Of a stretch of DNA of 64,000 nucleotides, positions 1 through 64,000 are shown piece after piece. The notes beneath the pieces are model-generated. The model saw only the letters and a list, made by a program, of their open reading frames with translations. It was not told where the DNA came from and ran no database searches. The stretch's first letter is position 1. Every line of letters begins with the position of its first letter. A program made the translations under genes and the position numbers. The stretch is from Ruegeria aquimaris. GTDB lineage: Bacteria; Pseudomonadota; Alphaproteobacteria; Rhodobacterales; Rhodobacteraceae. The stretch lies in contig NZ_JAOWLB010000014.1 in the NCBI RefSeq assembly GCF_025751555.1, positions 1 to 64,000 of the forward strand, given 5' to 3'.

Positions 1-100
1 CGCCGCGTGGCAACTCGCTACGACAAAACCATGGAAAGCTTCCTGGGTTTCATCGACATTACCTCCATCCGGCTTTGACTCAGACATTTGTCAACATGAC
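1..100 (+). mobile_element. 3' end of IS5-type insertion sequence (transposase C-terminus)
   Basis: Frame 1 encodes RRVATRYDKTMESFLGFI and a few more residues, the C-terminal signature of IS5-family DDE transposases (an Arg-Tyr-Asp-Lys block followed by a hydrophobic segment ending in IRL). A TGA stop lies at 76-78. The codons after it read L-R-H-L-S-T and then a second TGA at 97-99, which looks like the normal end of the protein with a Trp codon changed to stop. The element seems to finish at about base 100, where cyclase coding sequence begins; CTAG at 101-104 fits the YTAR target duplicated by IS5-group elements. Only this end is in the window, so the subgroup, the terminal repeat and the other target copy cannot be checked. 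Confidence 0.8.
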
Positions 101-1738
101 CTAGTGGAATTTGCAAGTGTGGTTGAAGCGGTAAAATGTGCATGGGAAATTCAGTCCAGCGTTGCCCGCTACAACTCGGCGTCCGAAGCTGGACGCGAGA
201 TTTTGTTTCGGATCGGCGTCAACGTTGGCGACGTGATTGCCAATGGCCAAGACCTGCTTGGCGATGGCGTGAATGTTGCAGCCCGGTTGGAAGCTATTGC
301 TGATCCGGGCGGTATCATCGTCAGTAAGGCGGTGGCTGACTACGCCAAAGGCAAAACTGACTTCTATTTTCACCCGCTGGGTTCCAAGCGTCTTAAAAAT
401 ATTGACCGTCCGGTGGAAGTTTACAGCGCTAAATCTGAAGCCCCTGCGCCGGAGAAAAGGCGCACTCCACTCTTGTCTGCTGCATTGGCTGTCATTCTGG
501 CACTTTGCGCAGGTCTGTTTTTTTGGCTATCCCCTTTCGATTCCAAGCCTTCAGGTCCGCCGCGAATTGCCATCCTCGCTCTGGACGACCACAGCACCGG
601 CGACGACAAAGGCTGGCTCAGCGACGGAATTGCGGAAGGTATCATTACGGAACTGGCCAGCTATCGTGAATTTCTCGTACTGGCACGAAACTCAAGCTTT
701 AGCTTCCGAGACAAGCCTACCGATATTACCGAAATAGCAAAGCAATTGAATGCGGATTACGTGGTCGAGGGCAGTCAGCAGAAATCTAAGGACAGGCTCA
801 GGGTGACCGTCCAATTGATCAATGGCCATGACGGTTCGCACATATGGGCGGACGAGTTCGACGCTACCATCGACGAGTTATTCGAAGTCCAATCGCGGAT
901 TGTGCGAAGCATTGCTACGCAGATCGGCAGCGAATTGACCTCGAAACCGCCACCAAGCGGAGGAAGACCAAAGGTAGATGCCCTGCACTGGTACCTGACG
1001 GGTGTGAATGAGTTCCAAAAAAGAACTCCGGAAGCGAGGCAGGCAGCCGCAAAACTGTTCGAACAGTCCATTGAGGCAGATCCCAATGCACCCTTCGGAT
1101 ACGCTGGAATGGCAACCTTAATTTATTTCGATTTGCTTCAGGGATGGGTCTATCCCGATGTACCTCGCAATGAGCTTATTCGACGAGGCATTGAATTCGC
1201 AGAGAAGGCCCTTGATGCGGATCCTACATTTTATGAGTCGCATATTGCGCGTGGCGATCTTCATCTTGCCGTGGGTGAACACGAAGACGCAGTGAAAAGA
1301 TATCAAATGGCGCTTGAATTGAACCCAAGCAGCAGTGAGGCGATGGCCGTCTCAAATGATCCCTTGCTGTACCTCGGTCGTGGCGATGAAGCTGTTGCCT
1401 TGATGGAGCGGGCGATTGACATCAATCCAATAACTCCCGGCTGGTATTTTAATGAGCTTTCCCGCGCTTATTGGGCAGTTGGGCGCTGTGACGAAGGACT
1501 TGCAGCGATCAAGCGTAGACCGACGCTCCGGGCATGGGACTACAGGGCAATGATTGTCAACCTTACATGCCTCGGCGAAATAGACGAAGCAAAAAAAGCG
1601 GCCGCCAAGCTTCTGGAGCTCGATCCCGACTTTACGATCAGCGGACACGGCAACCAAATTCGCGAGACGGTAAATAACCCGGAGTTCCTTGAGCGTTGGT
1701 TAAACGGCCTCCGGGCAGCCGGATTACCAGAGAACTGA
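101..1738 (+). pseudogene. 5'-truncated class III adenylate/guanylate cyclase with TPR domain
   Basis: The reading frame is open back to the window edge, but homologous sequence starts only at about base 101 (H-D-L-V-E-F, the remains of the usual GDGLLVEF segment). Counting from the GTG at 104, the protein keeps RIGVNVGDV (36-44) and GDGVNVAARL (53-62), so the late catalytic Asn/Arg region survives. The N-terminal part holding both metal-binding aspartates of class III cyclases is gone. After that come one membrane segment (about 122-142), a TolB/FlgO-like periplasmic domain (about 150-280) and TPR repeats up to residue 540. Codon use is less GC-rich than downstream genes. I infer insertional inactivation by the adjoining IS. 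A shortened protein could still be made from GTG 104, but cyclase activity is not expected. Confidence 0.8.
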
Positions 1739-2003
1739 ACCAGCTAGAATTTGACCAATTTTGTCATCTTGGCATCCTGACGGATTTTGAGCGGCGGCTA
1801 AGTCCCGCAAAGCTGTTTCTGATGACCGACGTAGCGCATGACCACTCCCCGCCGACCGCCAATTGCGCCTGTTTGCAGCCGCCCGAGGGTGATTGCGCCC
1901 CGGCAGAGGTGCTGACGACGCACGAAATGCGACGCTTTTCCAAAAAACAGCAGGATCGCGCGCGAGCCTGCGTCCCTTCGGTCTTACCTGGAAAAGGCAG
2001 GTC

Positions 2004-2747
2004 TCACCCTTCGCGCAGGTACCAGTCGTCAAATCGTGAAACGTCCTCCAGCACCCGGCGATACCCTTTCGAGGTCAGCAAGGCATGGATGTCCTCCCGC
2101 TGGGGGGCGTGGTTGTGTTCCACCGTCATCACCCCAAAGGTCCAGCGGTCGAAGTCGAAGGCGTTCAGGATGTCGAACTCGCTGCCCTCGGTGTCGATCG
2201 AGATATAGTCGATATGCGCGGGGGCCTTGTGGGTTTCCAGCAGGTCGACCAGCGAGATGGTCTCGACCTTGTAATTCTGGCCCCGCAACCGGCGTGACGA
2301 TTTGACGAAGGTCGAGATGCCCGAATTCTCTCCGCGCGGTGCCTCGGTGAAGGCGAGCGTCTCGCCCGTGGTGTGCCAGACACAGCGGGTTTCAATTGTA
2401 CATTTCCGGTTGGCCTTGAGCGCATCGTGCCAGCCACGGGCCGGTTCGGCGAGGATGCCGGTCCAGCCGAAATGGGTTTCCATCAGATAGCTGTTGTTCA
2501 GCTCGATGCCGTCTGTTGCGCCAAATTCGACAAAGAACCCGCCGGTCTTGAACCCGCATTGCGTCAGGGCAAACAGGTCCTGGCGAAGCTGCGATCTGGA
2601 GTCCTTCAGCAGGTCGATGCAGCGGCTTCTGTCGTCCGGAGCGGTTGCCTTGAGGAACTCCAGATCGAACCACGACTTTTCGCGCTGTTGCAGTTGCTTC
2701 AGACGATCGCGGCGGACAAGGGTTGTGTTCGAGATCAAGTGGCTCAC
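2004..2747 (-). CDS. FkbM family methyltransferase
   Basis: This 247-residue protein carries the FkbM-type SAM-dependent methyltransferase fold. The glycine-rich SAM site FVEFGATDG is at 72-80, and an acidic motif YISIDTEGSEFDIL (about residues 180-195) is typical of the family. FkbM enzymes O-methylate sugars, polyketides or other small molecules; the substrate here cannot be told from sequence. No signal peptide is visible, so it should be cytosolic. The start is GTG at 2747. No sugar-biosynthesis gene adjoins it, and the 265 bases between its stop and the cyclase remnant hold no gene I can support. Confidence 0.8.
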   Translation of the reverse strand: MSHLISNTTLVRRDRLKQLQQREKSWFDLEFLKATAPDDRSRCIDLLKDSRSQLRQDLFALTQCGFKTGGFFVEFGATDGIELNNSYLMETHFGWTGILAEPARGWHDALKANRKCTIETRCVWHTTGETLAFTEAPRGENSGISTFVKSSRRLRGQNYKVETISLVDLLETHKAPAHIDYISIDTEGSEFDILNAFDFDRWTFGVMTVEHNHAPQREDIHALLTSKGYRRVLEDVSRFDDWYLREG

Positions 2748-2813
2748 GGGGACGTTACTCCGAAGTTACCGCTTCTGGGTACCGATCCCGTCAGGGTCAC
2801 GCAAGAGACATTG

Positions 2814-3425
2814 TCAGTCGGGCTCGATCAGTCCCAATCCACGCAGATAGATCCCGACCCCTGTTTCCAGCAGATCCTCGGGCGGAAAAGGTGAGGCGGT
2901 ACCTGTGTTTCGGGCATAAAGTTCAACCACCCCGTGGCTCATGGCCCAGATATGGGCGGACACCATTGACGCAGGCGGTCTGCGGTTGGTCGGGATATGC
3001 TGGCTGAGGTCGGATGCCGCCTGTTCCAGAACCGCCTTTGCCCGGTTCGCAGCGGCGGCCAGGTCCGGATCGCGATTTAGCGATACGCCGCTTTCGAACA
3101 TCGCGATATAGTGGCCCGGATGTTTGCGGGCAAAGGCGAGATAGGCCCGGCCCGTCGCCTCGAACGCGGCCAGGGCCGAAGGCTGGCCCTTGTCATAAGC
3201 GTATTGCATCAGGTCGGCGAACATCTCGAACCCTTGGCGCGCGGCCTCGGCGATGAGGTCCTCGCGCCCGTCAAAATGACGATAGACGGCGGCCGGGGTT
3301 ACACCGGCTGTCTTGGCCGCCTCGGACAGGGTAAAACCGGTCGGTCCCTTTTCCCGGATGAGTTCCAGCGCCGCGTCGATCAGGGCCTGTCGCAGGTTGC
3401 CGTGATGGTATCCCTGTTTACGCAT
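2814..3425 (-). CDS. TetR/AcrR family transcriptional regulator
   Basis: A 203-residue repressor-type protein. The N-terminal helix-turn-helix is clear: an alpha-helical lead-in followed by [20 protein letters not shown] (about 31-50), the standard TetR pattern. The C-terminal domain resembles the TetR group with a WHG-type ligand domain. It overlaps the end of ppk2 by eight bases on the same strand and lies downstream of it, so the two are probably co-transcribed. The ligand and the regulated promoter are unknown; the polyphosphate kinase or the upstream hydrolase is the simplest guess, but nothing in the sequence proves it. Confidence 0.85.
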
Positions 3426-4287
3426 CCCAGATTTCCGGGCCTCCGCAGATCTTGCTGTCGGGCTTGCCTATCGCCTTGTCATCCTTGTCGTCATAGTCGA
3501 TGGTCGACAACACGGTCTGTATCGCCGCCATGCGCGCGCGTTTCTTGTCGTCAGAGCGGATAATCGTCCAAGGCGAGCGCTCGGAATGACTGCGGGTCAG
3601 GGTTTCTCCGATGGCTGAAGTGTAGTCGTCCCATTTGTCCAGCCCTTGCACATCCACCGGGCTCAGCTTCCACTGTTTCAGAGGGTCTTTCTCGCGGGCG
3701 AGGAAGCGGCGCAACTGTTCTGCCCGCCCGACGTTCAGCCAGAACTTGAACAGATGAATCCCGTCCTCCATCAGCGCATGCTCAAACGGCAGGGCTTGCC
3801 GAAAGAAGTGTTCGCGCGCCTCGGGCGTACACCAGCCAAACACATGTTCAACCACGCCCCGATTGTACCAGCTGCGGTCAAAGAAAACGATTTCACCGGC
3901 AGACGGCAGGTGCTGGATGTAGCGTTGAAAATACCACTGGGTGCGCTCCGCCTCGGTCGGTTTCGACAGGGCAACGACCCGTGCGCCGCGCGGGTTCAGG
4001 TTTTCGCGGAACCGCGAGATTGTACCCCCCTTGCCAGCGGCATCGCGGCCTTCGAAGACAATCGCGATGCGCGCGCCGGTTTCCTTGACCCAGGCCTGCA
4101 TCTTGACCAGCTCGATTTGCAGATCGTCCATGGCCCGGTCGTAGGTCTTGGACGAGATCTCGTCATCGTAGGGATAGGTCGTGCTGAGAATATCGTCCTT
4201 GCCTGCATCCTTGATGGCCCGGCGGACTGCATCGGGGGCGCGGTCTTTGAAATAGCGCGAGATCTCACCGATAAATGTGTGTTTCAT
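3418..4287 (-). CDS. ppk2: polyphosphate kinase 2
   Basis: Cytosolic kinase of the PPK2 family, which moves phosphate between polyphosphate and nucleoside di- or monophosphates and usually favours nucleotide regeneration from polyphosphate. With ATG at 4287 the protein is 289 residues. Walker [10 protein letters not shown] sits at 80-88 and the second catalytic block FDRSWYNRG at 136-144. Both are hallmark PPK2 motifs, and the length fits a single-domain enzyme. I chose ATG 4287 over the upstream TTG at 4323 because AAAGGACG lies at the right distance in front of it. It is followed by the overlapping tetR gene. Single-domain PPK2s differ in preferring ADP, GDP or AMP, and that cannot be read off here. 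Confidence 0.92.
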
Positions 4288-4341
4288 CCGCAGGCGTCCT
4301 TTGCCGGGGTTGTTCTTGTCCAATATGGAAGCTGCCGCGAC

Positions 4342-5289
4342 CTAACGCAAACCCGCGCGTTGGGCTGCACGCAGCACAGCGGCAACAACGGCGTCCACGG
4401 CGACATGATGCGGCATATGACCGATACCGTCGAGAGCCGTCAGGTTTGCGCCTTTGATCTGGTTGGACAGGTTAACGGCGTGCAGTTCGAAGTTCACCGT
4501 GTCATCGGCAGTGCCGTGAACGATTTCGGTAGGGACGGCAATCTCGCCGTATCGTAGGTGCAGACCGCGGATTTCATCCAACAGAATGGCCCGGTGCCAC
4601 GCATTCGCGCGCAGCGATCCCCGGCGCAGCGACAATCCCGGTCCAAAATGGTTGGCGTAGTCGTCAGGTTCGGCCTGCGGGGCAAAGACATCCTCCAGCG
4701 ACCGGGTCACGTACCAATCCGGGACATAGGCGGTGATCATCGGCACGGCGATGGCCGCCCCAAAGGGATTGGAGGTGACCCGGTACAGCAGATCAAGGGG
4801 CGTGGTCCAGGGGTTGGACGCGGCCGACACCGGGATGAGCGCCGACAGGGCATCGGGGTGATTGACGGCCCAGGCCAGGGCCACCGCGCCGCCATAACTG
4901 TGACCCAGCACCATCGGTCGGTCCGATCCCAGCGCCTGTGCCGCACGGGCCAGGACGGCGGCCTGATGATCAATGCCCGCCGCGTCGTGGGGCAGGGCGT
5001 CCGAGTATCCCAAGCCCGGGCGGTCGAACAGGATGACCCGGAAGTGGTGCGCCAGAGCGGGGGCCAGCGCATAGGTCATGTCGCGGGTGCTTCCGTTCGA
5101 TCCGTGGATCAGCACCAGATCGGGTCCTTCGCCCAGCACCTCGGCATGGATGCGCGTGCCGTCAACCTCGATGAATTGCCCGCGCCGCGGGTGCGAGGCC
5201 TCGGCGCGGTCTTCGTGACGGGCGGCACGCCACAGGGTCAGGGCCCAGAACCCACCGGCAATCAGCGCCAGGACGAGGATCAGGCGCAT
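4342..5289 (-). CDS. alpha/beta hydrolase, membrane-anchored
   Basis: A 315-residue alpha/beta-fold hydrolase. A hydrophobic N-terminal stretch (residues 2-20) should act as a signal anchor, putting the catalytic domain in the periplasm. The oxyanion-hole motif IHGSNGS is at 61-67, the nucleophile elbow GHSYGG at 129-134 (Ser131), and the catalytic His lies in DGIGHMPHH near the C-terminus. The fold suits esterases, haloperoxidase-like enzymes and epoxide hydrolases, and the substrate is not identifiable. It lies six bases below metA on the same strand, so both may be on one transcript, but a role in methionine synthesis is not implied. Confidence 0.85.
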   Translation of the reverse strand: MRLILVLALIAGGFWALTLWRAARHEDRAEASHPRRGQFIEVDGTRIHAEVLGEGPDLVLIHGSNGSTRDMTYALAPALAHHFRVILFDRPGLGYSDALPHDAAGIDHQAAVLARAAQALGSDRPMVLGHSYGGAVALAWAVNHPDALSALIPVSAASNPWTTPLDLLYRVTSNPFGAAIAVPMITAYVPDWYVTRSLEDVFAPQAEPDDYANHFGPGLSLRRGSLRANAWHRAILLDEIRGLHLRYGEIAVPTEIVHGTADDTVNFELHAVNLSNQIKGANLTALDGIGHMPHHVAVDAVVAAVLRAAQRAGLR

Positions 5290-5295
5290 CTTGGC

Positions 5296-6234
5296 TCACC
5301 CCCTCAGATCTGTCGATTCCAGGCCGATCCTGTCAAGGTCGTATGGTGTCGTTTCATAGATCTCGCTGATCCAGTTGCCATAGAGCAGATGCGCGTGACT
5401 GCGCCAGCGGTTCAGCGGTTTGCGGGACGGATCGTCGTCGGGGTAGTAGTTCAGTGGCACATTGATAGCGGTTCCGCCGGCCACGTCGCGATCATATTCC
5501 TGCTTCAGCGTGTCGCTGTCATACTCGAAATGATTGAAGATATAGATCGCCCGATGGCCCGGATCCTCGATCAGGCATGGACCCACCTCGTCGCTGCCAA
5601 GAAGCGTCTTCAGGCCGGGAATCGCATCTATCTCGGCCTGTTTCATCTCGGTCCAGCGACTGACGGGAATGACGAAATCGTCTGAGAAGCCGCGCAGATA
5701 GGGCGAGGCGGGCGCAAGGTTCTTGTGCCGGAAACAGCCAAACGCCTTGTGGTCGAGTATGTGTTTCCTGACGCCATGGAAATGGTTGATCATCGCCATG
5801 CCGCCCCAGCAGACGCCAAAGGTCGAATGCACGTTGGTTTGCGTCCAGTCAAACACCTCGCGCATTTCATCCCAATAGGTGACATCGCCGAATTCGAGAT
5901 GCTCGATGGGCGCGCCGGTGATGATCAGCCCGTCGAACTTCTCGGCCTTTACTTCCTGAAAGGGACGATAGAATTCTTCCATGTGCTCGGCGGCAGTGTT
6001 CTTGGTCTGATGTTCGGTCATCCGGATCAGGCTCAGTTCGATCTGAAGCGGCGTGGCGCCGATCAGACGGGCGAACTGGTTCTCGGTCTGGATTTTTTTC
6101 GGCATCAGGTTCAACAACCCGATCCGTAGGGGGCGGATGTCCTGCCGCGCGGCCTGATCCTCGGACATGACCATGACGCCCTCGCGGCTGAGAACGTCAT
6201 AGGCGGGCAGATGTGCGGGGATCTTGATGGGCAT
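5296..6234 (-). CDS. metA: homoserine O-acyltransferase MetA (predicted acetyltransferase)
   Basis: Activates homoserine by O-acylation, the first committed step of methionine synthesis. With ATG 6234 the protein is 312 residues and keeps the numbering of characterised MetA proteins: nucleophile Cys142 in FGVCWGG, and His235 and Glu237 in FNHFEYD. Position 111 is Glu (APIEHLEF). Published work on Bacillus MetA links Glu111 to acetyl-CoA use and Gly111 to succinyl-CoA use, so acetyltransferase activity is predicted despite the common name homoserine succinyltransferase. A longer frame begins at 6294, but it would overlap the next gene and adds non-conserved residues. The 34-base gap upstream leaves no space for a riboswitch directly in front. 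Confidence 0.92.
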
Positions 6235-6268
6235 TTGGGGGCTGTCTTTGTGATCGGGAAAGGGAAAG

Positions 6269-7141
6269 CTAGGTCTGTGCCGCGCGCACCTCAAGGGCGC
6301 TGGCGATCAAATCATCGAAATCGGCGGCATTGCGGACCGCGCCGATCTGGTCTGCGGTCACGGTGATCCCCCATTTCTCGGCCATCGCGGCATAGCGCGG
6401 CTGGCGGTGCGCCAGCGCCTGGGCATAGGTCCAGCGCAGAAAGGCGGGCGGGTCGACACGGTCGGGCGACAGATCGTTGAGCGACAGGTACTTGTCCCAG
6501 ACACGGGTCAGGAACTCGGGCTGGTAGGCCATTGGCTTGGGGTCGCGATCGAACCGGCGGATCAGCTTTTCGGTATGCGCCTCGTCGCCCTTGATCCAGA
6601 TCATCAGCGTGTGCTGGCTGAGGTTCCTCAGGATCGGATCCTCGGGATTATCGGCATCAACCCATTCGCAGATTGATCCGCCAGTGTCGCAGATAAAATG
6701 CGGATAGCCATAAAGCCGTTCGGCCCGGTCGATGAAATATTCAGTATCCAGAAGGGCATAGATCTCGGCATGGCGGAACTGATCCTGCCGCCGTCGGTAC
6801 TCGGCTATGTCGAGGCCGCCCAGTGCCGGGTCGCCCGGCGTGCCCAGATAAGAGGCCACCGGCTTGAGGTTCTCGAAGCTGATATTCGAGCCGATATAGA
6901 TCGAATCCGTCATCAGAAGATCGCGCAGAAACGGCACCTTCATCGCCTCGGCCTTGGCATTGTCGGCGATGAACTCGCCCATGTAGCGGGTGCCGATGCG
7001 ATAGTCGATCGAGTAATGGAACCAGTTTCCGGCATCCCGCAGAATATTCGAGACATAGGTCTTGCCCAGTCCCGACATGCCAAAAAACAGCACCTTCTTG
7101 CGCGCCGCATCGCGCCATTCCTGAGCCGAGCCGTAGATCAT
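6269..7141 (-). CDS. P-loop ATPase/kinase-like protein of unknown function
   Basis: A 290-residue soluble protein with a clean Walker A at the N-terminus ([10 protein letters not shown], 19-28). A possible Walker B-like segment HFICDTGGS lies in the middle, followed by an acidic, tryptophan-containing C-terminal half without a named domain. The layout resembles small nucleotide kinases more than ABC or AAA+ proteins, since no signature motif, sensor or second region of homology stands out. It lies 34 bases upstream of metA on the same strand, so co-transcription is likely and a link to methionine metabolism is possible but unproven. I do not recognise a characterised homologue. Confidence 0.75.
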
Positions 7142-7194
7142 TCTGCACCGCTATCCCTTGTCAGGGCCGTTGTTAATGGGCCTCACGCCCATGG

Positions 7195-8091
7195 TCAATC
7201 GCGGCGGCGCGGGCGGTTGAGAACAATCAGCCCCAGCGCAAGCAGGGCAAAACCCGCATAGGTGTTGGCCGACAGCGCCTCATGCCGCACCAAGGCCCCA
7301 AGGATGATGGCCACCGGCGGGATAACCAGCGTCACCAGCATCAGGTTCGATGCCCCCGCCATCGCCAGGACGCGGTAATACAACATATAGGCACCGGCGG
7401 TGGCGACCAGCGAATAATACCCGACCGCGGCCCAGGTGCGCGGTTGCAGGTCGAATTGCGGTGGACCATCGACCAGCAGGGTCAGCGGAAGCAGCAGCAG
7501 GGTCGAGCCGGTCAACATGCCCGCAGCCGCCAGCTGCGGTGGCAGATGGCCAAGCCGCAGCCGCGCCCAGGCGCTCGCCAGCGCATAGGACAGTGTCCCG
7601 GCCAAAACCGCCAGTTGCGCGGTCGAGCGCAGGCTGAACTGGGCCAGATGCCCAAGGCCGATGGTTGTCGCGACGCCAAGAAACCCAAGCGTGACACCCG
7701 CGAGCCGCCGTTTGGTCAACCGCTCGTCGGAAAAGACCAGCGTGGCGACCAGAACCCCGAAAATGGCCGTTGTCCCGTTCAGGATCGAGGTCAGCCCGCT
7801 TTCGATATGCTGTTGTGCCCAGGCCATCAGGACAAAGGGCACAACGTTGTTGAGCGCACCCATCACCAGAAAAGCCGCCCAGATCCGGGGATCGCGCGGC
7901 AGCGGAATGCGACCGATCAACACCACCACCCACAACAGCAGAGCCGCCCAGAATGTCCGATGCAGCACGGTGGTCAGCACCGGCAATTCATCCAGCGCGA
8001 TGCGGATGGACAGAAAAGAGGCGCCCCAAATGAGGCCGAGCAGCAACAGCTCGGCCCAGGCGCGCGCGGAAAGGGTCTTCTGATCACTCAT
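7195..8091 (-). CDS. EamA-family (DMT superfamily) transporter
   Basis: A 298-residue inner-membrane permease with the duplicated EamA architecture: about ten hydrophobic segments in two halves of five, including the GLIWGASFLSIRIAL start typical of the family and a second-half GAYMLYYRVL segment. EamA proteins export or import metabolites such as amino acids or nucleosides; the substrate is unknown. The frame stays open for another 212 codons upstream, but that part is arginine-rich and runs through the FadL gene, so ATG 8091 is the start. It lies 53 bases below the FadL-like gene. Confidence 0.88.
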   Translation of the reverse strand: MSDQKTLSARAWAELLLLGLIWGASFLSIRIALDELPVLTTVLHRTFWAALLLWVVVLIGRIPLPRDPRIWAAFLVMGALNNVVPFVLMAWAQQHIESGLTSILNGTTAIFGVLVATLVFSDERLTKRRLAGVTLGFLGVATTIGLGHLAQFSLRSTAQLAVLAGTLSYALASAWARLRLGHLPPQLAAAGMLTGSTLLLLPLTLLVDGPPQFDLQPRTWAAVGYYSLVATAGAYMLYYRVLAMAGASNLMLVTLVIPPVAIILGALVRHEALSANTYAGFALLALGLIVLNRPRRRD

Positions 8092-8144
8092 ACGTCCTTG
8101 TGCCCGACCTCGTACCCAGGCGCGACCCGTTTCCTGCGCCTTGC

Positions 8145-9260
8145 TCAGTTCAGCGCATAGGTGATCTGGAACCCGACGCTCCAGGCGCTGTTGCCGGTGA
8201 AGCGGGCACCGTTGTTGGTGGTGGCATCGCCCAGATCGGTATAGCGCACGCCGCCCGAGATCTTGGCCTGCTCCAGCGAATAGGTGCCGCCCAGACCGAT
8301 ACTCCAGAACCCGTCGGTGGGGCCCAGGTCGGAGAGGCTGTCGCCTGAGCGCCGTTCGTATCCCAGCGTCACCGCGCCCGAGAAGGCCTCGGAGAACTTG
8401 CGCCCAAGGCCCAGCGAATAAGTCACCGTATCGCTGTCGTAATCGACCAGGTTGCTCAGCGGCGGATAGTTGGGCGGGTTGTAGACCAGCGCGGTCCAGT
8501 CGACCCAGCGCACGCTGCCGAACAGCAGCGTGTCGGCGGCGATGCCGGTCTGGAAATCCAGATTCACAGATTGTGGCGTGCTGATCGTGCTGGATGAGGG
8601 CAGGGTGGCCACGAAGCCCGGCGGCGCAGGCGGCGGCGGGTTCAGGCTCTCGCTTTGTTCCAGGGTATGGTCGATGGCCGAATTGTAGGTCAACGCCACC
8701 CGTGCGGCGATGTCGGGCCGCTCCCATGCGACGCCTACCACATAGCCGAAATCGACCGGGCTGTCGGTGGTTACACTGTATCCGGCGGCGGCTGGCACGG
8801 TGACGCTGGCCTCGGCCCGCTGGGCGCGCAGGCCGCCGATCACGCTCAGCCCCCGGTCAAAGCGATAGCGGAACAGGGCGGTCAGCGCGTCGGTATCGGC
8901 CTTGGCCCTCAGCACGTCACGGCGCCCGCCCGGCACCGGGTTTTGCGACAGCGGATAGGCCGCGTCATAGGTGATGTCGGCGCCAAAGGGTTGGTCATAG
9001 ATCAGCGCGAAATCCAGCCGGTCGGTGAGCGCTTTCTTGTAGGCGAAATGCGGGGTGACAAAACTGTTGGCCACATTGCCCGAAGGCACGCCCCCCAGGC
9101 TGCCGCTGACGCGGGGATCGGTCCAGCCGAGGCGAAACTGGATCACATCGCCGTCCTCGAACAGGATGTTGACGCCCTGGCCTGACCGGTCAAGGCCGCC
9201 CGCCTGTGCCGCCACCGTCAGGGCGCACAAAGCCAGCGCACTCGAAAGCGCGTATCTCAT
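8145..9260 (-). CDS. OmpP1/FadL/TodX family outer-membrane channel
   Basis: A 371-residue precursor with a signal peptide (about 1-20, cleaved after AQA) and a beta-rich mature domain ending in the pattern FQITYALN, as expected for a beta-barrel outer-membrane protein. FadL relatives admit long-chain fatty acids or small hydrophobic compounds. The early hydrophobic GGLDRSGQGVNILFEDGD region and repeated aromatic strands fit that family. The protein is shorter than E. coli FadL (about 420-446 residues), so the substrate may differ. No fatty-acid degradation gene lies nearby; the downstream EamA gene may share its transcript. Confidence 0.83.
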   Translation of the reverse strand: MRYALSSALALCALTVAAQAGGLDRSGQGVNILFEDGDVIQFRLGWTDPRVSGSLGGVPSGNVANSFVTPHFAYKKALTDRLDFALIYDQPFGADITYDAAYPLSQNPVPGGRRDVLRAKADTDALTALFRYRFDRGLSVIGGLRAQRAEASVTVPAAAGYSVTTDSPVDFGYVVGVAWERPDIAARVALTYNSAIDHTLEQSESLNPPPPAPPGFVATLPSSSTISTPQSVNLDFQTGIAADTLLFGSVRWVDWTALVYNPPNYPPLSNLVDYDSDTVTYSLGLGRKFSEAFSGAVTLGYERRSGDSLSDLGPTDGFWSIGLGGTYSLEQAKISGGVRYTDLGDATTNNGARFTGNSAWSVGFQITYALN

Positions 9261-9397
9261 TGATCTCTCCCAGATATCTCCGTCCCGCGCAGGTGAGGGG
9301 CTGCGGGGATCTCCCGTTACTCTGAGATCAAGTTATGAAGGTGTACTGATCGGTCAACTCTTAACCAAGGGTCAGCTCGCGCGGGATTGAGCGGGCG

Positions 9398-10264
9398 TTA
9401 CCGCGCCGTGTTGCGGGTCTCGGCAAGGATATTGAGGTAGTTGCCGCCAAAGATCACCGCTGCGCCGACCAGAACCCAGATATCGAGCGGTTCGCCATAA
9501 AGCAGCATGCCGACAACCGCGATCGTGGGCAGGCGGGCAAAGTCGATGGGCACGACCACGGTGGCGGGCGCAATGGCCAGCGCGTTGGTGATGCAGAAAT
9601 GCGCCAACAGCCCGGCAAGCCCTACCAGCACAAGAAACGGCGCGGTGCCAAGCGTTGGCAGTGCGATCTGACCGTCATAGCCCGAGGCCACCATGCCTAG
9701 AACGGATTGCATCACCGTGAGCCAGAACATGATGCAGCCGATGCTGGCGATCCGGGTGAGCTTCTTCGTGGAAATCGTTGTCAGGGCGAAGAAAAAGGCC
9801 GACATTGCCGCCGTCAGGATGCCGATGTTCAGGCTGCTGGCACCGGGTCGGGCGACGATCAGGATGCCGATGAAGCCGATCACCGCCGCGGCCACGCGCA
9901 CCCGTGTCATCCGCTCGCCCAACAGGAGGGGTGACAGAAGGATGACCCAAAGCGGCTGGGTGAATTCCAGCGCAAAAACCTGCGCCAGCGGGATCACGGT
10001 GACGGCAAAGAACCACAGGTTCTGACCGGTGAAGTGCACCGTGTTGCGCAGCGCATGCAGGCCCAGGGCGCGGGTGCTGACCTGATGCCATTTACCGGTG
10101 AAGGTCAGGGCCAGAGAGACCACCAGCACGCCTACAAAACTGCGGTACATCATGATTTCGAACGTGTCGTGCACGGCGCTCAGTTCACGCCCGGCCACCG
10201 CCATGGCCGAGAAGGAGGCGATGGCGCCGGTCATCCAGAGCGCGGCTTTCGAGGTGTTGTTCAT
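9398..10264 (-). CDS. EamA-family (DMT superfamily) transporter
   Basis: A second EamA permease, 288 residues, with about ten membrane helices in two repeats. It has the characteristic GAIASFSAMAVAGRELS opening and a second-half GLLAHFCITNALAIAPA segment followed by a helix rich in Val and Pro. It shows little similarity to the neighbouring EamA protein at 7195-8091 beyond the shared fold, so recent duplication is unlikely. Its upstream region contains two direct repeats described separately, which suggests dedicated regulation. The substrate is unknown. Confidence 0.87.
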   Translation of the reverse strand: MNNTSKAALWMTGAIASFSAMAVAGRELSAVHDTFEIMMYRSFVGVLVVSLALTFTGKWHQVSTRALGLHALRNTVHFTGQNLWFFAVTVIPLAQVFALEFTQPLWVILLSPLLLGERMTRVRVAAAVIGFIGILIVARPGASSLNIGILTAAMSAFFFALTTISTKKLTRIASIGCIMFWLTVMQSVLGMVASGYDGQIALPTLGTAPFLVLVGLAGLLAHFCITNALAIAPATVVVPIDFARLPTIAVVGMLLYGEPLDIWVLVGAAVIFGGNYLNILAETRNTAR

Positions 10265-10331
10265 GAAATCTCCGTCACTCTGGCGCCGCCATCAAGACCG
10301 CCGACGGCGGGAGCGTCAAGCCGGGAATTGA

Positions 10332-10374
10332 CCGTTTTGTACGTGATCCGAGAGGCGAATGTTCCGTTTTGTAC
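10332..10374. promoter_or_regulatory. two direct repeats upstream of EamA transporter (candidate operator)
   Basis: CCGTTTTGTAC occurs at 10332-10342 and again, unchanged, at 10364-10374, a spacing of 32 bases or about three helical turns. Both lie upstream of the minus-strand EamA gene, beyond a possible -35 hexamer TTGACG (minus strand, 10319-10314), which is where an activator would bind. Paired direct repeats are typical of MocR/PdxR-type regulators, but that assignment is only an analogy and no such regulator is encoded nearby. Confidence 0.5.
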
Positions 10375-10700
10375 AAGGGCGAACGCGGGGCAGAGACGGG
10401 TGCTGCTAACGAACTCGAAAGGTTTTGGATCTAACTTGATCGTGAATTGGTCTTGGATGTGCAGGCGGGCGAAGGTCGGGTTTCGCCTGATAGGCTTGGT
10501 TCGGCAGGGCCGGGGTCCGATGGGTTAGGTCTGGTGGGGCGGTCGGCCCGGGTCTGGTCGCGTGTATCGGGTCCAGCTCTGGGGATTGGGCCGGGTCGGG
10601 CGCCGGGGTTCCTTGGGCACGAGAGGCAGGTATGAGCGCGCAGGACAGACACCTGAATGGCGCGTCACCGTCCGCGACCATAGTCGGACAATACAGCATG

Positions 10701-10725
10701 GCCGAGTGGTGTGATCCCACTCGGC
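10701..10725 (-). terminator. hairpin downstream of guaA
   Basis: GCCGAGTGG (10701-10709) and CCACTCGGC (10717-10725) form a perfect nine-base-pair stem with a seven-base loop, starting about 36 bases after the guaA stop. No T-run follows on the minus strand, so this is not a classical intrinsic terminator. It could protect the 3' end or assist factor-dependent termination. Confidence 0.4.
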
Positions 10726-10760
10726 GGTCAGGGTCCGTCACGCCCAGGCGTCGGAGCAGA

Positions 10761-12320
10761 TCATTCCCACTCGATTGTGCCCGGGGGTTTCGAGGTGATG
10801 TCATAGGTGCAGCGGTTGATGCCCTTGACCTCGTTGATGATCCGGGTCGCGGTTTCACCCAGGAACTCGTGGGTGAACGGGTAATAATCGGCGGTCATGC
10901 CGTCTACCGAGGTCACCGCGCGCAGCGCGCAGGCGTAATCATAGGTGCGCCCGTCGCCCATGACGCCGACGGTACGGACGGGGAGAATGGCGACGAAAGC
11001 CTGCCAGATCTCGTCATAGAGTCCATGTTTGCGGATCTGGTCGATATAGATCGCATCGGCCTCGCGCAGGATTTCGAGCTTTTCGCGGGTGATCTCGCCG
11101 GGGCAGCGGATCGCTAGGCCCGGTCCGGGGAAGGGGTGGCGGCCGATGAAGCTTTGCGGCAGGCCCAGTTCGCGACCCAGCGCGCGGACCTCGTCCTTGA
11201 AAAGCTCGCGCAGTGGCTCGACCAGTTTCAGGCCCATCTTTTCCGGCAGGCCGCCCACATTGTGGTGCGATTTGATGGTGACCGAGGGGCCGCCCGAGAA
11301 GGAAACCGATTCGATCACGTCGGGGTAGAGCGTGCCCTGGGCCAGGAACTCGGCGCCCTCGATGGTGTCGGCATGTTTCTGGAACACGTCGATGAAGAGC
11401 TTGCCGATGATCTTGCGCTTGGTCTCGGGGTCGGACTGGCCGTCAAGCTCGCCCAGGAACAGGTCGGATTCGTCGGCATGGATGAGCTGGATGTTGTAAT
11501 TGTCGCGGAACATGCCGACGACTTCGGTCGCCTCGTTCTTGCGCAACAGCCCGTGATCGACAAAGACGCAGGTGAGCTGGTCGCCGATCGCCTCGTGAAT
11601 GAGGATCGCGGCGACGGAGCTGTCGACGCCGCCCGAGAGGCCGCAGATGACCTTCTTGTCGCCGACTTGCTCGCGGATCTTGCGGATCATCTCTTCGCGA
11701 TAGGCGCCCATGGTCCAGTCGCCCTTGAACCCCGCCAGACGCACGAAATTCTCGTAGAGCTTTGCACCATTGGGGGTGTGGTGCACCTCGGGGTGGAACT
11801 GCACCGCATAGAAATGCCGGCTGGTATCGGCGGTGATGGCAAAGGGCGCGCCGGGAGAAGTGCCGAAGACCTCGAAACCGGGGGCGATTTCGGCCACGTG
11901 GTCACCATGGCTCATCCAGACCTGTTCGCGGCCGTCCGTGAACCAGCCGTCGAGAATGTCGAGCTTGCCCTTGGGCGTCACATAGGCGCGGCCGAATTCA
12001 GCGGTGCCGTGGCCGGATTCGACGCGGCCGCCGAGCTGGGTCATCATCGTCTGTTGGCCATAGCAGATCCCCAGGATCGGCACGCCATAGTCGAAGATTT
12101 CCTGCGGCGCGCGCGGGGAGCCTTCGCGCGTGACGCTGTCGGGCCCGCCCGAGAAGATCACGGCCCGTGGCGCCATTGCGCGCACGAAGTCCATCGTGAC
12201 GTTCTGATAGGGGTGGATTTCGCAATAGACGTTCAACTCGCGCAGGCGGCGGGCGATCAGCTGCGTTACCTGGCTGCCGAAGTCGATGATCAGGAGGCGG
12301 TCATGGGATGTCTGGCTCAT
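10761..12320 (-). CDS. guaA: GMP synthase (glutamine-hydrolysing)
   Basis: Converts XMP, ATP and glutamine to GMP in purine biosynthesis. The 519-residue length is normal. The N-terminal class I glutamine amidotransferase domain has nucleophile Cys86 in GICYGQQ and His175/Glu177 in QFHPEV. The ATP pyrophosphatase domain carries the PP-loop SGGVDSS at 228-234, and the C-terminal dimerisation domain ends [16 protein letters not shown], as in other GuaA proteins. It stands alone and is divergent from the MttB-family gene, with 175 bases between. No guaB is adjacent. Confidence 0.98.
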
Positions 12321-12495
12321 GTCAGGCTCTTAGGCCGCGCATGGGGGTTAGGCAAGGGGCGAGATGGGGTCATCCTGTCGCCTTTGTGCGCGAAACATGT
12401 CGCTTTTCCCCCGATAGCGCCGCAATCCACATTCGGGCTGCGCGCAGTCCTGATAAAAGGCGTGCAACGCAAACCAATCAGCCAGGGGATCAACC

Positions 12496-14037
12496 ATGGA
12501 AGAGGTCAAAACTCGGCGCGCTCGCGGGGGCGGCGGTGCGGCCCGGCGGGCCGAACGCACTGCGGTGAACATCGAAACCGCCAAGTATATCGAACGCAAT
12601 ATCCCCAACTTCGAAGTTCTGAACGAAGAAGCGCTGGAGATCATCGAGGCGAATGCCGAGACCATCCTGGCGGAGATCGGTGTAAACTTCGTCAATAACC
12701 CGGCGGCGCTGGAGCGCTGGCGGGCGGCGGGCGCCGAGATCGAGGACGAGCGGGTGCGAATCCCGCGCGGGCTGGCCCGCAAGCTGTGTTCCACCGCGCC
12801 GAGCCAGTTCACCCAGCATGCGCGCAACCCCGAGAAATCGGTGGTCATTGGCGGGCGCAACATGGTTCTGGCACCGGTCTATGGCCCGCCCTTCGTGCGC
12901 GATGCCCAGGGTGGCCGCCGCTATGCCACCATGGCCGATTTCGAGAAATTCGTGAAGCTGGCCTATATGTCGAAATGGCTGCACCATTCCGGCGGCACGG
13001 TCTGTGAACCGACCGACATTCCGGTGAACAAGCGTCACCTGGACATGCTGATGGCGCATATGACGCTCAGCGACAAGCCCTTCATGGGCTCGGTCACGGC
13101 ACCCGAGCGGGCGCAGGATTCGGTCGAGATGTGCGGCATCCTGTTTGGCAAGGAGTTCGTGCGCGACAACACGGTGATGACCTCGCTGGTCAACATCAAC
13201 TCGCCCATGACCTTCGACGACATCATGATGGGCGCGCTCGAGGTCTATGCGGCCAACAACCAGGCCGCGATCATCTCGCCGTTCATCGTGGGTGGCGCGA
13301 TGGCGCCGGTGTCGGTGGCGGGCACGCTGACGCAGGTTCTGGCCGAGGTTCTGGCCGGTGTCGCCTATAGCCAGCTGGTGCGCCTGGGCGCGCCTGTGAT
13401 CTTTGGCGCGTTTGTGTCGTCGATCGACATGAACTCGGGCGCGCCGACATTCGGCACGCCAGAGGCGTCGCTGATCACCTATGGTGCGGGACAGCTGGCG
13501 CGGCGGCTGAACCTGCCGTACCGCTCGGCAGGGTCGTTCTGCGGTTCGAAACTGCCGGATGCGCAGGCGGCCTATGAGACCGCGAATTCGCTGAACATGG
13601 GGCTGCTTGCGGGCGTGAACTTCATGCTGCACGCCTGTGGCTGGCTCGAAGGCGGGCTGGTCGCGGATTTCGAGAAGTTCGTGATGGATGCCGATCAGCT
13701 GGGCGTGCTGCACGGGCTGGCCAAGGGGGTCGCCGTGGATACCAACGCGCAGGCGATGGACGCGATCCGCGAAGTTGGGCCGGGTGGCCATTACCTGGGC
13801 TGCGCCCATACCCAGGCCAACTTCAAATCCGCCTTCTGGAAGACCGATTTGCTGGATTACAAGCCGTTCGAAACCTGGGAAGAAGAGGGCGCGCGCGATA
13901 CCTATGCGCTGGCCTCGAACCGGGTCGAAAAGCTGCTGGCGACGTATCGCCAGCCGGAGATGGACCCGGATATCGCCGGGGCGCTGGCGGCCTATGTGGC
14001 CGAGAAGAAGGCCTCGATGCCGGACTCGTTCATGTAA
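12496..14037 (+). CDS. MttB-family (trimethylamine methyltransferase-like) protein, no pyrrolysine
   Basis: A 513-residue cobalamin-dependent methyltransferase-type TIM barrel of the MttB superfamily. The frame has no in-frame amber codon, so it belongs to the large pyrrolysine-free branch. Characterised members of that branch (for example MtgB) demethylate glycine betaine or other quaternary amines instead of trimethylamine. The substrate here is unknown. AGGGG lies about eight bases before ATG 12496. The N-terminus has a short Arg/Gly-rich leader. No corrinoid protein or methylcorrinoid:tetrahydrofolate methyltransferase gene lies within this window, so partner proteins would have to be encoded elsewhere. 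Confidence 0.88.
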   Translation: MEEVKTRRARGGGGAARRAERTAVNIETAKYIERNIPNFEVLNEEALEIIEANAETILAEIGVNFVNNPAALERWRAAGAEIEDERVRIPRGLARKLCSTAPSQFTQHARNPEKSVVIGGRNMVLAPVYGPPFVRDAQGGRRYATMADFEKFVKLAYMSKWLHHSGGTVCEPTDIPVNKRHLDMLMAHMTLSDKPFMGSVTAPERAQDSVEMCGILFGKEFVRDNTVMTSLVNINSPMTFDDIMMGALEVYAANNQAAIISPFIVGGAMAPVSVAGTLTQVLAEVLAGVAYSQLVRLGAPVIFGAFVSSIDMNSGAPTFGTPEASLITYGAGQLARRLNLPYRSAGSFCGSKLPDAQAAYETANSLNMGLLAGVNFMLHACGWLEGGLVADFEKFVMDADQLGVLHGLAKGVAVDTNAQAMDAIREVGPGGHYLGCAHTQANFKSAFWKTDLLDYKPFETWEEEGARDTYALASNRVEKLLATYRQPEMDPDIAGALAAYVAEKKASMPDSFM

Positions 14038-14337
14038 TCAGACAAGGTGCGAGGCGCGGTTTGCCTGGAGCAGCTCCGCCTCGCCCATCATCGCGATCAG
14101 AAGATCCACGTGGCGGGGCAGCGAGTACCCGGCATCGTCGGTGCAACGCTGCTCTTCCAGGTCGCGTTCCAGTTCGATTAGGCGCAGCAGCGCGGCGGCG
14201 GGACGCGGCAGGCTGCCATATCCCAGAATTCTTTGTAGATGGCTGTCGCGATTGTAGGTCGACTGCCCATGACGCGCCGCGCGGATCAACAATCGCGGCC
14301 GGCTTAATGTCGTCAACATGGTCAACAGATCTTGCAT
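14038..14337 (-). CDS. DUF6477-type small protein
   Basis: A 99-residue, mostly alpha-helical cytosolic protein. It opens MQDLLTMLTTLSRPRLLIRA and has a central RHGQSTYNRDSHLQRILGYG segment and a C-terminal GYSLPRHVDLLIAMMGEAEL helix, a pattern I associate with the Rhodobacteraceae DUF6477 family. GAGAGG sits seven bases before ATG 14337, which decides the start; the frame extends to 14421 but the extra residues have no ribosome-binding site. Its stop directly abuts the convergent MttB-family stop. Function unknown; it is divergent from the DUF6456 gene. Confidence 0.75.
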   Translation of the reverse strand: MQDLLTMLTTLSRPRLLIRAARHGQSTYNRDSHLQRILGYGSLPRPAAALLRLIELERDLEEQRCTDDAGYSLPRHVDLLIAMMGEAELLQANRASHLV

Positions 14338-14483
14338 GGCGGAACCTCTCAGGCGTTTGAATTCGTTTCCGCCTTCTTTTTGGCACAACCAGGAAGGGTG
14401 TTGCACGGGTTGGTTTTCCACCGAACGGTGAGATCATGACTGTTTAGACTTTCGAAACAATCATGGGGGCTGCAGCGCGTTTC

Positions 14484-14498
14484 TTAACCAACAGGTAA
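14484..14498. promoter_or_regulatory. CtrA-like binding site
   Basis: TTAA-N7-GTAA at 14484-14498 differs by one base from the CtrA consensus TTAA-N7-TTAA, and the first half reads TTAACCA, the preferred half-site. It lies in the 247-base gap between the divergent DUF6477 and DUF6456 genes, about 85 bases before the DUF6456 start. CtrA is a conserved alphaproteobacterial response regulator that controls motility and gene-transfer functions in this family. A single near-consensus site is suggestive, not proof. Confidence 0.4.
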
Positions 14499-14584
14499 CG
14501 AAAACAACCATAGGGTGTGTTAATAACTTGGGGGATTAACGCTGTATAAGAAGGTCAGCTCTATTGTCATTGAGGACGGAAACA

Positions 14585-15730
14585 ATGGTGAACCGATTGG
14601 TAGCCCGGGTTCCGGAGTGGGTTCCGGAGAATGCGCAACGCTACCTTGCGCATACCGAGGCCGGCTTTTCGATTCGCGATCTCGCGCGGGGGGCCGGGTG
14701 CCATGCATCGACGGTGTTGCGTCAGATCCGCAAGGTCGAGCTGCGCCGGGACGACCCACTGGTCGACGCGGCCCTGCAAGCCCTGGCCGCGTCGCATTTT
14801 CCGCCCCTGCGGTCAAGAACGGACGCTGACCCTGCCAGTGGAACCCAACCAGAGGATCATGCCCCGATGCCTTCCTTGGCCTTGCCGTCCAAAGACACTC
14901 CGAACGATACCACCTTTGACCAGGAGGCGATCCGGACCCTGCGCCGCATGTGCGAGAGCGGGGCGGTGCTCGCCGTGGCCGAAGACATGGACAAGGCCGT
15001 CGTGGTGCGCGATGACGGGCAGGGGGGCAGCACCCGGACGGCAGTGGTGGATTGCACGATTGCACAGGCGCTGGCGCTGAAGGACTGGATCGCCTGTGAC
15101 CAGCCGGGCCGGATCAGCCGCTACTACGTTACCTCTGCCGGGCGCGCGGCGCTGGGGCAGTTGCTGGCCGAGGCCGAGAACCGGGCGCGGGTGCAGAAGG
15201 ACGGTTTTGCAGAAGCGCAAAGCGCATTCACCGGCCCGGCGCGGGCAACGGCAACGGATGACGAGACGGCCGAGCGGCCTCGGCGGATGCGCTATAGTGC
15301 GGTGGAAAGTCCCCTGATCGCTCTGGCCCGGCGCAAGGACCGCGATGGCAGCCCGTTTCTGAGCGACACGCTGGTACGGGCGGGTGAGCGGCTGCGCGAG
15401 GATTTCGAACTGGCGCAGATGGGGCCGAATGTCACCCAGGACTGGGGGCGGTTTCTGACCGGCGGTGTGCGCGCGGAATATTCGCCGGATCGCCGGGGCG
15501 GGCATGGGCCCGAGGCCGCGCGCGACCGGGTGGCCCGGGCGCTGGCGGAACTGGGGCCGGGGCTGAGCGATGTGGCGCTGCGGTGCTGCTGTTATCTCGA
15601 AGGGCTGGAGCTCGCGGAGAAGCGCATGGGCTGGTCGGCACGCTCGGGTAAGATCGTGTTGCGGATCGCGTTGCAGCGCCTGCGCCGCCATTACGAAGAG
15701 CAGCACGAGAACGACCGGTATATCGGCTGA
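14585..15730 (+). CDS. DUF6456 domain protein with N-terminal helix-turn-helix
   Basis: A 381-residue protein. Near the N-terminus, AGFSIRDLARGAGCHASTVL (about 24-43) reads as a DNA-binding helix-turn-helix. The C-terminal third, ending RIALQRLRRHYEEQHEND, matches my recollection of the DUF6456 domain found in Rhodobacteraceae. Between them lies a low-complexity, probably flexible stretch. I chose ATG 14585, preceded by GAGGA, over the TTG at 14564. The combination suggests a transcription factor, possibly cell-cycle or CtrA-linked given the site upstream, but no target is known. It ends 59 bases before oxyR on the same strand. Confidence 0.75.
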   Translation: MVNRLVARVPEWVPENAQRYLAHTEAGFSIRDLARGAGCHASTVLRQIRKVELRRDDPLVDAALQALAASHFPPLRSRTDADPASGTQPEDHAPMPSLALPSKDTPNDTTFDQEAIRTLRRMCESGAVLAVAEDMDKAVVVRDDGQGGSTRTAVVDCTIAQALALKDWIACDQPGRISRYYVTSAGRAALGQLLAEAENRARVQKDGFAEAQSAFTGPARATATDDETAERPRRMRYSAVESPLIALARRKDRDGSPFLSDTLVRAGERLREDFELAQMGPNVTQDWGRFLTGGVRAEYSPDRRGGHGPEAARDRVARALAELGPGLSDVALRCCCYLEGLELAEKRMGWSARSGKIVLRIALQRLRRHYEEQHENDRYIG

Positions 15731-15789
15731 ACCTGGGGTCGTGCGGCCCGGTGTTGTGAAATCCCCGGCGCGATGCCACATAGGAGGCC

Positions 15790-16752
15790 ATGAATTTTAC
15801 CCTTCGCCAGCTGCGCTACTTCATCGCCCTTGCCGAACAGCGCAATTTTGGCCGCGCGGCCGAGGTCTGCCACGTGTCGCAGCCGGCCCTGTCGGTGCAG
15901 ATCCGGGCGCTGGAGGACTGTGTCGGCGGTCGCCTGGTGGAGCGTCGCGCCCGCGATGTGGTGCTGACGCCATTTGGCCGCACCGTGCTGCCACTGGTGC
16001 AGCAGGTGCTGGCCGATGCCGAAAGGCTGGACCGGTTTGCCCAGGCGCAGGCGGGAGAGGGGACCTTGTCGCTTGGGCTTATCCCGACGATGGCCCCCTA
16101 TCTGCTGCCGGGGGTTCTGGCCGAGCTCAGGGCGCGGAACCTGTCACTGAAAATCCACGTGCGCGAGGCGCGGACCGAGCAATTGCTGGCGGCGCTGAAC
16201 AAGGGCGAGCTGGATGCCGCGGTGCTGGCCTTGCCGGTGGCGCAGGCCGGGTTAACGGCGGTCGAGCTTTTCGAGGACCGGTTTCTGCTGGCGGGGTCGG
16301 CGGCGCGGTTGGAGCGGTTGCAGCTGGAGACCGCGCGGGTGCGACCCACTGATCTGCAACCCGCGCAACTGATGTTGCTGGAGGACGGGCACTGTCTGAC
16401 CGATCAGGCGCTGGAGGTCTGCGGCCATGACCGGAACGCGGCCGGGATCAACATGGGCGCCTCGTCGCTGGGGACGCTGTCGCGGCTGGTTGCTGCCGGG
16501 TTCGGAATGACTCTGATGCCGGAACTGGCCGCCCGGGCCGAGGCGGCGGCGGTGCCCGATCTGTGCCTGCACCGGTTTCCGACGCCGGAGCCACGCCGGA
16601 TCGTCGGGCTGGCGCGGCGCATCTCGACCTATCGTGAAAGCTGGTTTGATGATCTGGTTGCGGTGATCCGGTCCGTCGGACAGGAGATTGTGACGGCCGA
16701 GCGCGGTGCGGAGGCGGGGCCCTCTGCCCGGGAGGATTCGCAGCGGGCCTGA
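15790..16752 (+). CDS. oxyR: OxyR hydrogen-peroxide sensor (LysR family)
   Basis: A LysR-type regulator of 320 residues: N-terminal winged HTH (about 1-60, MNFTLRQLRYFIALAEQRNF) and a substrate-binding-like effector domain. Cys202 and Cys211 in LLEDGHCLTDQALEVCG match the peroxidatic and resolving cysteines of E. coli OxyR (199 and 208) in spacing and context, which supports OxyR function instead of a generic LysR. TAGGAGG lies just before ATG 15790. It is convergent with a Prx5-type peroxiredoxin gene 34 bases downstream, a plausible target by function, although the OxyR site would have to be at that gene's far end. Confidence 0.92.
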   Translation: MNFTLRQLRYFIALAEQRNFGRAAEVCHVSQPALSVQIRALEDCVGGRLVERRARDVVLTPFGRTVLPLVQQVLADAERLDRFAQAQAGEGTLSLGLIPTMAPYLLPGVLAELRARNLSLKIHVREARTEQLLAALNKGELDAAVLALPVAQAGLTAVELFEDRFLLAGSAARLERLQLETARVRPTDLQPAQLMLLEDGHCLTDQALEVCGHDRNAAGINMGASSLGTLSRLVAAGFGMTLMPELAARAEAAAVPDLCLHRFPTPEPRRIVGLARRISTYRESWFDDLVAVIRSVGQEIVTAERGAEAGPSAREDSQRA

Positions 16753-16786
16753 CGGCCCGCGCTGGTGGAACGGGGGGCGGCCTGAA

Positions 16787-17335
16787 TCAGGCTGCGACCT
16801 CGGCATTTGCGGCGACCAGCCAGTTCAGCACGGTCTCGGGTGACGAGACGCCATAGGGGTCGTCGGGGCAGTTGTCCATCAGGCCGGGTTCTTCGAACCA
16901 GGCCTCGACCTTGCCGTCGTTGACGATGGCCGCATAGCGCCACGAGCGCATGCCGAAACCCAGATTGTCCTTGTCCACCAGCATGCCCATCTTGCGGGTA
17001 AACTCGCCCGAGCCGTCGGGGATCACGGTGACGTTCTTCAGCCCCTGCGCCTCGGCCCATTTGTTCATGACAAAGCTGTCATTCACCGACATGCAATAGA
17101 TCGCGTCGATGCCCTGGGCCTGGAAATCGCCAAAGCCGTTTTCGAAGCCGGGCAGCTGATAGGTCGAGCAGGTGGGGGTGAAGGCGCCGGGCAGCGAGAA
17201 CAGTACCACGCGCTTGCCCGCGAAATAGTCGGCGGTGGTCATGTCCTGCCAGCGATAGGGGTTCGGGCCGCCAACCGCCTCGTCCCGCACCCGGGTGCGG
17301 AAGGTGACATTGGGAAGGGATGCTCCTGTCTTCAT
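16787..17335 (-). CDS. peroxiredoxin, Prx5 type
   Basis: A 182-residue thiol peroxidase. Peroxidatic Cys56 lies in PGAFTPTCS, the standard Prx5/AhpE-like active-site motif, with Thr and Pro in their conserved positions. The protein reduces hydrogen peroxide and alkyl peroxides, usually with glutathione/glutaredoxin or thioredoxin. AAGGAGA precedes ATG 17335; the frame starts earlier but without a ribosome-binding site. It is convergent with oxyR, and its promoter region, shared with lipA, contains two palindromes listed separately. Confidence 0.92.
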   Translation of the reverse strand: MKTGASLPNVTFRTRVRDEAVGGPNPYRWQDMTTADYFAGKRVVLFSLPGAFTPTCSTYQLPGFENGFGDFQAQGIDAIYCMSVNDSFVMNKWAEAQGLKNVTVIPDGSGEFTRKMGMLVDKDNLGFGMRSWRYAAIVNDGKVEAWFEEPGLMDNCPDDPYGVSSPETVLNWLVAANAEVAA

Positions 17336-17408
17336 CAGACGATCTCCTTGGAATTTCAATTGGTCGGGCGAGGGGTAGAGCGATTCCAGATCGGCTTCAA
17401 CCGGGGAA

Positions 17409-17459
17409 ATGCTGCATGTGCAGCATCGTGCCGCACGGCAAATGCATGGCGGCCATGCA
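17409..17459. promoter_or_regulatory. two palindromes between peroxiredoxin and lipA genes
   Basis: ATGCTGCA/TGCAGCAT with a two-base centre lies at 17409-17426, and TGCATGG/CCATGCA with a three-base centre at 17443-17459. Both are perfect inverted repeats, centred about 33 bases apart, in a divergent promoter region of 197 bases. They look like paired operator sites. I cannot match them to OxyR, Fur, Irr, IscR or FNR consensus sequences from memory. Confidence 0.45.
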
Positions 17460-17532
17460 GCAGTGGTCTTACCAGTGACGCCGCGTTATGTTAGAGGGTG
17501 CCGCAACCGTTTCAGCCAAGGGAAACCCGCCC

Positions 17533-18483
17533 GTGCGTGACCTGAAGATCCCCGAGCAGCGCCACCCCGAAAAGGCGCATCGCCCCGATCAGTCGCAACC
17601 CAAGAAACCGGACTGGATCCGGGTCAAGGCGCCGGGGGGCAAGGGCTATGCCGATACCCGCCGGATCATGCGCGACAACAATCTGGTCACCGTCTGTGAA
17701 GAGGCAGGTTGCCCCAATGTCGGCGAATGCTGGAGCCAGGGCCACGCCACCATGATGATCATGGGCGAGATCTGTACCCGCGGCTGTACCTTCTGCAACA
17801 TCGCCACCGGGCGCCCGGATGCGCTGGACGCGTTCGAGCCGGGCCGGGTGGCGCATGCGGTGGAAAAGCTGGGCCTGAACCATGTGGTGATCACCAGCGT
17901 CGACCGCGACGACCTGGCCGATGGCGGGGCCGAGCATTTTGCCCAGACCATTCGCGCCATCCGGCATCGCAGCCCGTCGACCACGATCGAGATCCTGACG
18001 CCCGATTTCCTGAAATGCGCGCCCGAAGTGCTGGAGGTCGTGGTCGCGGCGAAACCGGATGTGTTCAACCACAACCTGGAGACCGTGCCGGGGCTGTACC
18101 CCGAGGTGCGCCCCGGCGCGCGCTATTTCCATTCGCTGCGCCTGCTGCAACGGGTCAAGGAACTGGACCCGTCGATCTTTACCAAATCCGGCATCATGGT
18201 CGGCCTGGGTGAGACCGAACAGCAGGTGCGCCAGGTGATGGACGACATGCGCGCCGCCGATATCGATTTCCTGACCATCGGCCAGTATCTGCAACCGACG
18301 CCGAAGCACCACCGGGTCGACCGTTTCGTTACGCCCGAGGAATTCGCGTCTTATGAGAAAGCCGCCTATGGCAAGGGTTTCCTGATGGTCTCGGCAACGC
18401 CGCTGACGCGCTCGTCCTACCATGCGGGCGACGATTTTGCGCGCCTGCGGGACGCAAGGCAGAAAAAGCTGGGCCTGGCCTGA
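17533..18483 (+). CDS. lipA: lipoyl synthase
   Basis: Radical-SAM enzyme that inserts two sulfur atoms into protein-bound octanoyl groups to make lipoyl cofactors for the 2-oxoacid dehydrogenases and the glycine cleavage system. From GTG 17533 it is 316 residues, the usual length in this family. It has the lipoyl-synthase cluster Cys55, Cys60, Cys66 ([12 protein letters not shown]) and the radical-SAM cluster Cys81, Cys85, Cys88 (CTRGCTFC). The frame is open from 17488, but [16 protein letters not shown] is the N-terminus I recognise. AAGGGAAA lies 7-14 bases upstream of GTG. Confidence 0.96.
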
Positions 18484-18519
18484 CATCCGATGCGCCAGTG
18501 CTGACCGGCGCGGGCCGGG

Positions 18520-19404
18520 TCAGTTTGCGGGCAATGCCTTGAGATAGGCGGCGATTGCGGCGCGATCCTCGGGCGGCAGTTGCGCGGTGTTCTGGATCAC
18601 TTCGGCCATGGCGCCGCCGGCGCTGTCGAAATCGGGGGTAAACCCGGTTTCCAGGTAGTAGGCGATGTCCTCGGCGCTCCACTTGAGCGTCCCCGGCGTC
18701 AGGTCGGGAAAGCGGCCCTTGCTGCCCGGGATCGGACCGCCGGTCAGCCATTTGTCACGCTGCAACCCGCCCAGCGCGTCGCGCGGGGTGTGGCATTCGC
18801 CGCAATGGCCCAGCGCCTCGACCAGATAGCGCCCGCGCGTGACCTGCGCGTCGGCGGGGTCGGTCATCACCCAGCCTTTGCCCGTGTTGAGCTGTTTCCA
18901 CAGCCCCAGGCCCCGCCGGATGTTGAAGGGGAAGCCCACGTCATGCGCGCGGCTTGGCGTGTCCGAGACAGGCAGGGTGATCAGATAGGCGTGCAGATCG
19001 GCGATATCGCCCAATTCCGCATTGGCATAAGAAACATAGGGAAAGGCGGGATAATAATGCTGACCCTCGGGCGAGGTGCCGTGTAGCATCGCGTTGGCCA
19101 GGTCCAGCACGCTCCAGCCGCCGATCCCGTGTTCGGGTGAGGGCGAGATATTGGGTGCGTAGAATGTACCGAAGGGGCTGGCAAAGCCCTCGCCCCCGGC
19201 CAGCACCAGTCGCGCTTCGCCCTCGGCCCCCGGCGCGGCATGGCAAGAGGCGCAACCGGCGGCGGCAAAGACCAGCGCGCCGCGTGTGGCGTCGCCGGTT
19301 GTGCCGTCCAGAGTGCCATGGGCCACCTGTTCGGGCCGGGTGAGCAGCCAGAAAACCGCAATGCCCGCGACCGCGAGAATGGCGCCGATCCGCAGAAGCC
19401 GCAT
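18520..19404 (-). CDS. membrane-anchored diheme cytochrome c
   Basis: A 294-residue cytochrome with an N-terminal membrane anchor (about 5-22) and two class I heme-binding motifs: CASCH at 51-55 and CGECH in the C-terminal half (about residue 205). The architecture matches the cytochrome subunits of periplasmic dehydrogenases such as gluconate or alcohol dehydrogenase. No dehydrogenase gene adjoins it, so the electron donor is unknown. The frame runs on upstream through the next cytochrome gene in the wrong register, and ATG 19404 is the natural start. It is convergent with lipA and lies 56 bases below the cytochrome c' gene. Confidence 0.88.
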   Translation of the reverse strand: MRLLRIGAILAVAGIAVFWLLTRPEQVAHGTLDGTTGDATRGALVFAAAGCASCHAAPGAEGEARLVLAGGEGFASPFGTFYAPNISPSPEHGIGGWSVLDLANAMLHGTSPEGQHYYPAFPYVSYANAELGDIADLHAYLITLPVSDTPSRAHDVGFPFNIRRGLGLWKQLNTGKGWVMTDPADAQVTRGRYLVEALGHCGECHTPRDALGGLQRDKWLTGGPIPGSKGRFPDLTPGTLKWSAEDIAYYLETGFTPDFDSAGGAMAEVIQNTAQLPPEDRAAIAAYLKALPAN

Positions 19405-19460
19405 CCGCCCCTCCGTCTGAAAAAATACCGGTCCCAGTCTAACCGGGACCGGCGCGCGCG

Positions 19461-19937
19461 TCACTCTTCGGCGCGGAACGACTTGTGGCAGCCACCGCAA
19501 GAGGCGCCAACCGGGCCGATGGCGCCCCGCAGCGCCTCGAGATCGGTGCCGGCGGCGGCCTGAAGGGCCGCGACCGCCTCGCCCATCGCCTGCGACTTGG
19601 CGCCGATATCCGAATCGGCGGCCCAGATGGCGGGCAGCGCGCGGGTGCCCTCGACCGAGGCATTGTCCGACCCGGCGGGCCAGGCGGTGGGCATCCAGAT
19701 CGACTTGGCGGCGGCAAGGTTGTTGGCGGCCAGCGCGGCGGCCTCGGCATCGTATTCCGCCTCGCCCTTGGCCATGGCGCCCAGGATGCCGAGGTTGAAG
19801 GCGTAAAGCGTCATCTGCGCCTGGCGCGCCTTGATCTCGCGGGCGAACTCGCCCTGCGCGTGGCTTGCAGCAAAACCGACGCCGGTCATGGCGACCAGCG
19901 CGGCGGCTGCAACGGAAATTCTGGCTTTCGAAAACAT
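19461..19937 (-). CDS. class II cytochrome c (c'/c556 type)
   Basis: A 158-residue periplasmic protein with a signal peptide (about 1-23, cleaved after GFA) and a four-helix-bundle pattern. The single heme site CGGCH is at 147-151, close to the C-terminus, which defines class II cytochromes. Such proteins transfer electrons or bind NO. It is probably co-transcribed with the diheme cytochrome downstream, so the two may form one periplasmic electron pathway. It is divergent from a LysR gene that is a likely regulator. Confidence 0.92.
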   Translation of the reverse strand: MFSKARISVAAAALVAMTGVGFAASHAQGEFAREIKARQAQMTLYAFNLGILGAMAKGEAEYDAEAAALAANNLAAAKSIWMPTAWPAGSDNASVEGTRALPAIWAADSDIGAKSQAMGEAVAALQAAAGTDLEALRGAIGPVGASCGGCHKSFRAEE

Positions 19938-19975
19938 GTACCGTCTCCACTGTTGGATTGAAAATTGGCGACAGC

Positions 19976-20010
19976 GACTAGTTTATCTGTGATGGTAACT
20001 CGTAGTAGTC
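19976..20010. promoter_or_regulatory. imperfect inverted repeat between cytochrome c' and LysR genes
   Basis: AGTT (19980-19983) and AACT (19997-20000) are inverted with 13 bases between, flanked by a wider GACTA (19976-19980)/TAGTC (20006-20010) pairing. A dyad of this size between a LysR gene and its divergent neighbour is where such regulators usually bind. The match to the loose T-N11-A rule is only approximate. Confidence 0.3.
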
Positions 20011-20038
20011 AGAGTTTTTGTCTAAAGGGTACGTATTC

Positions 20039-20899
20039 TTGCACAGATTGAACTGGGATGATCTTCAATATGTTCTGGCCGTCGCGGATGCCCAAAGCGT
20101 GGCGGGTGCCGCGCGTGAGCTGGGGGTGAACCATGCCACCGTCCTGCGCCGGATCGCGGCGTTTGAGGAAAGCGTCGGAACCCAGGTGTTCGACCGGACA
20201 CCGCGCGGATATGCGCTGCGCCCTGATCGGCTGCGGCTGATCGCGGCTGCGCGGGAGGTTGGGCAGGCGGTCACCTCGGTCTGCAATCTGGCGGACGGAC
20301 TCGATGCGCCTTTGGGCGGGCATGCGCGGGTGACATCCACCGACACGCTGTGTCAGACGGTGCTGCCGGAAATCCTGTCCGAGTTGTGCGGCAAGAGGAC
20401 TGAACTGCAATTGTCGCTGATTTCCACCAACAGTCACCTGAACCTGTCGCGGCTCGAAGCCGAGCTTACGGTGCGGCCTGCGAAGGTCTTGCCCGAGGGA
20501 CTGGTCGGAGAGACGCCCGTGTCCATGCATTTCGCGGCCTATGCCTTGCCTGGTTGCGCCAATCTGGGCTGGCTCGGGTTCGACGGGGCGATGCGGCGGT
20601 CCACCGCCTGGGCATGGTTGGAGCCGCAGCTGGACAAGGGAAGGGTCGTTGCGTCGGGTGACAGCTTCCTGGTGCTGCGGGAACTGGTCGCCCGGGGCGT
20701 GGGCAAGGCGTTGTTGCCGGTGTTCGTGGGGCGCAAGGACCCGAGGCTGGAACGGATCGACATCGACCTGCCGGGCAACCTGGCCACGCCGATCTGGGTC
20801 GCGTGTCACGAGGATCTGGCCGATGTTCCCCGTCTGATCCGGATCCGCAAACTGTTGTGCGATGCGCTTGAGGCGCGGTCCAGGGATTTCGTGGCCTGA
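20039..20899 (+). CDS. LysR family transcriptional regulator
   Basis: A 286-residue LysR protein: winged HTH at the N-terminus (LNWDDLQYVLAVADAQSVAG then LGVNHATVLRRIAAFEESVG) and an effector-binding domain behind it. The HTH context resembles LysR regulators of the group acting on single divergent targets. I chose TTG 20039, which has AAAGGGT about ten bases upstream; TTG 20018 and 20048 are alternatives. It is divergent from the cytochrome c' gene and probably regulates the cytochrome pair, but its inducer is unknown. Confidence 0.85.
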   Translation: MHRLNWDDLQYVLAVADAQSVAGAARELGVNHATVLRRIAAFEESVGTQVFDRTPRGYALRPDRLRLIAAAREVGQAVTSVCNLADGLDAPLGGHARVTSTDTLCQTVLPEILSELCGKRTELQLSLISTNSHLNLSRLEAELTVRPAKVLPEGLVGETPVSMHFAAYALPGCANLGWLGFDGAMRRSTAWAWLEPQLDKGRVVASGDSFLVLRELVARGVGKALLPVFVGRKDPRLERIDIDLPGNLATPIWVACHEDLADVPRLIRIRKLLCDALEARSRDFVA

Positions 20900-20901
20900 G
20901 T

Positions 20902-21258
20902 TTACTTCAACAGATCAGAGACGATGCCGACCGCGTCGATCACGGTGCGGGAATCCTCGTAGATCGACACGATATCGTCATCAATCCGGATGTAGCGCTG
21001 ACCCGGCGGCAGCGGCTTGAGCTTCCATTTATCGAGATCGTCGATGTAATCGAACTTGAGATCGCCGGGGAGTTTTGCGCCTCGCGTGTAGCGCTTGATC
21101 TGGCCGGGCGGAATCACCTTGGGGCCGTTCGACTTGTCGATCTTGACCTTGTCGGCCCCCTTTGCCTTGCCTTTGCCCTTGTCATCCTTGGCCTCGGCAG
21201 TGCCGGTCGCAAATGCCAGAGACAGCATGCATAGAAATGCGGTCATACCTTTTGCCAT
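20902..21258 (-). CDS. RcnB-family periplasmic protein
   Basis: A 118-residue secreted protein with a signal peptide (about 1-21, AEA cleavage). After a Lys/Asp/Gly-rich linker comes a compact domain reading IPPGQIKRYTRGAKLPGDL and LPPGQRYIRIDDDIVSI, the RcnB-like fold seen in nickel/cobalt homeostasis proteins and CigR-like proteins. AAGGAGG precedes ATG 21258, which decides the start over an upstream in-frame Met. Convergent with the LysR gene, two bases apart. A metal-related role is an inference from the family. Confidence 0.75.
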   Translation of the reverse strand: MAKGMTAFLCMLSLAFATGTAEAKDDKGKGKAKGADKVKIDKSNGPKVIPPGQIKRYTRGAKLPGDLKFDYIDDLDKWKLKPLPPGQRYIRIDDDIVSIYEDSRTVIDAVGIVSDLLK

Positions 21259-21359
21259 GGCCAGAGCCTCCTTCTGCCGGGAAGCCAAGCCTAGCCCTGA
21301 CCGTGGTTGAATCAAAGGGTTTTCATGGCGGGTGGGGCGCAGTCCGTGACTGCGGCTCC

Positions 21360-21902
21360 TTACCCCTCGACGAAGCGGACCTTGCCGATGAAGGGCAGGT
21401 TGCGGTTGCGTTGGGCAAAGTCGATGCCATAGCCCACCACAAATTCATCGGGGATCTCGAAACCGATCCAGTCGGAGCGGAAATCCACCTCGCGTCGGCT
21501 GGGCTTGTCCAGCAGGGCGATGGATTTCAGCCGCTTGGGCATCCGGCTGAGCAACAGATGGGTGACATGGTTCAGCGTGTGGCCGGTGTCGACGATATCC
21601 TCGACCACCAGCACGTCGCGGCCTTCGATCGGGCTGCGCAGATCCTTGAGGATACGCACCTCGCGGCTCGATTCCATCGCGTCGCCATAAGAGGAGGCTT
21701 CGAGGAAATCGACCTCGATCGGCAGGTCAAGCTCGCGCACCAGATCGGCGATGAACACGAAGCTGCCGCGCAAGAGACCCACCACAACCAGCTTGTCGGT
21801 ATCGGCGAACTCGGCCTGGATCTCGCGGCACAGCGCCTCGATCCGGGCCGCGATGGCCTTGGCCGAGATCATCTCGTCAATCACATAAGCGCGGTCCGTC
21901 AT
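21360..21902 (-). CDS. hpt: hypoxanthine phosphoribosyltransferase
   Basis: Purine salvage enzyme that joins hypoxanthine or guanine to PRPP. 180 residues, the usual size. The PRPP-binding motif [12 protein letters not shown] is at 99-110, and the N-terminal [12 protein letters not shown] loop is present. AAGGGG lies before ATG 21902; the longer frame to 21986 lacks support. Divergent from the RatA/COQ10-like gene with 74 bases between. Together with guaA it represents the purine nucleotide supply genes of this window. Confidence 0.95.
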
Positions 21903-21976
21903 CGCAGCCCCCTTGATCTTTGGCGCGCAACATACGACATGACGCGCCATTGTCATCAACAAATGCCCAAGGACAG

Positions 21977-22423
21977 ATGCCCACACATTCGGAAACCCGA
22001 CGCCTGCCGTATAGTGCCCAGCAGATGTACGATCTGGTTGCCGATGTGGCCAAGTATCCCGAGTTCCTGCCCTGGTGCGCGGCGGCCCGCATCCGCCGGA
22101 CCACGCCCGAGGGCGAAGCGGTGGTGATGGAGGCGGATCTGGTGATCTCGTTCAAGGTGTTCCGCGAGCGGTTCGGCAGCCGGGTGACCCTGTTTCCGGC
22201 GCAGATGCGTATCGACACCGAGTATCTGGACGGACCGTTCAAATACATGAAATCGGACTGGGCCTTTGCGGATGCGCCCGGCGGCGGCTGCGACGTGTCG
22301 TTTCATGTGGATTTCGAATTCAGGAACGCCCTGCTGCAAGGGGTGATCGGGATCGTGTTCAACGAGGCGATGCACCGGATCGTGCGCGCGTTCGAGGAGA
22401 GGGCAAGGGCGCTTTACGCCTGA
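21977..22423 (+). CDS. RatA/COQ10-like START-domain protein
   Basis: A 148-residue START/polyketide-cyclase-like protein: opens [20 protein letters not shown], then [14 protein letters not shown] and a long C-terminal helix ending [16 protein letters not shown]. The alphaproteobacterial family is labelled RatA or COQ10. By homology to eukaryotic Coq10 a ubiquinone-binding chaperone role is more likely than toxicity. No antitoxin gene is adjacent. ATG 21977 has AAGGA just upstream; the frame starts at 21920, but that part is not conserved. Confidence 0.85.
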
Positions 22424-22469
22424 ACGATGCCCTCTTTACGCGGGTCCGTCCGACGCTAGACTGCGCGTC

Positions 22470-23765
22470 ATGCCAGAGTTGACACGCACCCTTTCCGAAT
22501 TCGCCACCGGTTCCATCACCACGACACCCGCCGCCCGGCTGGTCACGTCATTGTCTGCCCTCGACTGGGTCGCGGTCGGCCGCGCAGGCGCCGAGGAGCC
22601 GGTCTCGCGGATCGTCCGCGACATGGTGCTGGAGGAGGGGGGCGCGGGCCAGGCGCGGCTGTTCGGAGGGGGCGCGGCGCCGCTGCGCGGCGCGGCGCTG
22701 GTCAATGGCACGGTGTCGCATGCGCTGGATTACGACGACACCCATTTCGCCCATATCGGCCACCCTTCGGTGGCGGTGTTTCCGGCCGCGCTGGCCATGG
22801 CCGAGGCACGCGACGCGGCGCTGGTCGAGCTGCTGGAGGCGGCGCTGGTAGGCATGGAGCTGTCGGTGCGCGTGGGGCTGTGGCTGGGGCGCGGGCATTA
22901 CCAGGCCGGGTTTCACCAGACCGCCACCGCGGGCGCCTTTGGCGCGGCGGCGGCGGCGGGGCGTCTGGCCGGGTTCACCGCCGCGCAGATGGCACAGGCG
23001 CTGGGACTGACGGCGACCCGGGCCGCGGGGCTGAAGGCGCAGTTCGGCACCATGGGCAAGCCCTATAACGCAGGGATCGCGGCGGCGGCCGGGATCGAGT
23101 CGGTGCAACTGGTGCGGCGCGGATTTGTCGCCAATCCGGACGCGATGGAAGGCCCGTTCGGGTTTGGGGCGACCCATCACGGGGCCGGGGACCTATCGGC
23201 GCTGGAGGGGTTGGGCGAGACCTGGCTCTTTGAGCAGGTCAGCCACAAGTTCCATGCCTGCTGCCACGGATTGCATGCGGTGCTGGAGGCGGCGCGCAGC
23301 CTGGATATCGCGGAACCCGAGGTGGCGGCGCTGACCGTGCGCACCCATCCGCGCTGGATGAGCGTGTGCAACCAGCCCGCGCCGACCACCGGGTTGGGGT
23401 CCAAGTTTTCCTATACCACGGTGCTGGCGATGCGGGCGCTGGGGCACGATACGGCACGGCTGGACAGCTATTCGGACGCGGTCTGTGCCGATCCGCGGCT
23501 GGTTGCGTTGCGCGAGAAGATCGAGGTGCGGGCCGATGACAGCCTGAGCGAGACCCAGGCGCATCTGGAGCTGCTGCGGCGCGACGGGGTGCGGCAGGAG
23601 GCGGAGCACGACCTGATGGCGCCGATGACCCTGTCCGCGCGCGAGGAGCGGGTGCGGGCCAAGGCCGTCAAACTGATCGGCGGGCGGGTGGCCGACGAGA
23701 TCTGGGCAATGCTGCGCACCGGCGGGCGCGCGGCCGATCTGGCGGCGCGCCTGGCGGTGGGCTAA
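22470..23765 (+). CDS. MmgE/PrpD family protein
   Basis: A 431-residue member of the MmgE/PrpD fold, which includes 2-methylcitrate dehydratase and several isomerases and decarboxylases such as cis-aconitate decarboxylase. It shows the family landmarks: ALVNGTVSHALDYDDTHF near residue 80, HQTATAGAFGAAAAAGRLAG in the middle and FKFHA-like HKFHACCHGLHA later on. No 2-methylcitrate cycle gene (prpB, prpC) is adjacent, so the reaction cannot be named. It lies 46 bases after the RatA-like gene and may share its transcript. Confidence 0.85.
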   Translation: MPELTRTLSEFATGSITTTPAARLVTSLSALDWVAVGRAGAEEPVSRIVRDMVLEEGGAGQARLFGGGAAPLRGAALVNGTVSHALDYDDTHFAHIGHPSVAVFPAALAMAEARDAALVELLEAALVGMELSVRVGLWLGRGHYQAGFHQTATAGAFGAAAAAGRLAGFTAAQMAQALGLTATRAAGLKAQFGTMGKPYNAGIAAAAGIESVQLVRRGFVANPDAMEGPFGFGATHHGAGDLSALEGLGETWLFEQVSHKFHACCHGLHAVLEAARSLDIAEPEVAALTVRTHPRWMSVCNQPAPTTGLGSKFSYTTVLAMRALGHDTARLDSYSDAVCADPRLVALREKIEVRADDSLSETQAHLELLRRDGVRQEAEHDLMAPMTLSAREERVRAKAVKLIGGRVADEIWAMLRTGGRAADLAARLAVG

Positions 23766-23788
23766 CGCGGGTATCGCGCGGGTCGCGC

Positions 23789-23828
23789 GATGCCTCCGGC
23801 GGGGAAATTTTCGGCAAGAGGAAGGAGG
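23789..23828. repeat. candidate dispersed extragenic repeat (copy 1)
   Basis: The stretch with TGCCTCCGGCGGGG followed by TTTTCGGCAAGAGGAAG resembles the tail of the element at 59380-59445 (CTCCCCCGGAG, TTTTCAGCGAAATGAAG). I recall related GC-rich elements being common between genes in Rhodobacteraceae. It lies in the gap after the MmgE/PrpD gene, next to the amt terminator. Confidence 0.45.
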
Positions 23829-23862
23829 GCGTGCGCGACCGGTTTGAATGGTCGTGGCCCAT

Positions 23863-23890
23863 GAAAAAAGCGGACCCGGGAAGGGTCCGC
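23863..23890 (-). terminator. intrinsic terminator of amt
   Basis: GCGGACCC (23870-23877) and GGGTCCGC (23883-23890) form a perfect eight-base-pair stem with a five-base loop. On the minus strand it is followed by six T residues (A-run 23864-23869 on the plus strand). It lies 40 bases past the amt stop and is the clearest intrinsic terminator on the minus strand of this window. Confidence 0.92.
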
Positions 23891-23929
23891 TCCTTGCCCG
23901 TTCGGGCGAGCGAGCGCGCCGAGGTGGGC

Positions 23930-25111
23930 TCAGCTGCTCATGTCATAGGCCCGCTCGCCATGGACGGAGAGGTCGAGCCCGTTTGTTTCGGTCTCGGCAT
24001 CTACGCGAAGCGGGGTAATGAGCGCAACCACCTTGATCAACACGATGGTGACAACGGCTGTGAAGACACCTACGATCACCAGCCCGCCCAGTTGTGCGGC
24101 CCAGCTGCCAGAACCGAGTACGGCGATCATGAGCGTGCCAAAGATGCCACCGACCCCGTGCACGGCAAAGACGTCGAGCGTGTCGTCGATCTTGAGCCAG
24201 TTGCGCACGAGGTTCACCGCCTCCTGACACAGGATCCCGGCGACGGCGCCAATGAGTAGTGCTGCGGCGGGGCCGACAAAACCGCTGGCGGGGGTGATCG
24301 AGGCGAGACCTGCGATGGTGCCGGTGACCAGACCCACCAGCGAGGCCTTGCCGTATTTGATCCGCTCCCACAGCGCCCAGCTGAGCGAGGCGGTGGCGGC
24401 GGAGATATGGGTGACGGTCAGCGCCATGGCGGCGCCGCCATCGGCGGCCAGTTGCGAACCGCCGTTGAAGCCGAACCAGCCCACCCACAGCATCGCCGCG
24501 CCGATCATCACGAAGCCGGGGTTGTGCGGCGGCGTGGTGCGGTTGCGGCGCGGTCCAAGGAAAACGGCGATGATCAGCGCGGCCAGACCGGCGGTTTCAT
24601 GCACGACGATGCCGCCGGCGAAATCCTTGACGCCGGTCTCGCCGAAGATGCCGCCATCGGCCAGCATGCCGCCGCCCCAGATCCAATGCACCACCGGCGC
24701 ATAGCACAGCAGCATCCAGAGGCCCGAGAAGGTGAGGACAAAGCCGAAGCCCACCCGCTCGACATAGGCGCCGACGATAAGCGCCGGGGTGATGATGGCG
24801 AAAGTCATCTGGAAGGCAAAGAAGAGGATCTCGGGCAAGGTGCCGCTGAGGCTGTCGACGGTCACGCCCGCCAGCATCACCTTGTCCAGCCCGCCCCAGA
24901 GACCTGATGTGCCGCCGCCAAAGGCGATAGAGTAACCCGCCACCAGCCACAGGATGCTCATCAGGCAGGCGATGGCGAAACAGTGCATGAACACGCTCAG
25001 CACGTTGCGGGCGCGCACGAGGCCGCCGTAGAACAGGGCAAGGCCGGGCAGGGTCATGAAGAGGACCAGGGCCGTGGCCACGATGATCCAGGCGGTATCG
25101 GCTCCGTTCAT
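23930..25111 (-). CDS. amt: ammonium transporter
   Basis: A 393-residue Amt-family channel with about eleven membrane segments. Family landmarks are present: TAWIIVATALVLFMTLPGLA at the N-terminus, GGLVRARNVLSVFMHC, DFAGGIVVHETAGLAALIIA (periplasmic Phe and pore His area) and the late GVGGIFGTLMIAVLG. It admits ammonium or ammonia under nitrogen limitation. There is no glnK-type PII gene next to it, unlike the common glnK-amtB arrangement, so regulation must act from elsewhere. A strong terminator follows. The ntr genes 3 kb away are the likely regulators. Confidence 0.95.
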   Translation of the reverse strand: MNGADTAWIIVATALVLFMTLPGLALFYGGLVRARNVLSVFMHCFAIACLMSILWLVAGYSIAFGGGTSGLWGGLDKVMLAGVTVDSLSGTLPEILFFAFQMTFAIITPALIVGAYVERVGFGFVLTFSGLWMLLCYAPVVHWIWGGGMLADGGIFGETGVKDFAGGIVVHETAGLAALIIAVFLGPRRNRTTPPHNPGFVMIGAAMLWVGWFGFNGGSQLAADGGAAMALTVTHISAATASLSWALWERIKYGKASLVGLVTGTIAGLASITPASGFVGPAAALLIGAVAGILCQEAVNLVRNWLKIDDTLDVFAVHGVGGIFGTLMIAVLGSGSWAAQLGGLVIVGVFTAVVTIVLIKVVALITPLRVDAETETNGLDLSVHGERAYDMSS

Positions 25112-25253
25112 GGGCCGCTCTCCTTTGCTGCGAAAACGAGTGGTGAGTGCGGTTGAGCGGAAATCGGGCGCGGGAAAAAGAGGCAGGCGGGTGCCGGGGC
25201 GCCCAAAAATGACGCTTTTGTCAAAGTGATTAATTTTTGCGCGGCTGTTCCGG

Positions 25254-25745
25254 CTATTTGCCTGTTTTGGGGTCGATCAGGGAAAGCCCCCGGTCCAGCA
25301 GCGCCAGCGCATGGTCGCGGGCGGCGCGGCGCACCGCGTCGCGGCCCAGGGCGCCGAATTCGATGGTTTCGGATTCGGTGGCGAAGCCTTCGCCCGACAA
25401 TCCGAAACAGACCCGGCCTTCGGGTTTGAATTCGGACCCGCCGGGCCCGGCGATGCCGGTGATCGCGACAGCCAGCGTGGCGCGCGAGAAATCGAGCGCG
25501 CCTTCGGCCATTTCGCGGGCCACTTCCTCGGACACGGCGCCATGGGCGTCCAGCGTCGTCTGGCGCACGCCCAGCATGTCGCGTTTGGCGGCGTTGGTGT
25601 AGGTGACAAAGCCCCGGTCGACCACGGCGGAACTGCCGGCAATGTCGGTGAGCGCCGCCATGACCATGCCGCCCGTGCAGCTTTCCGCGGTTGCGATGGT
25701 GACGTTTTGCGCCTTGGCGCGGTCCAGAAGAGCGGCAACGGTCAC
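25254..25745 (-). CDS. cinA: CinA C-terminal domain protein (NMN amidohydrolase)
   Basis: A 163-residue stand-alone CinA C-terminal domain. It carries the family blocks TIATAESCTGGMVMAALTDI, VVDRGFVTYTNAAKRDMLGV and AVAITGIAGPGGS. The domain deamidates nicotinamide mononucleotide, which recycles pyridine nucleotides (PncC activity). The GTG start at 25745 overlaps the pgpA stop by four bases (GTGA), so translation is coupled to pgpA. The longer frame upstream is the wrong register of pgpA and ispDF. Confidence 0.92.
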   Translation of the reverse strand: MTVAALLDRAKAQNVTIATAESCTGGMVMAALTDIAGSSAVVDRGFVTYTNAAKRDMLGVRQTTLDAHGAVSEEVAREMAEGALDFSRATLAVAITGIAGPGGSEFKPEGRVCFGLSGEGFATESETIEFGALGRDAVRRAARDHALALLDRGLSLIDPKTGK

Positions 25746-26239
25746 AGGCCCAGTACTCCGTGAGAGAGCCCTGCAAGCAGGGCGGTGCCGAGGGCGGCAA
25801 AAGCCCCGGCGATGATATCGTCGAGCATCACGCCCATAGGATCGCCGCGTCGGTCGGCGCGGCCCACCCAGCCTGGCTTGGTGATGTCGAAGAGGCGGAA
25901 CAGCACGAAGGCCGAGACCCAGCCGGGCCAGAGGACCGAGATGTCGAGCCCATGCAGCCAGGCGGGCAGCGAGATGGCCCAGAGCGCCAGGAACTGGCCC
26001 GCGACCTCGTCGATGACGATCTCGGAAGGGTCGTGGTCGTCCTGTCCGGCGGTCATCACGCCGGTGGCCCAGAGACCGCCCAGAAACGCGGCGAGTGTCG
26101 CCAGGGCAAGGGCGGGGAAGCCGCCCGCCTGATGGATGAGCCAGGCCAGCGGCAGCGCCGCCAGCGAACCCCAGGTGCCGGGTGCGGGGCGCAGGTAGCC
26201 GACACCGCCGACGGTGGCGATCAGTCGGGCCGCGGTCAT
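25742..26239 (-). CDS. pgpA: phosphatidylglycerophosphatase A
   Basis: A 165-residue membrane phosphatase that removes phosphate from phosphatidylglycerol phosphate to make phosphatidylglycerol. Family motifs include [17 protein letters not shown] near the start, [14 protein letters not shown] in the middle and [14 protein letters not shown] at the end, with acidic residues that bind the metal, plus hydrophobic segments. ATG 26239 overlaps the ispDF stop in ATGA. Middle member of the ispDF-pgpA-cinA unit, an arrangement found repeatedly in this family. Confidence 0.93.
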
Positions 26240-27369
26240 GGCCGCACCAGACAGGCGGTGGCCAGCGCCGCGATACCTTCGCCACGACCGGTGAAACCCA
26301 GCCGCTCGGATGTGGTGGCCTTGACCGAGATACGGGTCGAATCCAGCCCCATGACCCGGGCCATTTCTGCTTGCATCGCAATGGCATGCGGGCCGATCTT
26401 GGGGTATTCGCAGACCAGCGTGCAGTCGATGTTCGACACGGTGTAGCCGCGTGCGCGCACCAGATCGACGGCGTGACGCAGGAAGATCTCGCTGGCGGCG
26501 CCCTTCCATTGCGGGTCCGAGGGCGGGAAGTGGCGGCCGATATCGCCTTCGGCCAGCGCGCCATAGAGCGCGTCCGTCACTGCATGCATGCCGACATCGG
26601 CATCGGAATGGCCTTGCAGACCGCGCTGGTGCGGTACCCGCACCCCGCAGAGCATCACGTGATCGCCGGGGCCGAACCGGTGCACGTCATATCCATTGCC
26701 CAGTCTTACATCCATGTCCTGCCTCAATATGCGTTCGGCGCGGGCGAAATCCTCGGGCCGGGTTATTTTCAGATTATCCGGCTCGCCCGGCACGATGGCA
26801 ATGTCCAGCCCGGCGGCGCGGGCGACCTCTACATCATCGGCGGCACCGCCCGGATGGGCGGCATGGGCGGCGCGGATGGCGTCATAGTGAAATCCCTGCG
26901 GCGTCTGCGCAGCATAGAGGCCATCACGGCTGCGCGTACCGGTGACGAGGTCATCGGCGCCGGTCCAGAGTGCGTCGGTCACAGCGAGGCCGGGAGCCGC
27001 CGCAGGATGGGTGTCGAGCGCATTCAGAATGGCGCCGATCAGGTCGGGCGAAACACAGGGCCGGGCCACGTCATGGATCAGCACCTTGGTGATGCCTAGC
27101 CTGTCGAGCGCCGCCAGCCCATTGCGCACCGATCCCGCGCGGTCCGCGCCACCTTGGGCGAGGATCAGCGGGCGTTGCGAGAACTCGGCCCAGCCGTCGT
27201 GATCCTCGGGGTTCAGGACAAGTACGACATGGCCGATCTGGGGGATTGCGAAACGGTCGAGTGTCCAGTCGACCACCCGGCGGCCCGCCAGCATACGCCA
27301 CTGTTTCGGCAGGTCGCCCCCGGCGCGGGTTCCGCGCCCGGCGGCGACGATGATGGCGGCAGTCGTCAT
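26236..27369 (-). CDS. ispDF: bifunctional IspD/IspF (MEP pathway)
   Basis: A 377-residue fusion of two non-mevalonate isoprenoid enzymes. The N-terminal IspD half (MEP cytidylyltransferase) has the CTP-binding loop [16 protein letters not shown]. The C-terminal IspF half (2C-methyl-D-erythritol 2,4-cyclodiphosphate synthase) has GNGYDVHRF with the zinc-binding Asp and His, and [20 protein letters not shown]. Together they carry out two non-consecutive steps. Fusion of ispD and ispF is common in alphaproteobacteria. ATG 27369 has no strong ribosome-binding site but is the only start matching family length. Heads the pgpA-cinA unit; divergent from dusB. Confidence 0.96.
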
Positions 27370-27552
27370 TGAAATCCTCAGGGTTATTCCGGCCGATGTT
27401 TATGAGGTGACGTGTTCGGTGGCAATCACTCGGCGTAAGTTGATTAAAAATTGTGCAGTTGCGTATTTCTTCCGCCTTGAGCCCGGTGGTTTCATTGTGC
27501 AAAGGGCATGACCTCGGTACCACTGGCTCAACTGCGCAAGGATTAGGCAGAC

Positions 27553-28536
27553 GTGACCCTGCATCTTGGAGAGAAAACACTGACCCCGCCGGTCCTGCTG
27601 GCGCCGATGGCCGGAATCACCGACCGGCCGTTCCGCGACCTGGTCATGGAGTTCGGGGCCGGGCTGGTTGTCAGCGAAATGGTGGCAAGCCAGGAGATGG
27701 TTCAGGCCAAACCGGGCGTGCGCGAGCGTGCGGAACTGTCGGCGGATGTGGAGAACACCGCCGTGCAACTGGCCGGGCGCGAGGTGCACTGGATCGCCGA
27801 GGCCGCGCGCCAGGTGGCGGACCGGGGCGCCCGGATCATCGACATCAACATGGGGTGCCCGGCCAAGAAGGTGACGAACGGCTATTCCGGTTCGGCCCTG
27901 CTGAAGACGCCCGACCATGCGCTGCGTCTGATCGAGGCGGTGGTCGAGGCGGTTGACGTGCCGGTCACGCTGAAGACCCGGCTGGGCTGGGACGAACACC
28001 TGATGAATGCCGCTGACGTCGCGCGCCGGGCGCAAGAGGCCGGGGTGCAGATGGTGACCATCCACGGGCGGACCCGCTGCCAGTTCTACAAGGGGCAGGC
28101 GGATTGGGCGGCGATCCGGCCCGTGCGCGATGCGGTGCGCGTGCCGCTGATCGCCAATGGAGACATTGTCGATGCCGCTACCGCTCGGGACGCCTTGGCG
28201 CAATCAGGCGCGGACGGGGTGATGGTGGGGCGGGGTGCCCAGGGTAGGCCCTGGGCGCTAGCCGAAATCTCAAACGCGCTCTATGGCTCGCCGGCGCCCG
28301 AGATCCCGCGTGGCCTGACGCTGGTCGATATGGTGATCCGGCATTACGAGGCAATGCTGTCCTTCTATGGAACGGACCTGGGGTTGCGCGTCGCGCGCAA
28401 GCATCTGGGTTGGTACATGGACGAGGCGGGCACGCCCGCCCCCCTGCGCAAGTCGATTCTGACCAGCCGCGACCCGGTCGCCGTGATCCGCCTGTTGGCA
28501 GATGCGCTGATGCCGGGAACGGAGGCCGCGGCATGA
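27553..28536 (+). CDS. dusB: tRNA-dihydrouridine synthase B
   Basis: A 327-residue FMN flavoprotein that reduces uridines in tRNA. It has the early APMAGITDRPFRDL motif, catalytic Cys in MGCPAKKVTNGYSGSALL, and KTRLGWDE and VTIHGRTRCQFY blocks later. The start is GTG 27553 with AAGGA upstream. Its stop overlaps the ntrB start (ATGA), so it heads the ntr operon, as in Rhodobacter and Rhizobium relatives where it was first called nifR3. Divergent from ispDF with 183 bases between. Confidence 0.96.
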   Translation: MTLHLGEKTLTPPVLLAPMAGITDRPFRDLVMEFGAGLVVSEMVASQEMVQAKPGVRERAELSADVENTAVQLAGREVHWIAEAARQVADRGARIIDINMGCPAKKVTNGYSGSALLKTPDHALRLIEAVVEAVDVPVTLKTRLGWDEHLMNAADVARRAQEAGVQMVTIHGRTRCQFYKGQADWAAIRPVRDAVRVPLIANGDIVDAATARDALAQSGADGVMVGRGAQGRPWALAEISNALYGSPAPEIPRGLTLVDMVIRHYEAMLSFYGTDLGLRVARKHLGWYMDEAGTPAPLRKSILTSRDPVAVIRLLADALMPGTEAAA

Positions 28537-29612
28537 TCCAGGACAGCGCCATCTGGACCTCGCTGCCGGTGCCGGCCTTTCTGATCGACGAAAACGACCG
28601 GATCGCCGATGTGAACTCGGCTGCCGAAGGGTTTCTGAACGCCTCGCGCAAATCGGTGCTGGGTTATCCGATCTGGGACCAGCTGGCCATCGACGCACCG
28701 ATCGAGCAGGCGTTCGAGCGCGCGCGCAAGCAGGGCACGCCGCTGTTCGTCAATGACATCGACGTGGGGTCGGGCAGCCGCGCGCCGCTGCAATGCGGGC
28801 TCCAGATCGCGCCTGTCGTGGGCCGTCCCGGCACCATGCTGATGCTGGTCAGCCCGCGCGAGCTGGCCGGGCGCATGACCCAGAGCCATTCGGTTAAATC
28901 GGCGGCGCAATCCGCCATCGGCATGGCCGAGATGCTGGCACATGAGATCAAGAACCCGCTGGCGGGGATCACCGGGGCGGCGCAGCTTTTGAGCATGAAC
29001 CTGGCGGCCGAGGATCTGGAGCTGACCGACCTGATCGTCGAGGAAAGCCGCCGGATCGTGAAGCTCTTGGAGCAGGTCGAGCAGTTCGGCAACCTGAGCA
29101 CGCCGGATTTCAAACCGGTGAACATACATGACGTGCTGGACCGGGCGCGGCGCTCGGCGCTTTTGGGCTTTGGCGCGCATATGGCCATCGTGGAGGATTA
29201 CGATCCTTCGCTGCCACTGGCTTATGGCGACCCCGACCAGCTGTTGCAGGTGATCCTGAACCTGCTCAAGAACGCGTCCGAGGCGGCGCCGGGTGGCGGC
29301 ACGATCCGCTTGCGGACCTATTTCGAGCATTCGTTCCGCCTGCGCCGCAGTGACGGATCCGGCCATTCCCTGCCGCTTCAGATCGAGGTGGTGGATGACG
29401 GGCCGGGCCTGCCGGACGATATTCGCTCAGATATCTTCGACCCGTTCGTGTCCGGGCGCGAGAACGGCACCGGGCTGGGCTTGGCGCTGGTGAGCAAGAT
29501 CATTTCCGACCACGACGGCTGGATTTCCGTCGACTCGGTGCCGGGCCGCACGGTGTTCCGGCTGTCGTTGCAGCGCGTCCCGAAAGGGCGCCAGGAGAAG
29601 GAGAACAACTGA
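28533..29612 (+). CDS. ntrB: nitrogen regulation sensor histidine kinase NtrB
   Basis: A 359-residue soluble sensor kinase: N-terminal PAS domain (about 5-110), HisKA with phosphorylated His137 in [11 protein letters not shown], and a HATPase domain with [20 protein letters not shown] and [12 protein letters not shown]. It phosphorylates or dephosphorylates NtrC in answer to PII proteins, so it reports nitrogen status. ATG 28533 overlaps the dusB stop and its own stop overlaps ntrC (TGATG), giving a coupled dusB-ntrB-ntrC chain. No transmembrane segment is present, as expected. Confidence 0.96.
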
Positions 29613-30985
29613 TGGATGGTACGGTTCTGGTTGCCGATGACGACAGAACGATCCGGACGGTTCTGACCCAGGCGCTGACGCGCGCCGGATGCAAGGTGCA
29701 TGCGACCTCGAGCCTGACCACGCTGATGCGCTGGGTTGCCGAGGGCAAGGGCGATGTCGTGATCTCGGACGTGATCATGCCGGATGGCAACGGGCTGGAG
29801 ATGCTACCGAAGATCTCGCAGGACCGGCCCGGGCTGCCGGTGATCGTGATCTCGGCGCAGAACACGATCATGACCGCGATTCAGGCGACCGAGGCCGAGG
29901 CCTATGATTATCTGCCGAAACCCTTCGATCTGCCTGACCTGATGAAGCGGACGGCGCGGGCGCTGGAGCACAAGCGTCGCGCGTCGCCCGGTCGGCAGGT
30001 CGAGGAGGTGGCCGAGCGGCCCGATGAGCTGCCGCTGGTCGGGCGCACCCCGACGATGCAGGCGCTGTACCGGCTTGTGGCCAAGGTGATGAACACCGAT
30101 CTGCCGGTGATGATCTCGGGCGAGAGCGGCACCGGAAAGTCACTGATCGCACGCACCATTCACGATTTCTCCGACCGCCGGACCTTGCCCTTTGTCACCG
30201 TCACGGCCTCGGACCTGCAAGAGTTGGAAGGCCCGGTCCGGGTTCTGGCGCGGGTCAAGGGCGGGACGCTGCTGATCGATGAGATTGCCGATATCAGCGA
30301 AGAGATTCAGGCGCGGATCGTCCGGATGATGGATGCGCCCGGCGATTATGTGCCGCGTTTCATGGCGACCAGCCAGACGGACATGGCCGCGGCGATGGAG
30401 CGGGGCAAGGTCCGGCAGGACCTCTATTATCGGCTGTGCGGGGCGCCGATCCATGTGCCCTCGCTGCGGGAACGTGTCGACGACATCCCGCTGTTGACCG
30501 ATTACTTCCTGGCCAAGGGTGAACGTGAGGGCGGGCCGAAACGCTGGTTGAGTAAGGAGGCGGTCGAGTTTTTCCGTGTCTATTCCTGGCCGGGCAACGT
30601 CCGGCAGTTGGAAAACGCGGTGCGGCGCCTGTCGCTGATCAGCCGGGCCGAGGAAATCACCCGGGCCGAGGCGCAGCAGGTTCTGGGCAATCAGCCGGAT
30701 CTTGAACCGGCGCTCGGCGGGAGGGGTGATTCCGAAAAACTCTCGGCTTCGGTGGCGCGTCACTTGCGGCGCTATTTCGATCTGCATGGCAATATGCTGC
30801 CGCCGCCGGGTCTGTATCAGCGTATTCTGCGTGAAGTCGAAGCGCCGCTGATCGAGATCGCGCTGGAGGCTTCGGGCGGAAATCAGGCGAAATGCGCCGA
30901 TTTGCTGGGTATCAACCGGAATACGCTGCGCAAGAAGATCACCGATCTCGATATACAGGTGACACGCCGCCGCAAACTGATGTAA
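29612..30985 (+). CDS. ntrC: response regulator NtrC without GAFTGA motif
   Basis: A 457-residue response regulator: receiver domain with phospho-acceptor Asp53 ([10 protein letters not shown]), a central AAA+ domain with Walker A GESGTGKS at 170-177 and Walker B LLIDE near 220, and a Fis-type HTH at the C-terminus ([20 protein letters not shown]). Between the two Walker motifs, the stretch that normally carries ESELFGHEKGAFTGA is absent: [20 protein letters not shown] runs almost directly into Walker B. GAFTGA contacts sigma-54. Rhodobacter capsulatus NtrC likewise lacks it and works with the housekeeping polymerase, so the same is expected here. One base overlaps ntrB. Confidence 0.95.
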
Positions 30986-31084
30986 TATCGCCACACAAAG
31001 CGTGGCATCCGGGTCGCATCCCGGCAAGGACCACGAAATATGGCGGTTCGTCGCGCAAGCGGCACATCAGGATGAGGGCAGCAG

Positions 31085-33370
31085 GTGGCATCCCGGTCAC
31101 AGAGCGGATCGTTTTTGTCGCTCACCGAATGGCGAAAGACCCGAAAGGCCCGCAATATCGGGGCTTTGGGGCTGGTTCTTCTGGGGCCGGTGCTGACGCT
31201 TGCGACCTATCTGGTGACGGGGCCGTTCGATCTGGGCGCCAGTTCGACGACATTGCGGCTGATCCTGCTGGCGGATCTCGTCTATATCCTGGCGCTTGCG
31301 GCGCTGGTGATCTCGCAGGTGGGGCGGCTGGTGGCCGCGCGGCGCGAGAAATCGGCGGGATCCCGCCTGCACCTGCGCTTGATCGGGGTGTTCACGCTGC
31401 TGGCGCTGATTCCAACGATCACGGTGGCGGTGTTTGCCGGTCTGACCCTGAACATCGGGCTGGAGGGCTGGTTCTCGGACCGGGTGCGCAATGTGGTGGG
31501 AGCGTCGCTGTCGGCGGCCGAGGCTTATGAACAGGAGCACCGGGAGGGGTTGGAGCAGGACGCCCGGGCGCTTGGCCGCTATCTGGACCAGGCGCGCTCG
31601 CTGAACTTCTTTGTCACCGATGCCGAATTGCGCGGCGTGCTGGCCCAGGGGCAGGCGCAGATTCAGCGCGGCCTGCGCGAGGCCTATGTCATCGACGGAA
31701 GTGGGCAGATCAAGGCGCGGGGCGACCGGTCCTATCAGTTCGATTTCGAGGCGCCCAGGGCCGAAGATTTCGCGACCGCGCAGGCCAGGGGCACGGCCGT
31801 CATCCAGGATTGGGACAATAACGAGTTTCGCGCGCTGGTGCCATTGCAGGCCTATCTCGACCGCTACCTATATGTCAGTCGGGTGGTGGATGGCAGCATT
31901 CTGAACCTGCTCGACGACACCAAGGAGACGGTGCACCTGTATCAGCAGCTGGAAAACGAGCGCGGGCGGGTGCTGTTCGAATTTGGGCTGCTCTACCTTG
32001 GGTTCGCGGTCATCCTGATTCTGGCGGCGGTCTGGCTCGGCCTGTGGTTCGCCGAGCGTTTGTCGCGTCCGGTGGGCCAGTTGACCACTGCCGCACAGCG
32101 CGTCGGGGGCGGCGACTTGGGGGTGCAGGTGCCCGAGGACAATGGCGATGACGAGATCGCCATGCTGGGGCGCTATTTCAACCAGATGACGCGGCAGTTG
32201 AAGGGGCAGCGCGACGCGCTGCTGGAAAACACGCACCAGATCGAACGGCGCAGGCGGCTGTTCGATTCGGTGCTGAGTTCTGTTACCTCGGGCGTTGTCG
32301 GGCTGGATGCGCAGGGTTGCGTGACCTTTGTGAACCGTTCGGCCGCGCGGCTCTTGGATTGGTCGGGGGACGAGCAAAGCCTGGCGATCGGGATCGCGGT
32401 TCCCGAGTTTCTGCCGCTGTTCGAAGGGCTGGTGGGAAGCGCGCAGGAAACGGTTCAGGCCGAGATCAAGGTCACCCGCAAGGGCCAGTTGGAGAACCTG
32501 CTGGTGCGCATGTCGACCCGTCGCGGCGAGGATGACACACTCGAAGGTTACGTGATCGCCTTTGACGATGTCACCGATCTAGTCAGCGCCCAGCGGATGG
32601 CGGCCTGGGGCGACGTGGCGCGGCGCATCGCGCATGAGATCAAGAACCCGCTGACACCGATCCAGCTGAGCGCCGAGCGCATCAAGCGCAAGTTCTCGCG
32701 CAAGCTGGACGAAGAGGATTGCGATAGCCTGGAATCCATGACCGACGTGATTGTCCGCCAAACCAATGACTTGCGCCGGATCGTTGACGAGTTCTCGAAG
32801 TTTGCCCGGATGCCCGAGCCTGACCGGCACGAAGAGGACCTGAGCAAACTGGTGCGCGAGGCCGCGGTGTTGCAGCAATCGGGCCAGCCGAGCGTGCATT
32901 TTGTGGTCGATATCCCGGATCAGCCAGTGATGGGTAATGTCGATGCCACCATGTTGGGCCAGGCTCTGACGAACCTGATCAAGAACGCGGGAGAGGCCAT
33001 TGAAAGCCTGGAGAAAAAAGGCGCGCCAGACAATCTGCGGCCGGAGATCCGGGTGCGGCTCGACGGTGAGGGTCCGGGTATTGTGGTGACGATTGCCGAT
33101 AACGGGATCGGGTTGCCCGAGGACCGGGCGCGACTGTTCGAGCCATATGTAACGACGCGCGACGAAGGGACGGGCCTTGGCCTGCCCATCGTCAAGAAGA
33201 TCATCGAGGAACATGGCGGGACGCTTCAGCTCGAAGACGCGCCCGTTTTTGAGGGCCAGGACCATTTCGGCGCGATGGCCGTGATCCGGTTGCCAGCCTA
33301 TGAGCCAGTGCAAAAGTCCGCGACCCTAAGACAGGCGGCAAGAAGCAAAATGAAAGCAGGGACGATATGA
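31085..33370 (+). CDS. ntrY: sensor histidine kinase NtrY
   Basis: A 761-residue membrane kinase. Hydrophobic segments occupy the N-terminal region and a further one near residue 310, followed by HAMP, PAS, HisKA with phospho-His in [17 protein letters not shown] (around residue 518) and a HATPase domain with NLIKNAGEAIESL, DNGIGLPE and GTGLGLPIVKKI. NtrY pairs with NtrX and responds to nitrogen and, in some relatives, redox conditions. The GTG start has GAGGG upstream. 99 bases separate it from ntrC, and it overlaps ntrX by four bases. Confidence 0.95.
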   Translation: MASRSQSGSFLSLTEWRKTRKARNIGALGLVLLGPVLTLATYLVTGPFDLGASSTTLRLILLADLVYILALAALVISQVGRLVAARREKSAGSRLHLRLIGVFTLLALIPTITVAVFAGLTLNIGLEGWFSDRVRNVVGASLSAAEAYEQEHREGLEQDARALGRYLDQARSLNFFVTDAELRGVLAQGQAQIQRGLREAYVIDGSGQIKARGDRSYQFDFEAPRAEDFATAQARGTAVIQDWDNNEFRALVPLQAYLDRYLYVSRVVDGSILNLLDDTKETVHLYQQLENERGRVLFEFGLLYLGFAVILILAAVWLGLWFAERLSRPVGQLTTAAQRVGGGDLGVQVPEDNGDDEIAMLGRYFNQMTRQLKGQRDALLENTHQIERRRRLFDSVLSSVTSGVVGLDAQGCVTFVNRSAARLLDWSGDEQSLAIGIAVPEFLPLFEGLVGSAQETVQAEIKVTRKGQLENLLVRMSTRRGEDDTLEGYVIAFDDVTDLVSAQRMAAWGDVARRIAHEIKNPLTPIQLSAERIKRKFSRKLDEEDCDSLESMTDVIVRQTNDLRRIVDEFSKFARMPEPDRHEEDLSKLVREAAVLQQSGQPSVHFVVDIPDQPVMGNVDATMLGQALTNLIKNAGEAIESLEKKGAPDNLRPEIRVRLDGEGPGIVVTIADNGIGLPEDRARLFEPYVTTRDEGTGLGLPIVKKIIEEHGGTLQLEDAPVFEGQDHFGAMAVIRLPAYEPVQKSATLRQAARSKMKAGTI

Positions 33371-34776
33371 GCGATATCCTGATTGTTGACGACGAGCGCG
33401 ACATTCGTGAACTGGTGTCGGACATTCTGGAAGACGAAGGCTATGCGACGAGGCTGGCGGGCAATTCCGAAGAGTGTATGGCCGCGATAAACGCGGAACC
33501 GCCTGGGCTGTTGATCCTGGATATCTGGCTCAAGGACAGCCGGATGGACGGGATCGACATCCTCAAGGCGGTGAAGCGGGACAACCCGGATGTGCCGGTG
33601 GTGATCATCTCGGGCCATGGCAATATCGAGATCGCTGTGGCGGCGATCAAGCAGGGCGCCTATGACTTCATCGAGAAGCCGTTCAACATCGACCAGCTGA
33701 TGGTGGTGATCCGGCGGGCGATGGAAACCTCGCGCCTGCGCCGGGAGAATGCGCAGTTGAAACGCCGCGAGGTTTCGACCGCCGAGATGATCGGCCAATC
33801 CGCCGCGTTCCGGGCGATGGTCAACCAGCTCGACAAGGTCACCAAGTCGAACGGGCGCGTCATGCTGCGCGGGCCGGCGGGGTCCGGCAAGGAAATCGCC
33901 GCGCGCTATATCCATGCCCATTCAAACCGGGCCAACGCGCCGTTTGTGACGGTGAACTGTGCCGGTGTCGAACCCGAGCGGATGGAAGAGGTGCTGTTCG
34001 GTCGCGAGACGCCGGAACGTGGCGTCGAGCCGGGGCTGTTGGAACAGGCGCATGGCGGCGTGATCTTTTTCGACGAAGTGGCGGACATGCCGCTGGGCAC
34101 CCAGTCCAAGATCCTGCGGGTTCTGGTCGATCAGCAATTTCAGCGCGTCGGCGGTGCCGACAAGGTCCGGGTGGACCTGCGGGTGATTTCCTCGACCAAC
34201 CGGGATCTGGAAACGGAGATCCAGGCAGAGCGCTTCCGGCAGGAGCTGTATCATCGCCTGAACGTGGTGCCGATCGCCGTGCCCTCGCTGGAGGATCGCC
34301 GCGAGGACATCCCGGTACTGGCCGCGCATTTCATCGAGACCTGTCACCAGAGCCAGGGCCTGCCGTTGCGGGAAATCAGTGAGGAGGCGATTGCGCTGAT
34401 GCAGACCATGCCCTGGCCGGGCAATGTGCGCCAGTTGAAGAACCTGATCGAACGGGTTCTGATCCTGGGCGAAGGCACGGACCCGATCGAGGCCAAGGAA
34501 TTGCCGAGCAACGAGGAAAAGGCCGAGGAAGGGCGGGTCGTTCTGTCCGGCGCGCTGGCGACACTGCCGCTGCGCGAGGCGCGCGAGGCGTTCGAGCGAG
34601 AATACCTGCTGACCCAGATCAACCGGTTTGGCGGCAATATCAGCCGCACCGCCAGCTTTGTCGGCATGGAGCGCAGCGCGCTGCACCGCAAGCTGAAGTC
34701 GCTGGGCGTGGTGACCTCGGGCAAGTCGGGCGCAAGGCTGGCCTTTGCCGATGACGAGGTTGAGGCGGCCGAATAG
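33367..34776 (+). CDS. ntrX: response regulator NtrX
   Basis: A 469-residue response regulator with phospho-acceptor Asp52 (LILDIWLKDS), an AAA+ domain with Walker A GPAGSGKE at 169-176 and Walker B FFDE near 235, and a Fis-type HTH (FGGNISRTASFVGMERSAL). The segment LFGRETPERGVEPGLLEQ replaces the usual GAFTGA loop (about 211-226), so it should not activate sigma-54 polymerase. The family regulates nitrogen metabolism, respiration and cell envelope genes in alphaproteobacteria. It overlaps ntrY by four bases (ATGA). Confidence 0.94.
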   Translation: MSDILIVDDERDIRELVSDILEDEGYATRLAGNSEECMAAINAEPPGLLILDIWLKDSRMDGIDILKAVKRDNPDVPVVIISGHGNIEIAVAAIKQGAYDFIEKPFNIDQLMVVIRRAMETSRLRRENAQLKRREVSTAEMIGQSAAFRAMVNQLDKVTKSNGRVMLRGPAGSGKEIAARYIHAHSNRANAPFVTVNCAGVEPERMEEVLFGRETPERGVEPGLLEQAHGGVIFFDEVADMPLGTQSKILRVLVDQQFQRVGGADKVRVDLRVISSTNRDLETEIQAERFRQELYHRLNVVPIAVPSLEDRREDIPVLAAHFIETCHQSQGLPLREISEEAIALMQTMPWPGNVRQLKNLIERVLILGEGTDPIEAKELPSNEEKAEEGRVVLSGALATLPLREAREAFEREYLLTQINRFGGNISRTASFVGMERSALHRKLKSLGVVTSGKSGARLAFADDEVEAAE

Positions 34777-34784
34777 CCGTCAAA

Positions 34785-35261
34785 CTAGCCGGAGACGGGT
34801 GTCACCACCTGAATGGACCCGTCTTCGAACTTTACGACACAGGATTTCGGCCCAAGCGCGGGCAGCTTGGCCGATTTGACCGGTTGAACCTGGGCCGCGA
34901 CGGTCTGGCTGCACGTGGGCAGTTGCACCGGGGCATAGCCCTTGTCCGCCATGCATTGCTGTTCCACGCGCCCGCGCAGACCGGCATTGGGATCGACGGT
35001 GTAGACGTTGCCGGGCTCCCACCAGCCGGGCGTGGTATAGCACTGGCCTGCCGAATTGCAGACCGTGCGCCCGGGAAAATATATTGGCGGGCTTTGCCTG
35101 ACTTGCGTGGCCACGGGCGCGTCACGCAGCGCCTTGACCTGGCAATCCGTGGTCTCGGATTGCATGCGCGAGACGCTGACGCCTTCGCGATAGTAGATCG
35201 ACAGCGGGCCGCAGCCCGACAGAATCAACGCAACAAGAGGAAGAGAAAGACCGTGTTTCAT
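34785..35261 (-). CDS. lipoprotein of unknown function
   Basis: A 158-residue predicted lipoprotein. The signal peptide ends in the lipobox LSGC (Cys about residue 17), so it should be lipid-anchored at the membrane, with a mature domain containing several cysteines and GQCYTTPGWWEPGN. ATG 35261 puts the lipobox at the right distance; the upstream extension has no such signal. It lies on the opposite strand between ntrX (eight bases from its stop) and trkA, interrupting an otherwise co-directional series. No domain recognised. Confidence 0.75.
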   Translation of the reverse strand: MKHGLSLPLVALILSGCGPLSIYYREGVSVSRMQSETTDCQVKALRDAPVATQVRQSPPIYFPGRTVCNSAGQCYTTPGWWEPGNVYTVDPNAGLRGRVEQQCMADKGYAPVQLPTCSQTVAAQVQPVKSAKLPALGPKSCVVKFEDGSIQVVTPVSG

Positions 35262-35359
35262 AGCCGCGAGAGTGGCACCAACGCGCGGCCAAGACAATTG
35301 AATTGACCCGGTCCCGGGCTTCTGTCATTCAAAAAACCTCAGGCAAAAGGGGCCAGAGC

Positions 35360-36736
35360 ATGAAGGTCATCATCTGTGGTGCGGGGCAGGTTGGCTGGCA
35401 GATCGCGCGCCATTTGTCGGGTGAGTTGAACGACGTCACCGTGGTGGATAGCAACCCCGATCTGGTGCGGCGCGCCACAGAGACGCTGGATGTGCAGGGG
35501 ATCGCCGGTTTTGCCTCGTACCCCGATGTGCTGGAGCGCGCGGGCGCGCGGGATGCGGATATGATCATCGCGGCGACCTATTCCGACGAGGTGAACATGG
35601 TCACCTGCCAGGTGGCCCATTCGGTGTTCGGGATTCAGCGCAAGATCGCGCGCCTGCGGTCGAAATCCTATCTGAACGCGATCTATTCCGACCTCTACCG
35701 GCGCGAGCATCTGCCCATCGACGTGGTGATCAGCCCCGAGCGCGAGGTTGCGGCGGCGGCGATGCGCCGCCTGTCGGCGCCGGCGGCCTTTGACACCGAG
35801 GTGTTCATGGGCGGCATGGCGCAGCTGGTGGGCCTGTCGGTTGACGAGGAAAGTCCGATCATCAACACGCCCCTGCGGCAATTGACCGATCTCTTCTCGA
35901 CCCTGCGGGCCATCGTGGTCGGCATCCGACGCGAGGGAACCCTGTTTGCACCGGAGCCGGGCGACCAGATCTTTGCTGGCGATGAATGTTATGTCTTCTG
36001 CCATGTCGATGACGTGAGCAGAACGATTGAAGTCTTTGGCAAGACGCAGAAAAAGCAGGATCGCGTTGTCATCGTTGGCGGCGGGAACGTAGGGCTGGAA
36101 GTGGCCCGCGCGCTGGAAGAGCACAAGGGCCGCATTCATGCAAAGGTGGTCGAGCGGGACCGCCGGAACGCGGAACGGGCCGCCGAGGCGCTGGAGCGGA
36201 CCATCGTGCTGCATGGCGACGGTCTGGACGCCGCCTTGCTGTCCGAGGCCGGGATCGACCGGGCGGATGCGATGCTGGCCGTTACCGACGACGACCGGAC
36301 CAATCTGCTGGCGGCGGTGCGGGCCAAGGCTGCCGGGTGTCGGCTGGCCATCGCGCTCATCAACGACCCGACGCTGGTGGCGTTGATGGGGCCGCTGGGC
36401 ATCGACGCCTATATCAACCCGCGCGCGACCACGGTCAGTTCGATCCTGCGGCACATCCGGCATGGGCGTGTGCGTCAGGTCTATTCTATCGGAGACGCCG
36501 AAGCCGAGGTGATCGAGGCCGAGGTACTGTCGACCTCGCCCATGGCGGGCCAGCGGCTGCGCGACATTGACTTTCCCGAGGGGGTTCTGGTCGGCGCGGT
36601 CAGCAAGGATGGCAAGGTGGTGCGACCGAACGGCGAGTTGCGTATCGAAGAGGGCGACGTGATCGCGCTCTTCGCGATGGCGGATGACGTGCCCGAGGTC
36701 GAACGGCTGATGCAGGTCTCGATCGATTTCTTCTGA
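35360..36736 (+). CDS. trkA: Trk potassium uptake protein TrkA
   Basis: The 458-residue cytosolic NAD-binding regulator of the Trk potassium system. Two RCK modules are clear: MKVIICGAGQVGWQIARHL at the N-terminus and VVIVGGGNVGLEVARAL in the second half, each followed by a TrkA-C domain. From ATG 35360 (AAGGGG upstream) the length matches E. coli TrkA exactly. It gates TrkH according to NAD(H)/ATP. Overlaps trkH by one base (TGATG). Confidence 0.96.
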   Translation: MKVIICGAGQVGWQIARHLSGELNDVTVVDSNPDLVRRATETLDVQGIAGFASYPDVLERAGARDADMIIAATYSDEVNMVTCQVAHSVFGIQRKIARLRSKSYLNAIYSDLYRREHLPIDVVISPEREVAAAAMRRLSAPAAFDTEVFMGGMAQLVGLSVDEESPIINTPLRQLTDLFSTLRAIVVGIRREGTLFAPEPGDQIFAGDECYVFCHVDDVSRTIEVFGKTQKKQDRVVIVGGGNVGLEVARALEEHKGRIHAKVVERDRRNAERAAEALERTIVLHGDGLDAALLSEAGIDRADAMLAVTDDDRTNLLAAVRAKAAGCRLAIALINDPTLVALMGPLGIDAYINPRATTVSSILRHIRHGRVRQVYSIGDAEAEVIEAEVLSTSPMAGQRLRDIDFPEGVLVGAVSKDGKVVRPNGELRIEEGDVIALFAMADDVPEVERLMQVSIDFF

Positions 36737-38277
36737 TGGCGCGGCGCAAGCAACAGGAGGAGCAGGGATTGTTGCGGCGGTTGCCGCTGTTCCTGCTGGT
36801 CTGGGGCGCGTTCTCCATCAGCATGTGGGTCCCGTCGACCTATGCGCTGGTGTTGAATGATCACGAGACCTCGCGCTCGTTTTTGTATTCCGGGCTGCTT
36901 GGTGTGATCGTGGTAACCATGGTCGCGCTGGCGCGCGCCGGGCGCCCGTCGCGGCACGGGGTGTTGGGGCAATTGCTGACGTTGTTGTCGACCTTTGCCA
37001 TCCTGCCGGTTTTTCTGGCCATTCCGTTTCATGATGCGCTCAAGACCACCAGTTTCCTGAACACCTATTTCGACATGGTCAGTGCGATCACCACAACCGG
37101 GGCCGAGATGTTTCCCGACCCCACACGGCTGAGCCAGCCGCTGCATCTGTGGCGGGCCCTGGTCGGCTGGCTGGGTGGGCTGGTGATGTGGATCGCCGCC
37201 TCGGCGATCCTGGCGCCGCTGTCGCTGGGCGGGTTCGAGGTGACGGCGCAGGGCCAGCCGGGCCGGATCGTCGCCGGATCGGGGCAGGGCGAGAAGGTGG
37301 ACAGCCGTGGCCGCCTGATCCGCATCGCTGTTACGCTGGCGCCGGTTTATGCCGGGTTGACGGTGATTGTTGCCATCCTGTTGATGGCCTCGGGAGAGGC
37401 GGAACTGACCGCTGTCTGCCATGCGATGTCGATCATGGCGACCTCTGGGATATCGCCGGTCGGTGGCCTGTCAGGATCCACCGCCGGGCTGACGGGTGAG
37501 GCGATCCTGTTCCTGTTCATGTTCTTCTCGCTGTCGCGGCTCACGTTTTCCTCGGACACGGCGACGCGCGGATATACGCGGCTGGATCAGGATCCGGAGT
37601 TTCGCATCGGTGTGCTGATCGTGGTCAGCGTTCCCCTGCTGCTGTTCCTGCGGCACTGGTCTGGCGCGATCGAGATCAACTCGGCCGAAAACCTGGGGTT
37701 GGCGCTGCGGGCGCTGTGGGGCGGGGTCTTTACGGTCTTGTCCTTCCTGTCGACCACCGGGTTCGAATCCGCGGACTGGGAAGAGGCGCGGCAATGGTCG
37801 GGGCTGGGAACCCCGGGCATGATCCTGCTGGGCCTGTCGGTGATCGGTGGCGGGGTCGCCACCACCGCAGGGGGTGTCAAGCTGCTGCGGGTTTATGCGC
37901 TTTACCTTAACGGGACCCGCGAGTTGCAGCGGCTGGTCTATCCCTCGTCGGTCAGTTCCGCCTCGGGCAAGAACCGCCGGATTCAACGTGACGGGGCCTT
38001 TATCGCCTGGGTCTTCTTCATGCTCTTCGCGATTTCGCTTTTGTCGGTCTGTCTGGCGCTGGCGGCCACGGGGTCGAGCTTTGAGCAATCCATGGTGCTC
38101 AGCATCGCGGCCTTGAGCACGACCGGCCCCCTGATCGAGATTGCATCCGAAGAGCCGATACGGCTGATCGAGATGACCGTTGCGGCCAAGGTGATCCTGT
38201 GCGCCGCCATGATCATCGGCCGGCTGGAAACGCTGGCGATCATCGCCCTGATCACGCCCGCCTTGTGGCGGAATTGA
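36736..38277 (+). CDS. trkH: TrkH family potassium uptake channel
   Basis: A 513-residue inner-membrane protein with four pore-loop repeats of the Trk/Ktr type. Filter-like segments are visible as TTGAEMF, ATSGISPVGG, LSTTGFESADW and STTGPLIEI. It imports potassium together with TrkA as peripheral gate. Start ATG 36736 overlaps the trkA stop, so the two proteins are made in a coupled way. A TTCGAATCC sequence inside is coding for the third filter and not a tRNA. Confidence 0.95.
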   Translation: MARRKQQEEQGLLRRLPLFLLVWGAFSISMWVPSTYALVLNDHETSRSFLYSGLLGVIVVTMVALARAGRPSRHGVLGQLLTLLSTFAILPVFLAIPFHDALKTTSFLNTYFDMVSAITTTGAEMFPDPTRLSQPLHLWRALVGWLGGLVMWIAASAILAPLSLGGFEVTAQGQPGRIVAGSGQGEKVDSRGRLIRIAVTLAPVYAGLTVIVAILLMASGEAELTAVCHAMSIMATSGISPVGGLSGSTAGLTGEAILFLFMFFSLSRLTFSSDTATRGYTRLDQDPEFRIGVLIVVSVPLLLFLRHWSGAIEINSAENLGLALRALWGGVFTVLSFLSTTGFESADWEEARQWSGLGTPGMILLGLSVIGGGVATTAGGVKLLRVYALYLNGTRELQRLVYPSSVSSASGKNRRIQRDGAFIAWVFFMLFAISLLSVCLALAATGSSFEQSMVLSIAALSTTGPLIEIASEEPIRLIEMTVAAKVILCAAMIIGRLETLAIIALITPALWRN

Positions 38278-38409
38278 CCTATCGGGAACGCGGGCCGATT
38301 TTCTTTGCCTTTTTCGACTGGCAAATCCCTGAACAGGACTTCATACTTAATCATTAGGTGCGTGCCGATGCGCGGCAAGTAGCAAGAACAAAGGCGAGAT
38401 TGTAAAGAA

Positions 38410-38649
38410 ATGGCTTCGGACAGACAGAATCTTCAGGATGCTTTCCTGAATCATGTAAGAAAAACCAAGGTCCCGGTCACGATTTTCCTGATCAATGGCG
38501 TGAAATTGCAGGGGGTCATCACCTGGTTCGACAATTTCTGCGTGTTGCTGCGCCGCGACGGACAGTCGCAACTGGTGTACAAGCACGCGATCTCGACGAT
38601 CATGCCGGCGCAGCCCATCAGCCTGTACGAAGGTGAAGACTCCAATTGA
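38410..38649 (+). CDS. hfq: RNA chaperone Hfq
   Basis: A 79-residue Sm-like protein forming hexamers that help small RNAs pair with mRNAs. It has the Sm1 motif ([20 protein letters not shown]) and the Sm2 motif [13 protein letters not shown]. The C-terminal tail is short, as in other alphaproteobacteria. It overlaps hflX by one base and follows a 132-base gap after trkH, in the conserved ntr-trk-hfq-hflX block. The gap may hold its own promoter. Relevant to the small-RNA candidate at 58.39 kb. Confidence 0.97.
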
Positions 38650-39920
38650 TGGAACAAGATCGTGCGGGCACCCGCGCGTGGGTTCTGCATCCCGAGTTGA
38701 AATCCGACCCTGACCGCCGGGACCCGGTTCCGGCGTTGGAAGAGGCTGTGGCGCTGGCCGCAGCTTTGCCGGAGTTGGAGGTCGCGGGATCGGGCATCGT
38801 GCGCCTGCCCAAGCCGCATCCCGGCCATCTGTTCGGATCGGGCAAAGTCGAAGAGCTGGGCGCGCTGTTCAAGGCCAATGAGATTGAGCTGGTGCTGATC
38901 GACGGGCCGCTGTCCCCGGTGCAGCAGCGCAACCTGGAAAAAGAATGGAAGGTGAAGATCCTCGATCGGACCGGTCTAATCCTGGAAATCTTCTCGGATC
39001 GCGCCCGGACCCGCGAGGGTGTCTTGCAGGTCGAGATGGCCGCGCTCAGCTATCAGCGGACGCGTCTTGTGCGGGCCTGGACCCATCTCGAACGGCAGCG
39101 CGGCGGACTTGGCTTTGTCGGTGGCCCCGGCGAAACCCAGATCGAGGCGGACCGGCGTGCGATTGACGAACAGCTTGTGCGGCTGCGGCGGCAGCTCGAC
39201 AAGGTGGTCAGGACGCGCGAATTGCATCGCAAGGCGCGGGCCAAGGTGCCTTATCCGATCGTTGCCCTTGTGGGCTATACCAACGCCGGGAAATCGACGC
39301 TGTTCAACCGGCTGACCGGGGCCGAAGTGCTGGTCAAGGACATGCTCTTTGCCACGCTCGACCCGACCATGCGGCGGGTTCAGCTGCCGGACGGGCCCGA
39401 AGTGATCCTGAGCGACACGGTTGGGTTCATTTCTGACCTGCCCACGGAACTGGTCGCGGCGTTCCGCGCGACGCTGGAAGAGGTGCTTGCCGCCGATCTG
39501 ATCCTGCATGTTCGCGACATCAGCCATGCCGCGACCGAAGAGCAGGCACGCGATGTCGAAAGCATCCTTGCCTCGCTTGGGGTGGCCGAAGGAAGCCCGA
39601 AGCTGGAAGTCTGGAACAAGATCGACCTGCTCGACGCTGACCGTCACGCGGCGGCCCGGATACGCGCAGAGCGGGATCCGGGTCTCTATGCGGTGTCGGC
39701 AATCACCGGCGAGGGGCTGGGCGATCTGCTGGCGGCCATTTCCCGGCAGCTGGAAGAGGTGCGGCACGAGACGACGCTGCTCCTGTCGTTTTCCGACGGG
39801 CGGCGCCGCGCGTGGCTGTTCGATCAGGATGTGGTGCAGAGCGAGGAACAGACCGAGGCCGGGTTCGAGATCAAGGTGCTGTGGACGGCGCGGCAAGAGG
39901 CGCGGTTCGGCGCGCTCTAA
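38649..39920 (+). CDS. hflX: ribosome-associated GTPase HflX
   Basis: A 423-residue GTPase that rescues stalled or hibernating ribosomes. N-terminal HflX domain (GHLFGSGKVEELG region), then GTPase domain with G1 GYTNAGKS (about 209-216), G3 DTVGF and G4 WNKID. ATG 38649 overlaps the hfq stop; a TTG three bases earlier is a less likely start. Its final four bases overlap the convergent antiporter stop. Coupling with hfq is conserved in proteobacteria. Confidence 0.96.
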   Translation: MEQDRAGTRAWVLHPELKSDPDRRDPVPALEEAVALAAALPELEVAGSGIVRLPKPHPGHLFGSGKVEELGALFKANEIELVLIDGPLSPVQQRNLEKEWKVKILDRTGLILEIFSDRARTREGVLQVEMAALSYQRTRLVRAWTHLERQRGGLGFVGGPGETQIEADRRAIDEQLVRLRRQLDKVVRTRELHRKARAKVPYPIVALVGYTNAGKSTLFNRLTGAEVLVKDMLFATLDPTMRRVQLPDGPEVILSDTVGFISDLPTELVAAFRATLEEVLAADLILHVRDISHAATEEQARDVESILASLGVAEGSPKLEVWNKIDLLDADRHAAARIRAERDPGLYAVSAITGEGLGDLLAAISRQLEEVRHETTLLLSFSDGRRRAWLFDQDVVQSEEQTEAGFEIKVLWTARQEARFGAL

Positions 39921-41077
39921 CCTGCCTTGCGCAAGGCGACGGCGGCCAGGATCGGCCCGATAAGTTCGAAGGTCACCGTGGCCGCAATGGCAAGCGCGGT
40001 GATCATGTCGCCATGTTCGGGAAAGTATTCGGCCGCCATCAGCGCCATACCGATGGCGACCCCGGCCTGCGGCAACAGGGCCGGTCCATACCAGTTCCGT
40101 TGGTGGCGCGGCGTGCGGGCCAGCATCCCACCCAGCCACCCGCCCACGATGCGCCCCAGAATCCGCAAAACGCAATAGGCGAGGCCGACCGGCCCGATGG
40201 CCCACAAGGCCGCGGGCTCCAGCGTTGCGCCCGCGAGAATGAAGAAGATGATCATGAAGGGCCATTCGAGATTCTCGATCTCGCGAAAGGCCATCGTGTG
40301 GTGACGGGCAAGGTTGACGATGACGGCACCGGCGGTCATGCCCGCGATCAGATAGGACAGATCGAGCCACAGGGCGCAACCGGCGGTCAGGAATACGACC
40401 CCCAGCGCTTCGATCCTCAGCGGTTCGCCGTCCGACAAGCGGCCGGTGAGATAGGCGGCGGGCACCCCTATGACGCAGCCCAGCAGCATGGAGCCGAAGA
40501 TCTCCACCAGGGCGTCGGCCAAGAGGTGCAGCCCCGGATCAGCCCCGTTGACCGCCCGGGCGACAACGATCAGCAGCGCGAACACCATCACGCCCCAGGC
40601 ATCGTCGATGGCGACGATCCCCTTTAGTGTCCGGGAGAACGTGGTGTCGGTTCCCGATTGGCGGATCACATCCAGCGTTGCCGCCGGATCGGTGGCGGTT
40701 GCCAGCGCCCCGATCATCAGGGCTGCGGCCAAGGGAACGCCGATTGCGGTCAAACCGGCGGCGACGGCGATCAGGGTGCAGAACACGACCGCCAGCGAAA
40801 TGATCACGATGGCCCGGCCCTGGGACCGGAGGGTTCTGAAGGACAGTTCACCGCCGAGCAGAAACGCCACCATGCTGAGCGCGATGACCGCGACAATCGG
40901 ATAGACATCGCGCAGGTCCTCCGGGATCAGGTCAAACCCGGCGCTGCCGCCCAGCAGCCCGCAGGCCAGGAGCAGCGTTACCCGGGGGAGGTTGGTGCGT
41001 CGGCCCAGGCCGTCGGCAGCCAGTCCGACGAGAAACAGCACCCCAAGCGCGATCAGGGCTGGTGCGTAGACCTGCAT
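39917..41077 (-). CDS. CPA2-type cation:proton antiporter
   Basis: A 386-residue inner-membrane antiporter with about twelve hydrophobic segments. The transport core shows TATDPAATLDV and an AIDDAWGVMVF motif, where paired acidic residues sit in the fifth helix of Na+/H+ and K+/H+ exchangers. It lacks a C-terminal TrkA-N domain, so it is not KefB/KefC. Sodium or potassium specificity is not readable. Its start lies immediately upstream of nothing on that strand but one base past the penicillin-acylase stop, so the two genes are probably co-transcribed. Confidence 0.85.
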   Translation of the reverse strand: MQVYAPALIALGVLFLVGLAADGLGRRTNLPRVTLLLACGLLGGSAGFDLIPEDLRDVYPIVAVIALSMVAFLLGGELSFRTLRSQGRAIVIISLAVVFCTLIAVAAGLTAIGVPLAAALMIGALATATDPAATLDVIRQSGTDTTFSRTLKGIVAIDDAWGVMVFALLIVVARAVNGADPGLHLLADALVEIFGSMLLGCVIGVPAAYLTGRLSDGEPLRIEALGVVFLTAGCALWLDLSYLIAGMTAGAVIVNLARHHTMAFREIENLEWPFMIIFFILAGATLEPAALWAIGPVGLAYCVLRILGRIVGGWLGGMLARTPRHQRNWYGPALLPQAGVAIGMALMAAEYFPEHGDMITALAIAATVTFELIGPILAAVALRKAG

Positions 41078-43543
41078 CTAGGGTTTTTGGACCAGTTGCG
41101 TGATGCCGACGGCGGCCGCCCGTGCCAGCTCGGTATCCAGTGACATCGGAATGTATTCGCCCCGGCGCCAGAGCTGAGCCAGATCGTCGTAATAGCGCGA
41201 CAGGAAATGGCCCGACTGCCCGGTCGAGATCACAAACACGGAACTGTCCGGGTCGGCAAAGTCATAGACCCCGCGATACCCCGCGCCATGCACGTTCTGG
41301 AACGGGTCGGGATCCTCGCCCGAGGTGCGACCCCGTTGCAGCGTGTTGTCACCACCGCTGGTCGATTGCCGGATGTTCACGAAATACCGCAGCACCGGCA
41401 CCTCACCCAGTACCGGATGGTCATGGGTGGCCTGATGGGCGTCGCCCCAGCGCAGCGATTCCAGGGCCGTGCCATAGCGCTCGCCGATCCAGACCAGCGC
41501 ATCGTCCAGCGCCAGGCGGGCGATTTCGGTGCAGTCTTCCTGTGGTGCGCTTTGCCGGATGTCGCACCAGGCCGAGGCGCCGTCGACATCCTTGAACACC
41601 CGTTCGATGAACAAGGGTTCGACATGTTTGAATTCACTGGCAAGCGGCCCCAGCTCGTCGGTGATCAGGCGTTTTTGCAAGGCGCGCACCCAGGCGGCAT
41701 AGATCAAAGGTTCGGGCAGATGCTCGTTCATCTCACCGTTCCATTCCGCCAACAGGGACAGCGCGATCTGGCGCTGGCGCTCGGGCGTACCTTCGGGGGC
41801 GGCCTCTCCGGTAAACCACAGATCCGCGCCGATCAGCGGCAGCAGGGTGCGGGCGGTGGGGCTGACCGGGTCGAGCTGCGCTTCGATGAAACCGTCGCGG
41901 GTGTGCACCTCGCGCGATTGCATCAGTCTCAGCCAGCGGGTTACGCGTTGCGTATCGCCCCAGACAAAGGAGATGTGGTTGGGAAAGGGGCGTTCGAGCA
42001 GTTTGTTGTTGGTATTGCCGAGCAGGCCGCCGACAGGGGACAGGAATTCGGGGTTGGAGGCATAGGGCATACGCCCCTGCCAGCGGTTCTCGATGCGCCA
42101 GCCTTGCGAGGGCAGGCGGCCCTGGCTTTGATGCGCGGCATCCCGGCGCGGCACCGCCCCTACCATCTTCATGGCGACGGTCTCTCGGTCGGCAAGTGTG
42201 AGGTTCTGCGACGGGCCGACATAGGATTCGGTGGCCTTGATCGCTTCGTCCACCGTGCCCGCGCCGAGCAGCGCCATCGCCGCCGACATTGAACCGTCCT
42301 GCGGATCAAGGATGGTCCAGGCCAGCGAGGCCACATGCCCGGGCGGCGTGATGGTTTCCAAGTCGTAGACCGTTCCGGGCAGGACCGGCCCGTTTTCGGT
42401 CCAACGCAGGGTCAGGGTGATCGGGGCGGCATCCTTGATCTCGATGATCGAGGGGCGCGACTCGAAGGCCTTGTACCCGTCCGGCGTCAGGTATTCTTCT
42501 GGGTTGTCGGGGTTCAGTTTCTCGATGAACAGGTCCTGGTCGTCCATGTAGGACGAGGTCAACCCCCAGCCTAGACGCTCGCTGCGGCCCACAAGCACCA
42601 GCGGCATGCCCGGGATCGTGCCGCCGATCACACCGCCCTTGGCCAGTTCCAACCGGGCCAGATACCAGGTGGAGGGGGCCGAGAACCCCAGATGCGGATC
42701 GTTAGCCAGCAAGGTTCCACCGCTGGCCGAGCGCGACGGTGCCGCCGCCCAGGCGTTGGAGGCGCCGGCCAGGCCACGTTTTGGCAGTGGTGACAGAGGG
42801 TTGTCGTCCTCTGTTCGGCCGGCGGCATAGCGCGGCAGGCCGGGAAACATCGCGGCATATTCCGGCAGCGCCGCCACTCCGGCACCCGGTGCGTCCGGCA
42901 GGATATCGAGCAGGCGGGCCGGGTCGCCCAGCATGAGAGAGGTCCGCGCGCGCAGCACTTCCTCTTCGAGATGTCCAGAGAGTTGCAGGCCCATCAGTTT
43001 CATGATCGCGATACTGTCGGCCGGTTGCCAGGGGGCGACAGGGGCGTTGAACAGGAACATCTCCGGCGCGCCGCGGCCCAGCGCCTTGTCGTTGATCTCG
43101 GCCAGGCGCGCGTTCACACCGGCGGCATAGGCCTTGAGTGCGGCGGTGGTATAGCTGTCCTGCGTCGCGACCGACTGTTGTGCCAGGCGATAGAGGTCGA
43201 GCCGCCGCAGCAACCGGTCGATCGGCACGGTTCTCTGGCCGAAAACCTCGGACAACCGCCCCTGTACCGTCCGCCGCAGCATGGTCATCTGCCACAGCCG
43301 GTCCTGTGCGTGCACGTAACCCAGGCCAAAGAACACGTCCGGGTCGGTACCGGCGAAAACATGCGGAATGTTGTTGTTGTCGCGCACGATCTCAACGGGT
43401 GTGGTGAGACCCTCGACCTCAACGCTCTGGCTGTACTCGGGCAGCGACTGGCTGGCGAGGTAGTAGATCAGGCCGATCGCCGCGACCACCAGAATGACAA
43501 GACCTGCGGCAAGTCGCAGAAGCCAGCGAAAAATCAGTCCCAT
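41078..43543 (-). CDS. penicillin acylase family Ntn-hydrolase
   Basis: An 821-residue precursor of the penicillin/acyl-homoserine-lactone acylase family. A hydrophobic N-terminal segment (about 5-28) should direct export or anchoring. The precursor should cut itself before the Ser in GASNAWAAAP (about residue 263), which becomes the N-terminal nucleophile of the beta chain; GGTLLANDPHLGF after it is also conserved. Such enzymes hydrolyse amide bonds of penicillins, cyclic peptides or acyl-homoserine lactones. The substrate is not known here; quorum-signal degradation is possible but not shown. It abuts the antiporter gene. Confidence 0.87.
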   Translation of the reverse strand: MGLIFRWLLRLAAGLVILVVAAIGLIYYLASQSLPEYSQSVEVEGLTTPVEIVRDNNNIPHVFAGTDPDVFFGLGYVHAQDRLWQMTMLRRTVQGRLSEVFGQRTVPIDRLLRRLDLYRLAQQSVATQDSYTTAALKAYAAGVNARLAEINDKALGRGAPEMFLFNAPVAPWQPADSIAIMKLMGLQLSGHLEEEVLRARTSLMLGDPARLLDILPDAPGAGVAALPEYAAMFPGLPRYAAGRTEDDNPLSPLPKRGLAGASNAWAAAPSRSASGGTLLANDPHLGFSAPSTWYLARLELAKGGVIGGTIPGMPLVLVGRSERLGWGLTSSYMDDQDLFIEKLNPDNPEEYLTPDGYKAFESRPSIIEIKDAAPITLTLRWTENGPVLPGTVYDLETITPPGHVASLAWTILDPQDGSMSAAMALLGAGTVDEAIKATESYVGPSQNLTLADRETVAMKMVGAVPRRDAAHQSQGRLPSQGWRIENRWQGRMPYASNPEFLSPVGGLLGNTNNKLLERPFPNHISFVWGDTQRVTRWLRLMQSREVHTRDGFIEAQLDPVSPTARTLLPLIGADLWFTGEAAPEGTPERQRQIALSLLAEWNGEMNEHLPEPLIYAAWVRALQKRLITDELGPLASEFKHVEPLFIERVFKDVDGASAWCDIRQSAPQEDCTEIARLALDDALVWIGERYGTALESLRWGDAHQATHDHPVLGEVPVLRYFVNIRQSTSGGDNTLQRGRTSGEDPDPFQNVHGAGYRGVYDFADPDSSVFVISTGQSGHFLSRYYDDLAQLWRRGEYIPMSLDTELARAAAVGITQLVQKP

Positions 43544-43644
43544 GCGTGACCCGAAAGGTTTTGGTTTACGGATGATGATTTGACACTAAGGCATTGAGTG
43601 TCGGAACAAAAGAGCACATCCGGTCCGGATCCGTGAACGCAGGG

Positions 43645-43673
43645 AACGCCGATCACGGGATGTGACCGGCGTT
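43645..43673. terminator. hairpin downstream of YSC84 lipoprotein gene
   Basis: AACGCCG (43645-43651) pairs with CGGCGTT (43667-43673), and the inner TCAC/GTGA extends the stem to eleven base pairs with mismatched A/C between. It lies eight bases past the stop of the YSC84-type gene. No T-run is present, so termination would be weak or factor-dependent. Confidence 0.35.
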
Positions 43674-43680
43674 GTCGTTG

Positions 43681-44253
43681 TCAGGGAATGATACGGGTAT
43701 ACTTGGTACCTTCGAGCGTTGCGCCCACCCGCAGACCGGCGCGCCCGAAGACCGCGGCCAGAACCGGAGAGCGCAGGGTGTTGGTGTCGGCGGCCAGAGA
43801 GTCGCCCTGATCGCTGACCACATATTCCAGATCGGCCCCAGCGGCCCAACCGCTGGACCGGCGGAACTCACTGAGCGCGTCCTGGGTCATGAAGAAGAGC
43901 ACATGCGCATATTGCTGGGCGCCTACCTGGAACCCTGCGCTGCCTTTTACCGCCGAGTAGTAGTCGACCGTCACGCCGTCGATGCGCAGCGCGCCGCGGC
44001 CATAGCCGCCGCCAAAGACAAAACCGGCCTCGGTCAGAAGTGGCATCACCAGCATGCCAGCCGCCTTTTGCGAGATTTCCACGGTGTTCGGGAACTCGCT
44101 GTACATCTCGTTGAGCGTCGCGACGACGCGCGCGTCGATTTGGGCGGCGTTGGAGTTTCCAACGCCATTGCCGCATGCGGCGGTCACTGTCAGACCGGCC
44201 ATGCCAAGAAGAATGCCTCGACGGGTCGGCCGGGGAGTAAGGATGCTGCTCAT
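43681..44253 (-). CDS. YSC84/SYLF domain lipoprotein
   Basis: A 190-residue protein with a lipoprotein-like N-terminus (hydrophobic core followed by TAACGN, Cys about 27) and a C-terminal SYLF (YSC84) domain showing GFVFGGGYGRGALRIDG and SAGFQVGAQQYAHVLFFM. In other organisms the domain binds phosphoinositides or acidic lipids; in bacteria its role is unknown. It probably sits on the periplasmic face of a membrane. Alone on its transcript; a hairpin follows. Confidence 0.85.
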   Translation of the reverse strand: MSSILTPRPTRRGILLGMAGLTVTAACGNGVGNSNAAQIDARVVATLNEMYSEFPNTVEISQKAAGMLVMPLLTEAGFVFGGGYGRGALRIDGVTVDYYSAVKGSAGFQVGAQQYAHVLFFMTQDALSEFRRSSGWAAGADLEYVVSDQGDSLAADTNTLRSPVLAAVFGRAGLRVGATLEGTKYTRIIP

Positions 44254-44386
44254 CTCTCTCGTCTTTCGTAGAGTTGCCTGAAGTAAGCCGGGTTATCCCG
44301 GTCTTGGCGAGGACATTACGCCGATCACAAGGCCCTGTCACGACCGAACTGTCACGGTTCGGCGGGTTCTCGCCCCGAAACCCTGC

Positions 44387-45385
44387 TCAAGCGTTCAGAA
44401 TACGCGCAACCTGGGGTGCAAAATAAGTCAGGATGCCGTCGCACCCGGCGCGCTTGAAGGCCAGCAGGCTTTCCAGCATCACCTTTTCCCCGTCGATCCA
44501 TCCGTTCTGGGCGGCGGCCTGGATCATCGCGTATTCGCCAGACACCTGATAGGCATAGGTCGGCGCGCCGAACGTGTCCTTGACCCGTCGGCAGATGTCG
44601 AGATAGGGCATGCCCGGCTTGATCATCACCATGTCGGCGCCTTCGGTCAGGTCGCGCTCGATCAGGCGCAGGGCCTCGTTCGAGTTGCCCGGATCCATCT
44701 GATAGGTCTTCTTGTCGCCGGTCAGCGCGCCCGAGGCGCCAACCGCATCGCGGAACGGTCCGTAAAAGGCGCTGGCGTATTTTGCGGCATAGCTCAGGAT
44801 CATGACATTGCGGTGGCCGCTTGCCTCCAGCGCCTGGCGCATCGCACCGATACGCCCGTCCATCATGTCGGACGGACCGATGATATCGGCGCCTGCCTCG
44901 GCCTGGGCCAGTGTCATCTTGACCAGCGCTTCGACCGTCTCGTCATTGATGATCTCGCCACCCACCACATAACCGTCATGGCCGTTGATGTTGTAGGGGT
45001 CGAGTGCCACATCGGTCATCACCGCGATGTCGGGGGCGGCGGCCTTGATCGCGCGGATGGCGCGGTTCGACAGGTTGTCGGGACTCCAGGCCTCGGCGCA
45101 ATCCTCGGTTTTCAGCGCGGCATTGGTGTAGGGAAACAGGCAGATCGCCGGAATACCCAGCGCCTGCGCCTCGACCGCGGCCTGGGCGACCCGATCGACC
45201 GAGCGGCGCATCACGCCAGGCATCGAGCCGACGGGCTCTTCAACGCCTTCGCCATCACGCACGAAAACCGGCCAGATCAGATCATCAACGGTCAGCGTAT
45301 GTTCCCGCACCAGGGCGCGAACAGAGGACGAACTGCGTGCACGGCGAAACCGCGCGGCGGGAAAGGGGGCGATGGTCGGCTTCAT
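44387..45385 (-). CDS. hemB: delta-aminolevulinic acid dehydratase (porphobilinogen synthase)
   Basis: Condenses two ALA molecules to porphobilinogen for heme and bacteriochlorophyll/cobalamin synthesis. 332 residues from ATG 45385, with AAGGAGAG upstream. Catalytic lysines are Lys202 (SYAAKYASAF) and Lys256 (MIKPGMPYL). The metal-binding loop at 125-138 reads DVALDPYNINGHDG, where zinc enzymes have a CxC...C cluster, so it is the zinc-independent, magnesium/potassium-type enzyme common in alphaproteobacteria. Divergent from the membrane protein gene at 45508. Confidence 0.96.
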   Translation of the reverse strand: MKPTIAPFPAARFRRARSSSSVRALVREHTLTVDDLIWPVFVRDGEGVEEPVGSMPGVMRRSVDRVAQAAVEAQALGIPAICLFPYTNAALKTEDCAEAWSPDNLSNRAIRAIKAAAPDIAVMTDVALDPYNINGHDGYVVGGEIINDETVEALVKMTLAQAEAGADIIGPSDMMDGRIGAMRQALEASGHRNVMILSYAAKYASAFYGPFRDAVGASGALTGDKKTYQMDPGNSNEALRLIERDLTEGADMVMIKPGMPYLDICRRVKDTFGAPTYAYQVSGEYAMIQAAAQNGWIDGEKVMLESLLAFKRAGCDGILTYFAPQVARILNA

Positions 45386-45507
45386 GCGGCGCTCTCCTTG
45401 CACATTCGGGCATTGGGTGGCATGGATTTGATCCGGTCACAAGGGTACCAAAGGCCGCGCATTGACGATAGAAGACCGCGAAGGCGGCGAGCAGAGGGGC
45501 AGCACGT

Positions 45508-46032
45508 TTGGATTGGTATGCGTCTATCTTCGAACTTATCGACATGCGAAGCTTCTCCAACCTGTGGTTCTGGATCGCGCTTGCGGTTGTCTGGTCCTCG
45601 GCCAGTCATTGGGTGCTGGGTGTGCCATACGACATGGTGACCCGCGCCCGGCGGGTCGGCGGGCAAGCGGAACAGGATCTGAACGACATCGCGCGCGTTA
45701 ACGTGAACCGGATGCTCTATATCGTTGATGTTTCGGGTACTTGGCTCTTTGCCTTTTCCTGTTTCATCCTGTCGGGTCTGGCAACGGCCGGATTTATCTA
45801 TGGGATCGAGTTTGCTCAGGCGGTGTTCCTGCTGGCATTCCCACTGACCTGGGTGGCGTTGCTGAACCTGGTGACGGCGCGGCGCGTCAGGGCCGAGATG
45901 CTCGAGGGTGAAATGCTGGCGCGCGCGCTTGGCCGCTGTCGGCTCTACACCCAGATCATCGGTATGCTGGCGATCTTTTTCACCTCGCTTTGGGGCATGT
46001 ATCAGAATCTGTCCATCGGCGTTCTGGGCTGA
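45508..46032 (+). CDS. membrane protein of unknown function
   Basis: A 174-residue protein with about three membrane segments (residues 20-38, 72-95 and 100-118, and a further one near 145). It opens MDWYASIFELIDMRSFSNLW. I remember relatives of this family labelled component of SufBCD complex in databases, but nothing in the sequence or the neighbours (hemB, mfd) supports an Fe-S assembly role. The start is TTG 45508 with GAGGGG in front. It ends 21 bases before mfd and is probably co-transcribed. Confidence 0.7.
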   Translation: MDWYASIFELIDMRSFSNLWFWIALAVVWSSASHWVLGVPYDMVTRARRVGGQAEQDLNDIARVNVNRMLYIVDVSGTWLFAFSCFILSGLATAGFIYGIEFAQAVFLLAFPLTWVALLNLVTARRVRAEMLEGEMLARALGRCRLYTQIIGMLAIFFTSLWGMYQNLSIGVLG

Positions 46033-46053
46033 GCGCGGCAGGCGGAGACGGTT

Positions 46054-49000
46054 ATGAAATCACCTAACCACGTCCTTGTCGGGGGAGCACCCGAAGGTTT
46101 TGACGCACAATTGATCCTCAAGGAAGTCGCCCGCGTCGATGGTCCGGTGCTGCATGTGGCACGCGACGACAAGCGGCTGGAGGCGATGCGCGCGGGGCTG
46201 GCCTTTTACGCTCCGGATTTGCCGGTCTTTGTGTTCCCGGCCTGGGATTGCCTGCCTTATGACCGTGTTTCCCCGAACCCCGATGTTTCGGCGGCCCGGA
46301 TGGCGACGCTGGCGGCATTGGTTCACCAGATGCCGCCGCGCTTTGTGCTGCTGACGACGCTCAACGCGGCCACGCAGCGGGTACCGGCGCGCGCGGTGTT
46401 GCGCGAGGCCGCGTTTTCCGCGCAGGTCGGGCGCCGGGTAGACGAGGACGGGCTGCGCCAGTTCCTGGTCCGTATGGGGTTCAGCCAGAGTCCCACTGTA
46501 ATGGAGCCGGGCGACTATGCCATTCGGGGCGGCATCATCGACATCTATCCGCCCGGCGACAGTGGCCCGGTGCGGCTCGATTTCTTTGGCGATGTGCTGG
46601 ATGGCGCCCGCCGGTTCGATCCGGCGACGCAGCGCACCACCGAGAAACTGGACCTCGTGGAACTGGCCCCGGTCAGCGAGGTCATTCTGGACGAGGCGGC
46701 GATCACCCGGTTCCGCCAGAACTATCGCATCGAATTTGGCGCGGCGGGTAATGACGATCCGCTCTATGAAGCGGTCAGCGCCGGGCGCAAGCATCAGGGG
46801 ATGGAGCATTGGCTGCCATTCTTCCACGAAGATCTGGAAACCCTGTTCGACTATCTGCCCGATGCCACGGTGACGCTGGATGACCAGCTGACCGCCGCGC
46901 GGCTGTCGCGGTGGGACGGCATCAAGGATCAGTACGAAACCCGACGTCTGGCAATGGCCGACCGGGCGCGGATGGACAGTGTCTATAAACCCTTGCCGCC
47001 CGGCCTGCTGTTTCTCGACGATGCAGACTGGGACGCGCTGTTGCAGGACCGGCGGGTGATGCAGTTTAACCCGCTGCCGCAGGCCAGCGGGCCGGGCGTG
47101 ATCGACGCGGGCGGTCGCATCGGACGCAATTTCTCGCCCGAGCGCGCTCTGGAAAATGTCAGTCTTTTTGGTGCTTTGGCGGATCATATCAAAGCAAAGC
47201 TGGCGAAAGGCCCGGTTCTGATCGCGTCCTATTCCGAGGGTGCGCGCGAACGTTTGAGTGGCCTGATCGAGGACGAGGGTCTTGCCGAGACGATCCCGGT
47301 TGCAAACGGCACAAGGATCGGCAAGCGGGCTCTGCATCTGGCGGTCTGGGCGCTGGAACACGGCTACGAAACACCCGAGATTACGGTGATCTCGGAGCAG
47401 GATGTGCTGGGCGACCGGTTGATCCGGCAGCCCAGGAAGAAGCGCAAGGCCGAGAACTTTCTGACCGAGACGCAGTCGCTGTCACCCGGCGATCTGGTCG
47501 TGCATGTCGATCACGGCATTGGGCGCTACATGGGCATGGAGGTGATCACCGCAGCCGGTGCCGCGCATGAATGCCTGCTGCTGGAATATGCCGAGGACGC
47601 CAAGCTCTACCTGCCGGTCGAGAATATCGAACTGTTGTCGAAATACGGCCATGAAGAGGGGCTGCTCGACCGTCTTGGCGGCGGCGCATGGCAAGCGAAG
47701 AAGGCCAAGCTGAAAGAGCGCATTCGCGAGATGGCCGACCGGCTGATCCGCATTGCCGCCGAACGCGCCCTGCGCAAGGCGCCGGTGATGGACCCACCGC
47801 CGCATGCCTGGGAGGATTTCAGCGCCCGCTTTCCTTATCAGGAGACCGACGACCAGCTGCGCGCCATTGCTGACGTGATGGACGATCTGCATTCCGGCAT
47901 GCCGATGGACAGGCTGATCTGTGGCGATGTCGGCTTTGGCAAGACCGAGGTGGCGATGCGCGCGGCTTTTGTCGCGGCCATGTCGGGGTTACAGGTGGCG
48001 GTGATCGCGCCCACCACGCTCTTGGCCCGCCAGCACGCGGCCAGTTTCCGCGAACGGTTCCGGGGCTTTCCGCTGGAAGTGAAGCAACTCAGCCGTTTTG
48101 TCTCGGCCAAGGAGGCGCAGCAGACCCGCGAGGGGTTGGCGAGTGGCACGGTGGATATCGTGATCGGCACTCATGCGCTTTTGGCCAAGGGGATCCGGTT
48201 CCAGAATCTCGGTCTGCTCATCATCGACGAAGAGCAGCATTTCGGCGTGGCCCACAAGGAGCGGCTGAAACAGCTGCGCTCGGACGTGCATGTGCTGACG
48301 CTGACGGCAACGCCGATCCCGCGCACCCTGCAACTGAGCCTGACCGGCGTGCGGGATCTGTCGATCATCGGTACGCCGCCAGTGGACCGGCTGGCGATCC
48401 GCACCTATGTCAGCGAATTCGACGCGGTCACCATCCGCGAGGCGCTGTTGCGCGAGCATTACCGGGGCGGGCAGAGCTTCTACGTGGTGCCGCGCATCAC
48501 TGATCTGCCGGATATCGAGGGTTTCCTGAAGGAACAGCTGCCGGAACTGACCTATGTGGTGGCACATGGCCAGATGGCGGCGGGCGAGCTCGACGACCGG
48601 ATGAATGCGTTCTACGACGGCAAATACGATGTGCTGCTGGCCACGACCATCGTCGAAAGCGGGCTGGACATCCCCACCGCCAATACGATGGTGGTGCACC
48701 GGGCCGACATGTTCGGACTGGCGCAGCTCTATCAGATCCGGGGGCGCGTGGGCCGGTCCAAGGCGCGTGCCTATGCCTATCTGACCACCAAGCCGCGCAT
48801 GCGCCTGACCCCTGCCGCCGAAAAGCGGCTTCGAGTACTGGCCTCGCTCGACACGCTGGGCGCCGGGTTCTCGCTGGCCTCGCAGGACCTCGATATTCGC
48901 GGTGCCGGCAATCTCCTGGGCGAGGAACAGTCGGGCCAGATGCCCGATGTGGGCTATGAGCTTTACCAGTCGATGCTGGAAGAGGCGATCGCCAAGATCC

Positions 49001-49509
49001 GCAGCGGCCAGATGGAGGGGCTGAGCGAGGCCGACGACCAATGGGCACCACAGATCAATCTGGGCGTGCCGGTGTTGATCCCGGAGGACTATGTGCCCGA
49101 TCTGGACGTGCGGCTGGGTCTCTACCGGCGGCTTTCATCGCTCAGTACCAAGGTGGAGCTGGAAGGCTTTGCCGCCGAGCTGATCGACCGGTTCGGCAAG
49201 TTGCCGAAAGAGGTGAACACGCTGCTTCTGGTGGTGCGGATCAAGGCCATGTGCAAGCGCGCGGGCATTGCGAAGCTCGACGGCGGGCCAAAAGGCGCCA
49301 CGATCCAGTTTCACAACGACAAATTCGCGTCACCGGCGGGGTTGGTTGAGTTCATTCAGGGTGAAAACGGGTTGGCCAAGATCAAGGACAACAGGATCGT
49401 CGTGCGTCGCGACTGGCGCTCGGATGCTGACAAGATCAAGGGTGCCTTTGCCGTGGCGCGCGATCTGGCGGAAAAGGCCTCGGTTACCGGGAAAGGCGTC
49501 CGAGCGTAG
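46054..49509 (+). CDS. mfd: transcription-repair coupling factor
   Basis: An 1151-residue DNA translocase that displaces RNA polymerase stalled at lesions and recruits UvrA. Domain order is as in E. coli: UvrB-like N-terminal part, the RNA-polymerase-interaction domain at about 460-570 ([19 protein letters not shown]), a helicase core with Walker A GDVGFGKT near 624 and DEEQ near 724, and the TRG motif region, ending in the C-terminal UvrA-interaction domain. Full length, no interruption. Preceded by 21 bases after the membrane protein gene. Confidence 0.97.
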
Positions 49510-49513
49510 CGCA

Positions 49514-49560
49514 CAGATTTTTTCAAAAAAATCTGCGGACAAAATCTTGATAAGATTTTG
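49514..49560. repeat. paired AT-rich inverted repeats, possible bidirectional terminator
   Basis: CAGATTTTTT (49514-49523) is inverted as AAAAAATCTG (49526-49535), and CAAAATCTT (49540-49548) as AAGATTTTG (49552-49560) with GAT between. Both are perfect and share the AGATTTT core, in a window otherwise rich in G and C. They lie between the convergent mfd and SH3-like genes, so they could end transcription from both sides. Confidence 0.6.
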
Positions 49561-49570
49561 CGCGCTGCGC

Positions 49571-50212
49571 TTAACGTCCGGTCGTGAAGGTGCAGAGTTG
49601 CCAGGCGCCTTCCGGTGAAACGGCAAAGGCGGCGCGGTACCCTGACATCTGCACCAGGAAATCGCGATGCAGATAGCCTTGGGTTCCGTCGGTCAGGATG
49701 ACGGCTTGGTAATCTCTGTAGGCATCGGCTGCCTCGGTCAGCACCACCTCGAAGCTCACGCGCGCAACTACCGGCGCCTCACGGTCCGGGGCCGCGCGCA
49801 GATTAACGTTCTCGCCATTGGTGAAATAGGACAGAGCCGCATCGATCCGGGCCGGAAGGTGAATGCGCCAGTGATAGGGCATCCAGAACTCGCCGTCGTC
49901 GTCGAAATAACCCGGCGCATCCAGCGTCTCGGCCAGCACCTGCCAGCGTGCTTCGACATCTGCGTTGGGGTCGTTCAGAAACTGCCGCAGCTCTTCTGGT
50001 CCGCCCGGCCCGTTATCGCTGAGCATCAGGTCCGGGCAGGCAGCGGCGGTAAGCGCCTCGATTTCGCGGCGCGCCACGGCGGCCCGCAGCGCGTCGCGAA
50101 AAGCGACGAGAGAAGGGTCGCGCGCTGCCTCGTCCTGCGGTGGAAACGACTGACGCCCGGCAAGGGTCGGGGCTGCGCTGAGCAGCAGGGCGCAGATCAG
50201 AACCAGTCTCAT
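49571..50212 (-). CDS. secreted SH3-like domain protein
   Basis: A 213-residue exported protein: signal peptide (about 1-18), an alpha-helical domain with ARWQVLAETLDAPGYFDDDG, and a C-terminal SH3b-like region (about 145-195, NGENVNLRAAPDREAPVVAR and GTQGYLHRDFLVQ) of the kind that binds cell-wall peptides. ATG 50212 overlaps the TPR gene stop in ATGA, so it is translated with it. Function unknown. Confidence 0.75.
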   Translation of the reverse strand: MRLVLICALLLSAAPTLAGRQSFPPQDEAARDPSLVAFRDALRAAVARREIEALTAAACPDLMLSDNGPGGPEELRQFLNDPNADVEARWQVLAETLDAPGYFDDDGEFWMPYHWRIHLPARIDAALSYFTNGENVNLRAAPDREAPVVARVSFEVVLTEAADAYRDYQAVILTDGTQGYLHRDFLVQMSGYRAAFAVSPEGAWQLCTFTTGR

Positions 50213-51876
50213 TTCGCCGCCCGCATCGCGGCCTGTGCACAGAAACAAGACGCGCCCACGGCGCGGTCGGACCGGGCGAGGGCGAGGTCCAGCCTTTGTC
50301 GGATCTGAACGATTTCAACTGCTTCGCCGCGCGCCTTAAGGCAATCGTGCAAGCCCTTGAGGCTCCAGATATTGTCAGGATGAACCGCGGCGCGGCTCAA
50401 CTGACCGCCGAGCCCAAGATCGGCGCGATAGACTTCTTCGGCCTCGGCGTGATGACCCTGTTCGAAGAGCAAAGCGCCCAGCGCATGGCGGGTCGGTTGC
50501 ATCCAGCCCCAGGGTTCGTCATAGGGCAGGTTGTCGTCCAGCTCGACCGAGCGGCGCAGATGGGTATAGGCCAGATCGTAGTTTCCTTTCCTGTACTCGA
50601 TCTCGCCGCGCAACATTTCCTTGGCAATTTCAAGGAGATCCACGACGCGGTTGTTATGCAGCAGACGGCTGTCCGGTACCCGCGCGGCGGCACTCAGGAA
50701 CACCTGTTCCTCTGCTTCGGCCTCGCTCACCCTAGCGGTGGCGGCAAAGGCCACCGCTCGGGCGTAATGCACCGTCGCGGTCAGGGTGCGGTAGAGATCG
50801 GGGTCGGCGGGCGGTTCAAGCGCGATTGCATCGGCCCAGCGCCCGAACCGGACTAGGATATGCGGCCCCATCGCCATGTAACTTTCGAAATAGTCCGCCA
50901 TCGGCGGGCTTTCGATGCGCAGCATCTCCTCGGGCGTGGTGTCCCACAGGCCCTGGTTTGCGTCGAGCGCCGGTTGCATCTGGCCCAGGAACAACGCGCC
51001 GTAGATCACGAAGTGATAGTCGTGAATGCGATAGCCCGAGTATATGTTGAACGCGCCTTCGCGGTGGAAATACTTCAGGTCGGCCTCGACCGCCTTCTGG
51101 TTCCAGTAGACGACATTGTGGTAATGCCCGCACAAGACGTCGATATGCGTGGGCATATGAACGAGGTGACCCGAATCTGGCACCAGCGTGCGCAGCGCGT
51201 CACCTGCCTTGAGCGCCTTCTCCGGGAAGGGCGACATCTCCATCAGGTGGATGTAGAGGTGCAGCAATCCGGGGTGTGACATGGCCCCGGGGTCGTCGCG
51301 CAGCGCGGTTTCCAGCACGTCCTGCGCTTCCAGCGTGGCGGCCCCCTCGGCAGGGCGACCCGATTTCAGATCCCACATCTGCCAGGGGGTCAGGTTCAGC
51401 AGGCTTTCGGCACAGACGGTGCGGAGGTCGAGATGCGCGGTGTCGGTGGCAAAGGCCGCACGCATCGCATCGGCAAAATCATAGTCCCAGCGGTGCATGT
51501 CATCATCAAGATCACGCTGCGGGTAACGCGCGGGCAGGGCGCGGATCAGCGCCTGTTCGACGGCTGTGCAGCCATCCACACGCGCCATTGCCGCCTGTGT
51601 CGCGTCATAGGCGGTTTGCAATGCCTTGGCGCGCCCATCTGTGTCGAACAGATCCCAGGGCATATTGTAATTGGGGCCGGTGGCATAGGCCACGCCCCAA
51701 TGGGCCATGGCGCAATCCGCGTCGTGCTCCAACGCGCGGTTGAAGCAGACGGCGGCCTCTTCGTGATTATAGCCATAGGTCCAGATCAGGCCTCGGTCGA
51801 ACCACAGTTGCGCCAGCGGCGATGTGGTCGTTATCGGGCAGGTATGGCTGCCCAGGTCATAGCCATAGTCGTCCAT
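50209..51876 (-). CDS. tetratricopeptide repeat protein
   Basis: A 555-residue soluble protein with a repeat-rich helical architecture. The first repeat region reads LAQLWFDRGLIWTYGYNHEE and then CFNRALEHDADCAMAHWGVA, a pattern I associate with a widespread TPR family of unknown role. Later repeats continue to about residue 520. From ATG 51876 (GGGGGAG upstream) it has no signal peptide. It overlaps the SH3-like gene by four bases, so the two probably work together, perhaps as scaffold and exported partner, but this is speculation. Confidence 0.78.
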   Translation of the reverse strand: MDDYGYDLGSHTCPITTTSPLAQLWFDRGLIWTYGYNHEEAAVCFNRALEHDADCAMAHWGVAYATGPNYNMPWDLFDTDGRAKALQTAYDATQAAMARVDGCTAVEQALIRALPARYPQRDLDDDMHRWDYDFADAMRAAFATDTAHLDLRTVCAESLLNLTPWQMWDLKSGRPAEGAATLEAQDVLETALRDDPGAMSHPGLLHLYIHLMEMSPFPEKALKAGDALRTLVPDSGHLVHMPTHIDVLCGHYHNVVYWNQKAVEADLKYFHREGAFNIYSGYRIHDYHFVIYGALFLGQMQPALDANQGLWDTTPEEMLRIESPPMADYFESYMAMGPHILVRFGRWADAIALEPPADPDLYRTLTATVHYARAVAFAATARVSEAEAEEQVFLSAAARVPDSRLLHNNRVVDLLEIAKEMLRGEIEYRKGNYDLAYTHLRRSVELDDNLPYDEPWGWMQPTRHALGALLFEQGHHAEAEEVYRADLGLGGQLSRAAVHPDNIWSLKGLHDCLKARGEAVEIVQIRQRLDLALARSDRAVGASCFCAQAAMRAAK

Positions 51877-51934
51877 TCCAGATACTCCCCCTCTATGTCC
51901 GGAAGAGTACGCGAAAGCGAGGCGCGAGGAAACC

Positions 51935-53143
51935 TCAGCCAGGCAGACGGTCTTCGACATGGCCCATGCGCAGCATCAGCAGGAAGCCGATGATGCACAT
52001 GATCAGGATACCGGCGCTGAGCGGAGCCAAGGAGCCATCGAACAACAGGCCGACCGGTGCCGCGATGGCGGCCGCGAGCACGGTTGCCACCGCGCCTATC
52101 ACCGAGGCGGCCATACCGGCGATATGGCCCATCGGTTCCATCGCGATGGCGTTCAGGTTGCCCAGGGTGGTGCCCGCCATGAAGAACACAGCCGTTTGCC
52201 ATGCGATGAACAGGCCGAATGACATGTTGCCCGACAGGGTCATGCTGTTCAGTGCAATCATTCCAAGTGTGATGACGATCTGCGCGCCCAGCGACCAGGT
52301 TACCATGCGGCGCATGCCGACCCTCACCACCAGGGCCGCGTTCAACAGGCTGGCCGAGCCCGAAAGCAGCGCCACCATGGCAAACCAGAACGGGAAACTG
52401 TCGCCGCGTCCATGGATCACGTCATAGACCGGCTGCACCATGGTCAGCATGGTAAAAAGCGTGCCCATACACAGGGTCTGGACCATGATCGACAGGCGCA
52501 CCGTCGGGTGGGCGAACATCTGGCGCACCGCATCAATCAGCAGGGGCAGGCGAAAGGGGCGGCGGTTCTCCGCCGCAAGCGATTCCGGCAGGCGGAAACC
52601 CATCCAGAGGATTGAAATGGTGGAAAACAGGACAAAGGCCGCAAAGATCCCGCGCCAGCCGGTCAGCGCGATGATGCCGGCGCCCATCAGCGGCGCAAAG
52701 GCCGGGAAGAGGGTAAAGATCATCATGGCGATGGACACGATGCGCGCCATCTGGCGACCGGAATAGAGGTCGCGGACGATGGCCATGGCCACCACACGTG
52801 GCCCGGCGGCGCCCAGTCCTTGTGCCACCCGTGCGGCCAGCACCAGTTCCAGCGAGGGGCTGGCCCAGGCGATTGCGCTGGCGAGAATGTACACCACGGC
52901 CCCGCCATAGATCACAGGCTTGCGCCCGAATGCGTCAGAGAGTGGCCCGGTGAAAAACGTGCCGATCCCCATGCCCAGCACAAAGGAGGTCAGGATCAGC
53001 TGCGCCCGGTTGGGCTCATCAGGGCTCAATTCCAGCCCGATTTCCGGCAGAGCGGGCAGCATCGAATCGATCGAAAACGCAATTGTGGCGAACATCATCG
53101 CGATCAGCGCGATGAATTCGGCCTTGGACATCCGGTCTGCCAT
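51935..53143 (-). CDS. Bcr/CflA-type MFS drug exporter
   Basis: A 402-residue major-facilitator permease of twelve membrane segments. The Bcr/CflA-family opening (EFIALIAMMFATIAFSIDSM) and FVLGMGIGTFFTGPLSDAFG with a motif-A-like region are present. These transporters export bicyclomycin, chloramphenicol-type drugs or sulfonamides. Substrate not known. It is 58 bases below the TPR gene and 79 bases from the DsbA-like gene. Confidence 0.88.
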   Translation of the reverse strand: MADRMSKAEFIALIAMMFATIAFSIDSMLPALPEIGLELSPDEPNRAQLILTSFVLGMGIGTFFTGPLSDAFGRKPVIYGGAVVYILASAIAWASPSLELVLAARVAQGLGAAGPRVVAMAIVRDLYSGRQMARIVSIAMMIFTLFPAFAPLMGAGIIALTGWRGIFAAFVLFSTISILWMGFRLPESLAAENRRPFRLPLLIDAVRQMFAHPTVRLSIMVQTLCMGTLFTMLTMVQPVYDVIHGRGDSFPFWFAMVALLSGSASLLNAALVVRVGMRRMVTWSLGAQIVITLGMIALNSMTLSGNMSFGLFIAWQTAVFFMAGTTLGNLNAIAMEPMGHIAGMAASVIGAVATVLAAAIAAPVGLLFDGSLAPLSAGILIMCIIGFLLMLRMGHVEDRLPG

Positions 53144-53222
53144 GGGGCTCTCCTTACCCCTCAGGCGCTAACATGGCCGGGGCAAGGGGGCCAGTTGCAC
53201 AAATGCACAGAACCCTGTGGGT

Positions 53223-53879
53223 TTATGCAGGGGTAGTCTCAAGCTGAGACATGATTTCGCGGATCACCTGTTCCCAAAGCTCAGGCGGCTGCGCACCGGG
53301 AACAGCGTGCTTGTTTGCCACGATAAAGGTCGGGACCGAGTTCACCCCCATCTCGCGCGAATGGGTATCGCGTTTGGCGATGTCCTCGCGGTCGGCGTCG
53401 GTCTTGAGCAGTTTCTGTATCACAGCCGCGTCCATGCCGATACCGTCGGCGATGTCACCCAGAACCTCGTGGTTGCCGATGTCGCGGCCGTCGACGAAAT
53501 AGGCGCGGAACAGGGCATCGACCGCTTGCGTCTGCTTGCCTTCGATCCCGGCCCAATGGATCAGGCGATGGGCGTCAAGCGTGTTGGGCGTGCGGCTCAT
53601 CGCTTCGAAATTGATGTTCAGCCCGGCTTTTTGCGCGTGCTCGACCACCGGCGCGTAGGCGCGTACCGCGCCATCCTTGCCGCCGAACTTGGTTTCCAGG
53701 TATTCGCGGCGGTCCATGCCCCCCTCGGGCATGTCGGGGTTCAGCTGGAACGGGTGCCATTCGATGACAAAGGGATGGTCCGGGATGGCCGCCAGCGCTT
53801 TTTCCAGATGAGTCTTGCCGATATAGCACCAGGGGCAGATCGGGTCGGACAGGATATCGAGCTTGACGGTCTGGCTCAT
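53223..53879 (-). CDS. DsbA/FrnE-family thiol oxidoreductase
   Basis: A 218-residue thioredoxin-fold protein with an insertion of helices, the DsbA/FrnE and 2-hydroxychromene-2-carboxylate isomerase superfamily. The active site SDPICPWCYIGK has CPWC (Cys15, Cys18); true isomerases of this superfamily lack the CxxC, so a cytosolic disulfide role like FrnE is more likely than isomerisation. No signal peptide. The ATGA overlap with the ligase gene indicates coupled translation. Confidence 0.85.
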   Translation of the reverse strand: MSQTVKLDILSDPICPWCYIGKTHLEKALAAIPDHPFVIEWHPFQLNPDMPEGGMDRREYLETKFGGKDGAVRAYAPVVEHAQKAGLNINFEAMSRTPNTLDAHRLIHWAGIEGKQTQAVDALFRAYFVDGRDIGNHEVLGDIADGIGMDAAVIQKLLKTDADREDIAKRDTHSREMGVNSVPTFIVANKHAVPGAQPPELWEQVIREIMSQLETTPA

Positions 53880-55393
53880 CGGGACGGTCCCTTGAAATAG
53901 GCCGGCAGCGCCCGGCGCAGGAGTTTGCCGTTGCCGCCTGTGGGCAGCGCCGGAAGGTAAACGAAGGCGCGCGGCTGTTTATAACGCGCGAGGTTCCCCT
54001 CGACATAGGTCCTGAGCGCGGTTTCGTCCAGTTCGCGGGGGCCAGAGTAGAAGGCCGCGATCACGAATGTGTCAGGTTTGACCTCGACCGAGGCTGCGCC
54101 GACCTGTTCGATTCCGGGGTAGCGCGCCAGTACGGCTTCGACCTCTACCGGGGATACACGGTAGCCGCCCGCGTTCATCATGTCGTCGTCGCGGCCCAGA
54201 TAGGTGATCTGCCCGTCGATGGCCATGGCGCCCTGATCTCCGGTCAGGAACCAGTCGCCCTGCATGCGCGCGGCGGCTTCCTCGGGGGCGTTCAGATAGC
54301 CCAGCATCAGCCCGGGATCCTCCCGATGTACCGCGATGGTGCCGGGCTGGCCCTGCGGTACCGGGCCGTCCGGCCCCAGGATCGCAATGCGCCGTCCCGG
54401 TTGGGGCTGGCCAAGTGCCTCACCACGGGCCGGATGTGCCGGGCTGGACGAGATGAAGGTCGAGCATTCGGACATGCCGAATGCCTCGTATAGCTCAGTG
54501 CCCGAGGCCCGGTCCCAGTGTTCGTGCAAGGCGCGGGCGAGTTTTTCACCGGCACACAGGCCATGACGCAAAGCAGGCAGCTCCAGCCGGTCACGCCCTT
54601 GCAGAAGCTTGCGGAACACGCCGGGGGCTGCGGCAAAGATCGTGGCCCGGTGTCTGGCCAAGAGATCCGGCAGCCGGTTGATATCGGTGCCGGGCGCGGG
54701 GATCAGCGCGGTTGCGCCAATGGTCCAGGGGTCCATCAGCCCGGTGCCCAGCGTATAGGTCCAGTTGAACGCGCCCGCGTGACACAGACGGTCGTCCTCG
54801 GTCAGGCCGTACCAGCCATCGACCATCATCTGCCGTGCCCAGATCGCCCGATGGGCATGCGCCACCGCACGCGGTTTGCCGGAGGTGCCCGAGGTATACA
54901 CCGCATAAGCCAGCCTGTCGGGATCGCCCATGGCGAATGCGGCGGGCGGCAGGCTGTGCATGGCATTGAGCGCCTCGGTCCCGATCTGGTTCGGGTGCGG
55001 CGCGCAGGCGACACCGGAGTCGCGCAGAACGGCGGCCGGGTTCAGTTCGGCGATCATCCGCGCGGTTTCTGGTTCGGTCAGTTGTGACGAGGTCGGAACC
55101 GGCACCATTCCGGCGGCGATCGCACCGAGATAGGCCACCGGAAACTCGACCGTATTGCCCAGCCGCATCAGGATCAGGTCACCGGGTTTCAATCCGGCCT
55201 CCAACAGCCCGGTTGCGGTGCCCAGAATGGCCTGACGCAGTCGGGCATAGCTCCAGTCGTCGGTCTGGTCCTCGTTGAGAACCGAAAGCGCGATCTTGCC
55301 CGCCAGACGTTCCGCATGACGCAGGACGTGGGCGGCTAGGTTGAACGGTGTGGGGCAGGGCGGCGGCGGCCCTTGGTCATAGATCGACAGCAT
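53876..55393 (-). CDS. acyl/aryl-CoA ligase (AMP-forming)
   Basis: A 505-residue adenylate-forming ligase. Family motifs: the P-loop YTSGTSGKPRAVAHAHRAIW (about 165-185), EAFGMSECSTF, FLTGDQGAMAIDG and YLGRDDDMMNAGGYRVSP, and the C-terminal catalytic Lys in GNGKLLRRALPA. Overall it resembles benzoate- or medium-chain acyl-CoA ligases. The acid substrate is unknown. Followed by the FrnE-like gene with four bases of overlap, and divergent from the XRE-cupin regulator gene, which probably controls it. Confidence 0.87.
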   Translation of the reverse strand: MLSIYDQGPPPPCPTPFNLAAHVLRHAERLAGKIALSVLNEDQTDDWSYARLRQAILGTATGLLEAGLKPGDLILMRLGNTVEFPVAYLGAIAAGMVPVPTSSQLTEPETARMIAELNPAAVLRDSGVACAPHPNQIGTEALNAMHSLPPAAFAMGDPDRLAYAVYTSGTSGKPRAVAHAHRAIWARQMMVDGWYGLTEDDRLCHAGAFNWTYTLGTGLMDPWTIGATALIPAPGTDINRLPDLLARHRATIFAAAPGVFRKLLQGRDRLELPALRHGLCAGEKLARALHEHWDRASGTELYEAFGMSECSTFISSSPAHPARGEALGQPQPGRRIAILGPDGPVPQGQPGTIAVHREDPGLMLGYLNAPEEAAARMQGDWFLTGDQGAMAIDGQITYLGRDDDMMNAGGYRVSPVEVEAVLARYPGIEQVGAASVEVKPDTFVIAAFYSGPRELDETALRTYVEGNLARYKQPRAFVYLPALPTGGNGKLLRRALPAYFKGPSR

Positions 55394-55459
55394 GCGCCTT
55401 GGCTAGCCTGCCGCGCCGCCCGTTGCAAGCGGGCGACGCGGGTTCTATAGACTGGGACC

Positions 55460-56083
55460 ATGACCAGCCGCGATCCAAAATCCCTGATCCGCATTGCCCG
55501 TTCCAACGGCGCCCAGACCGAGGCCGAGCCGCTGGATCTGGGGGCGCGTGTGCGCGAATTGCGCAAGGCGCGCGACTGGACGCTGGAACAGGCCGCGACC
55601 AAGGCCGGGCTGGCCCGCTCGACGCTCAGCAAGATCGAGAACGGCCAGATGTCGCCGACATATGATGCGCTGAAAAAGCTGGCCGTCGGTTTGCAGATCT
55701 CTGTACCGCAGCTGTTCACGCCGCCGCAAAAAGACCAGATCAACGGGCGGATGGCGGTGACCAAGTCCGGTGACGGCGCGGCCCATGCGACCGCAACCTA
55801 TGAACACGAGCTGTTGGCCGATACGCTGACCAAGAAGCAGATGCTGCCCTATCGTGCCCGGGTGCGCGCCCGGTCGATGGACGAGTTCGACGGTTGGGTA
55901 CGTCACGATGGCGAAGAGTTTCTGTATGTGCTGACCGGGGTCGTCCGCCTGTTCACCGAGTTCTATGAGCCGGTGGAGATGCGCCGGGGTGACAGCGCCT
56001 ATTATGACGCCTCGATGGGGCATAATGTGATCTCGATCAGTGACGAGGATGCGATGATCCTCTGGGTCACCTCGCTGTCCTGA
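55460..56083 (+). CDS. XRE-family regulator with C-terminal cupin
   Basis: A 207-residue two-domain regulator. N-terminal Cro/C1-type HTH (LRKARDWTLEQAATKAGLAR then STLSKIENGQMSPTYDALKK) and a C-terminal cupin domain (about 130-205, EEFLYVLTGVVRLFTE and YDASMGHNVISIS) that would bind a small ligand. Such proteins usually repress a neighbouring catabolic gene until the ligand binds. The divergent CoA ligase operon 67 bases away is the obvious target. A TCTATAGA palindrome sits just upstream of ATG 55460 and could be an autoregulatory site. Confidence 0.88.
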   Translation: MTSRDPKSLIRIARSNGAQTEAEPLDLGARVRELRKARDWTLEQAATKAGLARSTLSKIENGQMSPTYDALKKLAVGLQISVPQLFTPPQKDQINGRMAVTKSGDGAAHATATYEHELLADTLTKKQMLPYRARVRARSMDEFDGWVRHDGEEFLYVLTGVVRLFTEFYEPVEMRRGDSAYYDASMGHNVISISDEDAMILWVTSLS

Positions 56084-56089
56084 CTGCCG

Positions 56090-56314
56090 TCAGTCCTCGT
56101 ATTCGCGGTTCAGCCCCTCGACATAGAGAAAGTCGGCGAACTCCTCGCGCGCTTCCTCTATCGTCAGATTGTGGCGGTCGGCCAGATAGGCTTCGAACCG
56201 GGCGCGGTCGAGTTTCAGAAACGGCATGTCCCGTTCGTCCAGCTCAGGAAACCGTGTCTTCGCGCGAGCAAACCCATTGGCCCAGTCATGGGTCAGCTCT
56301 GTCCAGGTCATCAT
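56090..56314 (-). CDS. small conserved hypothetical protein
   Basis: A 74-residue, probably helical cytosolic protein reading TWTELTHDWANGFARAKTRF near the start and ending in a strongly acidic REEFADFLYVEGLNREYED. No domain is recognised. AAAGGA lies nine bases before ATG 56314; ATG 56311 or 56323 are alternatives, and the longer open frame to 56509 has no start signal. Convergent with the XRE-cupin gene, six bases between the stops. Confidence 0.65.
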   Translation of the reverse strand: MMTWTELTHDWANGFARAKTRFPELDERDMPFLKLDRARFEAYLADRHNLTIEEAREEFADFLYVEGLNREYED

Positions 56315-56459
56315 AACCAGCATTCCTTTGCGAGCATCGACGCGAGATGCTCCCCCCGGTGGGCACAGTAATGAACGGAGTGCAGATCCCGCACCCGACA
56401 AAATGCCGCAGCGCAGAAAGAAGGCGCGGCTCACCCGGTCGGGATCGGTGAAACGGGCA

Positions 56460-58274
56460 CTACTCCTCGTACCACCAGACATCGGGCATATATTGCGGGC
56501 CGTCGCCATAGATCGGCGGGTTTTCCGGATACCGCAGCTGCCGGATATGGGCGATCCGGCCGACCTCGAAGCTCCAGATCGGGATCACATAACGTCCGGC
56601 GGTCAGAATACGGTCCAGCGCGCGCGCGGCGGAGGTCAACTCTTCCTGCGTTCTGGCCGACAGCATCGCGTCGATCATCGCGTCGATCGCGGGCAGATCG
56701 GCGCCCATGAGGTTGCGCGTGCCGGGCTGGTTGGCGGATGCGGAGCCCCAGTAGAGCCTTTGTTCGTTGCCGGGCGACAGGGACAGGTCGCGGCGGAAAG
56801 GCGTAAGATCGAAGTCTAGATCGGCGATCCGCGCGGTGTATTGTGCATTGTCGACTTTCTCGGTCGTGGCCTGGATACCCAGGCGCTCCAGCGCCCGGGC
56901 GTAGATGTCGATCACCGTCTGCATGTCCGTGTCCCCCTGCCGGATCAGGAAGCGGAACGTAAAGGGGTCGCCGTCCGGCCCCATCAGCACCCCGTCTTCG
57001 ACGTTGAACCCGGCATCGGCCAGCTGGGTTGCGGCCTTGCGCAGGTTCTTTCGATTGCGCGCGGTGCCATCGCCAACCGGCAGGGCGTAACCCTCGAGCG
57101 TGCCGGGTGGCAGGGCATCGGCATGGGGCGCCAGCAGATCGGCTACCGCGCCGGTGGCCGGACCCGGGCGAAAGGCCAGATCGGTTCCGGAAAAATACGA
57201 TGTGATGCGGGGCATCGCGCCGCCGGTGACGGTATCGTTGATGTACTCGAAATTGAACGCTTGCAGCAGTGCCTCGCGCACGCGCCAGTCGTCGAACGGC
57301 ACGCGCCGGGTGTTGATGACAAATCCGGTCATGCCCGAGGGTTTGCCATGGGCGATCTCGGTCTTGATCACATCGCCGCGCTGGACGGCGGGAAAGTCAT
57401 ATACACTGTCCCATTTCTGGGCGTTGAATTCCCGGATCGCGCTGATCTCACCGGCCTTGAATGCCTCGAACAGAACCGACTGGTCGCCGAAGAAATCAAT
57501 GCGCATCTCGTCAAAGTTCATCGTGCCGCGCCGAAAGCCCAGGTTCTGCCCCCAATAGTCCGGGTTTCGCCTGAACGTCACGTAGCGGCCCGGCTCGTAG
57601 GCCGAGACGACATAAGGTCCGGTGCCGATGGGAATGTCGTGGATGCCAGCGTCGGACAGGCTGCGCCCCTCCCACTGCGCTTTTTGCAGAATCGGGCGCA
57701 GACCGGCCAGCATGGCCAGTTCCCGGTCATCGTCGGCAAAGGTCATCCGCACGCTGCGCGGGCCGGTTGCCTCGATCGACGCGATGCGCGACCAGAATCC
57801 GCGATAGCGCAGATGCCCCTCGGTGCCCAAGGTCTGGTAGGACCAGATCACGTCTTCGACCGTGACCGGGTTGCCATCCGAGAATCGGGCCTCGGGGCGC
57901 AGGGTGAATTCCACCCAAGAGCGGTCCGGCGGCGTCTCGACCGATTCGGCCAAAAGACCGTAGAGCGTGAACGGTTCGTCCCAGCTGCGGCCCATCAGGC
58001 TCTCGTAGGACCAGAACTGCATCTGCCAGGGAACCGTGCCCTTCTGCGCAAAAGGATTGAGGCTGTCGAAGCCGCCGGTATTGCCAAAGACAACCCGCCC
58101 GCCCTTCGGGGCGTTCGGGTTGGCATAGGGCAAAGACACAAAATCCGGTGGTAGATCCGGGTCCCCATACATAGCTATGGCGTGCCGTGATTCTGCCGTG
58201 GCGAAATTCGCACTCAGAACAAGGGCGATTCCCGCCGCCAACTGACGGAGAGAGGGGAAAAAATCTGGTCGCAC
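56460..58274 (-). CDS. YejA-like extracellular solute-binding protein
   Basis: A 604-residue periplasmic binding protein of ABC family 5 (peptide/opine/nickel). Signal peptide (about 1-27, ATA cleavage) followed by the type II fold with HAIAMYGDPDLPPDFVSLPY, PFTLYGLLAESVETPPDRSW and GTGPYVVSAYEPGRYV. The length and the opening match YejA of the YejABEF microcin C/peptide importer. Start GTG 58274 has no close ribosome-binding site (an AGGA lies about 13 bases upstream), so it is moderately uncertain. No permease or ATPase gene adjoins it, so it is an orphan in this window. Confidence 0.87.
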   Translation of the reverse strand: MRPDFFPSLRQLAAGIALVLSANFATAESRHAIAMYGDPDLPPDFVSLPYANPNAPKGGRVVFGNTGGFDSLNPFAQKGTVPWQMQFWSYESLMGRSWDEPFTLYGLLAESVETPPDRSWVEFTLRPEARFSDGNPVTVEDVIWSYQTLGTEGHLRYRGFWSRIASIEATGPRSVRMTFADDDRELAMLAGLRPILQKAQWEGRSLSDAGIHDIPIGTGPYVVSAYEPGRYVTFRRNPDYWGQNLGFRRGTMNFDEMRIDFFGDQSVLFEAFKAGEISAIREFNAQKWDSVYDFPAVQRGDVIKTEIAHGKPSGMTGFVINTRRVPFDDWRVREALLQAFNFEYINDTVTGGAMPRITSYFSGTDLAFRPGPATGAVADLLAPHADALPPGTLEGYALPVGDGTARNRKNLRKAATQLADAGFNVEDGVLMGPDGDPFTFRFLIRQGDTDMQTVIDIYARALERLGIQATTEKVDNAQYTARIADLDFDLTPFRRDLSLSPGNEQRLYWGSASANQPGTRNLMGADLPAIDAMIDAMLSARTQEELTSAARALDRILTAGRYVIPIWSFEVGRIAHIRQLRYPENPPIYGDGPQYMPDVWWYEE

Positions 58275-58353
58275 TTGCGAAACAATCCTGCTCGGGCCTT
58301 ATTTTCTTGGCGCTCACCCTAACGAGGGATTCACGTCTTTTCAAACTTTTAGC

Positions 58354-58382
58354 TTGGATGCGAGCGTGGAATTGCTTATAAA
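58354..58382 (+). promoter_or_regulatory. sigma-70-type promoter for intergenic RNA
   Basis: TTGGAT (58354-58359) and TATAAA (58377-58382) with a 17-base spacer form a plausible housekeeping promoter reading rightward, away from the divergent YejA-like gene. A start near 58389 is predicted. There is no gene start within 200 bases, so it drives the short transcript next listed or an extended leader of the dehydrogenase gene. Confidence 0.55.
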
Positions 58383-58388
58383 GGGGTC

Positions 58389-58463
58389 ACTGCTCGATAG
58401 GTTTCTTGCCTGTATGAAACCTGCCTCAATAACTTAACGCCCGCCTTGCGCGGGCGTTTTTTT
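58389..58463 (+). ncRNA. candidate small RNA or terminated leader
   Basis: The predicted transcript of about 75 nucleotides has two hairpins. The first is AGGTTTC (58399-58405) with GAAACCT (58416-58422), a perfect seven-base-pair stem with a ten-base loop. The second is the intrinsic terminator at 58438-58463. Between them a seven-codon open frame (ATG 58414, stop TAA 58435-58437) sits just before the terminator. It could be a trans-acting, Hfq-dependent RNA (hfq is in this window), or a premature-termination leader controlling the dehydrogenase gene 133 bases downstream. The other parts of the 322-base gap hold no gene. No known family is recognised. Confidence 0.6.
58438..58463 (+). terminator. 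intrinsic terminator of intergenic RNA
   Basis: CGCCCGC (58438-58444) and GCGGGCG (58450-58456) form a seven-base-pair stem with a five-base loop, followed by seven T residues (58457-58463), a textbook rightward intrinsic terminator. No annotated rightward gene lies upstream of it in the gap, which is what draws attention to the RNA. Confidence 0.9.
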
Positions 58464-58596
58464 CTGAGCGGATCTGCATCGTTTTTCCTCGCACGGGCAC
58501 CGTTCACTTCCCCTCGGGCCAGTCGTTTTGTCGTTTTCTTTGCAGGTGCAGCATGGCAGGGTGTCGCGCGATGGACATTCTCAGAGAGGGCAAGAC

Positions 58597-59370
58597 ATGT
58601 CGCTGAACGGAAAGACCGCAATCGTCACCGGGTCCAATTCGGGTATCGGTCTGGGCATCGCACGTGAACTGGCGCGGGCCGGGGCGGATGTCGTGCTGAA
58701 CTCGTTTACAGATCGGGACGAGGATCATGCGCTGGCGCATGCGCTGGCCGAGGAATTCGGCGTCAAGGCGCGCTATATCAAGGCCGACATGTCCAAGGGC
58801 GAGGAATGCCGCGGCCTGATCGAACAGGCAGGTGCTTGCGACATCCTGGTGAACAACGCGGGTATTCAGCATGTCTCGCCGATCGACGAGTTCCCGGTCG
58901 AGAAATGGGATGCGATCATCGCCATCAACCTGAACTCGGCCTTTCACACCACGGCGGTGGCCCTGCCGATGATGCGGGCGGCGGGCTGGGGCCGGATCGT
59001 CAATATCGCCTCGGCCCACGGGCTGACCGCCTCGCCCTTCAAGGCGGCCTATGTGGCGGCCAAGCATGGCATTGTCGGAATGACCAAGACCGTGGCGCTG
59101 GAAACCGCGCAGGAACCGATCACCTGCAACGCCATCTGTCCGGGCTATGTGCTGACCCCGCTGGTCGAGGCGCAGATCCCCGACACGATGGAGAAATATG
59201 GCATGGGCCGGGAAGAGGTGATCAAGAAGGTGATGCTGGAACGGCAGCCGTCCAAGGAATTCGCGACCGTCGAGCAGTTGGGCGGCACGGCGGTCTTTCT
59301 GTGTTCGGATGCGGCGGCGCAGATCACCGGGACCACGATCAGCGTCGATGGTGGCTGGACCGCGCTTTGA
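58597..59370 (+). CDS. bdhA: 3-hydroxybutyrate dehydrogenase
   Basis: A 257-residue short-chain dehydrogenase that interconverts 3-hydroxybutyrate and acetoacetate with NAD, linking polyhydroxybutyrate breakdown to the TCA cycle. Rossmann motif GSNSGIGLGIA (about 12-22), NNAG, and catalytic Tyr/Lys in AAYVAAKHGIVGM (around 151-157). ATG 58597 has AGAGGG upstream; the longer frame from 58528 is not conserved. A terminator lies 133 bases upstream, so expression needs its own promoter or read-through. Followed by a repeat element and the patatin-like gene. Confidence 0.92.
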   Translation: MSLNGKTAIVTGSNSGIGLGIARELARAGADVVLNSFTDRDEDHALAHALAEEFGVKARYIKADMSKGEECRGLIEQAGACDILVNNAGIQHVSPIDEFPVEKWDAIIAINLNSAFHTTAVALPMMRAAGWGRIVNIASAHGLTASPFKAAYVAAKHGIVGMTKTVALETAQEPITCNAICPGYVLTPLVEAQIPDTMEKYGMGREEVIKKVMLERQPSKEFATVEQLGGTAVFLCSDAAAQITGTTISVDGGWTAL

Positions 59371-59379
59371 GGTCAAAGG

Positions 59380-59445
59380 GGGAAGGGGGCTCTGCCCCCG
59401 TCGCCCAGTGGGCGCCTCCCCCGGAGTGTTTTCAGCGAAATGAAG
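59380..59445. repeat. extragenic palindromic element (copy 2)
   Basis: GGGGGC/GCCCCC (59385-59390 and 59394-59399) is a perfect hairpin with a three-base loop, and CGCCCA/TGGGCG (59402-59407 and 59409-59414) a second palindrome. The remainder reads CTCCCCCGGAG then TTTTCAGCGAAATGAAG, like the element at 23789. I recognise this type as a frequent intergenic element of the family. It also ends the bdhA transcript region, and its end overlaps the first possible start codon of the next gene (59440). Confidence 0.6.
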
Positions 59446-60483
59446 ATGGCGGTTTCGATGCGGCGGATCAATCTGGCCTTGCAGGGAGGTGGCGCGCATG
59501 GCGCGTTCACTTGGGGTGTGCTGGACCGGCTGCTGGATGAGCCGGATGTGGAGGTGGCCGCGATTACCGGCACCTCGGCAGGGGCGCTGAACGGCGCGGC
59601 CTTCAAGGCGGGTATGGTGGCGGCTGGGCGCGAGGGCGCGCGCGCCGCGCTGGATGGCCTATGGCGGCGCATGGGGGCGCAGGCGGACGCGCGCCTGACC
59701 GCCTGGATGCGGGCACTGGATCCGTTTCATCTGGCGCGGATGCTGGAGCATTCGCCGATGTTCGCTGCCGCCGATCTGGCGACGCGGCTAGTGTCTCCTT
59801 ATGCCTATGGGCCGTTTTACTCCAATCCACTGCGTCCGGTTGTGGAGGGGTTCGATTTTGATTGCGTCCACGCCTGTTCGGGGCCTGCACTTTTTGTGTG
59901 CGCCACCTGTGTGCGCAGCGGCAAGATAAGGGTGTTTGAAGGTCCGGAGATTACCACGGATGCGATCCTGGCCTCTGCCTGTTTGCCGACGCTGTTCCAG
60001 GCGGTTCGTATCCACGATCCGAAATCGGGCCGGGAGGAGGCATATTGGGATGGCGGCTATACCGGTAATCCGGCGCTGTTCCCGCTGTTCAATCGCGACC
60101 TGCCGGACGATGTGGTGATCGTCAACATCAATCCGCTGGAACGTGACGACCTGCCGGTGACGCCGCAGCAGATCCACAACCGGATCAACGAGATCAGCTT
60201 CAACTCATCTCTGTTGCGCGAGTTGCGGGCGATCAGTTTCGTGCAGCGGTTGTTGGAGGATGGCACCTTGGAGCGCGGACGGATGAGCCGGGTTCTGGTG
60301 CACATGATCGCCGATGATGCGCTGATGAACAGCCTGTCGGTGGCAACCAAGCTGGTGCCTGTCCCGCAAGTGTTGTTGCGTTTGAAAGAGGCGGGCAGGG
60401 AGGCCGCAGGCCGTTTCCTGGAGGCACACAAGCTGGATCTGGGCACGCGCTCGACCGTCGATCTGGCCGAGATGTTCGGGTAG
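59440..60483 (+). CDS. patatin-like phospholipase family hydrolase
   Basis: A 347-residue patatin-fold hydrolase with a Ser-Asp dyad. Oxyanion glycines LQGGGAHGAFTWGVL lie near residues 13-27, nucleophile Ser in ITGTSAGALNG (about 43-53), and the catalytic Asp in YWDGGYTGNPAL (about 202-213). ATG 59440 and 59446 fall in or next to an extragenic repeat; ATG 59458 (MRRINLALQ) is an equally likely start. No signal peptide. Next to a 3-hydroxybutyrate dehydrogenase, it could act as an intracellular polyhydroxybutyrate depolymerase; the ordinary alternative is a phospholipase. Confidence 0.85.
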   Translation: MKMAVSMRRINLALQGGGAHGAFTWGVLDRLLDEPDVEVAAITGTSAGALNGAAFKAGMVAAGREGARAALDGLWRRMGAQADARLTAWMRALDPFHLARMLEHSPMFAAADLATRLVSPYAYGPFYSNPLRPVVEGFDFDCVHACSGPALFVCATCVRSGKIRVFEGPEITTDAILASACLPTLFQAVRIHDPKSGREEAYWDGGYTGNPALFPLFNRDLPDDVVIVNINPLERDDLPVTPQQIHNRINEISFNSSLLRELRAISFVQRLLEDGTLERGRMSRVLVHMIADDALMNSLSVATKLVPVPQVLLRLKEAGREAAGRFLEAHKLDLGTRSTVDLAEMFG

Positions 60484-60490
60484 TGTCGGC

Positions 60491-61177
60491 TCAGTCCTTT
60501 TCAGGCGGGCGGCTGGGGTCTTTTTCGTTGGGATAGACCAGCCCGGCGGAAATCACCAGTTTCGCCGCATCCTCTACCGTCATGTCCAGAATGGTGACGT
60601 CCTCTTCGGGGAAATAGAGCAGGAAACCCGAGGTCGGGTTCGGCGTCGTGGGGACAAAGACGCTCATCAGCCGACCCGATGTTTCGGCCTTGTCGGCGAT
60701 TTCCCCCTTTGCGGTTGTGGAGACGAAGCCGATGGCCCAGATGCCCCGGCGCGGGTACTGGATCAGGCAGGCCTGTTCAAAGCTGCGCTCGGTCTGGGCG
60801 AAGACGGTTTCCGATATCTGCTTGATGCCGCTATATACCGACCGCACGACCGGCATCCGGTCGACCAGGCGTTCGGCATAGTGGATCAGTGAACGCCCGA
60901 TGATCCCCTTGGCGATCCAGCCTACCACTACCGTGAACAGGATAAAGAAGATGACGCCGACACCGCGCAGGTTGATGCCGATATACTGTTCGGGGCGGAA
61001 CTGATGCGGCACCAGCGGCAGGACAAAGCTGTCGACCCAGCCGACCAGCGACCAGAACAGCCAGATCGTCAGCCCGACCGGGGCGATAACCACGATACCC
61101 GTCAGAAACGAGGCGCGCAGACCGGCAAACCGGCTGCGTTTCACGGGGGTGGGTGTGTCGTCAAATGGCGTGTTCAT
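60491..61177 (-). CDS. DUF502 family membrane protein
   Basis: A 228-residue protein with two membrane segments (about residues 27-48 and 70-95) and a soluble C-terminal domain. The DUF502 landmarks are visible: PVGLTIWLFWSLVGWVDSF, GRSLIHYAERLVDRMPVVRS and a later PNPTSGFLLYFPEEDVTILD block. The function of this family is not known; plant relatives act at intracellular membranes. Convergent with the patatin gene, eight bases apart. Confidence 0.9.
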   Translation of the reverse strand: MNTPFDDTPTPVKRSRFAGLRASFLTGIVVIAPVGLTIWLFWSLVGWVDSFVLPLVPHQFRPEQYIGINLRGVGVIFFILFTVVVGWIAKGIIGRSLIHYAERLVDRMPVVRSVYSGIKQISETVFAQTERSFEQACLIQYPRRGIWAIGFVSTTAKGEIADKAETSGRLMSVFVPTTPNPTSGFLLYFPEEDVTILDMTVEDAAKLVISAGLVYPNEKDPSRPPEKD

Positions 61178-61256
61178 GATGGTCCCGGCTGGTATTGGCA
61201 GGGAAGGTAGTCATTCCAAACCCCGCCTGCAATGGTCTGCGACCGGGGAGTGGATA

Positions 61257-62171
61257 CTAGCGTCCGATGGCGCCGAGTTCCTGGGCGATGGCCGCCGCCA
61301 GGCGCGCATTATTGCGCACAAGCGCGATGTTGGCAGTCAAGGATCGGCCTTCGGTCGCCTCGAAGATGGCTTGCAGCAGGAACGGGGTAACGGCCTTGCC
61401 GGAAACACCCTGCGCGTCGGCCTGGGCCTGGGCGCGGGCGATGATCGGGGCCAGTTCCTCGGCGGCGATCTGGTCGGCCGCAGGAATGGGGTTTGCGACA
61501 AGTTGGCCACCCGGCAACCCCAAGGCCCGCCGCATGGCGTGGGCGCGGGCGATGCTGGCGGCATCGTCCATCCGCAAAGGTGCGGGCAGGTCCGAGGTCG
61601 AAGACCAGAAGGCGGGAAAGCTGTCCTGCCCGTATGCGATGACTGGAACGCCGAGGGTTTCGAGGACCTCCAAGGTCTTGGGCAGATCGAGGATGGCCTT
61701 GGCGCCCGCCGCGACAACGGTGACCGGGGTCTGGGCCAGTTCGTGCAGGTCGGCAGAGATGTCAAAGCTGGTCTCGGCCCCCTTGTGAACACCGCCGATG
61801 CCGCCGGTGGCAAAGACCTCGATCCCGGCATGGCGCGCGGCGATCATCGTTGCGGCGACCGTGGTTGCACCGGTTCCGCCAGTCGCCATGCAGGCCGCCA
61901 TATCGGCGCGCGACAGTTTGGCGACACCTTTGGCCTGACCCAGGGCGGCGAGGCGTTCGGGGTCGAGACCGACATGCAAGCGCCCTTCGATCACAGCGAT
62001 CGTGGCCGGTACCGCGCCCGCGTCGCGAATGTCCTGTTCGACGAGGCGGGCGGTGTCGACGTTCTGGGGATAGGGCATCCCGTGCGTGATGATGGTGCTT
62101 TCCAAAGCCACAACGGGTTTCCCGGCAACCCGGGCGGCATGGACTTCGGCGGACAGGTGCAGGTCGATCAC
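61257..62171 (-). CDS. psuG: pseudouridine-5'-phosphate glycosidase
   Basis: A 304-residue enzyme that splits the C-C glycosidic bond of pseudouridine 5'-phosphate into uracil and ribose 5-phosphate. Family features: VALESTIITHGMPYPQN near the N-terminus with the catalytic Glu, and VVAAGAKAILDLPKTLE with the catalytic Lys. The GTG start at 62171 overlaps the psuK stop in GTGA. Together with psuK it forms the pseudouridine degradation pair. Length matches the E. coli enzyme. Confidence 0.94.
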   Translation of the reverse strand: MIDLHLSAEVHAARVAGKPVVALESTIITHGMPYPQNVDTARLVEQDIRDAGAVPATIAVIEGRLHVGLDPERLAALGQAKGVAKLSRADMAACMATGGTGATTVAATMIAARHAGIEVFATGGIGGVHKGAETSFDISADLHELAQTPVTVVAAGAKAILDLPKTLEVLETLGVPVIAYGQDSFPAFWSSTSDLPAPLRMDDAASIARAHAMRRALGLPGGQLVANPIPAADQIAAEELAPIIARAQAQADAQGVSGKAVTPFLLQAIFEATEGRSLTANIALVRNNARLAAAIAQELGAIGR

Positions 62172-63061
62172 AGCGGCGTTTCTCCTGAAACATAGGTGGC
62201 GGCGGCATGCAGCGCGCGGGCAAGGGCGGTCTCGCGGTCGGCCCCCTTGGCCTCGGCCGCGATATGGGCCGCCATGAAGGTGTCGCCTGCGCCGGTCACC
62301 CGGGTGACCAGAACGGCGGGCGGGGTTTGGGTGATCACCCGTTCAGCATCCCCTTCGGAGGCCGAGCGGCCACCGTCGGTGACCAGAACCCGCTGCGCGC
62401 CACGCGCCAGCAGGGCCTGCGCCGCGCTGGCGGAGTCCGAAAACTCGGTCTGGCAGAGCAGGCCGGCCTCTTCGAGATTGACGTAAAGCGTCGCGCGGCC
62501 CTGCCGGACAAAGGGCAAGAGCCGCTCGGCCTTGCCGGGCGATGCAGGTGCGACCCTCAGATCGGCGCGGGCAAAGGCGGGTGATTGCGCGATCTCGTCC
62601 AGCAGCGCCAGAGTCAGATTACCATCGAGCGCCACGGGGCCGTCATAGGGCGACTGTTCGCTTCCCAACTGCCCGTTGAACAGGGCGCGCAGGATCTTGG
62701 CGCCCGCGGCCTCAAGCGAGTGGGCGTCAGCGATTGCGGCGATCAACCCGTTCGCCCCTTCGACCGCCATATAGCGGTCGGTTGGCAGGTCCTCGGAGCG
62801 ATACACATGCTCGGTCCTCATCCCCATCTGGGCGCAGGCGCGGATCAGTTCGTCGCCCTCGGCATCGCGGCCGATGGCCGTGAGCAGGGTCGGGGTCATG
62901 CCAAAGCGGGCGAGCGTCATGGCGATGTTCATCGCCACGCCGCCCGGCAGACGCGTGATCCGGCCGGGCACGTCAGAACCCTGGCGCATATGGCTGGCCG
63001 AACGCCCGATCACGTCCCAAAGGACCGAGCCGATGCAGAGGATATCCGAGTTTTGCGTCAT
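62168..63061 (-). CDS. psuK: PfkB-family pseudouridine kinase
   Basis: A 297-residue ribokinase-type enzyme. The PfkB signatures are present: RLPGGVAMNIAMTLARFGM near residues 34-52, and the C-terminal VTRVTGAGDTFMAAHIAAEA with the catalytic Asp. Its place directly before psuG, with coupled translation, points to pseudouridine phosphorylation, although ribokinase-like activity on related sugars cannot be excluded. No nucleoside transporter gene adjoins it in the window. Confidence 0.9.
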   Translation of the reverse strand: MTQNSDILCIGSVLWDVIGRSASHMRQGSDVPGRITRLPGGVAMNIAMTLARFGMTPTLLTAIGRDAEGDELIRACAQMGMRTEHVYRSEDLPTDRYMAVEGANGLIAAIADAHSLEAAGAKILRALFNGQLGSEQSPYDGPVALDGNLTLALLDEIAQSPAFARADLRVAPASPGKAERLLPFVRQGRATLYVNLEEAGLLCQTEFSDSASAAQALLARGAQRVLVTDGGRSASEGDAERVITQTPPAVLVTRVTGAGDTFMAAHIAAEAKGADRETALARALHAAATYVSGETPL

Positions 63062-63117
63062 TCCGCCCTCATGCCGCAGGGTAGCGGCCAGCGCAAGCGA
63101 GGTCTTGCACCGAAAGC

Positions 63118-63921
63118 TCAGGCCGGAACAAGGCCAAGTGCCGCGTCCGAGGCGGTACCATCATATTTCGCGCGCGGCGGCCAGGGACGTTGTCGCCAAT
63201 CCGGCTCGAACACGAAACTGGACACTTTGCGCCCATCGACCAGCGCGCCGTTGCCTGCGCCAAGGGCGTAATCGTAATAGAGTTTCACGATCTCTTCTTC
63301 GCTGACCTGATCGGTAGCGGGATGTGCCATGCAGGCAGCACGCCAATGGCGCACGCGGTCATAATCGGGGCCGGTGGGGAGTTCGAAATCCTCGTAATAG
63401 TCCAGAAACCAGAATCGTTTGAAGATCGGTGTGTAAACCGCCTCGGCCAGACCAAACGCGTCAAACAGCCAGGTGCCGTGCGGATTGTGTTCGATCAAGA
63501 AATCGTTGAGGCCGCGATAGAGCGCCAGCAACCGGTCGCGATGTGCGTCGCGCTTGGAGATGTCCTGATTCAGGACAAACAGGTAACCCGCTGTGACAAA
63601 GGGATCTTCTTTGGCGACCATCATGGATTCAGTCGCATGCTCGCCGGGGTCGCGCCGCCGCAGTGGCGCGCCGGGCAGGACCTCGTCAAGGTAGCGCAGA
63701 ATGACCAGGCTTTCCTTGATGATCTTCCCGTCCGGGGTTTCGAGCACGGGCAAGGCCGTTGTTCCACGGGTCTTGGCCAGCAACCCTGGGTCGCGGGGGC
63801 GGGTGATGTCCACCACCCGGAACTCGACCGCGTCGGGCTGGCCGCGCAAGGCAAGAAGTATTTCTATTCGCTGAGAAAATGGACAAACCGGGATGTGGTG
63901 AATGATGAATCTGTCGGGCAA
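63118..63921 (-). CDS. glutathione S-transferase family protein
   Basis: A 267-residue protein with an N-terminal thioredoxin-fold GST domain and a C-terminal helical domain. The N-terminal motif HIPVCPFSQRIEILLAL has Cys13 in the CPFSQR context of omega/beta-type GSTs, and ALPVLETPDGKIIKESLVIL supplies the cis-Pro glutathione site. The protein could act as a glutathione-dependent reductase or dehalogenase-like enzyme. The start is TTG 63921 with GGAGG six bases upstream. The remaining 79 bases of the window hold no gene I can support. Confidence 0.85.
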   Translation of the reverse strand: MPDRFIIHHIPVCPFSQRIEILLALRGQPDAVEFRVVDITRPRDPGLLAKTRGTTALPVLETPDGKIIKESLVILRYLDEVLPGAPLRRRDPGEHATESMMVAKEDPFVTAGYLFVLNQDISKRDAHRDRLLALYRGLNDFLIEHNPHGTWLFDAFGLAEAVYTPIFKRFWFLDYYEDFELPTGPDYDRVRHWRAACMAHPATDQVSEEEIVKLYYDYALGAGNGALVDGRKVSSFVFEPDWRQRPWPPRAKYDGTASDAALGLVPA

Positions 63922-64000
63922 GAAAAACCTCCAGTCCGCGATGACCTGTGTCCAATGCGTGGTTCGAAACCATGGGCAGGGTGCAAAAAGTGCACGTCGA

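Follow-up and report, generated by a model that had tools for sequence, protein, structure and literature searches.

A small RNA gene of Ruegeria aquimaris, a probable StsR orthologue with conserved complementarity to the dcw leader

What is encoded in the short gap between a divergent gene for an extracellular solute-binding protein and bdhA, the gene for 3-hydroxybutyrate dehydrogenase, in Ruegeria aquimaris? A preliminary description of this DNA noted a promoter-like pair, a hairpin and an intrinsic terminator in the gap and proposed an RNA of about 75 nucleotides, which could act in trans or could be a leader stopping transcription before bdhA under some conditions; a seven-codon open frame was pointed out as well. 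We analysed the locus within a stretch of 64,000 nucleotides (the window) and across the family Rhodobacteraceae. The segment 58389-58463 of the plus strand is a real small RNA (sRNA) gene that has so far been without annotation, and from sequence evidence we put the probability that it encodes an orthologue of StsR, an sRNA of Rhodobacter sphaeroides, at roughly nine in ten.

A transcription unit with an RpoH-like promoter

The promoter-like pair, the hairpin and the terminator noted earlier were each recovered on the plus strand (Table 1), with 17 nt between TTGGAT and TATAAA. Conservation was assessed over 73 loci, which include five genomes of one genus and leave out L001, L007 and L008 (repeats of G000 and G003, also present as L002 and L003) as well as L157 (a weak second match). 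A58389 is an A in 72 of these loci and is the likely start of transcription, so the RNA is predicted to be about 75 nt long and to span 58389-58463, in agreement with the length first proposed.

A consensus scan of positions 57800-59000 reported no sigma-70 promoter, and TTGGAT agrees with TTGACA at 3 of 6 positions (counted by hand); a sigma-70 promoter was set aside and the RpoH type preferred. The consensus described for RpoHI and RpoHII has TTG at -35 and TAT at -12 (PMC10673084), and TTG near -35 is found together with TAT near -10 in 65/73 loci, a count that ignores kinship. CTTG at -36 to -33 is 86-97% conserved, and most of the spacer is not. Directly 5' of the -35 region, the A/T-rich block TTCAAACTTTTAGC (positions -48 to -37) is 68-92% conserved, mostly above the spacer, and could be a UP element or a regulator site.

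Table 1 Features of the sRNA locus, in positions of the window
Feature	Positions	Strand	Remarks
Extracellular solute-binding protein gene, neighbour	56460..58274	-	Divergent
A/T-rich element 5' of the -35 region	58340..58353	+	TTCAAACTTTTAGC; conserved over 73 loci
-35 region TTGGAT	58354..58359	+	RpoH-like; CTTGGAT with the preceding C
-10 region TATAAA	58377..58382	+	T, A, T at -12 to -10 kept in 92-96% (73 loci)
sRNA gene, predicted StsR orthologue	58389..58463	+	About 75 nt; conservation, 40-nt identity, fold z
5' tail CTGCTCG	58390..58396	+	Complement of CGAGCAG in dcw leader; possible second contact
Hairpin 1	58399..58422	+	7 bp, 10-nt loop
Antisense segment	58406..58427	+	TTGCCTGTATGAAACCTGCCTC; part TGCCTGTATGAAACCT perfectly complementary to own dcw leader
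Intrinsic terminator	58436..58463	+	9-bp stem, 5-nt loop, seven T
bdhA, 3-hydroxybutyrate dehydrogenase, neighbour	58597..59370	+	TIGR01963, 368.3 bits (cut-off 307.05)

The segment 58388-58464 folds with -25.3 kcal/mol (z = -4.24), a value reached by 0/200 shuffles. Hairpin 1 is formed by the arms AGGTTTC (58399-58405) and GAAACCT (58416-58422). It is followed by the terminator stem AACGCCCGC/GCGGGCGTT (58436-58458, with the inner 7 bp at 58438-58456) and a T-run at 58457-58463. Four terminator-like sites were counted in 57800-59000 (1.1 +/- 1.2 in shuffles), two of which are the terminator of the sRNA.

The covarying hairpins that had been suggested as a check were found in part. Every modelled terminator pair (8 in all) is changed on both sides in at least one of 52 distinct aligned sequences, which amounts to compensatory change. 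Hairpin 1, by contrast, is near-invariant (six of its seven pairs constant in 52/52 sequences, the seventh broken in one) and offers no covariation test, for or against, because its sequence hardly varies; this sequence appears to be held by antisense pairing.

Conservation across the family

Homologues were sought by BLAST with 58345-58465 as the query, which matched 289/295 family genomes and 258/260 of those of good quality; four of the six genomes without a match are <90% complete. The sRNA is present in 5/5 genomes of the genus and in 10/10 genomes picked from 80 named loci, among them Cereibacter johrii, C. azotoformans (Luteovulum), C. ovatus, C. changlensis, Rhodobacter capsulatus and R. 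viridis; R. sphaeroides 2.4.1 is outside the picked set, and close relatives are in it. Part of the query also occurs in 4 of 72,556 plasmid records, all from Paracoccus.

Beyond the family, a covariance model built from the 52-sequence alignment was run against 385 genomes of the class (E ≤ 0.001, Infernal's stricter filters) and matched 12 of them. Five belong to the same family and score 104-106 bits; the other seven, from other families, score 26-32 bits and were treated as chance, and with them a spread beyond the family was rejected. Family membership was listed mainly for matched genomes in this search, and the unmatched ones may include family members. As far as tested, the sRNA is predicted to be confined to Rhodobacteraceae.

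Conservation is concentrated in the 5' part: identity among the 52 distinct sequences is 90% or more at every one of the first 40 positions, and the first 40 nt are unchanged in 64/73 copies. One deviating locus, L060 (G230, sRNA at 1018-1094 on the minus strand), has roughly 30 additional bases between ACTGCTCGA and AGGTTTC; the 5' region of the sRNA is interrupted there, and the promoter no longer has its usual spacing. At another locus, L157 (G305, C10:92426-92449), 24 nt nearly repeat the sRNA core, perhaps by chance.

Independence from bdhA and variability of the small frame

The proposal of a transcription attenuator or leader of bdhA draws on gene order, since bdhA begins 134 nt downstream on the same strand and lies downstream in 55/73 loci. 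Synteny argues against it. The distance is 40 to 401 nt in 51 loci and 1.0-1.4 kb in 4, and no bdhA homologue was detected in the remaining 18 of the 73 (downstream flank up to ~1.5 kb); a constant link to a downstream bdhA was thus not found. The first 40 nt are unchanged in 14 of the 18 loci without a detected bdhA and in all 4 with a distant one, and the solute-binding protein gene is 5' of the sRNA and divergent in 70/73. As the RNA is unchanged where bdhA is undetected or distant, we regard it as an independent gene that is probably not the leader of bdhA; the varying length of its small frame also speaks against a leader. Attenuation of bdhA was rejected on these grounds and strikes us as very improbable.

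The seven-codon frame pointed out earlier does exist here (ATG AAA CCT GCC TCA ATA ACT TAA, peptide MKPASIT), and the peptide is kept in 31/73 loci. It is not conserved beyond these: elsewhere the frame stops after 5 to 8 codons or stays open to the end of the RNA, with a varying C-terminus, and ATGAAACC is absent from 4/73 loci. The start codon sits at the border between the loop and the 3' arm of the invariant hairpin, inside the antisense segment, and its nucleotide conservation follows from these two. A coding role was ruled out by the variable frame length over the 73 loci, and we attach next to no weight to the reading of the transcript as a tiny mRNA or a dual-function RNA for MKPASIT.

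An invariant segment antisense to the dcw leader

The leader of the division/cell-wall (dcw) cluster contains a site complementary, in antisense orientation, to the invariant segment UUGCCUGUAUGAAACCUGCCUC. Within the genome of R. aquimaris, sRNA and dcw leader share a 16-nt perfect match; the 15-mer, at -173 to -158 counted from the start of mraZ, belongs to the stem of a hairpin predicted in the leader, and the mraZ leader has a terminator at -61 to -21. Each of the five genomes of the genus has just two copies of the exact 15-mer GGTTTCATACAGGCA, one in the sRNA and one upstream of mraZ; the reversed 15-mer, used as a control, gave 0 occurrences in the same five genomes.

Across the family, the exact 16-mer form is present in 119/295 genomes, compared with 1/295 for the reversed control; in at least two of the 119 (G139, G170) it is the sRNA itself, and in G104 it is not near mraZ. 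Among 30 sites that were fetched, 28 precede mraZ by 133-228 nt on the same strand; the remaining two are G139's own sRNA and an additional site in G095.

Two further sets cover leaders with other forms of the site. For the second, 40 genera were chosen from the 176 without the 16-mer; 38 have mraZ, eight of which were not fetched. In 29 of the 30 resulting leaders the site is better than in all 100 mononucleotide shuffles, and G018 is marginal (2/100). The third set consists mainly of genomes with divergent sRNAs, and each of its 30 leaders was tested with the sRNA of its own genome: 28 have a site equalled by at most 1/60 shuffles, whereas G033 (17/60) and G062 (7/60) have no significant site for their own sRNA. 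Left out were the leader of G021, which runs into a contig end, and G170, G306, G015 and G080, in which no mraZ was found. The antisense site lies ~100-230 nt upstream of mraZ in most leaders and 51-84 nt upstream in three divergent ones.

The predicted complementarity between sRNA and leader is therefore strongly conserved. Evidence of covariation, as judged from calculated duplexes, is divided, with one case for it and two against. In G105 the genome's own core-changed sRNA would pair better with its leader than the consensus (-31.9 vs -29.1 kcal/mol), whereas the consensus would pair better in G062 (own -17.0, consensus -22.2 kcal/mol) and at the core site of G033 (own -15.4, consensus -20.3 kcal/mol). 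Of the two roles first proposed, our results favour a trans-acting sRNA, which is conserved as one unit and has an invariant segment predicted to be antisense to the dcw leader at another place in the genome.

Assignment to StsR

An sRNA with these properties has been described in R. sphaeroides. StsR (formerly RSs0827) is presented in PMC8307010 as a 72-nt orphan sRNA that is under RpoHI/RpoHII control, is induced more strongly than any other RNA in late stationary phase, and is associated with Hfq; by the same account its pairing with UpsM and the dcw 5' UTR influences dcw expression and division, and rpoE is a further target with a seed 10 nt after the start codon. Pairing with UpsM and the dcw 5' UTR is described as giving access to RNase E (PMC8307010, PMC8625941). 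According to PMC5089854, UpsM is a product of the dcw 5' UTR formed by termination, and only Rhodobacteraceae have a long, terminator-bearing mraZ leader. Further R. sphaeroides papers that name StsR are PMC11354728 and PMC9779115.

The resemblance extends over several traits. Both RNAs are orphans with their own terminator, and the lengths are close (72 nt published, about 75 nt predicted here); in the C. johrii homologue, 72 nt falls inside the U-run (counted by hand). RpoHI/RpoHII-type promoter elements are predicted here as TTGGAT/TATAAA, and the complementarity to UpsM and the dcw 5' UTR is represented by the 16-nt perfect match. In C. johrii, C. azotoformans and C. ovatus, relatives of the StsR host, the sRNA lies between the same two neighbour genes. 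UpsM (RSs0682), which R. sphaeroides makes from its dcw 5' UTR, is the proposed partner, the R. aquimaris mraZ leader having both the site and a terminator; it differs from the sRNA in being the target RNA and in coming from another locus.

Size, promoter type, target and distribution being alike, we assign 58389-58463 to StsR with the probability given at the outset. The assignment was made from these traits and from close relatives of R. sphaeroides. Besides the difference in genus, the rpoE site of StsR was not clearly recovered: for the rpoE start region, calculated duplexes of -19 to -24 kcal/mol fall at several places other than the published site in C. johrii and C. azotoformans, and the raw duplexes are dominated by the terminator, without which no clear single site stands out.

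Other routes to a name gave less. Within the window, all Rfam families stay below their thresholds; Leu_leader, Trp_leader and Hrs13, in which a hairpin is likewise followed by a GC-rich terminator, score 27.5, 23.5 and 21.7 bits against gathering scores of 50, 41 and 52, and Rfam membership was rejected on that basis. The alignment and covariance model made here can fill this gap in Rfam for the missing sRNA family. As described in PMC5107571, Paracoccus denitrificans sRNAs such as Intergenic 60 and Intergenic 134 are 80-84 nt long, were found by RNA-seq and have family-wide homologues; one sRNA of this group could be the one studied here. Some of the intergenic RNAs reported in surveys of Ruegeria pomeroyi and P. 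denitrificans may likewise be this RNA. An attempt to locate StsR through the number in RSs0827 was dropped, as literature on RSP_0827 and its neighbours gave nothing useful; we infer that numbers in names of this kind do not track gene tags.

With this assignment, a 75-nt stretch without annotation becomes a named regulator, a presumably stress-made RNA that would act on the cell-division gene cluster. As an orthologue of a known sRNA it is ordinary in kind, with a testable extension. What the present analysis adds is the family-wide conservation of the complementarity between sRNA and leader, and a possible second contact.

A possible second contact with the leader

The first 10 nt of the sRNA are as invariant as the core, and the core site leaves them unexplained. 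A second conserved leader block, GCGAGCAGACATCCCCCCAGG, holds CGAGCAG, the exact complement of the tail CTGCTCG. We compared 87 leaders, in which G153 is represented twice (L186, L240) and 28 were chosen for having the core site, a choice that is circular for the core and not for the second site. CGAGCAG occurs in 64/87 and ranks first among 210 permutations of its letters. Of 62 leaders in which both motifs were located, 51 have CGAGCAG beginning 40-47 nt downstream of the core ACAGGC, a position that gives the right order for antiparallel pairing. Permuted tails that match a comparably conserved leader 7-mer numbered 41, 95, 236 or 342 of 20000, depending on the threshold. CGAGCAG may nevertheless be kept for reasons other than pairing with the tail, and the leaders are related by descent. 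Its absence from 23/87 leaders, with the tail retained in 12 of the 14 cases among them that have an aligned sRNA, likewise counts against a second contact.

On this basis we propose, tentatively and with the balance leaning against it, that StsR and the dcw leader form one conserved two-RNA device with a bipartite contact throughout Rhodobacteraceae. In such a model the StsR core (nt 18-39) would pair with site A (TTCATACAGGC) and the 5' tail CUGCUCG with site B (CGAGCAG), thereby clamping the middle region of the leader. In some lineages the tail might contact the UpsM terminator instead, at its 5' arm and loop (GATCGGGCAGTG), and so influence read-through into mraZ. On average the tail matches this arm better than all 150 permuted tails do, yet the match is poor in many leaders, that of R. 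aquimaris included; given this and the shared ancestry of the leaders, we treat the terminator contact as an option only. In G033, the altered tail pairs better than the consensus tail (-19.0 vs -15.8) at another stretch of the leader, upstream of the core site. The predicted second contact site can be tested by point changes.

Two features of the leaders themselves may be recorded here. Leaders of the dcw cluster such as L161 (G000) and L163 (C. johrii) have a second strongly conserved block, GCGAGCAGACATCCCCCCAGGTGG, and many leaders have a terminator with a variable stem and a constant loop, CAGTGGCAG; the core StsR site explains the function of neither.

Proposed action and other targets

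What we observe is that the sRNA is conserved, that it has a predicted structure and an RpoH-like promoter, and that an antisense site is conserved upstream of mraZ. By analogy with R. sphaeroides, we infer that sigma control, stationary-phase induction, Hfq association, RNase E cleavage and the effect on division hold here as well. Under stress or in stationary phase, a sigma factor of the RpoH type would transcribe the sRNA, which would end at its own terminator; by opening the leader hairpin, the sRNA would then give access to RNase E. As a result dcw expression would change, and probably be lowered, which would link stress to division. In the StsR study, in NAR in 2021, dcw mRNA reportedly goes down. 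Our data suggest that the link between stress and division of R. sphaeroides is kept in most genera of this large marine and soil family.

Could the gene instead encode a different family-conserved, RpoH-dependent sRNA that acts mainly on other mRNAs, the dcw match being a side effect or a second function? The tail gives some reason to ask: CGAGCAG is absent from 23/87 leaders, and 12 of the 14 of these with an aligned sRNA keep CTGCTCG. Other targets probably exist, then, the tail being kept where the dcw leader has no complement to it, and StsR itself has at least one further published target, rpoE. Against a mainly different role, each of the five genus genomes has, apart from the sRNA itself, the exact 15-mer at the dcw site only, the core TACAGGC is the commonest leader 7-mer (77/87, with 28 of the leaders chosen for the site), and StsR is the very sRNA reported to bind the dcw leader. 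We therefore consider a different sRNA of this kind improbable and retain the assignment to StsR.

Two additional sites came up outside the mraZ leaders. The extra exact antisense 16-mer of G095 (L218, C12:70861-70876) has no mraZ in its 3-kb locus and is possibly another StsR target in that genome. In R. aquimaris itself, a one-mismatch antisense copy, GGTTTCAGACAGGCA, is found at G000:C7:106588-106602 (L208) and is a candidate further target.
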